Assembly: GCF_008039615.1 (NCBI RefSeq)
Contig: NZ_VDUZ01000074.1
Coordinates: forward strand, 1 to 36,898
Reading direction: 5' to 3'
DNA: 36,898 nt
From: Vineibacter terrae
GTDB taxonomy: Bacteria > Pseudomonadota > Alphaproteobacteria > Reyranellales > Reyranellaceae
Shown: piece after piece, positions 1 to 36,898 of the stretch
Position numbering within the stretch: the first letter of the stretch is position 1
How the letters are laid out: each line of letters starts with the position of its first letter
Program-made: the position numbers and the translations under genes
Notes under the pieces: model-generated
Seen by the model: only the letters and a program-made list of their open reading frames with translations
The model's database searches: none
What the model was told of the DNA's origin: nothing

Positions 1-8
1 CCGCTCAT
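1..8 (-). other. Possible start of a further minus-strand gene, cut by window edge
   Basis: An ATG on the minus strand begins at position 8 (ATGAGCGG, reading toward position 1), about 40 bp beyond the helicase stop, with a REP hairpin between. In many alphaproteobacteria the ligase-associated helicase is followed by the phosphoesterase PdeM, so this could be its start. Only two codons are visible and there is no clear ribosome binding site, so this is a positional guess. Confidence 0.15.
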
Positions 9-11
9 GAT

Positions 12-38
12 GCGGCGCTGGAGCGCCGCGGCCCGACC
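12..38 (+). repeat. REP hairpin copy 1
   Basis: A 27-nt unit: 8-bp perfect stem (GCGGCGCT / AGCGCCGC) around a GG centre, followed by the tail GGCCCGACC. It lies 12 bp beyond the helicase stop codon. The same unit recurs at 2471-2497 (opposite orientation) and 3096-3122, with related copies near 36612-36686. The fourth base pair of the stem is G-C here, C-G in copies 2 and 3, and T-A in copy 5, so pairing is preserved while sequence changes. It may also act as a 3' RNA-stabilising hairpin for the helicase transcript. Confidence 0.8.
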
Positions 39-49
39 AAAGGCATACC

Positions 50-2524
50 CTACAGCCGCGTTGCCTCGGCAATGATTTCCTGCGCTGCCTCGTCGAGCAG
101 CTCGTCGAGGGTGTCGCGGCCCATCACCTGCTCGCGGCCGATCTCGAGCAGCACCGGCACGGCCAGCGGCGAGATCCGGTCCAATCGACGGTAGTCGATG
201 CGGCCCTTGGCGCGCCGCAACAGGTCGCCGAGCCGGCGGATGTCGGCGAGTTGCCAGGCGGCGTCCTGGCGCGTGGCGCGCAGCAGGATGTGCTGCGGCT
301 CGTGGCGGCGCAGGGCGTCGTAGATCAGGTCGGCGCTGAACGTGACCTGGCGGCGCGACTTCTCCTGGCCGGGGAAGCGGCGCTCGATCAGGCCGGCGAT
401 CACCGCCACGTTGCGGAACGAGCGGCGCAGCATCGACGACTCATCCATCCATGCTTCGAGGTCGTCGCCCAGCATGTCCTCGTCGAACAGAGCCTCGACC
501 TGCCATGGCCGCGCCGGCTCGACGCCCCAGATGCCCAGCACATAGTCGGTGGCCACGAAACCCAGCGGCTTCAGCCCCATGCGCTCCATGCGCCGCGTCA
601 GCAGCATGCCCAGGGTCTGGTGCGCGTTGCGTCCCTCGAAGCAATAGGCGACGAGGAACTGCCGCCTGCCGCGCGGGAAGCCCTCGACCAGCAGCCGGTC
701 GGCGCCCGGCAAGGTCGAGCGCAGGCCCTGGATGCGCAGCCACTTGCGCACGTCGTCCGGCAGCGCCGCGTGGCGCGCCGGATCGGCGATGATGTCGCGC
801 ACCCGCCCGGCAAGATAGGTGCTCAGCGGCAGGCGCCCGCCGCCATAGGCCGGGATCTTGGGATCGCCGGCCTCGCGAACGCGGCTCACTTCCGCGTGCA
901 GCTGGCGCACGCCGTCGAAGCGCAGCAGCTGGCCGGCGAAGATGAACGTGTCGCCCGGCACCAGGCCCTGGATGAAGATCTCCTCGACCTCGCCCAGCAC
1001 CGGCCCGCCGCGCAGCTTCACCTTCATCAAGGGCTGCTCGACGATGGTGCCGACATTCATGCGGTATTGCCGCACCACGTCGGGCCGCGTCACCTCCCAC
1101 CTGCCGTCGCTGCGCGGGAACAGGCGGCGCCATTTCTCGTACGCGGCCAGGGCATAGCCGCCGGTGGCCACGAAGTCGAAAGCGTCGTCGTAGTCGCGGC
1201 GCGACAGATCGCGGAAGGGTGCCGCGCGGCGCACCTCGTCGAAGAGCGCATCACGATCCAGCGGCGCCGAGCAGGCGCAACCCAGGATGTGCTGGGTCAG
1301 CGCGTCCAGGCAGGGCGGCCGCGGCGGGTCGCCGTCCAGCTCCCTTGCCGCGACCGCCTCCTGGGCTGCGATGCACTCCAGCACCTCGAAGCGGTTGCCC
1401 GGCGCCAGCAGGGCGCGGCTGGGCTCATCGAGACGATGGTTGGCGCGGCCCACGCGCTGCAGCAGCCGGCTCACGCCCTTGGGCGCGCCGACCTGGACCA
1501 CGAGGTCGATGTCGCCCCAGTCGATCCCCAGGTCGAGGGAGCTGGTGGCGACCACGGCGCGCAGCTTGCCGGCCGACATCGCCGCCTCGACCTTGCGCCG
1601 CTGCTCGACCTCCAGGCTGCCGTGATGCAGGCCGATCGGCAGATTGTCGCTGTTGAGCCGCCACAGCCCGTCGAACGTCAGCTCGGCCTGGGCCCGCGTG
1701 TTCACGAACACCAGCGTCATCCGATGCTGACGGATGGCATTGTAGATGTCGGGCACGGTGTGCTGCGCCATGTGCCCGCCCCAGGGCACGCGCGCATCGG
1801 GATTGAGGATCGCGATTTGGGGCCGGGCGCCACCTTCCACCGTCACGACCTCGACGGGCGACGTGCCCAAGCGCAGCCAGTCGGCATACATCGGCGGATC
1901 GTCCACGGTCGCCGACAGGCCGACGAAGCGCGCCGGCGGCGCCATCGCCGCCAGCCGCGCCAGGCCCAGCGCCAGCAGGTGGCCGCGCTTGGTGGTGGCG
2001 ATGGCGTGCAGCTCGTCGATCACGACGGTGCGCAGTCCCGAGAAGTAGTCGGCGGCATCAGGGTACGACAGCAGCAGCGCCAGCGACTCGGGCGTGGTCA
2101 GCAGCATCTGCGGCGGCCGCAGGCGCTGGCGCTCGCGGCGATTCTGCGGTGTGTCGCCGCTGCGCGTCTCGACGCGCACCTGCAGTCCCATCTCGCTGAT
2201 CGGGGCCTGCAGGTTGCGGTGGATGTCGGTGGCCAGCGCCTTCAGCGGCGAAATGTAGAGCGTATGGACCGTCTCGGCCGCCGCGCCCGCCGCCGCCAGC
2301 GCGACCAGGCTGGGCAGGAACCCGGCCAGCGTCTTGCCGGCGCCGGTCGGCGCGATCAGCAGCACCGACTTCCCTTCGGCGGCCAGCCGCACCATATCGA
2401 GCTGATGCGGCCGCGGCGTCCACCCCCGCACCGCGAACCAGTCCGTGAAGCGGGGTGGGAGGTTGTCTTCGGTCGGGCCGCGCCGCTCCAGCGGCGCATT
2501 CTTCATTTCGGCGTGCGCCGCCAT
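50..2524 (-). CDS. Ligase-associated Lhr-like DEXH-box DNA helicase
   Basis: Superfamily 2 ATP-dependent DNA helicase of the Lhr type, of the subfamily found beside a bacterial ATP-dependent ligase and an MBL nuclease; expected to unwind or remodel damaged DNA. Visible motifs: Walker A APTGAGKT (about residues 58-65), DELH box (170-173), LSAT motif III (about 203-206), then LDLGIDW and QRVGRANHR in the second RecA domain, followed by a long C-terminal region typical of Lhr-core proteins. The chosen ATG at 2524 has GGAG six bases upstream, giving 824 aa. A TTG at 2542 and an ATG at 2506 are in the same frame; the latter overlaps the upstream transposase stop as ATGA. Residues 10-18 (APLERRGPT) are encoded by a REP hairpin, so the N-terminus looks acquired; the conserved part starts near LPPRFTDW. 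Function is confident, start less so. Confidence 0.9.
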   Translation of the reverse strand: MAAHAEMKNAPLERRGPTEDNLPPRFTDWFAVRGWTPRPHQLDMVRLAAEGKSVLLIAPTGAGKTLAGFLPSLVALAAAGAAAETVHTLYISPLKALATDIHRNLQAPISEMGLQVRVETRSGDTPQNRRERQRLRPPQMLLTTPESLALLLSYPDAADYFSGLRTVVIDELHAIATTKRGHLLALGLARLAAMAPPARFVGLSATVDDPPMYADWLRLGTSPVEVVTVEGGARPQIAILNPDARVPWGGHMAQHTVPDIYNAIRQHRMTLVFVNTRAQAELTFDGLWRLNSDNLPIGLHHGSLEVEQRRKVEAAMSAGKLRAVVATSSLDLGIDWGDIDLVVQVGAPKGVSRLLQRVGRANHRLDEPSRALLAPGNRFEVLECIAAQEAVAARELDGDPPRPPCLDALTQHILGCACSAPLDRDALFDEVRRAAPFRDLSRRDYDDAFDFVATGGYALAAYEKWRRLFPRSDGRWEVTRPDVVRQYRMNVGTIVEQPLMKVKLRGGPVLGEVEEIFIQGLVPGDTFIFAGQLLRFDGVRQLHAEVSRVREAGDPKIPAYGGGRLPLSTYLAGRVRDIIADPARHAALPDDVRKWLRIQGLRSTLPGADRLLVEGFPRGRRQFLVAYCFEGRNAHQTLGMLLTRRMERMGLKPLGFVATDYVLGIWGVEPARPWQVEALFDEDMLGDDLEAWMDESSMLRRSFRNVAVIAGLIERRFPGQEKSRRQVTFSADLIYDALRRHEPQHILLRATRQDAAWQLADIRRLGDLLRRAKGRIDYRRLDRISPLAVPVLLEIGREQVMGRDTLDELLDEAAQEIIAEATRL
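2471..2497 (-). repeat. REP hairpin copy 2, inside the helicase N-terminus
   Basis: Same 27-nt unit as at 3096-3122 but inverted: GGTCGGGCC head and a perfect 8-bp stem GCGCCGCT / AGCGGCGC. It ends 6 bp beyond the transposase stop codon (2503) and lies within helicase codons 10-18. With copy 3 it brackets the RAYT gene as an inverted pair. Confidence 0.85.
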
Positions 2525-3084
2525 GCTGAGCTCCATCGCCAATTGGCGCGATCGTTCGTCAATCCCGCCTTCACGGGATTCTCTTCAATGTAGTGCAGTG
2601 CGGCGTCGTAGTGCCGAGCGTCACGAACAAAGCGATCAAAGTAATCAGTCTGCCAGAACGGGCCCGACCTCTCGAGATGACGGTTGGCAAAACGTGCCGT
2701 GAACTGCTTCCATGAGGCAACAATAGCGCCGAGCTGATAGCCACCCGCAACTTCAAGCATGACGTGAACATGATTTGGCATGACGCACCAAGCCAGCAGC
2801 CGATAGCGATTGCCGTCGAAGTGCAGCAGAGCATCTTCGACCAGCCGGGCCAGCACCGGGTCTCGCAACCAGCAGGCGCCTGATCCGTTGTCGAGCAGGG
2901 TTTCCAGCTTGTTGTTGCCGAGCAGATCGTCCGTCAGCATCTTCACGACATGGGCAGGCAGGCTGTCCGCCAATCGGAATGTCACTGTCTGCACGAGATC
3001 TGGCGCATCGAAATGCGGCAGATATCCGCGCGAATGCCAACCTTTTGGTTCCTCCATTGTTGAAGGATAGAGTGTGTTCGCCAT
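2503..3084 (-). CDS. REP-associated tyrosine transposase (RAYT)
   Basis: 193-aa Y1/IS200-like single-strand transposase of the REP-associated class, which is thought to nick and spread REP hairpins. The HUH-type signature is PNHVHVML (His105 and His107), with WQTDYFDRFVRD at about 145-154. A candidate catalytic tyrosine is Tyr165 in the family-typical HYIEENPVKAGL. Length fits the family. Inverted REP copies lie 6 bp beyond its stop and 11 bp before its ATG, making a 652-bp REP-RAYT-REP cassette at 2471-3122. Its stop overlaps a possible downstream helicase ATG as ATGA. No convincing Shine-Dalgarno precedes ATG 3084; ATG at codon 10 is an alternative. All catalytic residues expected of the family appear intact, so the gene may be functional. 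It was probably inserted between the divergent repair genes. Confidence 0.9.
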   Translation of the reverse strand: MANTLYPSTMEEPKGWHSRGYLPHFDAPDLVQTVTFRLADSLPAHVVKMLTDDLLGNNKLETLLDNGSGACWLRDPVLARLVEDALLHFDGNRYRLLAWCVMPNHVHVMLEVAGGYQLGAIVASWKQFTARFANRHLERSGPFWQTDYFDRFVRDARHYDAALHYIEENPVKAGLTNDRANWRWSSAWRRTPK

Positions 3085-3095
3085 CTAAAGAAGAG

Positions 3096-3122
3096 GCGCC
3101 GCTGGAGCGGCGCGGCCCGACC
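3096..3122 (+). repeat. REP hairpin copy 3, between RAYT and exonuclease
   Basis: 27-nt unit with perfect 8-bp stem GCGCCGCT / AGCGGCGC and tail GGCCCGACC. It occupies nearly half of the 61-bp space between the divergent starts of the transposase (3084) and exonuclease (3146). Any promoter for either gene must therefore overlap it or lie inside coding sequence. Confidence 0.85.
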
Positions 3123-3145
3123 AAACCCAGATCCGCAAACTAGGC

Positions 3146-4198
3146 ATGTCGTCTTCCCCGTCCCCCGCTGAGCCGCGTTCGTGGCTGACCACGACGTCCA
3201 AGGGGCTGTATTGCGTGCCGGGCGGTTTCTTCATCGATCCGGCGTGGCCGGTCGAGAAGGCGGTGGTCACGCACGGTCATGGCGACCATGCGCGGCCGGG
3301 GCACGGCGCCGTGCTGGCGACCCCCGAGACCGTCGAGATCATCAAGGTGCGGCTCGGCGCCGACACGATCGGCGATCTGCAGGCGGTGCGCTACGACGAG
3401 ACGACGCGCATCGGCGAGGTGGATGTCCGCCTGGTGCCCGCCGGCCACATCCTGGGCAGCGCGCAGATCGTGCTGGACTGGCGCGGGGCGCGCATCGTGG
3501 TGTCGGGCGACTTCAAGCGGCGCGCCGATGCGACCTGCCCGCCGTTCGAGCCGGTGCCGTGCGATGTCTTCGTCACCGAGGCGACCTTCGCGCTGCCGGT
3601 GTTCCGCCATCCGCCCGACATGCAGGAGATCGCGCGCTTGCTGGGCTCGCTGCGCACCTTCCCCGATCGCTGCCACCTCGTGGGCGTCTATGCGCTGGGC
3701 AAGTGCCAGCGCGTGATCCGCCTGCTGCGGGCGGCCGGCTACGACCAGCGCATCTGGCTGCATGGCGGGCTGATGGCGATGTGCGACGTCTATAAGCGCG
3801 CCGGCATCGACCTCGGCGACATCGCCGCCGTCAGCGAGGCCGGCCCCGTGCGGCGCAACGACCTCTTCCAGCACCAGACGTTCAAGGGCGCGATCGTGCT
3901 GTGCCCGCCCTCGGCGCTGGGCGACCGCTGGACACGCCGCTTTCCCGAGCCCCTGCCCGTGGCCGCCTCGGGCTGGATGCGCGTGCGGGCGCGCGCCCGG
4001 CAGCGCGGCGTCGAGCTGCCGCTGGTGATCTCCGACCACGCCGACTGGGATGAGCTGGTCCAGACCGTGCGCGACATCCGGCCGGGCATGGTCTGGGTCA
4101 CGCATGGCCGCGAGGATGCGCTGGTGCACCAGGCGCAGGCGATGGGCATCGCCGCCGAAGCGCTGCACCTTGCCGGCCGCGAGGAGGAAGGAAGCTGA
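3146..4198 (+). CDS. Ligase-associated MBL-fold DNA exonuclease
   Basis: 350-aa metallo-beta-lactamase/beta-CASP-type nuclease of the ligase-associated DNA-damage family, related to archaeal/eukaryotic SNM1 and CPSF-like nucleases; expected to trim DNA ends in the cytoplasm. Two-metal motif THGHGDH at 42-48, His101 in PAGHILGS, Asp122 in VVSGDFKRR, then ISDHADW (His298) and THGRE (His320) near the C-terminus, which match the usual metal ligands. The gene overlaps the downstream ligase by ATGA (4196-4200), indicating translational coupling and joint action in end processing and sealing. Upstream there is only a REP hairpin and the divergent RAYT. Family assignment is firm; the precise DNA substrate is not shown. 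Confidence 0.9.
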   Translation: MSSSPSPAEPRSWLTTTSKGLYCVPGGFFIDPAWPVEKAVVTHGHGDHARPGHGAVLATPETVEIIKVRLGADTIGDLQAVRYDETTRIGEVDVRLVPAGHILGSAQIVLDWRGARIVVSGDFKRRADATCPPFEPVPCDVFVTEATFALPVFRHPPDMQEIARLLGSLRTFPDRCHLVGVYALGKCQRVIRLLRAAGYDQRIWLHGGLMAMCDVYKRAGIDLGDIAAVSEAGPVRRNDLFQHQTFKGAIVLCPPSALGDRWTRRFPEPLPVAASGWMRVRARARQRGVELPLVISDHADWDELVQTVRDIRPGMVWVTHGREDALVHQAQAMGIAAEALHLAGREEEGS

Positions 4199-5811
4199 TG
4201 CAGCGCTTCGCCGAGCTGCTCGATTCGCTCGCCTTCCAGCCGGCCCGCAACGGCAAGCTGCGGCTGATGACCGCGTACATGCGCAGCGCGCCCGACCCCG
4301 ACCGCGGCTATGCGCTGGCGGCGCTGACCGGCGCGCTCGACCTGCCCAACGCCAAGCCGGCGCTGCTGCGCGAGTTCGGCGTGCAGCGTCTGGGCGAGAC
4401 GCTCTTCGTGCTGAGCTACGACTATGTCGGCGACCTCGCCGAGACCCTGGCGCTGATCTGGGAGCCGGCGGACCAGGCCGGCGTCGGACACAACCGGCCG
4501 CCGCCGTCGCTGGCGGAGGTGGTCGAGACCTTGCGTCAGGCCAGCAAGCGCGAGACGCCGCAGCTGCTGGAGCGCTGGCTCGACGGGCTGGACGCGACCG
4601 GCCGCTGGGCGCTCCTGAAGCTGCTGACGGGCGCGCTGCGCGTGGGCGTCTCGGCGCGCCTGGCGAAGCAGGCCATCGCCGACCTCGGCCAGCGCGACAT
4701 CGCTGCCGTCGAGGAGGTCTGGCATACGCTGGAGCCGCCCTACCAGGCGCTGTTCGACTGGCTCGAGGATCGCGCCCCGCGCCCCGATCCCGGCGCCGCG
4801 CCGGTGTTCCGGCCCGTGATGCTGGCCACGGCGCTGGAGGATGCCGATATCGGCGGCCTCGATCCGGCCGCCTACCGCGCCGAGTGGAAATGGGACGGCA
4901 TCCGCGTCCAGCTCGTGGCCGGGCCGGGCCACCGGCGCATCTTCTCGCGCGCCGCGGACGAAGCCACCTCGGCCTTTCCCGACATCGTCGAGGCGATGGA
5001 CTTCAGCGCCGTGCTCGACGGCGAGCTGCTGGTTGCGCATCGCGCCGACGACGGCGCGCTACAGGTGGCGCCGTTCAACGATCTGCAGCAGCGCCTCAAC
5101 CGCAAGCAGACGACCGCGAAGCTGATGCAGGATCATCCGGCGCATGTCCGCCTCTACGATGCCCTGCTGATCGACGGCGAGGACCTGCGCGCCCTGCCGT
5201 TCGACGAACGCCGCGCGCGCCTGGAAGCCTGGCACGCGGCGCGGCCGCGTCCCCGTCTGGACCTGTCGCCGATGGTGCCGTTCACGTCATGGGACGAGCT
5301 GGCCAGGCTGCGCACCGGCACGCGCGAGGCCAGCATCGAAGGCCTGATGCTCAAGCGCGGCGACAGCCCCTATGTCGCCGGCCGCCCCAAGGGACCGTGG
5401 TTCAAATGGAAGCGCGCAGCGCTCACGGTGGAATGCGTGCTGATGTACGCCCAGCGCGGCCACGGCAAGCGCAGCTCGTTCTACTCCGACTACACGTTCG
5501 GCTGCTGGCGCCGAAGCGATGGCGGCACGCCCGAGCTGGTGCCGGTGGGCAAGGCCTATTTCGGCTTCACCGACGAGGAGCTGATGAAGCTCGACAAGTG
5601 GGTGCGCGATCACACGACCAGCCGCTTCGGGCCGGTGCGCGAGGTCGCGCCCGGACTGGTGCTGGAGATCGCCTTCGACAGCGTGCACCGTTCGAGCCGG
5701 CACAAATCCGGTGTCGCCATGCGCTTTCCCCGCGTGCACCGCATCCGCTGGGACAAGCCGGCCGCCGAGGCCGACGCGCTCGCGACCCTGGAGCGGATGA
5801 TCGCAGGCTGA
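4198..5811 (+). CDS. ATP-dependent DNA ligase (ligase-associated damage response type)
   Basis: 537-aa ATP-dependent DNA ligase. The nucleotidyltransferase motif I is EWKWDGIR with Lys231 as the AMP-accepting lysine; motif III-like DGELLV and motifs IV-V (EGLMLKRG, WFKWKR) follow. An N-terminal ligase DNA-binding domain (about residues 1-200) and a C-terminal OB-fold region are present, as in family members annotated cisplatin-response ligases. Start: ATG at 4198 overlapping the exonuclease TGA, with a strong GAGGAGGAAGG purine stretch just upstream. The helicase partner lies on the opposite strand beyond the RAYT, whereas these genes are usually co-directional. It acts in strand-break sealing, probably with the upstream nuclease. 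Confidence 0.92.
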   Translation: MQRFAELLDSLAFQPARNGKLRLMTAYMRSAPDPDRGYALAALTGALDLPNAKPALLREFGVQRLGETLFVLSYDYVGDLAETLALIWEPADQAGVGHNRPPPSLAEVVETLRQASKRETPQLLERWLDGLDATGRWALLKLLTGALRVGVSARLAKQAIADLGQRDIAAVEEVWHTLEPPYQALFDWLEDRAPRPDPGAAPVFRPVMLATALEDADIGGLDPAAYRAEWKWDGIRVQLVAGPGHRRIFSRAADEATSAFPDIVEAMDFSAVLDGELLVAHRADDGALQVAPFNDLQQRLNRKQTTAKLMQDHPAHVRLYDALLIDGEDLRALPFDERRARLEAWHAARPRPRLDLSPMVPFTSWDELARLRTGTREASIEGLMLKRGDSPYVAGRPKGPWFKWKRAALTVECVLMYAQRGHGKRSSFYSDYTFGCWRRSDGGTPELVPVGKAYFGFTDEELMKLDKWVRDHTTSRFGPVREVAPGLVLEIAFDSVHRSSRHKSGVAMRFPRVHRIRWDKPAAEADALATLERMIAG

Positions 5812-5841
5812 GATCGTGGGAAACGAACTGCACTGTGGCCA

Positions 5842-5881
5842 TTTCATGGTCCCGCGTTTCGTGCTATATGACTAGTCATAT
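5842..5881 (+). promoter_or_regulatory. mazEF promoter with perfect 16-bp palindromic operator
   Basis: ATATGACTAGTCATAT at 5866-5881 is a perfect 16-bp palindrome ending 15 bp before the antitoxin ATG. A -10-like CTATAT (5864-5869) overlaps its left half and a TTTCAT (5842-5847) lies 16 bp further upstream. MazE/MazF complexes characteristically repress their own promoter by binding such palindromes, so this is the likely autoregulatory operator. Confidence 0.6.
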
Positions 5882-5895
5882 GTCTGAGAACAGCA

Positions 5896-6117
5896 ATGCC
5901 GGCATCCAGCAAAACGACAAGCAACGCCACTCGGCGCTACCGTGAACGCATGCGCGCTCTGGGGTTTCGGCAGGTCAACCTTTGGCTGCCTGACACGCGC
6001 TCGCCCGCCTTCGTCAAGGAGTGCCGGCGACAATCAAGACTTGCATCACAGCGGCACGATGACGTCGACGCCCTGCTCGATGAAGCCCTGAGCGATGTCG
6101 AGGGCTGGACCAGATGA
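5896..6117 (+). CDS. mazE: MazE-type antitoxin (DUF3018-like)
   Basis: 73-aa antitoxin. The pattern RYRERMRALGFRQVNLWLPD, then FVKECRRQSRLA and an acidic C-terminal tail, is typical of the alphaproteobacterial MazE-family antitoxins with the DUF3018 domain: an N-terminal DNA-binding half and a C-terminal segment that blocks the toxin. It overlaps the toxin gene by four bases (ATGA, 6114-6117), the usual coupling. A 16-bp palindrome immediately upstream is its likely operator. The pair sits between the DNA ligase and moaA, with no sign of belonging to either pathway. Confidence 0.85.
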   Translation: MPASSKTTSNATRRYRERMRALGFRQVNLWLPDTRSPAFVKECRRQSRLASQRHDDVDALLDEALSDVEGWTR

Positions 6118-6440
6118 CCCGCGGCGACGTCGTCACCGTGGCTCTGCAAGGTGACTATGGCAAGCCGCGTCCGGCGCTCGTCGTTCAGGCCAACGCGTTC
6201 AACGATACGCACGCATCGATAACGGTCCTGCCAATCACGAGCGAGCTGCTGGCCACGCCACTATTTCGCATTACACTTGACCCGCTGCCCGCCAACGGCT
6301 TGCGCGCCGTGTCTCAGGTAATGGTCGACAAGATCATCAGCATCAGGCGCGAGCGAATTGGCCGGCAGATCGGTCGCGTCGACGACGATACGATGGTGCG
6401 TGTCGGCCGTGCCATGGCTGTATGGCTCGGCATCGCCTGA
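6114..6440 (+). CDS. mazF: MazF/PemK-type endoribonuclease toxin
   Basis: 108-aa toxin of the MazF/PemK/CcdB fold, expected to cleave mRNA at short motifs when freed from MazE. MTRGDVVTVALQGDYGKPRP at the N-terminus gives the conserved RGDV...GKPRPALVV block, followed by ITVLPITSE and a VMVDKI strand, with normal family length. ATG overlaps the antitoxin stop. All main conserved blocks are present, so the toxin is probably active; the RNA target motif cannot be predicted from sequence. Confidence 0.88.
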   Translation: MTRGDVVTVALQGDYGKPRPALVVQANAFNDTHASITVLPITSELLATPLFRITLDPLPANGLRAVSQVMVDKIISIRRERIGRQIGRVDDDTMVRVGRAMAVWLGIA

Positions 6441-6560
6441 GCATGTCGCAAGGCTGGAGCATAGGCGTCGCAAGGTCCCGGCGCCGCCGGACCGGATGGC
6501 ACCTTTACCCGCACCCACTTTAGGGTCGAAACCACGCCTTTCCCGCCCTACATTGTCGGC

Positions 6561-7553
6561 ATGATCGACCCGTTCGGCCGTGCCATCACGTATCTGCGCG
6601 TCTCGGTGACGGACCGCTGCGATTTCCGCTGCGTCTACTGCATGGCCGAGGACATGACGTTCCTGCCCAAGGCCGATCTCCTGACCCTGGAAGAGCTGGA
6701 GCGCGTCTGCGCCGCCTTCATCGGGCTGGGGGTCAGGAAGATCCGGCTGACCGGCGGCGAGCCGCTGGTGCGCAAGAACGTGATGTCGCTGGTGCAGGGC
6801 CTGGCCGGGCATCTCGGCGATGGCGGCCTGGATGAGCTTACGCTCACCACCAACGCCAGCCAGCTCGGCAAGCATGCCGACGAGCTGGCCCGGCTGGGCG
6901 TGAAGCGCATCAACGTCTCGCTCGACACCCTGGATGCCGACAAGTTCCGGGCGCTGACCCGCTGGGGCGATCTGGCCCAGGTGATGCGCGGCATCGATGC
7001 CGCCCAGCAAGCCGGCCTGCAGGTCAAGATCAACGCCGTGGCGCTGAAGGGCGTGAACGACGCGGAGTTCGACGACCTGATCCGCTGGAGCCATGGCCGC
7101 GGCATGGACCTGACCCTGATCGAGGTCATGCCCATGGGCGAGATCGGCACCGCCACCCGTCTGGACCAGTATCTGCCGCTGTCGATGGCGCGCGCCGACT
7201 TGGCGAAGCGCTGGACGCTGACCGATCTCGACTACACGACCGGCGGCCCGGCCCGCTACGTGCGCGTCGAGGAAACCGGTGGCCGGCTGGGGTTCATCAC
7301 GCCGCTGACCCACAATTTCTGCGAGGCGTGCAATCGCGTGCGGCTGACCTGCACCGGCACGCTCTACATGTGCCTGGGCCAGGAGGATGCCGCCGACCTG
7401 CGCGCGCCGCTGCGCCAGAGCGAAAGCGACGGGCTGCTGGTCGACGCCATCCACGCCGCCATCGGACGCAAGCCCAAGGGCCACGACTTCGTGATCGACC
7501 GCCGCCACAATCGACCGGCCGTGCCGCGGCATATGAGCGTCACCGGCGGCTGA
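6561..7553 (+). CDS. moaA: GTP 3',8-cyclase MoaA (molybdenum cofactor biosynthesis)
   Basis: 330-aa radical SAM enzyme catalysing the first step of molybdenum cofactor synthesis, GTP to 3',8-cyclo-GTP (with MoaC). The N-terminal cluster motif is CxxxCxxC at Cys20, Cys24 and Cys27; TGGEP follows for SAM binding. The C-terminal second cluster motif is C-x2-C-x13-C in [19 protein letters not shown], and the protein ends in the conserved Gly-Gly tail. The only other moa/mob-related gene nearby is the Moco-using hydroxylase large subunit at 13882-16131, which would need its product. It is followed after 14 bp by a small unknown gene and is probably co-transcribed with it. No Moco riboswitch-like structure was recognised upstream. 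Confidence 0.96.
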
Positions 7554-7567
7554 ACCGGACGCAGGCC

Positions 7568-7954
7568 ATGGCCCTTGACGACAGATTCGCCAAGGCCTTG
7601 CTCAAGAAGGCCCACCGCGGATTCAACGGTTATCCCATTGCGACCGTCGCCTATTACGGTCCGGACGACAGGCGCGCTTCGAAGGTCGCCGTCAGCGTCC
7701 TCATGGCTCAGGACGAGGACATAGCCGAGCTGCGCCGCTGGTTCTCCGAGCACGGCGACGTGCGCCGGGACGCCACTGTCCAACGCGCGATCCTCGAATT
7801 CATCCGTCGGCATGACGCCCAATCCGTGGCCATCGGCGATGGGATCATGGGGTGCCCGCATGAGGAGGGCATCGACTACCCGGACGGCGAGGCATGCCCG
7901 CAATGCCCCTTCTGGGCCGGCCGGAAGCGCCCCATCGGCAAGCTCATGCGCTGA
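7568..7954 (+). CDS. Small conserved protein of unknown function with Cys/His cluster
   Basis: 128 aa, start ATG 7568, 14 bp after moaA. I do not recognise a named domain; similar-looking proteins with a GCPHEEGIDYP...CPxCPFW ending are, to my recollection, common in rhizobia. Cys96, His98, Cys110 and Cys113 could form a zinc site at the C-terminal end. The middle part (IAELRRWFSEHGDVRRDATV) looks helical. No signal peptide or membrane segment, so presumably cytoplasmic. The moaA linkage may hint at metal or redox metabolism but is not evidence of function. A 22-bp palindrome lies 30 bp downstream. Confidence 0.7.
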   Translation: MALDDRFAKALLKKAHRGFNGYPIATVAYYGPDDRRASKVAVSVLMAQDEDIAELRRWFSEHGDVRRDATVQRAILEFIRRHDAQSVAIGDGIMGCPHEEGIDYPDGEACPQCPFWAGRKRPIGKLMR

Positions 7955-7983
7955 GCCGTTACCTGCCCGATCCCGGACCTTGG

Positions 7984-8005
7984 GCATCCCTGCGCGCAGG
8001 GATGC
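7984..8005 (+). terminator. Perfect 22-bp palindrome, possible terminator
   Basis: GCATCCCTGCG followed directly by its exact reverse complement. It lies 30 bp after the small unknown gene and just before a promoter-like sequence. There is no T-run, so it would be a non-canonical terminator, or an operator for the transporter promoter beside it. Confidence 0.45.
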
Positions 8006-8008
8006 GAC

Positions 8009-8038
8009 GTGACATCGCTCGCATATCTGCCCTACAAT
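8009..8038 (+). promoter_or_regulatory. Candidate sigma70-type promoter of the peptide ABC operon
   Basis: GTGACA at 8009-8014, an 18-bp spacer and TACAAT at 8033-8038 resemble -35/-10 elements. They lie 40 bp before the binding-protein ATG (8079), which has a GGGAGG ribosome binding site. Confidence 0.4.
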
Positions 8039-8078
8039 AATTGCAGGCCTCGACGAACAGAGGCCCTGGGAGGCGACC

Positions 8079-9695
8079 ATGGGCTCACCAGGGAGGAGTC
8101 ATCGCCGGCTGCCGCAAGCGCCTGATCGCAAGACGTCCATACAGGAAGCGGCCCTGCTCCCGATCAGCCGCCGCCAGGCTTTGGCGCTGGGTGGCGCCGC
8201 GCTGCTGGCCGGCAGCGCCGGCGACGCGCGTGCCGCGAGCCCGCAGGGACAGCTGACCTGGGCGGTGCACGTCTCGCTGGCGCCGACCTGGTTCGATCCG
8301 GCCGAGACGCCGGGCATGATCACGCCCTTCATGCTGCTCTACGCCCTGCACGACGCCATGGTGAAGCCCATGCCCGGACAGACGGCGGCGCCATGCCTGG
8401 CGGACGCCTGGAAGATGGCGCCGGACGGGCTGAGCTACGAGTTCACGGTGCGCAAGGATGTGACGTTCCACAATGGCGAGCCCGTGACGGCGGAGGACGT
8501 GAAGTTCTCGTTCGAACGCTATCGCGGCACCTCGGCGTCGGTGATGAAGGAGCGCGTGGCCGCGGTGGAGACGCCGGATGCGCGCACCGTTCGCTTCGTG
8601 CTGAAGAAGCCGTGGCCCGACTTCCTCACCTTCTATTCATCCGCCACCGGGGCGGGCTGGATCGTGCCGAAAAAATACATCCAGCAGGTCGGCGAGGAAG
8701 GCTTCAAGAAGGCGCCGATCGGGGCAGGACCTTACAAGTTCGTGTCCTTCACGCCGGGTGTGGAGCTGGTGTTCGAGGCGTTCGAGGGCTACTGGCGCAA
8801 GTTGCCCAGCGTGAAGCGGCTGGTGCTGAAGGTGATCCCGGAGGAGTCGACGCGGCTGGCCGCCTTGAAGCGCGGCGAGGTCGACATCGCCTATTCCATC
8901 CGCGGCGAGCTGGCCGAGGAGCTGCAGCGCACACCCGGCTTCACCCTGAAGCCGGTCGTGATCCAGGGCACCTTCTGGCTCTATTTCCCGGAGCAGTGGG
9001 ATCCGAAATCACCCTGGCACGACCTGCGCGTGCGCGAGGCCGCGGCGCTGGCGATGGACTACAAATCCATCAATGAGGCGCTGACGCTCGGCTACTCCAG
9101 GGTCGCCAACAGCATCATCCCGGACAGCTTCGAGTTCTTCTGGAAGCCGCCGCCCGCGGTATACGACCCCAGGCAGGCGAAGGCGCTGCTGGCGGCAGCC
9201 GGCTTCAGGAACGGCTTCGATGCCGGCGACTACTATTGCGATGCCTCCTACGCCAACCTGGCGGAAGCGGTGCTGAACAACCTGCAGGAGGTGGGCATCC
9301 GCGTGAAGCTGCGGCCGCTGGAGCGCGCCGCCTTCTTCAGCGCCTACGCCGAGAAGAAGCTGAAGAACATCATCCAGGCTGCGTCCGGCGCCTTCGGCAA
9401 CGCGGCAACGCGGCTGGATGCTTTCGTCATGAAGGGTGGCACCTACGCCTACGGTCACTACGATGACCTGGAGGCGCTGTTCGCCGAGCAGGCGGTGGAG
9501 CTGGATCAGAAGAAGCGCACCGAGCTGCTGCACAAGATCCAGCGGCTGGTGCACGAGCGGGTGATCTATGCGCCCATCTGGCAGCTCGCCTTCATCAACG
9601 GCCAGGGCAAGCGCGTGCGCGAATCGGCGCTGGGGCTGATCGAAGGCCATGCCTACTCCGCACCTTATGAGGACGTGACGATCAACACGGGCTGA
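8079..9695 (+). CDS. ABC transporter substrate-binding protein, family 5 (peptide/nickel type)
   Basis: 538-aa periplasmic binding protein of the DppA/OppA family. It has a twin-arginine-like export signal (SRRQALALGGAALLAG, about residues 30-45) with likely cleavage after ARA near 52. The conserved family pattern LADAWKMAPDGLSYEFTVRKDV...FHNGEPVTAEDV lies near residues 100-150. ATG 8079 is supported by GGGAGG five bases upstream, although it leaves an unusually long 30-residue region before the arginines. It heads a five-gene operon with two permeases and two ATPases. Members bind peptides, but many bind opines, glycosides or other small molecules; the ligand here is unknown. Confidence 0.9.
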   Translation: MGSPGRSHRRLPQAPDRKTSIQEAALLPISRRQALALGGAALLAGSAGDARAASPQGQLTWAVHVSLAPTWFDPAETPGMITPFMLLYALHDAMVKPMPGQTAAPCLADAWKMAPDGLSYEFTVRKDVTFHNGEPVTAEDVKFSFERYRGTSASVMKERVAAVETPDARTVRFVLKKPWPDFLTFYSSATGAGWIVPKKYIQQVGEEGFKKAPIGAGPYKFVSFTPGVELVFEAFEGYWRKLPSVKRLVLKVIPEESTRLAALKRGEVDIAYSIRGELAEELQRTPGFTLKPVVIQGTFWLYFPEQWDPKSPWHDLRVREAAALAMDYKSINEALTLGYSRVANSIIPDSFEFFWKPPPAVYDPRQAKALLAAAGFRNGFDAGDYYCDASYANLAEAVLNNLQEVGIRVKLRPLERAAFFSAYAEKKLKNIIQAASGAFGNAATRLDAFVMKGGTYAYGHYDDLEALFAEQAVELDQKKRTELLHKIQRLVHERVIYAPIWQLAFINGQGKRVRESALGLIEGHAYSAPYEDVTINTG

Positions 9696-9743
9696 GACAT
9701 CGACGCCGCGCCCGCCACCGCAACAGCAAGGGATGGGACGACG

Positions 9744-10664
9744 ATGAAGCACTATATCGCCCGCCGCGTCGGCTACTCGCTGCTGTCTCTGCTGCTCCTG
9801 TCGCTGACCATCTTCCTGTTCGTGCGCGTCACCGGCGATCCGGCGAGCCTGCTGGTGGAACCGGGCGCGAGCCCGCAGGACATCGAGAATGTCCATCGCC
9901 AGCTCGGCCTCGATCAGCCGCTCTGGGTGCAATACTGGCAATTCATCGCCAGCCTGGCGCAGGGCGATCTCGGCCAATCGTTCTACTACCGCACGCCGGT
10001 GCTCGATCTCTACTTCCAGCGCCTGCCCAACTCGCTGCTGCTGGCGGCGGTGGCGATGGCCTTCTCGCTGCTGATCGGCATCCCCAGCGGCATCATCGCC
10101 GCGGTGCGCGTCGGCCGGATGTGGGACAGCGCCGGAAAGATCTTCGCGTTGCTGGGCCTGTCCCTGCCCTCCTTCTGGGTCGGCCTGGTGCTGATCCTGG
10201 TCTTCACCGTCTGGCTCGGCTGGCTGCCCTCCTCCGGCTCCGGCACCGCGCTGCACGTGCTGATGCCGGCCTTCGCGCTCGGCTGGTATTTCGCCGCGGC
10301 TCACATGCGCCTCACGCGGTCTTCCATGCTCGAGGTCCTCGGCTCCGAGTACGTGAAGCTGGCGCGCCTGAAGGGCCTGCCCGAGGCGCTGGTGATCGGC
10401 AAGCACGCGTTCAAGAACGCGCTCATTCCCGTCATCACGCTCGCCGGCATCAACCTCGTCGTGATGATCAATGTCGCCGTCGTGGTGGAGATGGTGTTCG
10501 CCTGGCCCGGAATCGGCCGGCTGCTCTACGAAGGTATCAGCTTCCGCGACTTTCCCGTCGTGCAGGGCGTCGTGGTGATCGGTGGCGCCATGATCATCCT
10601 GGTCAACCTGGCCATCGATATCGTCTACGCGCTGATCGACCCCCGCATCCGTCTGGCAGGGTGA
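9744..10664 (+). CDS. ABC transporter permease, DppB/OppB type
   Basis: 306-aa inner-membrane permease with the family-typical start (MKHYIARRVGYSLLSLLLL), the FVRVTGDP motif, and VHRQLGLDQPLWVQYWQF before the transmembrane core. The cytoplasmic EAA-type loop is EYVKLARLKGLPEALVIGKH, where the ATPases dock. About six membrane segments are visible. It lies 48 bp after the binding protein, and its TGA overlaps a possible ATG of the next permease (10664). Confidence 0.92.
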   Translation: MKHYIARRVGYSLLSLLLLSLTIFLFVRVTGDPASLLVEPGASPQDIENVHRQLGLDQPLWVQYWQFIASLAQGDLGQSFYYRTPVLDLYFQRLPNSLLLAAVAMAFSLLIGIPSGIIAAVRVGRMWDSAGKIFALLGLSLPSFWVGLVLILVFTVWLGWLPSSGSGTALHVLMPAFALGWYFAAAHMRLTRSSMLEVLGSEYVKLARLKGLPEALVIGKHAFKNALIPVITLAGINLVVMINVAVVVEMVFAWPGIGRLLYEGISFRDFPVVQGVVVIGGAMIILVNLAIDIVYALIDPRIRLAG

Positions 10665-10669
10665 TGGTC

Positions 10670-11557
10670 ATGAGCGTCACGACACACCCGACGGCCGTCC
10701 CCGCCCCGGCGCCGATTGCGTTCTGGCGGCTGAAGGGCTTTCCGCTGATACCTGTCCTGATCCTGCTGCTGATCGCGCTCGTCGCGATCTTCGCCGACGT
10801 GCTGGCGCCTTATGATCCCGAGATCGGCAGCCTGGCGCGCCGCTTCCGCCCGCCCGCCTGGCAGGAAGGCGGCAGCATGGCGCACCTGCTCGGCACCGAT
10901 CATGTCGGGCGTGACGTGCTGTCGCGGCTGATGTACGGCGCCCGCGTCTCGATGATCGTGGGCCTCGCCGCGGTGCTGTTCGCCGGCGTGCTGGGGACGT
11001 TCCTGGGCATCGTCTCCGGCTATCTCGGCGGCTGGGTCGACCAGGTGATCATGCGCCTGACCGACACCTGGCTGGCGCTGCCCGGGCTGACTTTCGCCAT
11101 CTTCCTGGCCGCCATCGTCGGGCCCAGCGAGCTGAACATCATCTTCATCCTGGGCGGCGTTTACTGGACGCGCTACGCCCGCGTGATCCGCAGCGAGGTC
11201 CTGTCGCTGAAGGAACGGGAGTTCGTGAACCTCGCCATCGTCGCCGGCTGCTCCCGGCGCGCCATCATGTGGCACCACATCCTGCCCAACGTGATCAACT
11301 CGGCCGTCGTGCTCGCGACGCTGATGCTGGGCATCGTCATCGTGACCGAGGCCGCCCTCTCCTTCCTCGGCGTCGGGGTGCCGCCACCCCGGCCGGCCTG
11401 GGGGCTGATGCTGGCCGACGGCAAGAAGGGGCTGATGGTGGGCTACTGGTGGCTCACCGTGCTGCCCGGCCTGTGCATCATGCTGATGGTGCTGTCCGCC
11501 AACCTGCTGGGCGACTGGCTGCGCGTGAAGCTCGACCCGCAGCTGCGCCAATTGTGA
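10670..11557 (+). CDS. ABC transporter permease, DppC/OppC type
   Basis: Second permease of the peptide-type importer, about 295 aa. The N-terminal cytoplasmic segment is followed by a membrane segment (FPLIPVLILLLIALVAIFAD) and the family motif LGTDHVGRDVLSRLMYGAR. The EAA loop region is EREFVNLAIVAGCSRRAIMW. ATG 10670 has AGGG eight bases upstream; ATG 10664 overlaps the DppB-like stop and would add two residues. It is followed by a 157-bp gap holding a 30-bp perfect inverted repeat, so expression of the downstream ATPases could differ from that of the permeases. Confidence 0.92.
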   Translation: MSVTTHPTAVPAPAPIAFWRLKGFPLIPVLILLLIALVAIFADVLAPYDPEIGSLARRFRPPAWQEGGSMAHLLGTDHVGRDVLSRLMYGARVSMIVGLAAVLFAGVLGTFLGIVSGYLGGWVDQVIMRLTDTWLALPGLTFAIFLAAIVGPSELNIIFILGGVYWTRYARVIRSEVLSLKEREFVNLAIVAGCSRRAIMWHHILPNVINSAVVLATLMLGIVIVTEAALSFLGVGVPPPRPAWGLMLADGKKGLMVGYWWLTVLPGLCIMLMVLSANLLGDWLRVKLDPQLRQL

Positions 11558-11599
11558 GGTCGGCATGACCCGAGCGACCTTGCAGCGGATCGACCAGTC

Positions 11600-11678
11600 G
11601 TCATCCCGAGCGCAGCGAGGGATCTCCCGCGAATGGGGGCTCCCTTCCCGGGAGATCCCTCGCTGCGCTCGGGATGAC
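11600..11678 (+). repeat. 30-bp perfect inverted repeat inside the ABC operon
   Basis: The left arm at 11600-11629 (GTCATCCCGAGCGCAGCGAG...) and the right arm at 11649-11678 are exact reverse complements, separated by 19 bp. The arm belongs to the widespread GTCATCCYGAGCGyAGCGArGGATCT repeat type, and a decayed relative occurs at 36545-36750. As RNA it would be a very stable hairpin between permease and ATPase genes. There is no T-run after it. Confidence 0.85.
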
Positions 11679-11713
11679 GGGTTGATCGTGAAAGCTGACA
11701 CGCCGGCCGCGCC

Positions 11714-12766
11714 ATGACCGCAGAACCGCTGCTGTCCCTCGAGAACCTCTCCACCCACTACGTCTCCCAGCAGGGCAGCCGCGTGGTGCGCGCCGTCGAC
11801 GACGTGACGCTGAGCCTGAACGCCGGCGAGTCGCTGGGCATCGTCGGCGAATCCGGTTCCGGCAAGACCACGCTGGCATTGACGATCCTGCGTCTGCTGC
11901 CGCCTGCGGCACGCATCGTCTCCGGCCGATTGGTGTTCGATGGTGAGGATCTGCGAACGAAATCCGACAGCGAGATGCGCCGCGTGCGCGGCAAGCGCAT
12001 CGCGATGGTCCTGCAGGACCCCATGGCCTCGCTGAACCCCCTCTTCTCCATCGGCGATCAGGTCGGCGAGCCGATCCGCGTGCATGAAGGCGCCAGCCGG
12101 GCCAGCGCCTGGCAACGTGCCGTGGGCCTGCTCAAGTCGGTGCGCATCGCCTCACCTGAAATGCGCGTGCGGCAGTACCCGCACGAGATGTCAGGCGGCA
12201 TGCGCCAGCGCATCGTCGGCGCCATCGGCATCTCGTGCGGGCCTCGCCTGCTGATCGCCGACGAGCCCACCACCAGCCTCGACCTCACCATCCAGGCCCA
12301 GTACCTGGACCTGCTGCGCGACCTGCAGCGCCGGCACGCGCTGACCCTGATCTTCATCACCCACAACCTCGGCATCGTCGCCAGGATGTGCAACCGGCTC
12401 GCCGTCATGTATGCCGGACGCGTGGTCGAGCAGGGGCCGGTGGCGCGCATCTTCAACGCGCCGGCGCATCCCTACACGCAGGCCCTGCTCGGCTCACTGC
12501 CGCGCATGAGCGACGAGCGCGAACGCCTGACTGCCATCGAGGGGCAGCCGCCCGATCTCGCCTCGCTGCCGCCAGGCTGCGCTTTCGCGGCGCGCTGCCC
12601 GATGGCCTTCGCACGCTGCGCTGCCGAGGCGCCGCCGGAATTCACCCTTGGCGAAGGGCGCACAGCACGCTGCTGGCTGGCGGCACCGGCCACCGCCAGA
12701 GCACCCCTCTCCGCCCACGCAGTGGGGGGAGAAGGAGGGGCCCATGCCGAAGGCATCGGAGGGTGA
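11714..12766 (+). CDS. ABC transporter ATP-binding protein, DppD/OppD type
   Basis: 350-aa ATPase. Walker A GESGSGKTT at about 45-53, ABC signature MSGGMRQRI and Walker B LLIADEPTTSLD near 155-185, and the oligopeptide-family C-terminal domain with the cysteine pattern PPGCAFAARCPMAFARC, which in this family can hold an Fe-S cluster. The natural protein seems to end near residue 330. Residues from about 331 to 350, a glycine/alanine-rich tail, are encoded by a palindromic repeat that has overrun the stop. It follows the permease pair in the same direction and pairs with the next ATPase as a heterodimer. Confidence 0.9.
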   Translation: MTAEPLLSLENLSTHYVSQQGSRVVRAVDDVTLSLNAGESLGIVGESGSGKTTLALTILRLLPPAARIVSGRLVFDGEDLRTKSDSEMRRVRGKRIAMVLQDPMASLNPLFSIGDQVGEPIRVHEGASRASAWQRAVGLLKSVRIASPEMRVRQYPHEMSGGMRQRIVGAIGISCGPRLLIADEPTTSLDLTIQAQYLDLLRDLQRRHALTLIFITHNLGIVARMCNRLAVMYAGRVVEQGPVARIFNAPAHPYTQALLGSLPRMSDERERLTAIEGQPPDLASLPPGCAFAARCPMAFARCAAEAPPEFTLGEGRTARCWLAAPATARAPLSAHAVGGEGGAHAEGIGG

Positions 12767-12894
12767 GGTGGGTGTCGAGGCAGCACAAAATCTCGCTGGC
12801 GAAGAATCCGGTTGGCCGCGCCACCCACCTCACCTTCCCACCGCGCTGCGCGCGATGGGCCCCTTCCTCTCCCCCCGCTTCGCGGGCGGAGAGG
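12706..12894 (+). repeat. Composite palindromic element A (inverted arms about 72 bp)
   Basis: The left arm (about 12706-12776: CCTCTCCGCCC...GGGTGAGGTGGGTG) is repeated in imperfect inverted form at about 12822-12894, around a spacer of about 45 bp. Sub-hairpins CCTCTCCGCCC/GGGCGGAGAGG form the ends and GGTGAGG/CCTCACC the inner boundary. It belongs to the same architecture as 32872-33011 and the tandem pair 34592-34941. The left arm encodes the tail of the upstream ATPase. Confidence 0.75.
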
Positions 12895-12919
12895 AGCTGA
12901 TGACGCGGAGTGGCGTGGC

Positions 12920-13881
<962 letters not shown>

Positions 13882-13885
<4 letters not shown>

Positions 13886-16131
13886 GCCTCCGCCGGCTCC
13901 AGCGCGGCCAGCACCTTGGGCGGCGACATGGGCAGGCTGTCGAAGCGGTGCCCCACGGCACCGTGCAGCGCATTGGCCACGGCGGCCAGCGACGGCACCA
14001 GCGGTACCTCGCCGACCCCGCGCACACCTTGGGGATGCTTCGGGTTGGGCACCTCGATGATCACCGTGTCGAGCATCGGCAGGTCGGAGGCGACCGGCAT
14101 GCGATAGTCGAGGAAGCTCGGGTTATCGACCCGGCCGTGCTTGTCGTAGATGTATTCCTCGTTCAGCGCCCAGCCGATGCCCTGCGCCACGCCGCCCTGC
14201 ATCTGGCCCTCGACGTAGCTCGGGTGGATTGCGCGGCCGACGTCCTGGATGCAGGTGAAGCGCGTCACCGCGACCTTGCCGGTGGCGCGGTCGACCTCGA
14301 CGTCGCAGATATGCGTGGCGAAGCCGCCCTCCGCCCCCGTGGTGTTGAGCGACACGCCGGCGCCGATCGGACCGCCGGTCTCGCTCGCCCGGGCCGCCAG
14401 CTGGGCCAGCGACAGCGGCTCGAACTTGCCGGCGTTGTCGCCGGCCGGCCGCGCCTGGCCGTTGTCCCAGGTGACGGCCTCCGGGTCGATCTTCCAGATC
14501 TTGGCCGCCCGCTGGCGCAGCGTGGTGATGACCTGCTCGGTCGATTTCGTGACCACCATCGCCGACGCGTAGGTCACGCGGCTGCCGCCGGTGAGGTTGC
14601 TGAAGCCGATGCTGCTGGTGTCGCCGATCAGGACCTGGATCTTGCTGTGGTCGATGCCCAGCAGCTCGGCCGTGATGTTGGCGGTCGAGGCGCGCGAGCC
14701 GCCGATATCGGGATGGCCGGTGATCACGACCACCGTGCCGTCCTCGTTGACGTTGACCTGGGCGCTCGATTCGCCGCCGGCGTTGAACCAGAACCCGCTC
14801 GCCACGCCGCGTCCCTGGTTGGGGGCCAGCGGCGCCATGTAGTGTGGATGCGCCAGCGCCGCCTTCAGCGTCTCCTCGTATCCGATCACCGGGAAGGTCG
14901 GACCATAGGCCGCCTTCGTCCCCTGCTTGGCGGCGTTCTTCAGCCGCAGCTGCAGCGGATCCATCTTCAGGGCCTGCGCCAGCTCGTCGAGCACGCACTC
15001 GGCCGCGTACGCGCCGATCGGGGCGCCCGGCGCGCGGTATGCCGCCACCTTCGAGCGGTTCGACACGACGTCGAAGCCGACCGCATGGACGTTCGGAATG
15101 TCGTAAGGCGAGAACGCGCAGCCCGCGGCGCCGCGGATCGGCGAGCCGGGGAAGGCGCCGGCCTGCAGGTAGTAGATGCCCTTCGCGGCGACGATCTTGC
15201 CGTCCCGGGTGGCGCCGATCTTCACCGTGCTGGATGATCCCGACGTCGGTCCGGACGCCCGGAACACCTCCTCCCGGGTCATCGTCATCTTCACCGGCCG
15301 GCCCGACTTGCGGGCCAGGACCAGCGCGACGGGCTCCAGGTAGACGATGGTCTTGCCGCCGAAGCCGCCGCCGATCTCCGCCGGAATCGCGCGGATGTCG
15401 CTCTGCGCCGTGCCTGTCAGGTAGGCGCACATGGCCCGCACCATGAACTGGCCCTGGCTGGAGCTCCAGATCGTGGCCTTGCCGTCGGGCGCCACGCTCA
15501 CCAGGCAGGCATGCGGCTCGATGTAGCCCTGATGCACGGGCTCGGTCTTGAAGCTGCGCTCGACGATCACGTCGGCCGCGGCGAAGCCGGCCTCGACGTC
15601 GCCCAGCTTGTGCTCGATCTTGCCGGCGATGTTGGAGGGCTTGCCCTCGAACTGGATGTGGCCGTGCAGGATAGGCGCGCCGGGCGCCATCGCCGCGTCG
15701 ACGTCGATCACCCAGGGCAGCACCTCGTAGTCGACCTCGATCAGCGTCAGCGCCTGGGCCGCGATCTGCTGCGACGTCGCGGCCACGGCCGCCACGGGAT
15801 GCCCGGCGAACAGCGCCTTGTCGCGCGCCATCACGTTGCGGCACATCCAGCGCATGTCCTGGATGCCCAGCATCACCGACTTGTCGATCGGGAAGTCCAC
15901 GAGGTCCCTGCTCGTCATGACGGCCTTCACGCCCGGCAGCGCCGCCGCCTTGTCCGTGTTGATCGACCTGATCCGGGCATGCGGATGCGGGCTGCGCAGG
16001 ATCTTGCCCCAGATCATCCCGGGCATCGTGGTGTCGGCGGCGTAGGCCGCGCGTCCCGTGACCTTGTCCATGCCATCCGGCCGCGGCGTGCGCTTGCCGA
16101 TCCACTTGTTGTCCGGATTGTCGATGCTCAT
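13882..16131 (-). CDS. Molybdenum hydroxylase large (Moco-binding) subunit, xanthine dehydrogenase family
   Basis: 749-aa catalytic subunit of the xanthine dehydrogenase/aldehyde oxidase superfamily, which hydroxylates N-heterocycles, aldehydes or related substrates using a molybdenum cofactor. Motifs: GRAAYAADTTMPGMIWGKILRSPHPHARI near the N-terminus, the Moco loop GGGFGGK at 254-260, YRAPGAP at 365-371 (unlike the CoxL AYRCSFR loop), and GVGEVP near 705 with the expected catalytic glutamate (about Glu708). ATG 16131 is preceded by AGGG at seven bases; the frame stays open far upstream, antisense to the amidohydrolase, and that part is not protein-like. No FeS or FAD subunit gene is adjacent in the window, which is odd for this family. 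Substrate unknown. Confidence 0.9.
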
Positions 16132-16317
16132 GGGTTCACCCTGTCCTGCTGGATGAGCGTTTCCTGCCGCCAGTGTAGCAAACCCCGTCATGACCTGACG
16201 ATCAATGCCGGTTGCGTCTCGTGCAGGGCTGCCACGGTTGAAGCCGTCAGGTGTACCAGGGACACTGCCACGGCACACGAGACCCTTACGGGCATCGAAC
16301 ACAGGGAGGCCGGCACC
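16132..16317. promoter_or_regulatory. Divergent intergenic region, hydroxylase / amidohydrolase
   Basis: 186 bp between two divergent starts, so it must hold both promoters. I see no clear -35/-10 pair and no strong palindrome. The ribosome binding sites are evident at both ends (AGGG for the minus-strand gene, GGGAGG for the plus-strand gene). Confidence 0.4.
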
Positions 16318-17160
16318 ATGTTGACCATTGACGCCCAGGTCCACGCCTACGAGCGCAACCATCCCGGGCGCCCCTGGGCCGCCGTCCTGCACGGCCCGGC
16401 GGAAGTCACCGGCGATCAGCTGGTGGCGGCCATGGATGCCGTCGGCGTCGACGGCGCGATCCTGGTCTCGGTGTGGACCATGTATCGCTATGACGCCAGC
16501 TACGCGCTGGCGGTGCACGCCGCCCATCCCGGCCGGTTCGGGCTGGTGAAGCCGGTCGACCCGTCGGACCCGGCGGTGGTCGACACGATCGACGCCTGGG
16601 CCGCGACCCCGGGCCGGGTCGCGATCCGCATCATGATGGGTCCGGACGTGTCGACCGACGCCGCCGACCCCGGCATCAACCGCGTGCTCGCCGCTGCGGC
16701 GCGGCACGACCTGCCGGTGAACCTGCTGTGCCGGGGCCGCCTGGAGCAGGTCGGCCTGATGGCGGCGCGCAACCCCAGCACGCGGCTGGTGATCGACCAT
16801 CTCGGGCTGAACCAGCCGTTCGAGCCGCCGGTGCCGGCCGAGCCGTTCGCCGACCTGCCGCAGCTGCTGAAGCTCGCGGCACATGACAACGTCGTGGTCA
16901 AGATCACCGGCGCCTGCACGCTCTCGCACCAGCCCTTCCCCTACAGCGACCTGTGGCAGCCGCTCGGCCGCATCTTCGATGCCTTCGGCTTCGATCGCTG
17001 CATGTGGGGCACCGACTGGACCCGCGCCGTGGCGCTGCTGACCTACGAGCAGGGCGTCGAGGCGTTCCGTGTCACCGACCGCCTGTCCGACGGCGAGCGT
17101 GCCGCGCTGATGGGCGGCACGGTCCAGAAGGTCTATCGGTGGTCACCCGCGAAGGCATGA
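16318..17160 (+). CDS. Amidohydrolase-2 family metal-dependent hydrolase
   Basis: 280-aa TIM-barrel hydrolase/decarboxylase of the amidohydrolase_2 family (PF04909 type: lactonases, decarboxylases, hydrolases). Start TIDAQVHAYERN carries the family N-terminal strand, with a single His where others have HxH; IDHLGL and WGTDWTR near the C-terminus are the typical later metal/acid motifs. ATG 16318 has GGGAGG eight bases upstream. It stands alone on the plus strand, divergent from the molybdenum hydroxylase and upstream of the BVMO genes across a hairpin-rich gap. A lactone-hydrolysing role after BVMO oxidation is conceivable but unproven. Confidence 0.82.
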   Translation: MLTIDAQVHAYERNHPGRPWAAVLHGPAEVTGDQLVAAMDAVGVDGAILVSVWTMYRYDASYALAVHAAHPGRFGLVKPVDPSDPAVVDTIDAWAATPGRVAIRIMMGPDVSTDAADPGINRVLAAAARHDLPVNLLCRGRLEQVGLMAARNPSTRLVIDHLGLNQPFEPPVPAEPFADLPQLLKLAAHDNVVVKITGACTLSHQPFPYSDLWQPLGRIFDAFGFDRCMWGTDWTRAVALLTYEQGVEAFRVTDRLSDGERAALMGGTVQKVYRWSPAKA

Positions 17161-17185
17161 TCTGACGCTGTCGGCATTGAAGGGC

Positions 17186-17265
17186 GCATCGCGGTTGCCG
17201 ATGCGTGCCGGCACGGCCGCGCGTTCGTTCTTGCTGCTTTGCAGCAAGCGAATTGCGCCGCGGCC
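17186..17265 (+). terminator. Two consecutive hairpins after the amidohydrolase
   Basis: First stem GCATCG/CGATGC (17186-17191 / 17199-17204). Second stem CTTGCTGC-TTT-GCAGCAAG (17230-17248), extended by imperfect pairing of the GC-rich flanks to about 17215-17265. They lie 25-105 bp beyond the amidohydrolase stop and upstream of the BVMO promoter area. No T-run follows, so termination is inferred from structure and position only. Confidence 0.45.
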
Positions 17266-17289
17266 GGCCGGACGCTATGATCCCATCTT

Positions 17290-17309
17290 ATAAATGACCG
17301 TTCATATAT
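17290..17309 (+). promoter_or_regulatory. Candidate operator upstream of the first BVMO
   Basis: An AT-rich inverted repeat centred on ATGA-CCGT-TCAT (17294-17305), flanked by TATAA and ATATA, lies 30 bp before the BVMO ATG (17336). Half-sites of this kind are usual for TetR-family regulators, and a TetR gene is encoded downstream at 21007-21639. The link is inferred. Confidence 0.4.
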
Positions 17310-17335
17310 CGGAATGGCACCCCGGAGGAACCACC

Positions 17336-18991
17336 ATGCCTGACGCTTCCGGCCTCTCGGGCGGCCACGCCCCTGCCCGGCTCGATGTCGCCATCGTCGG
17401 GGCCGGCCTGGCCGGGCTCTACGCCATCCACCGCCTGCGTGGCATGGGCCTGCGCGTGCGCGCCTTCGAAGCCGGCTCCGGCATCGGCGGCACCTGGTTC
17501 TGGAACCGCTACCCCGGCGCGCGCTGCGATGTCGAGAGCCTGGAGTATTCCTACGCCTTCTCCGACGAGCTGCAGCAGGAATGGAAGTGGCCGGAACGCT
17601 ACGGCACCCAGCCGGAGATCCTGCGCTACATCAACCATGTCGCGGACCGCTTCGACCTGCGCCGCGACGTGCAGCTGAACACGCGCGTGACGTCGGCGGT
17701 GTTCGACGACGCGGCCGGCGAGTGGACCCTGACCACCGACCGGGGCGATGCGGTGCGGGCCCGCTTCTGCGTCATGGCCGCCGGCAACCTGTCGACGCCG
17801 CGCGTGCCCGACTTCAAGGGGATCGGCGACTTCAAGGGCAAGTGGTACCACTCCGGCCTGTGGCCGCATGAAGGCGTCGACTTCAGCGGCTTGCGCGTGG
17901 GCGTGATCGGCACCGGCTCATCGGGTGTCCAGATGATCCCGATCATCGCCCGGCAGGCCAAGCATCTGCATGTCTTCCAGCGCACCGCCAATTTCAGCCT
18001 GCCGGCACGCAACGCACCGATGGACCTGGAGCGCGAGCGCCGCCACAAGGCGGAGTACCCGGCCCGGCGCCGCGCCGCCTTCGACACCCCCTTCGCCATC
18101 GCCGGCTATCCGAAGCCGACGCGGTCGGCGCTGCAGGCGACGGCGCAGGAACGGCAGGACGCCTACGAGGCGAAATGGCAGGAAGGCGGCAGCATCAGCT
18201 TCCTGTATTCCTACACCGACCTGCTGGTGAGCAAGGAAGCCAACGAGACGGCCTCCGAATTCGTGCGCGACAAGATCCGCGGCACCGTGAAGGATCCCAG
18301 GACGGCCGAGCTGCTGGCACCGAAGGACCACCCGATCGGCACCAAGCGGCTGTGCCTCGATACCGGCTACTACGAGACCTACAACCGCGCCAACGTCACG
18401 CTGGTCGACGTGCGCAGCGATCCCATCGCGCAGATCACGCCGGACGGCCTGCGCACGGCCGGGGGCGCGGACTACGCGCTGGACGCGATCGTGTTCGCCA
18501 CCGGCTTCGATGCCATGACGGGCGCGCTGCGCGAGATCGACATCCGCACCACGCACGGCGCCACGCTGGCAGACAAATGGGACGGCGGGCCGCTGACCTA
18601 TCTTGGCCTGATGGTCGCGGACTTCCCCAACATGTTCATCATCACCGGCCCCGGCAGCCCGGGCGTCAAGACCCAGATGATCGCCTCGATCGAGCAGCAC
18701 ACCGACTGGATCGCAGGCTGCCTCGCGCATATGCGCCGGCACCAGCTCGACCGCGTGGAGCCGACGGCCGAGGCCGAGGCGGCGTGGGTGCAGCACGTCA
18801 ACGCCGTGGCCGACAGCACCCTCTATCCGCTCGCCAACTCGTGGTACGTTGGCGCCAACATCCCCGGCAAGCCGCGGGTGTTCATGCCCTATGTCGGCGG
18901 CTTCGACGCCTACAAGCGCCGCTGCGATGCAGTAGCAGCCGGCGGCTATGAAGGCTTCAAGCTGACCCGCCAGGCAGCGGCGGTGGCGTGA
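17336..18991 (+). CDS. Flavin-dependent Baeyer-Villiger-type monooxygenase 1
   Basis: 551-aa class B flavoprotein monooxygenase using FAD and NADPH to insert oxygen next to ketones (or oxidise heteroatoms). FAD Rossmann motif GAGLAG at 22-27, GGTWFWNRYPGARCDVES (50-68), the BVMO fingerprint FxGxxxHxxxW as FKGKWYHSGLW (166-176), and the NADPH Rossmann motif GTGSSG (192-197). Length matches cyclohexanone/phenylacetone monooxygenases. ATG 17336 follows GGAGGA at about seven bases; an in-frame upstream ATG at 17294 lies within the operator-like repeat. A second, related BVMO follows after 43 bp in the same direction, so the two are probably co-transcribed. Confidence 0.92.
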   Translation: MPDASGLSGGHAPARLDVAIVGAGLAGLYAIHRLRGMGLRVRAFEAGSGIGGTWFWNRYPGARCDVESLEYSYAFSDELQQEWKWPERYGTQPEILRYINHVADRFDLRRDVQLNTRVTSAVFDDAAGEWTLTTDRGDAVRARFCVMAAGNLSTPRVPDFKGIGDFKGKWYHSGLWPHEGVDFSGLRVGVIGTGSSGVQMIPIIARQAKHLHVFQRTANFSLPARNAPMDLERERRHKAEYPARRRAAFDTPFAIAGYPKPTRSALQATAQERQDAYEAKWQEGGSISFLYSYTDLLVSKEANETASEFVRDKIRGTVKDPRTAELLAPKDHPIGTKRLCLDTGYYETYNRANVTLVDVRSDPIAQITPDGLRTAGGADYALDAIVFATGFDAMTGALREIDIRTTHGATLADKWDGGPLTYLGLMVADFPNMFIITGPGSPGVKTQMIASIEQHTDWIAGCLAHMRRHQLDRVEPTAEAEAAWVQHVNAVADSTLYPLANSWYVGANIPGKPRVFMPYVGGFDAYKRRCDAVAAGGYEGFKLTRQAAAVA

Positions 18992-19034
18992 GGCAAGACG
19001 GCGGCGCGAGACGGAACACCAGCAGGAGCAGAGC

Positions 19035-20711
19035 ATGATCGACAAGACCGGGACACACTACGAGGTGGTCGTCATCGGCGCCGGCGTCGCCGGGATCTAT
19101 CAGATCAAGCGCTTGGTCGATCTCGGGGTGAATGCCACCGTGATCGAGGCGGCGTCCGGCCTGGGCGGCACCTGGTACTCCAACCGCTACCCCGGCGCCC
19201 GCTTCGACTCGGAAAGCTATACCTACGGCTTTTCCTTCTCCAGGGAGCTGCTCGACGAGTGGCACTGGAAGGAGCACTTCTCGGCCCAGCCCGAGAACCT
19301 GCGCTATCTGAACCACGTCGCCGACAAGTTCGACCTGCGCCGGCACATGCAGTTCAACTGCCGCGTGGAGGCGGCGCATTTCGACGAGGTCGAGAACATC
19401 TGGCGGCTCAGGATCCACGACGGACGCACGCTCACCTGCCGCTTCCTCGTCATGGGGCTGGGCCTGCTGTCGATCCCGACCCTGCCGCGGCTCGAGGGCA
19501 TGGACAGCTTCAAGGGCCGCTCGTTCCACACCTTCCACTGGCCGCACGAGAAGCTGGATCTGTCCGACAAGAAGGTGGCGGTGATCGGCACCGGGGCGAC
19601 GGGCATCCAGGTGATCGGCGAGATCGCCGACAAGGTCGGCCATCTCACCGTGTTCCAGCGTCGCCCCAACTGGAGCGCGCCGCTCAACAACGGGCCGATC
19701 TCCGAGGCGGAGATGGCTGCCATCCGGGCCCGCTACGACGAGATCTTCGCGACCTGCGCCCGCACGCCCGGCGGCTTCGTCCACGAGCCGGACCGGCGCG
19801 GCTTCTACGAGGTTTCGCGCGAGGAGCGCGTGGCGCTGTGGGACCGCCTCTATCGCACGCCGGGCTTTGCGATCTGGCTGGCGAACTTCCGCGAGATCTT
19901 CATGGATGAGAAGGCCAACGCGGAGTTCTCCGAGTACATCGCCGAGCGCATCCGCCAGCGCGTGAAGGACCCCAAGGTCGCCGAGAAGCTGATCCCCCGG
20001 GATCACGGCTTCGGCGTGCAGCGCGTGCCCATGGAGACCAACTACTTCGAGGCCTACAACCGCGACAACGTCGAGCTGGTCGACCTCGGTGAGACGCCGC
20101 TGGTGCGCGTGACCGAGACCGGGCTGCGCACGAGCGAACGCGACTACGACTTCGACATCATCGTCTATGCGACCGGCTTCGATGCCATCACCGGCGCCTA
20201 CGACCGCATCGACATCCGCGGCACCGGCGGCCTGACCCTGCGTGAAAAGTGGAAGGACGGCCCGTCGACCTATCTCGGGATCTTCATCCACGGCTTCCCC
20301 AACTTGATCATGCCCAACGGGCCGCAAAGCGGCTCGGCCTCGACCAACTATCCGCGCGGCATCGAGACCGGCGTCAACTGGTGCACCGACTTCCTGGAGC
20401 ACGTCTGGGCGCATGGCTACACGCGCGTCGAGGCGACGCAGCAGGCCGAGGACGCATGGACGGCGCACGTCGCGGACATGTACGCCATGATGCTGATGCG
20501 CCGGGCCAAGTCCTGGTTCACGGGCTACAATTCCAACGTGCCCGGCCACGAGGAAGGCCGCATCCGCCACATGATCTACAACGGCGGCGCCCCCAAATAC
20601 GTGAACCGCATCAACAAGGTTGCCGCCGCGGGCTATGACGGGATCGAGCTCGCCGGCGCGCCGGTTCAGGTCTCCTCCCCGGCCCTCGGCCTGGGTCGCG
20701 CCGCGTCCTAG
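19035..20711 (+). CDS. Flavin-dependent Baeyer-Villiger-type monooxygenase 2
   Basis: 558-aa class B flavoprotein monooxygenase, co-directional with and 43 bp after BVMO 1. FAD motif GAGVAG (15-20), GGTWYSNRYPGARFDSES, BVMO fingerprint FKGRSFHTFHW (159-169), NADPH motif GTGATG (185-190). It aligns collinearly with its neighbour in every motif but differs widely between motifs, so it is an old paralogue and not a recent duplication. Different ketone preferences or successive oxidation steps are plausible. A palindrome-rich region follows the stop and probably ends transcription. Confidence 0.92.
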   Translation: MIDKTGTHYEVVVIGAGVAGIYQIKRLVDLGVNATVIEAASGLGGTWYSNRYPGARFDSESYTYGFSFSRELLDEWHWKEHFSAQPENLRYLNHVADKFDLRRHMQFNCRVEAAHFDEVENIWRLRIHDGRTLTCRFLVMGLGLLSIPTLPRLEGMDSFKGRSFHTFHWPHEKLDLSDKKVAVIGTGATGIQVIGEIADKVGHLTVFQRRPNWSAPLNNGPISEAEMAAIRARYDEIFATCARTPGGFVHEPDRRGFYEVSREERVALWDRLYRTPGFAIWLANFREIFMDEKANAEFSEYIAERIRQRVKDPKVAEKLIPRDHGFGVQRVPMETNYFEAYNRDNVELVDLGETPLVRVTETGLRTSERDYDFDIIVYATGFDAITGAYDRIDIRGTGGLTLREKWKDGPSTYLGIFIHGFPNLIMPNGPQSGSASTNYPRGIETGVNWCTDFLEHVWAHGYTRVEATQQAEDAWTAHVADMYAMMLMRRAKSWFTGYNSNVPGHEEGRIRHMIYNGGAPKYVNRINKVAAAGYDGIELAGAPVQVSSPALGLGRAAS

Positions 20712-21006
20712 CGCCTTTCCCCGGCAGCGGGGAGGAAGGTGGCGCGAAAGCGCCGGAAGCGAAGGCGTCAGCGAATCCGATGCCCTGCGAAGCCATTGGG
20801 TCCGTTCGTCTTCTCTCCGCCCCTCGGGGCACCTTCTCCCGGCCGGAACGATACAACATCTGATCGGAAGCTCAGGGCAGGTGAGCCTCCTCGCCTGCGT
20901 TCCTGGTTCGGTGCCCATGCATGGCTCGACGCTTGACGCGCCGGTCGCAGGCATCGGGCATGACGCCCGGCAACCGGTCCAACCGTGCATTCCACGGTGG
21001 CTCGCG
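20712..21006. other. Convergent intergenic region with degenerate palindromes
   Basis: 295 bp between the converging BVMO 2 and TetR genes. It begins with CCTTTCCCCGGCAGCGGGG-AGGAAGG and later contains CTTCTCTCCGCCCC/GGGGCACCTTCTCCC, so it looks like a decayed member of the palindromic element family seen at 12706, 32872 and 34592. It also contains the 20-nt sequence CATGCATGGCTCGACGCTTG (20916-20935), which recurs exactly at 31165-31184. I see no gene here. Confidence 0.5.
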
Positions 21007-21639
21007 CTAGACTTTTCCTCCGACGATCATGCGGGCCATGCGACTGACGCCGCGGGCGATTTCGTCCTCGCTGAGGCGGCCGTGGTCGCGATACCAGTAG
21101 AATATCCAGGTGATCATGCCGCCGATGCACAGGGCGGCAAGCCCCGGGTCCTCGATCTTGAACTCACCGCTGGCGATACCTTCGTTCAAGACCCGGCGTA
21201 TCCGTTCGTCGAGCGTCTTCTGCTTGGTCGAGATCTCGCGCGCTTCGGCTGGTGGCAGCTGCTTCTCCTCGCGGATCTGCACCGCCAGATTGGCTTGATT
21301 GCGGACGACAACCTTGACCATGCCGCGCACCATGCGCAGAAGCTTTTGCGACGACGTGCCGCCTTCCGCGCAGGCGACCTCGACCGCTTCCAGGGATTGC
21401 AGCGTGGCGGCGATGCAGATTTCGTAAAGAAGCTCACCCTTGTTGTTGAAATGCGCATAAATCAAGGGCTTGGTGGCATTGAGGGCGGCCGCGATGTCGT
21501 CCAGCGTGGTGCCGGCATAGCCACGCTCGTAAAATAGTCGGCAGGCCTCTTCCAGAATCCGCCGGCGCTTGAAGGCGGCGACTTCCGACCGGAACGACTT
21601 CGTCGCCTTTGATGCGGCCTTCTTCTCGTAGCCGGTCAA
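21007..21639 (-). CDS. TetR/AcrR family transcriptional regulator
   Basis: About 210-aa repressor. The N-terminal helix-turn-helix is RRILEEACRLFYERGYAGTTLDDIAAALNATKPLIYAHFNNK (TetR_N pattern), followed by an all-helical ligand-binding domain like those of acyl-CoA or aromatic responsive members. Start: TTG at 21639 is preceded by AGGGG at about nine bases; an in-frame ATG at 21705 has no ribosome binding site and adds 22 poorly conserved-looking residues. It is the last gene of the LLM-Liv-ligase operon, so it probably controls that operon and perhaps the divergent ligase and BVMO genes. Confidence 0.88.
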   Translation of the reverse strand: MTGYEKKAASKATKSFRSEVAAFKRRRILEEACRLFYERGYAGTTLDDIAAALNATKPLIYAHFNNKGELLYEICIAATLQSLEAVEVACAEGGTSSQKLLRMVRGMVKVVVRNQANLAVQIREEKQLPPAEAREISTKQKTLDERIRRVLNEGIASGEFKIEDPGLAALCIGGMITWIFYWYRDHGRLSEDEIARGVSRMARMIVGGKV

Positions 21640-21747
21640 TATAGCAACCCCTTTCGCACCGTGGGCCCGCGCCGGGCGAGAATGGCCCACGCCAAGAGCT
21701 TCCATACGGGCCGAACGTGCGTCAAGATTGTATGCGGATTGTCGCGC

Positions 21748-23250
21748 TCAGTCTCGCGGCAGGCGATGCTTGAGCAGCTTGCCGGTCGCGTTGTGCGGCA
21801 GCTCGGCCACGAACCGGAACTCCTTGGGAATCTTGAAGCGCGCCAGCCGGGCGGCACAGTGCGCAAGCACGTCGGCTTCCGATAGCGCCTCACCCGGGCG
21901 CGTCACGATGAAGGCCCGGCCGACTTCCCCCCATTTCTCGTGGGGTATGCCGATGACGGCCGCTTCCAGCACCTGCGGCAATCCATGCAGGACGTTTTCG
22001 ATCTCGAGGGGAAAGACGTTCTCGCCGCCGGAAATGTACATGTCCTTGATGCGGTCGATGACATGGACGTAGCCCTCGCCATCGATGCGTACCGCATCGC
22101 CGGTGCGGAACCAGCCGTCGGCGGTGTGGCCGCCCTTGTCGGCAGGCAGCTTCCAATAGCCGGGCGTGACGGAGGGGCCGCGTACGAGCAGCTCGCCCAC
22201 GCCTTCGCCTTCGATCACATTGTCCTCGGCGTCGACGACGCGCATGGCGATGTGCAGCACGGGCAGTCCGCAGGAGCCGATCTTGTCCAGCGCGCGTTCC
22301 TTTGACAGGATCGTCCCCATCGTGGTGGTTTCGGTCATGCCCCAGCCCTGCTGCAGCACGATGCCCTTGTTCAGATACTTTTCCAGCAGGGGAACCGGGG
22401 CAGCGGCGCCGCCGATCAGGATCGTCGAGACATGACCAAAGTCGGCGGTCTCGAAAGCCGGCAGCTCGGCGATCATCATGAAGTTTGTCGGCACGCCCAG
22501 GACGTGGGTGATGCCCAGCGTCCGATCGCTCAGCAGACGCAGCGTCAGGTCGGGATCGAACGATCGCATGACGTAGTTCGAGCCGCCGAAGTGCAGGATG
22601 AACTTGGCGAACAGATACAGGCCGCCGGCGTGGAACAGCGGCATGAATGTCAACCCGCGCGACTCGGCCGTCAGATTCGTCTTCATGGCGACATTGACGG
22701 TATTCGCGAACACCATCCCATAGGTCATCAACGTGCCCTTGGGATAGCCGGTGGTGCCCGACGTATAAAGGATCGTCCAGGTGTCGTCGGGTGACAGGGT
22801 GATCGGGGCTGGCTTGCCGGCCGCGGCGGCCAGCGCCTCCTCGTACGCGCTGGGTGCGCCGTTGGACAGGCGGATGGTCGCACCGATCACGCCGCGCAGC
22901 GCGTCGATCTTCGGCTCCATTTCGTCGTCCCATATCACGACCTTGGGCCCGCAGTCCTTCAGGATGTATTCGAGCTCCGCGGGACTCAAGCGCCAGTTCA
23001 GCGGCACGAAGATCGCACCGAGACGCTGGCAGGCGAACAGGATCTCGAAGCATTCGGTGGTGTTGAGCGCCAGCAAGGCGACGCGCTCACCCCGACACAC
23101 GCCGTATTTCTCGGCGAGCGCGCAGGCAAGGCGGCTGACGCGTTGATCGAGATCGCGATACGTGAAGCGCCGCTTGCTGGCGACATCGACGAGCGCCAGC
23201 CGCTCGGGTGCGTAGGCGGCATGATGCGCGATCCAGTCGTACACCATCAT
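21748..23250 (-). CDS. AMP-dependent acyl-CoA synthetase 1
   Basis: 500-aa adenylate-forming ligase of the fatty-acyl/aromatic-acyl CoA synthetase family (carboxylate + ATP + CoA). The P-loop-like core ILYTSGTTGYPKG, the GWGMTET motif, the hinge DRIKDMYISGGENVFPLEIE, and the catalytic-lysine region NATGKLLKH are all intact. ATG 23250 has GGAG six bases upstream; a second ATG follows at once. It lies 31 bp after livF and before tetR. Placement suggests that it activates a carboxylic acid brought in by the Liv-type transporter. Confidence 0.9.
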   Translation of the reverse strand: MMVYDWIAHHAAYAPERLALVDVASKRRFTYRDLDQRVSRLACALAEKYGVCRGERVALLALNTTECFEILFACQRLGAIFVPLNWRLSPAELEYILKDCGPKVVIWDDEMEPKIDALRGVIGATIRLSNGAPSAYEEALAAAAGKPAPITLSPDDTWTILYTSGTTGYPKGTLMTYGMVFANTVNVAMKTNLTAESRGLTFMPLFHAGGLYLFAKFILHFGGSNYVMRSFDPDLTLRLLSDRTLGITHVLGVPTNFMMIAELPAFETADFGHVSTILIGGAAAPVPLLEKYLNKGIVLQQGWGMTETTTMGTILSKERALDKIGSCGLPVLHIAMRVVDAEDNVIEGEGVGELLVRGPSVTPGYWKLPADKGGHTADGWFRTGDAVRIDGEGYVHVIDRIKDMYISGGENVFPLEIENVLHGLPQVLEAAVIGIPHEKWGEVGRAFIVTRPGEALSEADVLAHCAARLARFKIPKEFRFVAELPHNATGKLLKHRLPRD

Positions 23251-23281
23251 GGTGGTCTCCTTCCCTGCCTGATCCCCGGCG

Positions 23282-23989
23282 TTACGCGACGCCGAGAAAC
23301 GCCTCCCGCACGTAGGGATTGTTGACGAGATCGGCGCTGGGCGCGTGCAGCTTGATCCGGCCTTTCTCCAGCACGTAGCTGTAATCGCTGACCTCGAGGC
23401 TGAGGCCGACGTCCTGCTCGACCAGGACGATCGCGATGTCGGCTCCCCGCAGCTCGGCGAGAAGCCCGAAGATCTGCTCGACGATGACCGGCGCCAGCCC
23501 CTGCGAGGGCTCGTCGAGCAGCAGCAGGCGCGGCTCGGCCATCATGGCGCGCGCTATGGCCAGCATCTGCTGCTCGCCGCCGGAAAGCATGCCGGCCCGC
23601 TGCGTGAAGCGTTCGCGCAACCGGGGAAAGCGCTGCAGCTCGCGCTCGACCCGCTCAGCCACCGTCGCCTTGGGCAGGCCGAGACCGCCGAGCAGGAGAT
23701 TCTCGTGCACCGAAAGCGAAGGCAGGGTACCGCGATTCTCCGGCACCAGGCGCACGCCACGGCGCGCCACGTCGTGCGGCTTCAGTCCGTTGAGGCTGGT
23801 GCCCGCGAGCGAAATCTCCCCCGCGACATACGGGACGATGCCGAAGATGGCGCCCAGCAGCGTCGATTTGCCCGCGCCGTTGGCTCCCAGAACGCTGATC
23901 ATCTGCCCCTTCTCGGCGCTCAGGCCGACGGCGGCGAGTGTCGGCACGCCGGGAAAATAGCCGGCGGTCAGATCATTGATTCTGAGCAT
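23282..23989 (-). CDS. livF: Branched-chain amino-acid-type ABC ATPase LivF
   Basis: 235-aa ATPase with Walker A GANGAGKST, signature LSGGEQQML and Walker B LLLLDEPSQGLAP, the last being characteristic of LivF. Family length is normal. It overlaps the end of livG by 17 bases. It works with LivG, LivH and LivM. In Liv systems embedded with acyl-CoA ligases and oxygenases the substrate is often an aromatic or aliphatic acid and not an amino acid. Confidence 0.93.
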   Translation of the reverse strand: MLRINDLTAGYFPGVPTLAAVGLSAEKGQMISVLGANGAGKSTLLGAIFGIVPYVAGEISLAGTSLNGLKPHDVARRGVRLVPENRGTLPSLSVHENLLLGGLGLPKATVAERVERELQRFPRLRERFTQRAGMLSGGEQQMLAIARAMMAEPRLLLLDEPSQGLAPVIVEQIFGLLAELRGADIAIVLVEQDVGLSLEVSDYSYVLEKGRIKLHAPSADLVNNPYVREAFLGVA

Positions 23990-24713
23990 ACCGCCTCCCG
24001 AGATAGACTTTGATCACTTCCGGCGATCGTGCCACCTCGTGCGGATCGCCCTCGGCCATGCACCGGCCCTGCGCAAGGACGATGAGGCGCTGCGATACCG
24101 ACAGCACCGCGCGCACGTCGTGCTCGACGAATACCAGCGTGATGCCGGTGCCGTTCAGCCTGACCAGGATGTCGAGGACCTCGTCGGTCTCGGCATTGTT
24201 GAGACCGGCAACGATCTCGTCGGTCATCAGCAGCACGGGCTCCGTGGCCACGGCCCGGGCGATCTCGAGACGCTTGTGCTGGGAGACGTTCAGCAGCTCG
24301 GCCGGCCGCTCTGCGACGTCGACAAGTCCGGTCGCGCGCAGGGCCGCTTCCGTGACATCGGGGGCAGCGCGCCGCTGGATGGCGGCGAGAGATCGGAACG
24401 CTGCCGCCAGGTAGACGTTCTCATAGACCGACATGCCGGGCAGGAATGACGAGGACTGGAACGTCCGGGCGACGCCCTTGCGCGCGATCTGGTCCGGCCG
24501 CAGGCCGACAAGATTCTGTCCTTCCAAGGTGATCGTGCCGGTGGTCGGTCGCTGGATGCCGGAGATCATGTTGAACACGGTCGTCTTGCCGGCGCCGTTG
24601 GGGCCGATAAGACCGAGGATCTCGCCTTTGCGAATGACGAAGTTCAGGTCTTCGACCGCGACGACTCCGCCGAACCGCTTCGAGATGTTCCGCACTTCGA
24701 GCAGGCTAGCCAC
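23973..24713 (-). CDS. livG: Branched-chain amino-acid-type ABC ATPase LivG
   Basis: 246-aa ATPase with Walker A GPNGAGKTT and a Walker-B region MTDEIVAGLNNAE (LivG-type, where most have LLLDE). The signature region reads LNVSQHKRLEIARA instead of LSxGQxRRLE, a deviation at the usual S-G positions. Start GTG 24713 overlaps the livM stop by eight bases and has AAGGGG seven bases upstream; an upstream in-frame ATG (24752) lies in livM. Paired with LivF as an ATPase heterodimer. Confidence 0.9.
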   Translation of the reverse strand: MASLLEVRNISKRFGGVVAVEDLNFVIRKGEILGLIGPNGAGKTTVFNMISGIQRPTTGTITLEGQNLVGLRPDQIARKGVARTFQSSSFLPGMSVYENVYLAAAFRSLAAIQRRAAPDVTEAALRATGLVDVAERPAELLNVSQHKRLEIARAVATEPVLLMTDEIVAGLNNAETDEVLDILVRLNGTGITLVFVEHDVRAVLSVSQRLIVLAQGRCMAEGDPHEVARSPEVIKVYLGRRYAQNQ

Positions 24714-25686
24714 GTGCGTTCCCCTTCTGGTCCGAGCGGCGACGCAGCGCATTCAGCCAGCTCACCATGCCGCCGGGACTGAAGGTGATGATCAGCACGA
24801 CCAGCGTGCCGTAGATCAGGGAGTGATATTCCAGGAAGCGCGACCACGCGAGCTGATCGATGATGCTCAGGGCCAAACCGCCGATGATCGGGCCGATGAC
24901 AGTGCCGATACCGCCGAACACGGTGTAGACGATCATGTTCAGCGTCACCGACAGCTCGAATACCGTGTCGGCGCTGATGAAAACCATGAAGGGCGCGTAG
25001 ATGGCGCCGAACAGGCCGGGCCAGAAGGCGGAGATGGCGAAGGCGATCAGCTTGTACCGCGTCGTGTCGATGCCGACGGAGGCGGCCACCGTCTCGTCCT
25101 TGTGGATGGCATCGAGGGCCAGGCCGATCCGCGATGCGCGCAGCCACAGGATCGACGCCAGGCACACCAGCAGCAACAGCAGCGTGACGTAGTAGTAGAA
25201 GCCGAGGCCGAACTGGTCGGGCAGGTTCCAGCCGTGATCCGTCGCCTTCAGGCCGCGGACCCAGTGCCAGTTTCGGATGACGGTTTCCACGGCCAGCCCG
25301 GCGGCCAGCGTGGCGAGCGCGAAATAGAACCCGCGCAGGCGGAACAGCGGCGTGAACAACGGCACCACGGCGGCAGCCAGCAGGCCGCCGATCGGCAGCG
25401 TCAGCCATAGCGGCACGCCGAAGCGCACGATCAGGATCGCCGACGCATAGGCGCCGATGCCGAAGAATACACCGTGGCCGAAGGACGGATAGCCGGCCAT
25501 CCCGCCGATGATGTTCCAGGCGCTTGCCAGCGCGATGTTGACGAAGATGAACACGCACAGGCGCATCCAGTAGGTATCGAGCGCCAGCGGCAGCAGGGCC
25601 GTTGCCGCGCCACAGGCGGCGAGCAAGGCCAGCTGCCGCATGAGCTGCCGGCGGCGCTCGAACGACGTGGTCAGGGCGGCGCTCAT
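24706..25686 (-). CDS. livM: Branched-chain amino-acid-type ABC permease LivM
   Basis: 326-aa inner-membrane permease. About nine to ten hydrophobic segments are seen. Family landmarks are NIIGGMAGYPSFGHGVFFGIGAY near the N-terminus, GLALDAIHKDETVAASVGIDTTRYKLIAFAISAF in the coupling loop, and GGIGTVIGPIIGG near the end. ATG 25686 overlaps the livH stop by four bases (ATGA), so translation is coupled. Confidence 0.92.
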   Translation of the reverse strand: MSAALTTSFERRRQLMRQLALLAACGAATALLPLALDTYWMRLCVFIFVNIALASAWNIIGGMAGYPSFGHGVFFGIGAYASAILIVRFGVPLWLTLPIGGLLAAAVVPLFTPLFRLRGFYFALATLAAGLAVETVIRNWHWVRGLKATDHGWNLPDQFGLGFYYYVTLLLLLVCLASILWLRASRIGLALDAIHKDETVAASVGIDTTRYKLIAFAISAFWPGLFGAIYAPFMVFISADTVFELSVTLNMIVYTVFGGIGTVIGPIIGGLALSIIDQLAWSRFLEYHSLIYGTLVVLIITFSPGGMVSWLNALRRRSDQKGNARG

Positions 25687-26549
25687 TTGCGGATCACCGC
25701 GCCGAGGCCGAAGACACCCTGTGGACGCACCAGCAGCAGCACGACCAGGCCGCTGAAGATGAGGGCAGGCGCGAACGCCGGATAGTAGAAATAGGCAAGG
25801 TGGTTGAAGATGCCGTAGAGCAGGCCGCCGACCAGCACACCCGGCATGCTCCCCAGTCCACCGATGATGACGATCAGGAATGCCTCGATCGTCCAGTGGA
25901 GGTGCATGTAGGGCGCCAGCGGCTGGGTGGTGATCAGCAGCGCCCCGGCCAGGCCCGTCCACAGGCCGCAGACGATCATCGTCTTCAGGTACACGCCGGA
26001 AATGTCGATGCCCAGCAGCGCGGCCGATCGTGGATTGTCCCGGCACGCGCGTACGGTGCGGCCGAACTCGGTACGCTCCATGGCGAGATACAGCACGCCG
26101 GCGGAGGCCAGGGCGATGACGAAGGTGACGACCTCCAGGGTGGGCACGATGAAGTCGCCCACCTGGATGATCGGGTAGCCGGGGATGATCGCATTGATCA
26201 GCCGTTCCGACGTCCCCCACGTCTTCTCGAAGATGCTGGTGATGACGATCGCAAGGCCCAGGGTCTGCACCAGGACCATCAGCGGATTGGCCGAATGGAC
26301 GCGCTCGATGAAGGCTTTCTGGAGCACCCCGGCAAGCGCCCCCGTGGCCAGGCTGGCAGTCACGACCGCCAGGGGCAGCGGCCAGCCGAGCTCGGAGAAC
26401 AGCGTGTATGTGATCAATCCGCCGAAGATGATGAAGATGCCGTGCGTGATGTTGACGATGTTGAGCACGCCCAGCACGAGCGAGAAGCCGAATGCCACGA
26501 GCGCGAACGTTGCACCGCGCAGCAGGCCGTAGATCAGCACATCCAGCAT
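25683..26549 (-). CDS. livH: Branched-chain amino-acid-type ABC permease LivH
   Basis: 288-aa inner-membrane permease with about eight hydrophobic segments. LivH landmarks are LVLGVLNIVNITHGIFIIFGG at the N-terminus, RTVRACRDNPRSAALLGIDI in the coupling loop, and IIGGLGSMPGVLVGGLLYG. It lies 75 bp after the binding-protein gene and overlaps livM by ATGA. Confidence 0.93.
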   Translation of the reverse strand: MLDVLIYGLLRGATFALVAFGFSLVLGVLNIVNITHGIFIIFGGLITYTLFSELGWPLPLAVVTASLATGALAGVLQKAFIERVHSANPLMVLVQTLGLAIVITSIFEKTWGTSERLINAIIPGYPIIQVGDFIVPTLEVVTFVIALASAGVLYLAMERTEFGRTVRACRDNPRSAALLGIDISGVYLKTMIVCGLWTGLAGALLITTQPLAPYMHLHWTIEAFLIVIIGGLGSMPGVLVGGLLYGIFNHLAYFYYPAFAPALIFSGLVVLLLVRPQGVFGLGAVIRK

Positions 26550-26624
26550 GACGGATGAAATCCTCTCAGGAGGTCGCAGGCGTCCGCCATGGGCGGCGCC
26601 TGCTGCTCTTGCCCAGGGTCGGAT

Positions 26625-27923
26625 TCAGCCGCGGGCGGACCACGCGGGCGTGGGATACTTCGCGCTGCCGTCGGCCATGCTGTCGGGATAGAGGACCTTG
26701 ACCTGAGGATCCTGACCCTGCCACTGGATGACCGGCAGGCCGGCAACGGTGATGCGGCCCCGGTCGTTGAAGCTGACCGGCCCCCAGATGGTCTGTTCGC
26801 CCTTCAGGGCCAGCAGCTTCTTGCGCATGACCTCCGAATTGAACGGATCGTCCTTGGGCGCGTCGCGCAGCACGGTCTCATAGAGCAGCGGGATCGTGTA
26901 GGCCATCGCGGCATGATAGGTCGGCTCGAAGCCCATGAGCTCCTTGTGCTTGTTCGCGAAAGCCTGGCAGTTGGCGAAGTAAGGGTCCTTGTAGGGGAAC
27001 TGCGGCAGCCACATCGCGACGCCATAGAGGTAGTTCAGACGCTCCTTCAGCGCCTGCTTGACGGACGGCGTCGTGGTCAGGTGCCCGCCGAACAGCGCCT
27101 TGGGGCTGAACTGCAGCGCCTGGCATTCCTGGACAAGCTTGATCACCGGCACGTCGTGGCCGGTGCTGTAGACCACGTCGATGGCGCCGGCCCGCATCAG
27201 CCGCAGCACGGTCGGACGCAGGTCTTGCGTGTTGATCGGCAACTCGACGTCGAGCACGTGCTTGATGCCCAGCTCGGCCGCCAGCTTCTTGATCTCGACC
27301 GTCATCTCCTTGTAGGCAGCGTCGTCATAGGTGATGGTGGCGATGGTCTTCGGCTTGGGATTCTGCTTGGCGATGAACTCCATCGCCAGACGCGGGTAGG
27401 CAGCGGCAGCGCCGACGACCGTGAACGTGGTGGTGCCGCCGATCTCCTCGTCGACGCGCGCGGATGCGGCGCCCGCCTGGATGGTCAGCTTCTTGTAGCG
27501 GCGGGCGATTGCCCCCTGGGCCAGCACGGTGTCGGTGCCGTAGGTGCCGACGATGAGGTCGACCTTGTCGCTGGAGATCAGCCGCTCCGTGAGCTGGGCG
27601 GTGCGCGCCGGGTTGAACTCGTCGTCGTAGATCGTCCATTCGACGTCCAGCTCGCGGTCGCCGACGCGCATCTTGTTGCCGACCGTCTTGGACCACAGGT
27701 CGTAGCCGCCGCGATACAGGGCGGCGACCTTCTCGAAGCTGCCGCTCAGCGGCAGGGAGCCGCCGATCTTGACCACGCCCTTCTGCGCCCAGGCGGGCGT
27801 GCTGAGGGTCAGGCCAGGCAGATAGGTGGCGGCGCTGATGAGGGCACTGCTGCCCGCCGCTGATTTCAGCAGGCGTCGGCGACCGATTCCAGCCCTGCTG
27901 GCACGCCTCTTGGCGTCGCTCAT
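26625..27923 (-). CDS. Liv-type ABC transporter substrate-binding protein
   Basis: 432-aa periplasmic binding protein of the peripla_BP_6 (LivK-like) family. It has a twin-arginine-like export signal (GRRRLLKSAAGSSALIS, about residues 14-30) with likely cleavage after AWA near 46. The family opening VKIGGSLPLSGSFEKVAALYRGGYDLW follows. ATG 27923 has GGAGGG six bases upstream; the frame is open further upstream without support. It lies upstream of livH. Its ligand sets the specificity of the importer and is unknown; operon context favours an organic acid. Confidence 0.92.
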   Translation of the reverse strand: MSDAKRRASRAGIGRRRLLKSAAGSSALISAATYLPGLTLSTPAWAQKGVVKIGGSLPLSGSFEKVAALYRGGYDLWSKTVGNKMRVGDRELDVEWTIYDDEFNPARTAQLTERLISSDKVDLIVGTYGTDTVLAQGAIARRYKKLTIQAGAASARVDEEIGGTTTFTVVGAAAAYPRLAMEFIAKQNPKPKTIATITYDDAAYKEMTVEIKKLAAELGIKHVLDVELPINTQDLRPTVLRLMRAGAIDVVYSTGHDVPVIKLVQECQALQFSPKALFGGHLTTTPSVKQALKERLNYLYGVAMWLPQFPYKDPYFANCQAFANKHKELMGFEPTYHAAMAYTIPLLYETVLRDAPKDDPFNSEVMRKKLLALKGEQTIWGPVSFNDRGRITVAGLPVIQWQGQDPQVKVLYPDSMADGSAKYPTPAWSARG

Positions 27924-28006
27924 TTCATTCCCTCCATACTGGATCTTGTGGTTGATCACGGGCGCGGCCGCCAGCCGATACCGGCGATGGCCGCGCGCCG
28001 GTGGCG

Positions 28007-29119
28007 TCACTCCGCAGCTGCCTGCAACGGCGGCGACAGGTCGATGGGCGCGCCGGCATCGAACTTCTTCAGCTCGGGCATGATCGTGCGCACGAAGGTG
28101 TCGCGGTTGCGCCGGGCCTCTTCGGGCGGCATGTTGCCGTAGCTGAGAACCGCGTTGAAGCCCGAGTTGTTGACCATGCCGTGGATCTTCATGATCCGCT
28201 CATAGCACTGCTCGGGCGTGCCCCAGACCTGCAGGTCGACGAAGAAATCGACGAATTCCTTCGAGCCGAGCTTGCCGAGCTTGTTCTGCATCTCGCCGTA
28301 GTATTCGTAGCCACCGGTCGATTTCAGGTGATCGCCGACGAATTCGTAGTGCTCGATCACGGATTTGTAGTAGCTGCCGATGTATTCATGCGCCTTCTCG
28401 GCGGCGCGATCGGCGTTCTCGTCAACGAACACCCAGCCGGCCGACAGCGGCTGCGGCGCCTCGATGCCCCTGACGTCGCGGAAGATCCTGCGGTACTCCC
28501 CCAGCTCCTTCTGCACTTCCTTCCACGGCTTCTGCGGGATGATGAGGATGCCGACGCCGAGCTGCGCCATGATGCGCGACGATTCCGGCGAGACGGCAGC
28601 AGCATAGGTGCGTCCCTTGAAGCTGCGGATGGGTGCCGGCCGGATATCCGCCCGCATCTGCTTGTAGAACTTGCCGTCGTACTCGACATAGCCGTTCTCA
28701 AGACCGGCAAGCACCATCTCGGCCGCTTCCACGAAGCGCGGGCGGCTTTCCTCCATGGGGATGTGGAAGCGATCGAATTCGACGCGGCCCAGGCCGCGGC
28801 CGATCCCGAGAATGACGCGACCGTTGCTGAGATTGTCGAGCGTGACGATCTGCTCGGCGGCTCGCAGCGGATTGTGCCAGGGCAGCACCACGACCATCGA
28901 GCCGAGCAGGACATGCTCCGTGCACCCGGCCATGTAGGACAGGAACTGCATCGGATCCGGGCACATCGTGTAGTCGGTGAAGTGATGCTCCACCGCCCAG
29001 ACCGAATCGAAACCCAGCTTTTCTGCGGAACGCGCCAGCTCGACGTCGGTGCGATAGACGTCATGGTCGCTCCGGGCGCCGCCCGGATTCTGGAAAATCA
29101 CCGCCATGCCAACGTGCAT
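28007..29119 (-). CDS. LLM-class (luciferase-like) flavin-dependent oxidoreductase
   Basis: 370-aa TIM-barrel FMN-dependent monooxygenase of the bacterial luciferase superfamily. Landmarks are the N-terminal FDSVWAVEHHFTDY (family F-D-x-x-W-x-x-E-H-H), GSMVVVLPWHNPLRAAEQIVTLD and GRVILGIGRGLGRVEFDRF. It would need reduced FMN from a separate reductase; none is encoded nearby. First gene of the minus-strand operon with the Liv importer, acyl-CoA ligase and TetR. It lies 83 bp before the binding protein. It may be a type II BVMO-like or hydroxylating enzyme; substrate unknown. Confidence 0.9.
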   Translation of the reverse strand: MHVGMAVIFQNPGGARSDHDVYRTDVELARSAEKLGFDSVWAVEHHFTDYTMCPDPMQFLSYMAGCTEHVLLGSMVVVLPWHNPLRAAEQIVTLDNLSNGRVILGIGRGLGRVEFDRFHIPMEESRPRFVEAAEMVLAGLENGYVEYDGKFYKQMRADIRPAPIRSFKGRTYAAAVSPESSRIMAQLGVGILIIPQKPWKEVQKELGEYRRIFRDVRGIEAPQPLSAGWVFVDENADRAAEKAHEYIGSYYKSVIEHYEFVGDHLKSTGGYEYYGEMQNKLGKLGSKEFVDFFVDLQVWGTPEQCYERIMKIHGMVNNSGFNAVLSYGNMPPEEARRNRDTFVRTIMPELKKFDAGAPIDLSPPLQAAAE

Positions 29120-29348
29120 CGTCGCGCTCTCTACTGATCATATAATTTTCTAAACCTACATTTAATTTTTTATACTCACAAGTATGTAATCAGACCAATT
29201 GGTATGTCCCACTATGACGCTCTGATGCGATCGTGTTCGGTCATCAAACATGATTCCTACCGGTCAGTATTGAAAATACATTTGAAGATATAAAATACTA
29301 CCAAATTGCCAGATAGAACTACCGGCCTCAGTCATGAAGGGAGCAACA
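29120..29348. promoter_or_regulatory. AT-rich divergent promoter region with several operator-like repeats
   Basis: 229 bp, strikingly AT-rich against the surrounding sequence, between the LLM-Liv operon (-) and acyl-CoA ligase 2 (+). It contains ATACT-N4-AGTAT (29172-29185), the palindrome ACCAATTGGT (29194-29203) and two copies of CTACCGG (29257-29263 and 29319-29325). On the plus strand a TTGAAA (29270-29275) and TAAAAT (29291-29296) are 15 bp apart. Ribosome binding sites: GGGAG for the ligase, and AGAGAG for the LLM gene. Most likely the target of the operon's TetR protein. Confidence 0.6.
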
Positions 29349-31025
29349 ATGACGACGGACATCGTTCTGGATGCCTATCCGACGCTGCCCGAGACCACCG
29401 ATCCGCGCATTCCGCCACGGCGAGCCGTCGTCGTGCGTGATCTCATCGAGCGTTGGGCTCACGAAACCCCAGAGAAGGTGTTCGTCCACTTCGAGGACAA
29501 CGACGAGACGTGGACCTACCGCCAGCTCCGCGACAACATCGTCCAGACGGCGCTGGGCCTGCAGCAGATAGGCGTGCGCCAGGGCGATCACGTGCTGGTC
29601 TGGCTGCCGAACTGCCGGGAGAACCTGCGCGTCTTCCTCGCGTCCAACTATCTGGGCGCGGTCTATGTGCCGATCAACACCGCCTACAAGGGCTCTCTTC
29701 TGGCCCACGTGATCGACAATGCCGATGCCGAGATCGCGGTCGTGCATGCCGATCTGGTCGACCGCTTGAATGAGGTGCCGCTGGGCAGGCTGCGCAAGCT
29801 GGTGGTGGTCGGCAGCCCGAAGGCGGCGGATCGGCTGGAGACGTTCCGGTATTGCGACGCATTGCTGCCGCGGTCCGGCCGGCTGGCTGCGCCGCCGCGG
29901 CCGATCGAGCCGTGGGACCCGATGTCGATCATCTACACTTCAGGCACCACCGGACCATCCAAGGGCGTGCTGGCATCCTACCTGCACATCTTCACGAATG
30001 CCGGCCCGGAAAGCTGGTCGATGGTGACCTCGGAAGACCGCTTCATGGTGAACCCGCCGATGTTCCACCTCGGCGGCATGGGCGTCATGTACGTCATGCT
30101 CGTCCGCGGCGCGTCCATTGCCTTTGCCGATCGTTTCGAGACGTCGCGTTTCTGGGAATCCATCAGACGCACGAAGTGCAGCGTCGTGTTTCTGCTGGGT
30201 GTCATGGCAAGCTTCCTGCAAAAGCAGGAGCCGCGGGCGGACGATGCCGACAACCCTCTGCGCATGGTGTTCACGGTGCCCCTCGTCAACGACGTCGAGG
30301 CCTTCTCCAAGCGCTTCGATGTCGACGTGTACACGATCTTCAACATGACGGAGATTTCGACTCCCATCGTGTCTGGCCGCAATCCCACGGCACGCGGCAC
30401 CTGCGGCAAGAAGCGTGACGGCGTCGAGGCGCGGCTGGTCGACGAGAACGACTGCGAGGTGCCGGTCGGGCAGATCGGCGAGATGATCCTGCGGACCGAC
30501 CGGCCGTGGGGCATGAACAGCGGCTACTACAACAATCCCCAGGCTACGGCCAAGGCGTGGCGCAACGGCTGGTTCCATACCGGCGACGCCTTCCGTGTCG
30601 ATGGTGAAGGCAACTACTACTTTGTCGACCGGCTGAAGGATGCGATCCGTCGGCGCGGCGAGAACATCTCGTCATTCGAGGTGGAGGCCGACGTCACCGC
30701 CTTCCCGGCGATCAAGGAAGCGGCCGCCATCGGCGTGCCGAGCGAGCTGGGTGAGGATGATGTCATGGTCTGCCTGGCACCGGTCGAGGGCGCGACCATC
30801 GATCCGGCCGAACTCATCGCGTTCCTGCGCTCGCGGATGTCGCATTTCATGATACCGCGCTATGTCCGCGTGTTGCCGGAGCTCCCCAAGACGCCCAGCG
30901 CCAAGGTGATGAAGACCCAGCTGCGCCAGGAAGGCGTCACGGCGGATACATGGGATCGGGAGAAGGCCGGCATCATCGTGAAATCGGACCGTTTTGCCGC
31001 CACGAGCACGGCCGCGGGCTCGTAG
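29349..31025 (+). CDS. AMP-dependent acyl-CoA synthetase 2 (CaiC-like)
   Basis: 558-aa adenylate-forming acyl-CoA ligase. It has the core IIYTSGTTGPSKGV, FNMTEIS, hinge DRLKDAIRRRGENISSFEVE, and PSAKVMKTQLR around the expected C-terminal catalytic lysine; the overall layout resembles the crotonobetaine/carnitine-CoA ligase branch. ATG 29349 has GGGAG six bases upstream; an in-frame ATG at 29334 has none. Divergent from the LLM-Liv operon and sharing its promoter region. It differs from acyl-CoA synthetase 1 throughout, so the cluster carries two different activation enzymes, perhaps for an imported acid and for a degradation intermediate. Confidence 0.9.
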   Translation: MTTDIVLDAYPTLPETTDPRIPPRRAVVVRDLIERWAHETPEKVFVHFEDNDETWTYRQLRDNIVQTALGLQQIGVRQGDHVLVWLPNCRENLRVFLASNYLGAVYVPINTAYKGSLLAHVIDNADAEIAVVHADLVDRLNEVPLGRLRKLVVVGSPKAADRLETFRYCDALLPRSGRLAAPPRPIEPWDPMSIIYTSGTTGPSKGVLASYLHIFTNAGPESWSMVTSEDRFMVNPPMFHLGGMGVMYVMLVRGASIAFADRFETSRFWESIRRTKCSVVFLLGVMASFLQKQEPRADDADNPLRMVFTVPLVNDVEAFSKRFDVDVYTIFNMTEISTPIVSGRNPTARGTCGKKRDGVEARLVDENDCEVPVGQIGEMILRTDRPWGMNSGYYNNPQATAKAWRNGWFHTGDAFRVDGEGNYYFVDRLKDAIRRRGENISSFEVEADVTAFPAIKEAAAIGVPSELGEDDVMVCLAPVEGATIDPAELIAFLRSRMSHFMIPRYVRVLPELPKTPSAKVMKTQLRQEGVTADTWDREKAGIIVKSDRFAATSTAAGS

Positions 31026-31088
31026 CACCGCCCCGCTCCGCCGGGAGACCGCGAGGAAGCCGCAGGTCCGGCTCGTGCTCGAAGCCGC

Positions 31089-31131
31089 CAGGTGTCGGCG
31101 CCGGCCATGAAGCAAGCCGGCGCCGCACCTG
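31089..31131 (+). terminator. Strong GC-rich hairpin after acyl-CoA synthetase 2
   Basis: CAGGTG..GGCGCCGGC (31089-31105) pairs with GCCGGCGCC..CACCTG (31116-31131) across a 10-base loop: 15 paired bases with a small internal mismatch. It lies 63 bp beyond the ligase stop. No T-run, so the terminator role is inferred. Confidence 0.5.
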
Positions 31132-31189
31132 TGCTCGCGTTCCACGCGATCCTGCACCGACATGCATGCATGGCTCGACGCTTGGAATT

Positions 31190-31223
31190 ATGATAACGCT
31201 GCTTATGTTATCGCCATCTATGA
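31190..31223 (+). promoter_or_regulatory. Candidate MarR operator
   Basis: GATAAC (31192-31197) and GTTATC (31207-31212) form an inverted pair nine bases apart, and a third TATGATAA follows just before the MarR ATG (31233). AT-rich repeated half-sites at this position are typical of autoregulated MarR genes. Confidence 0.5.
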
Positions 31224-31232
31224 TAAGTCGAG

Positions 31233-31688
31233 ATGCCAGAATCGTTCGACCGGGATGTCCTCATCCTGCTCCATGACGTCGCGCGCCTGATGCGCGTGGT
31301 CGCCGACCGCAAGGCCCGGGCGCACGGGATGACACGCGCGCAGTGGGTCGTGCTGGCGCGGCTGGACCGCCACCCGGGCCTGTCGCAGAACGAGCTGGCG
31401 GCGATCGTCGAGGTCGAGCCCATCACCATCGCGCGCCTCGTCGACCGCCTGGAGAAGCGCGGCCTGGTCGAGCGCCGCCCCGATGCGCGCGACCGCCGGG
31501 TCTGGCGCCTGCACCTGACGCCGGCAGCGGCGCCGCTTGTCGACGAGATCAACGACTACCGCCTCGAGCTGAATGCGTTCATCACCCAGGGCCTCTCGCC
31601 CAAGCGGGTCGACACCATCGTCGACGGTCTGCTGCAGATGAAGGCCAACCTGACGTCGGACAGCGCGGTCCCCGAGCAGGCGGCCTGA
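31233..31688 (+). CDS. MarR-family transcriptional regulator
   Basis: 151-aa winged-helix regulator. The recognition region LSQNELAAIVEVEPITIARLVDRLEKRGLVERRPDARDRR has the MarR DxRxR-like wing; the flanking helices form the dimer interface. It lies 11 bp before the adaptor gene, and the trio MarR-HlyD-DHA2 pump matches the emrRAB layout. It probably represses the efflux genes and itself via the upstream repeats, and is released by the pump's substrate. Confidence 0.92.
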   Translation: MPESFDRDVLILLHDVARLMRVVADRKARAHGMTRAQWVVLARLDRHPGLSQNELAAIVEVEPITIARLVDRLEKRGLVERRPDARDRRVWRLHLTPAAAPLVDEINDYRLELNAFITQGLSPKRVDTIVDGLLQMKANLTSDSAVPEQAA

Positions 31689-31699
31689 AGGAACACGCC

Positions 31700-32866
31700 A
31701 TGAGCAAATCGCCGACCGCCTTGCGCCGCCCGGCCGCGCGCATCGCCGACAAGGCGCCCGAGCCCGACGACCGCGACAAGGATGCCGCGCCGCCGCAACA
31801 GACGGGCGATGCCGATGCCGCGCGGCGGCCGTGGTGGAAGTCGCGCCGCATCCTGCGGCCTGTCCTGATGGGCGGTGGCCTGGTCCTGGTGCTGCTGGTG
31901 GGCGGCTTCATGTGGCTCGGCGGCGGGCGCTACGTCTCCACCGACGACGCCTATGTGCGCGCCGCCAAGCTGCTCGTCTCGACCGACGTGCCCGGCATCG
32001 TGTCCACGATCGAGGTCAAGGAAGGCCAGAGCGTGAAGCAGGGACAGGTGCTGTTCCGCCTCGATCCCCGGCAGTACGAGATCGCCGTCGCCGGCGCCAA
32101 GGCGCAGCTGTCGCAGACGGCGCTGTCGATCGACGCGATGAAGCAGGACTATCAGCGCATGCTGAGCGACATCCAGGCGCAGCAGGCCCAGGTCGACCAG
32201 GCGGAAGCGCAGTATCGCCGCTACGCCGCCCTGGTGAAGGGCGGCAGCATCTCGCAGTCGACCTACGACGACGCCCGCTTCAAGTACGAGGCGGCGCGCC
32301 AGACGCTGGCATCGGAGCGCCAGCAGGCCCAGGCGCAGGTGGCCCGGCTCGACGGCAACCCCGATATCGCGGTCACCGACCATCCGCAGTACCAGCAGGC
32401 CAAGGCGCAGGTCGACGAGGCCCAGCGCCAGCTCGATCACAGCATCGTGCGCGCGCCCTTCGACGGCATCGTCAGCAAGGTCGACACGCTGCAGCCGGGC
32501 ATGTACCTGGCGCCCAATGCCGCCGCCATGGCGCTGGTGTCGACAGACCAGCTCTGGATCGAGGCCAACATGAAGGAGACCGACCTGACCTGGGTCAAGC
32601 CGGGCGACCCGGTGAGCGTCTCCGTCGACACCTATCCCGGCCGGGTCTGGGTCGGCACCGTCGACACGGTGAGCCCCGCCAGCGGCGCCGAGTTCTCGGT
32701 GCTGCCGGCGCAGAACGCCAGCGGCAACTGGGTCAAGGTGGTGCAGCGCATCCCCCTGCGCATCGTGGTCGACCGCAAGGCCGGCGACCCGGCCCTGCGC
32801 GCCGGCATGAGCGTGATCGTCGACGTCGACACCGGCCACCGCCGCACCCTGTCGGACATCCTTTGA
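31700..32866 (+). CDS. HlyD/EmrA-like membrane fusion protein
   Basis: 388-aa periplasmic adaptor of a tripartite efflux system. There is a cytoplasmic, charged N-terminus (1-50), one membrane anchor at about 54-73, then a barrel/lipoyl half-motif (VSTDDAYVRAAKLLVSTDVP), a Gln/Ala-rich coiled hairpin around 120-230, and the second lipoyl half (IVRAPFDGIVSKVDTLQPG). C-terminal beta barrel intact. AGGA lies eight bases upstream of ATG 31700. It bridges the DHA2 pump to an outer-membrane channel, which is not encoded in this window. Confidence 0.92.
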   Translation: MSKSPTALRRPAARIADKAPEPDDRDKDAAPPQQTGDADAARRPWWKSRRILRPVLMGGGLVLVLLVGGFMWLGGGRYVSTDDAYVRAAKLLVSTDVPGIVSTIEVKEGQSVKQGQVLFRLDPRQYEIAVAGAKAQLSQTALSIDAMKQDYQRMLSDIQAQQAQVDQAEAQYRRYAALVKGGSISQSTYDDARFKYEAARQTLASERQQAQAQVARLDGNPDIAVTDHPQYQQAKAQVDEAQRQLDHSIVRAPFDGIVSKVDTLQPGMYLAPNAAAMALVSTDQLWIEANMKETDLTWVKPGDPVSVSVDTYPGRVWVGTVDTVSPASGAEFSVLPAQNASGNWVKVVQRIPLRIVVDRKAGDPALRAGMSVIVDVDTGHRRTLSDIL

Positions 32867-32871
32867 CATCT

Positions 32872-33011
32872 CCTCTCCCGCGAGCGGGAGAGGAAGGGGC
32901 CCGTTGCGCGAAGCGCAATGGGAAGGTGAGGGCCAAAGGACGAGATGCCGTGCGCGAGGCCCTCACCCGGCCGCGCTTCGCGCGCCCGACCTCTCCCGCG
33001 CGCGGGAGAGG
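32872..33011 (+). repeat. Composite palindromic element B in the efflux operon
   Basis: 140-bp inverted element: hairpin CCTCTCCCGC/GCGGGAGAGG at each end (32872-32893 and about 32990-33011) and inner GGTGAGGGCC / GGCCCTCACC boundaries (near 32925-32934 and 32958-32968). It fills nearly the whole gap between adaptor and pump genes, so it is transcribed and could attenuate or stabilise the pump mRNA. Confidence 0.8.
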
Positions 33012-33029
33012 TGAAGAGAAAAGAGAATC

Positions 33030-34580
33030 ATGAGCGCAACCACAGCTCCGCCCGCCGACGCCGCGCCATCGCGCGGGCGGGCGATCATCACGGCGTGCAC
33101 GATGGCCGCCACGCTGATGCAGGCGCTGGACAGCACCATCGCCAATGTCGCGCTGCCCTACATGCAGGGCAGCCTGGCGGCCACGGCGGACCAGATCACC
33201 TGGGTGCTGACCTCCTACATCGTGGCCTCGGCGATCGCGACGGCGCCGGTCGGCTGGCTGGCCACGCGCCTGGGACGCAAGCGCCTGTTCATCATCGGGC
33301 TGGCCGGCTTCACCATCGCCTCGATGCTGTGCGGGCTGGCCACGTCGCTGATCGAGATCGTGGCGTTCCGCCTGCTGCAGGGGCTGTTCGGCGCCGTGCT
33401 GGTGCCGTTGTCGCAGACCACGCTGCTCGACATCTATCCGCCGGAGAAGCGCGGCTCGGCCATGGCGATGTGGGGCATGGGCGTGATGATCGGGCCCATC
33501 CTGGGGCCGACGCTGGGCGGCTACCTGACCGACATCTACGACTGGCGCTGGGTGTTCTACGTCAACCTGCCGTTCGGCGTCGCCGCCATCGCCGGCCTGC
33601 TGATCTTCCTGCCGGAAACCGAGCGCCAGCCGCTGAAGTTCGACTGGATCGGCTTCGGCGCGCTCAGCCTGGGGCTGGGGGCGCTGCAGCTCATGCTCGA
33701 TCGCGGCCAGCAGAAGGACTGGTTCGGCTCCAGCGAGATCGTCCTCGAGACCATCCTCGCCGGCCTGGGCTTCTACTGGTTCGTCGTCCACATGCTGACG
33801 GCGAAGAAGCCGTTCATCCCGCCGCGCCTGTTCCGCGACCGGAACCTGATGATGGCCATGGTGGTGATGTTCGCGGTGGGCATGATCCTGCTGGCCAGTG
33901 CCGCGCTGCTGGCGCCCTACCTGCAGACCCTGGCCGGCTATCCCGTGTTCACCGCCGGCCTGCTCATGGCGCCGCGCGGCATAGGCACCATGGTGGCGAT
34001 GATGCTGGCCGGACGCCTGTCCAGCCGCGTCGATCCCCGCCTGCTGATGCTGGCCGGCCTGCTGACCGTGGGCGGCACCATGTGGCAGATGACCGGCTGG
34101 ACCCCCGACGTGTCGGAGCGCACGCTGGTGATCTCGACCATCGTGCAGGGCTTCGGGCTGGGGCTGATCTTCATCCCGCTGCAGCTGGTCGCGTTCTCGA
34201 CCCTGGCCAACGAGCTGCGCACCGACGGCACGGCGCTGTGGAGCCTGGTGCGCAATGTCGGCGCCGCCATCGGCATCTCGCTCACCACCCTGGTGCGCGA
34301 GGAGAGCATCCAGGTCATGCACAGCCAGCTGGCCGCCGATGTCAGCCCCTTCAACCGGCTGCTGCAGGCCGGCATCGGCGGCGGCTTCTGGAACCCGCAC
34401 ACCACGCCCGGCCTGGTGGCGCTCGACGCCACCATCAACCAGCAGGCATCCATCATCGCCTACATCAACGACTTCAAGCTGATGATGGTGATCTGCCTGG
34501 TGGTGATCCCCCTGCTCTTCCTGATGCGCCCGCCACGCCGTGTCGTCGCCGATCCCGGCCACGCCGCCGTGATGGACTGA
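33030..34580 (+). CDS. DHA2-family MFS multidrug efflux permease (EmrB/QacA type)
   Basis: 516-aa proton-driven drug exporter with about 14 membrane segments. Landmarks are the LDSTIANVALPYMQGSL motif (DHA2 D1-type) in the first helix, motif A GWLATRLGRKRLF, and the antiporter motif C as GPILGPTLGGYL. Length and C-terminal half fit EmrB. It forms an operon with the MarR and HlyD genes, separated from the latter only by a palindromic repeat. Pump substrate unknown. Two tandem palindromic elements follow its stop. Confidence 0.93.
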   Translation: MSATTAPPADAAPSRGRAIITACTMAATLMQALDSTIANVALPYMQGSLAATADQITWVLTSYIVASAIATAPVGWLATRLGRKRLFIIGLAGFTIASMLCGLATSLIEIVAFRLLQGLFGAVLVPLSQTTLLDIYPPEKRGSAMAMWGMGVMIGPILGPTLGGYLTDIYDWRWVFYVNLPFGVAAIAGLLIFLPETERQPLKFDWIGFGALSLGLGALQLMLDRGQQKDWFGSSEIVLETILAGLGFYWFVVHMLTAKKPFIPPRLFRDRNLMMAMVVMFAVGMILLASAALLAPYLQTLAGYPVFTAGLLMAPRGIGTMVAMMLAGRLSSRVDPRLLMLAGLLTVGGTMWQMTGWTPDVSERTLVISTIVQGFGLGLIFIPLQLVAFSTLANELRTDGTALWSLVRNVGAAIGISLTTLVREESIQVMHSQLAADVSPFNRLLQAGIGGGFWNPHTTPGLVALDATINQQASIIAYINDFKLMMVICLVVIPLLFLMRPPRRVVADPGHAAVMD

Positions 34581-34591
34581 CGCCCTCTTCA

Positions 34592-34759
34592 CCTCTCCCG
34601 CAAGCGGGAGAGGCCTGCCCTGAGCGTAGTCGAAGGGTCGGCGGGCGCGCCAGCGACCGGCGGGTGAGGGCTTCACGCACAGCGCCGAGTCCCGGGCCCC
34701 TCACCTTCCCATCGTGCTGCGCACGATGGGCCCCTTCCTCTCCCGCGCCGCGGGAGAGG
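34592..34759 (+). repeat. Composite palindromic element C1 (168 bp)
   Basis: Bounded by CCTCTCCCGCAAGCGGGAGA-GG at the left and a GCGGGAGAGG hairpin at the right; it contains CCCTGAGCGTAGTCGAAGGG and inner GGTGAGGG / CCCTCACC blocks. It is repeated almost identically 14 bp further on (34774-34941). It lies between converging genes (DHA2 pump and zwf), so it may serve as a bidirectional transcription stop. Confidence 0.85.
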
Positions 34760-34773
34760 AACATCAGTCGTCA

Positions 34774-34941
34774 CCTCTCCCGCCAGCGGGAGAGGCCTGC
34801 CCTGAGCGTAGTCGAAGGGTCGACGGGCGCGCCAGCGACCGGCGGGGGAGGGCTTCACGCACGGCGCCGTCCCGGGCCCCTCACCTTCCCATCGTGCTGC
34901 GCACGATGGGCCCCTTCCTCTCTCCCGCGCAGCGGGAGAGG
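34774..34941 (+). repeat. Composite palindromic element C2 (168 bp, tandem copy)
   Basis: Direct repeat of element C1 with the same length and only scattered substitutions and small indels (e.g. AAGC to CAGC in the first loop). The high identity suggests recent tandem duplication. It ends 12 bp before the zwf stop codon. Confidence 0.85.
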
Positions 34942-34953
34942 AGCCATGCTCAA

Positions 34954-36417
34954 TCAGCTGCCCAGCTTGTTGGGATCCCGCCATGCCCGCTCGAACGGCA
35001 GCCGCCAGGCGTGCGGCGCGATGAGCTGGTGGATCGCGTTCGGTCCCCACGACCCCGGCGGATACGGGCGCACAGGCGGGGGTGCTTCCAGCAGCGGGCT
35101 CGACACCTCCCATAGCCGCTCGATGCCCTCGGCGGTGGTGAACAGGGTATGGTCGCCGCGCATCGCGTCGAGGATCAGGCGTTCGTAAGCCTCGAGCACG
35201 TCGCCCGCCCATCCCGTGTCGTGCATGGCGAACTGCAGGCTGAGCTTGTCGAGCTTCATGCCCGGGCCGGGTCGCTTGCCGTAGAAGGACAGCGACATCT
35301 TCGAGGCGTCCGCGAGGTCGAACGTCAGATGGTCAGGCCCCTGCGCGCCGACCCCCGAGCCTGCCGGAAACATGCTCTTGGGCGGCTCGCGGAAGGCGAT
35401 GGAGATGATCCGCTGCCCTTCGGCAAGCCGCTTGCCCGTGCGCAGGAAGAACGGCACGCCGGCCCAGCGCCAGTTGTCGATCGCGCATTTCAGCGCGACG
35501 AAGGTCTCGGTGTCCGATTCGGGATCGACGCCCGCCTCGGACCGGTACCCGGCGTACTGCCCGCGCACGACCATCCCCGGATCGATCGGCAGCATGCTGC
35601 GGAAGACCTTGTGCTTCTCCTCGCTGATCGGCGCCGGTTCCAGCGATGTCGGCGGCTCCATCGCCATGAACGCAAGGATCTGGAACAGATGCGTCACCAC
35701 CATGTCGCGGAAGGCGCCGGTCGCTTCGTAGAACCCGGCGCGCTTGTTGAGGCCCAGCGTCTCGGGCACGTCGATCTGCACATGGTCGATGAAGTTGCGG
35801 TTCCAGATCGGCTCGAACAGGCCATTGGCGAAACGGAACGCGAGGATGTTCTGCGCCGCCTCCTTGCCCAGGAAGTGGTCGATGCGGAAGATCTGCGCCT
35901 CGGCGAAGACCTCATGGAGCCTGGCGTTCAAGGCGACCGCGCTCGCCAGATCGGTGCCGAAGGGCTTTTCCATGATGATCCGGCAGCGCTCGACGAGGCC
36001 GCCTTCCGCCAGCAGCCGCACCGCCGGCAAGGCGGCGCTGGGCGGCACGCTCAGATAATGGATGCGCCGGCTCTGCGCGCCCAGGGAGCGCTCTGCCTTA
36101 TCGACCGCTGCCTTCAGCGCCGCGGCGCCGGCCGACAGCGGGACATAGTCCAGCATCTTCGCAAACGCGGTCCGGTCGGCGTCGCCCGCCTGGCGGCCGG
36201 AGAACTCGTCCAGCGCCGCGCGCGCGATGCCACGGAAGCCATCGGCATCGATCTCGTCCAGCGAGACACCGATGATGCGGCAGCCGGGAATGAACCCGGC
36301 AGTGCACAGGCGGAACAATCCCGGCAGCAGCTTGCGCCGGGAGAGATCACCCGTCGCGCCGACGAGAACGACGACCTGCGGGTCCTTCGGACCGACCCGT
36401 GAAGCATCCTTCGCCAA
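34954..36417 (-). CDS. zwf: Glucose-6-phosphate 1-dehydrogenase
   Basis: About 487-aa NAD(P)-dependent enzyme oxidising glucose-6-phosphate to 6-phosphogluconolactone (pentose phosphate/Entner-Doudoroff entry). The coenzyme motif GATGDLSRRKLLPGLF lies near residue 20-35; the active-site motif RIDHFLGKE (usual RIDHYLGKE) and MEKPFG are present. The frame has no plausible ATG: ATG 36594 would add a low-complexity, repeat-overlapping stretch of about 59 residues. TTG 36417 follows AAGGTGG and gives the normal family length; GTG 36426 or GTG 36438 are alternatives. Partners pgl and edd are not nearby. Function is certain, start uncertain. Confidence 0.9.
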   Translation of the reverse strand: MAKDASRVGPKDPQVVVLVGATGDLSRRKLLPGLFRLCTAGFIPGCRIIGVSLDEIDADGFRGIARAALDEFSGRQAGDADRTAFAKMLDYVPLSAGAAALKAAVDKAERSLGAQSRRIHYLSVPPSAALPAVRLLAEGGLVERCRIIMEKPFGTDLASAVALNARLHEVFAEAQIFRIDHFLGKEAAQNILAFRFANGLFEPIWNRNFIDHVQIDVPETLGLNKRAGFYEATGAFRDMVVTHLFQILAFMAMEPPTSLEPAPISEEKHKVFRSMLPIDPGMVVRGQYAGYRSEAGVDPESDTETFVALKCAIDNWRWAGVPFFLRTGKRLAEGQRIISIAFREPPKSMFPAGSGVGAQGPDHLTFDLADASKMSLSFYGKRPGPGMKLDKLSLQFAMHDTGWAGDVLEAYERLILDAMRGDHTLFTTAEGIERLWEVSSPLLEAPPPVRPYPPGSWGPNAIHQLIAPHAWRLPFERAWRDPNKLGS

Positions 36418-36611
36418 TGCAGCCACCTTGCGTTGCACCAATGCGCAAGCATGGCCTGCGCCGCCGGCCGGCGCCACTGCCGTGCCTCGTCCTGTGGAAT
36501 TGCCGTGGCGCCGACTGTGGCTGAAAGGTGAGTCGCGACTGTTTTCCCGAGCGTGGGTGATGCGAAGGATCTTGCGGTGGGCGGCACCAGTCACCGGCGG
36601 CTATGGTGACG

Positions 36612-36638
36612 GCTGGGACCGCGCCGCTCCAGCGGCGC
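36612..36638 (-). repeat. REP-like hairpin copy 4
   Basis: The 18-bp core GCGCCGCT-CC-AGCGGCGC (36621-36638) is identical to copies 2 and 3. The nine-base head is GCTGGGACC instead of GGTCGGGCC. It is inverted relative to copy 5, 21 bp away. Confidence 0.75.
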
Positions 36639-36659
36639 TCTTCCCTCCGATCGCCATGA

Positions 36660-36686
36660 GCGTCGCTGGAGCGACGCGGTCCGGCC
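36660..36686 (+). repeat. REP-like hairpin copy 5
   Basis: Core GCGTCGCT-GG-AGCGACGC (36660-36677) with tail GGTCCGGCC. Compared with the other copies the fourth stem pair is T-A, another compensated change. Together with copy 4 it forms an inverted REP pair, as in bacterial interspersed mosaic elements. Confidence 0.75.
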
Positions 36687-36811
36687 CGTCACCAGCAACG
36701 CTGGTGCTGTGCCAGCCACCGCAAGATCCTTCGCGTCGCTCAGATTCTATGTAGCGACGAGAGGTCAGGAGGTAGGCTTTGAGTTTGGACCGAGCCTACG
36801 GAGGAAGAGAG

Positions 36812-36898
36812 ATGAAGTCTTCGCAACACGCTGACACCCCCGCCGCTGAGACGGAGTTTGCCACGCTGTACGTCGCATTTGAACTGGGCAAAGCGAAG
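36812..36898 (+). CDS. IS110-family recombinase, N-terminal fragment at window edge
   Basis: The first 29 codons of a frame that runs off the window; ATG 36812 has GGAGGA seven bases upstream. TLYVAFELGKAK resembles the first strand of the DEDD/RuvC-like domain of IS110-family transposases, in the branch with Glu at the first acidic position (YVAxELxKxxW). The rest, including the C-terminal serine domain, is outside the window. IS110 elements lack terminal inverted repeats and carry a structured non-coding end upstream of the gene, consistent with the stem-loops at 36734-36799. Confidence 0.6.
   Translation, partial: MKSSQHADTPAAETEFATLYVAFELGKAK

Follow-up and report, generated by a model that had tools for sequence, protein, structure and literature searches.

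The window that we analyzed, a stretch of 36,898 nucleotides from Vineibacter terrae, very probably carries a REPtron: a domesticated HUH/Y1 transposase (a REP-associated tyrosine transposase, RAYT) with REPs at its ends, accompanied across the genome by nonautonomous, outward-facing REP pairs (REPINs). The cassette has the anatomy of such an element, its hairpin covaries, and its REPs are numerous, paired, and placed between genes. Most likely the domesticated RAYT copies REP pairs, a view of mobilization that draws on published TnpA-REP and IS200/IS605 work. By analogy with those systems, the RAYT would bind a REP that has folded as single-stranded DNA, recognize GGRS at the foot of the hairpin as its guide, cut beside the guide with Tyr165, and rejoin the strand. 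REP pairs would thereby be copied or moved, probably while the lagging-strand template is single stranded. With less assurance, we also favor a broader proposal: that GGRSC with a 7-bp hairpin and a 3- to 4-nt loop marks a further REP superfamily next to GTRG and CGTC, present in several phyla and served by a RAYT lineage particular to it, with NHVH and mostly Y[IV]ExNP. Under this proposal, one RAYT of the lineage has become fixed in Reyranellaceae ahead of a ligase-associated repair helicase, as the first cistron of a translationally coupled pair, and a REP now supplies the opening codons of the helicase.

A RAYT gene between inverted REPs

The original prediction of a compact REP-RAYT-REP package was borne out. 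The cassette spans 652 bp (positions 2471 to 3122), with two inverted REP units, identical over 27 nt, on either side of an open reading frame (ORF) for a 193-residue RAYT (2503 to 3084, minus strand; assigned by Y1_Tnp and a structure model). The REP 3′ of the gene (2471 to 2497, minus strand) has the tag GGTCGGGCC, a 7-bp stem, and the loop TCCA; its inverted copy on the 5′ side (3096 to 3122, plus strand) also has its tag facing outward. The REPs had been placed within 6 and 11 bp of the transposase gene; 11 nt do separate one REP from the ATG, but at the other end the gap that follows the stop codon measures 5 nt. Positions 12 to 38 (plus strand) hold a third exact unit, any partner of which would fall beyond the contig start. 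The 27-nt unit has three matches in the window, versus none in 100 shuffles. Two divergent units form an outward-facing pair, with the left half at 36612 to 36638 (minus strand, tag GCTGGGACC) and the right half at 36660 to 36686 (plus strand, tag GGCCGGACC). As predicted, the fourth stem pair is always paired in these five units (C-G, C-G, G-C, C-G, and T-A, the G-C belonging to the unit at 12 to 38 and the T-A to the right half of the divergent pair). The sequence GGCCCGACC occurs four times in the window; the copy at 2661 to 2669 lies inside the transposase gene without a hairpin and is probably there by chance, 1.15 occurrences being expected per shuffle.

The protein has HUH as NHVH (residues 104 to 107), W144, and Tyr165, the presumed catalytic residue, within YIEENP. 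It matches Pfam Y1_Tnp with an E value of 1.8e-9 and NCBIfam NF047646 at 78.3 bits, 1.7 bits under the curated cutoff of 80. NF047646 is matched by all 41 members of RAYT alignment A3 (E values up to 0.001), in which N104, H105, H107, Y165, N169, and P170 are invariant. The structure model (pLDDT 87.4) has the HUH/Y1 fold; among PDB entries it matches 4er8 best, a structure of TnpA-REP in complex with a REP hairpin (E value, 8.4e-9). The HUH motif, a single tyrosine with Y---NP, and the Y1 fold, together with flanking inverted REPs that are also multicopy genome-wide, make this protein a RAYT, or TnpA-REP (class 2 TnpA-Y1). The genome holds a second RAYT, a 58% identical paralogue with a different palindrome, plus one short RAYT fragment.

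REP pairs across the genome

A genome with no more than a few copies of the unit would have spoken against the original prediction. We found 171 in 8.76 Mb, 84 on the plus and 87 on the minus strand, and none for the reversed control. A sample of 126 copies came from the window, from 58 stretches around located copies, and from one additional stretch, with the fourth-pair position left free in the search pattern. The fourth pair is C-G in 68 of them, G-C in 30, T-A in 26, and C-A in 2, so the proposed stem covariation extends to 124 of the 126. All 55 close pairs have their tags outward, and 16 copies are single. Two inverted REPs a short distance apart, recurring genome-wide, are REPINs. (Two of the 55 outward pairs are single hairpins tagged on both sides.) The suspected intergenic bias is strong: 120 of the 126 copies lie between genes, versus 14.4% of random 27-mers. 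The tag is GGTCGGGCC in 77 copies, GGCCGGGCC in 21, GGTCGGACC in 12, GCTGGGACC in 10, and something else in 6, and conservation ends sharply at its outer end. Some GGACC-tagged pairs lie within a larger inverted-repeat element. Two REP pairs were compared in stretch L181, and both are missing at the matching junctions of genomes G002 and G001.

REP units are enriched at convergent gene junctions (30 of 66 units, versus 53 of 328 gene junctions) and avoid divergent ones (2 of 66). This would be expected if REPs were kept mainly as transcription terminators or as mRNA-end hairpins selected at gene ends, the RAYT flank being incidental. An unrelated terminator-like hairpin at one REP-pair site in G002 and the persistence of REPs in genomes without a detected RAYT fit the same idea. 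However, it leaves unexplained the one-sided conservation of the tag, the strictly outward pairing, the sharp outer boundary, and the inverted repeats that flank RAYT genes at either end. Such repeats, with a score of at least 16, flank 81 of 108 RAYT loci of relatives, versus 0 of 134 control positions; the remaining 27 of the 108 have no flanking repeat of score 16. We therefore consider the terminator explanation unlikely, although a terminator role can coexist with the REPtron as a secondary use.

A proposed GGRSC class of REPs and RAYTs

The local guide consists of GGRS plus a trailing C and reads GGGCC at the cassette. GGRSC with a hairpin is present at 68 of the 108 relatives' loci. Among 147 hairpin ends, the stem is 7 bp at 135 and the loop 3 or 4 nt at all; GGRSC stands at the foot of 123, versus a mean of 14.9 and a maximum of 24 after shuffling of the flanks. 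Within the 8 nt that precede the foot, GTRG appears at 4 of the 147 ends. A comparison set of 58 loci, 40 of which yielded an ORF by a motif filter, was treated by the same flank method. By inspection, 15 of these 40 have GTRG, L251 only at a repeat score of 10; the automatic GTRG labels of L221 and L226 were false.

Both sides change in five of the seven stem pairs among 27 distinct loop-4 REPs, and 189 of 189 cells are paired, versus 66% in shuffles, perfect stems having been required at selection. Aligning REPs of different loop lengths together with MAFFT (A1) placed gaps within the stem, and that alignment was set aside. GGRSC-REP transposases separate from GTRG ones in a tree that leaves out 4 of the 108 rows and has an unsettled bootstrap and a long-branch warning; the HUH motif is NHVH in 61 of 67 tree rows. 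Y1 proteins of greater length, whose repeats are of the GGKGACAG or GGGGTCAG type, fall in another clade.

RAYT-type enzymes are believed to be directed to their cleavage site by the guide tetranucleotide. Because its guides include GGAG, GGAC, GGGG, and GGGC, this natural lineage offers many enzyme-substrate pairs for testing this guide rule. Residue 145 aligns to E. coli Q95, a reported guide contact, and was a candidate specificity switch. Over 62 rows it ranks first for mutual information with letter four of the guide, a signal mostly from one clade, and it is His in 17 of 26 GGAC rows versus 0 of 31 GGAG rows. We rejected this candidate because the signal was gone at one row per 65% cluster.

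Relation to known REP systems

In the accessible parts of the literature, REP guides are GTAG/GTGG (RAYT associated), CGTC (no transposase), and "atypical" or CnGA in two other classes, and alphaproteobacterial REPs are either GTAG sets in a small number of genomes or CGTC sets that lack a transposase. Our set resembles the GTAG/GTGG TnpA-REP systems of E. coli, Pseudomonas, and Stenotrophomonas (Nunvar 2010, PMC2817692; Quentin 2018, PMC6006769; Corneloup 2021, PMC8266576), as far as the available text describes them, in its HUH/Y1 protein, inverted REPs at both gene ends, genome-wide REP pairs, low gene copy number, and intergenic bias. It differs from those descriptions in its guide (GGRS plus C), in having mostly NHVH rather than DHxH, in its nearly constant 7-bp stem with a loop of 3 or 4 nt, and in standing apart in the tree. 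GTRG REPs have GTAG or GTGG 0 to 2 nt from the hairpin foot, whereas the tag here is GGTCGGGCC. Subclasses 2.7 and 2.4 (Quentin 2018, PMC6006769) are close by their description in table 1, with NHVH, WQ, YIxxNP, and a length near 193 residues, but are reported there with GT[AG]G REPs.

CGTC REPs, in the available portion of Di Nocera 2013 (PMC3733652), are likewise short hairpins tagged on one side; they occur mainly in alphaproteobacteria and mainly as head-to-head dimers. Unlike our set, which flanks a transposase, they are reported there without one, and we rejected identity with them on the tag (CGTC, TGTC, or CCTC), which differs in the tally of 126 copies. TIRYTs, or TIRtrons (Di Nocera 2013, PMC3733652; subclass 2.1 of Quentin 2018, PMC6006769), are described in the accessible text with a Y1 transposase and terminal inverted non-GTAG repeats, and some of the TIRs (PMC3733652) are self-complementary and repeated, as the REPs are here. 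Identity with TIRYTs was also rejected: their shared motif in those descriptions, GGGGWSAS, was not seen here, and the clade differs. The GGRSC class may overlap with some TIRs of Di Nocera 2013 (PMC3733652).

That an alphaproteobacterial set with the GGCCCGACC tail may be undescribed is plausible, but the evidence suggests a wider scope than proposed: a GGRSC-tagged class that accompanies many RAYT relatives from several phyla, GGCCCGACC being its local form. Judging from the available parts of the key papers, the GGRSC-tagged set is plausibly undescribed, and single members may stand in their figures or supplements. Among the matches listed, literature searches with the REP strings gave no REP paper by title, and those with Reyranella plus repeat gave nothing on REPs by title. 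Searches based on GT[AG]G would miss this class; its recognition opens alphaproteobacterial REPs to experiment.

REPs and RAYTs across Reyranellaceae

With a slightly wider pattern, 5 of 75 family genomes have at least 10 copies (182, 106, 69, 55, and 34), and the other 70 have at most 9 each. The 34 copies belong to G005, which has no close RAYT, so REP copies survive without one. The adverse outcome considered at the outset, that REPs would be equally common in relatives lacking the RAYT, does not hold in its strong form; G005 bears out persistence. G002 keeps 50 to 55 REP copies, and its RAYT at the helicase locus is split across two frames.

We also counted REP-like sequences with model R1, which takes the best ~106 candidates per genome, so that high counts are lower bounds and were used as ranks; it was built from 27 loop-4 sequences only, and loop-3 families are therefore undercounted. 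The median count is 75 in genomes with a RAYT (n = 38) versus 19 in those without (n = 32; P ~7e-5). The RAYT-REP link across genomes is statistical, since counts reach at least 90 to 103 in genomes without a detected RAYT (G020, G025, G051, G072, and G073) and are low in some genomes despite one (2 in G052, 3 in G056, and 1 in G006). Such REP-rich genomes, and the GGACC-tagged pairs inside a larger inverted-repeat element, would suit REP pairs that are MITEs of a different transposase, two of which the RAYT merely acquired, but in G000, G002, and G007 the ends of the cassette agree in stem and tag with the most frequent REPs of their own genome and differ between genomes, which makes this origin highly improbable.

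A RAYT at the start of a helicase gene

The cassette lies at the start of a gene for a ligase-associated DNA damage response DEXH helicase (50 to 2506, minus strand; TIGR04121, 1083 bits). Read in frame, the REP at 2471 to 2497 gives nine codons, APLERRGPT, and the RAYT stop TGA overlaps the proposed helicase start ATG as ATGA (2503 to 2506, minus strand). No start codon lies between this REP and the conserved block of the helicase in the V. terrae genome. Judging from the reading frame, one REP seems to have been incorporated into a DNA repair protein. The overlap is ATGA in G002 as well, GTGA in G007, and CTGA in G008. A start codon also follows the REP in G007 (TTG) and G008 (ATG), so the REP need not be translated there. 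The CTGA of G008 is a doubtful helicase start. The earlier sequence-only reading did not include the helicase overlap.

Four family genomes have the cassette at this junction, and in two (G001 and G005) the junction is empty. The RAYTs of G000, G006, G007, and G008 group together in a single clade (support, 100/99). The RAYT seems to have been kept by vertical descent, since the junction is the same in four genomes and the intact RAYTs form one clade. The empty junctions, like the HUH/Y1 fold and the hairpins at both cassette ends, would also fit a conventional insertion sequence of the IS200/IS605 type that moves as one piece. Several near-identical whole copies mark such elements, but this genome has one full copy, the 58% identical paralogue with its different palindrome, and the short fragment; the hairpins are vastly more numerous than the gene, and the junction and clade speak for vertical descent. 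An insertion sequence is thus a very unlikely account, and we prefer the REPtron. The RAYT of this REPtron sits at the helicase start with its stop codon overlapping a possible start; therefore, its persistence may be tied to helicase expression. The junction makes it possible to ask, for one specific example, why a single-copy transposase gene is retained over such a long time.

Transposase cassette and REP set in the Vineibacter terrae genome

The original prediction of a transposase bracketed by inverted REPs was borne out: two identical 27-nt units lie inverted at 2471-2497 (minus strand) and 3096-3122 (plus strand), and between them an intact ORF of 193 amino acids occupies 2503-3084 on the minus strand. 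Its product matches Pfam Y1_Tnp and scores 1.7 bits below the cut-off of the NCBIfam REP-associated tyrosine transposase (RAYT) model. At E up to 1, sequence comparison finds a single relative of solved structure, TnpA-REP (4er8). The structure predicted for the protein (pLDDT 87.4, from a 41-sequence alignment) likewise has 4er8 as its top PDB match; next come transposases of the IS200 type, ISDra2 and IS608 among them. The closest named relatives include records from Reyranellaceae and Rhodospirillales. The tag sequence GGTCGGGCC also occurs without a hairpin at 2661-2669, inside the RAYT coding region. Elsewhere in the genome are a second RAYT, 58% identical and flanked by a different palindrome, GGGAGSGCCGGCTTCCAGCCGGC (L032, G000:C23:5689-6222), and a short RAYT N-terminus remnant of 21 residues with 71% identity (L033, G000:C40:49990-50052).

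A search that leaves the fourth stem pair free and tolerates at most 3 mismatches finds 171 units in the genome, 84 forward and 87 reverse. Read backwards, the pattern has no matches there. From the matches listed among the 171, rather than from all places, we took 58 stretches around copies and added one around the second RAYT (0 copies) and the window (5 copies), for a sample of 397 kb and 126 copies. The stretches were picked for containing copies and the copies are related, so the samples are not independent. The predicted covariation of the fourth stem pair held in 124 of these 126 copies (C-G 68, G-C 30, T-A 26), the other 2 having C-A. All 55 close REP pairs in the sample have their tags outward; two of them are a single hairpin tagged on both sides, and the remaining 53 are spaced 7-100 bp apart, mainly 12-49. 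In 125 copies compared, the conserved part starts sharply with the outer G of GGTCGGGCC. A simple gene finder based on codon usage puts 120 of the 126 copies between genes, compared with 14.4% of random 27-mers. The same finder placed REP units between convergent genes in 30 of 66 cases, against 53 of 328 gene junctions, and between divergent genes in 2 of 66, against 55 of 328. Two REP pairs of one sampled stretch, L181, are both missing at the matching junctions of the related genomes G002 and G001, a comparison that covered 2 of the 4 REP pairs or double-tag units of L181. Contig ends lie about 70 bp or less from a REP in the window (12-38) and at G000 C73:37, C81:39, C87:29 and C1:365793. 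With several contigs starting or ending this close to a REP, REPs may be where the assembly breaks, and 171 may undercount the copies.

A class of REPs with a GGRSC foot

We then considered 108 RAYT-homologue loci (111 matches minus three with short flanks). Flanking inverted repeats with a score of at least 16 were found at 81 of the 108, compared with none at 134 control positions within those 108 loci. A hairpin is present at 147 of the 162 ends of these 81 loci, with a 7-bp stem at 135 and a loop of 3 or 4 at all 147. The foot GG[AG][GC]C (GGRSC), scored by taking the best among a few offsets in both orientations, occurs at 123 of the 147 hairpin ends; shuffled flanks under the same rule gave a mean of 14.9 and a maximum of 24 of 147 (100 rounds). 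The GTRG guide of published systems is found in the 8 nt before the foot at 4 of the 147. At least one end matches the foot at 68 of the 108 loci, and both ends do at 55. Two-sided changes occur in five of the seven stem pairs among 27 distinct loop-4 units, and these changes are the evidence for the stem; the pairing of 189 of 189 cells (66% in shuffles) reflects units picked for perfect stems.

As a control for the flank method, we used 58 additional loci, 40 of which gave an ORF under a motif filter. Read by eye, GTRG repeats were recovered at 15 of them (L216, L244, L245, L248, L251, L253, L254, L256, L257, L266-L269, L271 and L272, with a score of only 10 for L251). Longer proteins with NHVH/NHYH had repeats of the GGKGACAG or GGGGTCAG type. 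We placed 142 rows in a tree, where a 98/84 branch parts the 67 GGRSC rows (66 of the 108 loci plus the locus L219) from all 15 GTRG rows. GGRSC rows are interspersed with relatives that have no clear repeat, and a TIR-type clade attaches via a long branch within the GGRSC side; a single origin is therefore not established. The GGRSC rows carry six phylum labels, mostly from metagenome assemblies: Pseudomonadota, Verrucomicrobiota, Lentisphaerota, Acidobacteriota, Myxococcota and Binatota. R1, a REP model built from the 27 loop-4 sequences, has at least 9 matches in 13 of 20 genomes reached via chosen RAYT-homologue loci and 1-7 in the other 7; Caulobacteraceae, Methylocystis and Hyphomonadaceae records have 126, 144 and 151, respectively.

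In the text passages covered, four published accounts do not mention a GGRSC guide. Nunvar 2010 (PMC2817692) gives GT(A/G)G heads only, with RAYTs meeting its criteria in gammaproteobacteria only. Di Nocera 2013 (PMC3733652) describes GTAG and CGTC superfamilies, the latter without a transposase, as well as TIRtrons and REPs within replication and repair genes. Quentin 2018 (PMC6006769) lists GT[AG]G REPs in five subclasses, atypical structures in 2.6 and CnGA in class 3, and reports none or few homologues per alphaproteobacterial genome. Corneloup 2021 (PMC8266576) shows that the guide takes part in the choice of cleavage site. Among the papers listed by literature searches, none is on a GGRSC guide.

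REPs and RAYTs among relatives

Within the genus, the unit has 50 matches in G002 and 1 in G003; in G001 it has none. A slightly wider pattern, applied to 75 family genomes, gave 182 in the Vineibacter terrae genome, 106 in G008, 69 in G007, 55 in G002 and 34 in G005, and at most 9 in each of the other 70. A RAYT adjoins the helicase gene described below in 4 of these five REP-rich genomes. The one in G002 is split across two frames, keeps its overlap with the helicase start and was left out of the tree. G005 has no close RAYT, yet holds its 34 units, which are more divergent. G006, with an assembly 67% complete, has a RAYT and 2 units by the wider pattern. The cassette ends carry GGCCCGACC in Vineibacter terrae and, in G007, GGCCCGAAG, a common tail among that genome's units. 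G008 (L276, G008:C41:10000-18500) departs from this simple match: its cassette ends carry GGGGC-GCGCCAC, while most listed units of that genome are GGGCC-tagged with other stems; the G008 RAYT may have switched to another REP, or a second RAYT may have been lost there.

The expectation that relatives without the RAYT hold fewer copies stood for the median and not for every genome. Median R1 counts in the family are 75 with a RAYT (38 genomes) and 19 without (32 genomes; P about 7e-5, ignoring kinship of the genomes), from about 106 candidates scored per genome, with high counts being lower bounds. Five genomes with weak or partial RAYT hits were kept apart, and placing them in the RAYT-free group alters little. 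Exceptions run both ways, with 90-103 matches in some RAYT-free genomes and 1-3 in some RAYT genomes.

The helicase junction

Read along the minus strand, the RAYT leads into a ligase-associated DEXH helicase gene (TIGR04121); on the other side of the RAYT are the genes for the exonuclease (TIGR04122) and the ligase. A shared ATGA (2503-2506, minus strand) holds both the RAYT stop and the proposed helicase start, and the REP at 2471-2497 supplies nine in-frame helicase codons, APLERRGPT. We found no start codon between this REP and the conserved helicase block. From the overlap alone, we infer that RAYT and helicase may be translationally coupled. The G002 junction likewise reads ATGA and APLERRGPT without a later start. 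The junctions of G007 (GTGA, APLERRGP) and G008 (CTGA, APLEWRAP) have a start codon after the REP, TTG and ATG, respectively, so the REP need not be translated there. In G001 and G005, helicase and exonuclease are adjacent without a RAYT, and the helicases have other N-termini. In G006 (L273, G006:C72:4000-11500), the RAYT lies by the exonuclease and the helicase is inverted compared with G007, with its native N-terminus pointing away from the RAYT; the junction is therefore rearranged there. The RAYTs of Vineibacter terrae, G006, G007 and G008 form one clade (support 100/99). This fits a RAYT long kept at the helicase junction by vertical descent, a mode that the text of PMC8049555 states for RAYTs in general.

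Nearby and nested repeats

At 36562-36735, an inverted-repeat element of about 170 bp (ends GCGAAGGATCTTGCGGTGG / CCACCGCAAGATCCTTCGC) surrounds a GGACC-tagged REP pair and resembles a MITE nested with REPs. Most of nine other GGACC-tagged pairs among those listed lie in a common outer context resembling TGGTGACG/CGTCACCA. L181 also contains two further dispersed repeat families of about 130 bp and 90 bp (about 7617-7745, 13851-13936 and 15477-15565). Both recur many times in G002, on both strands, and the shorter one is found in G001 too.
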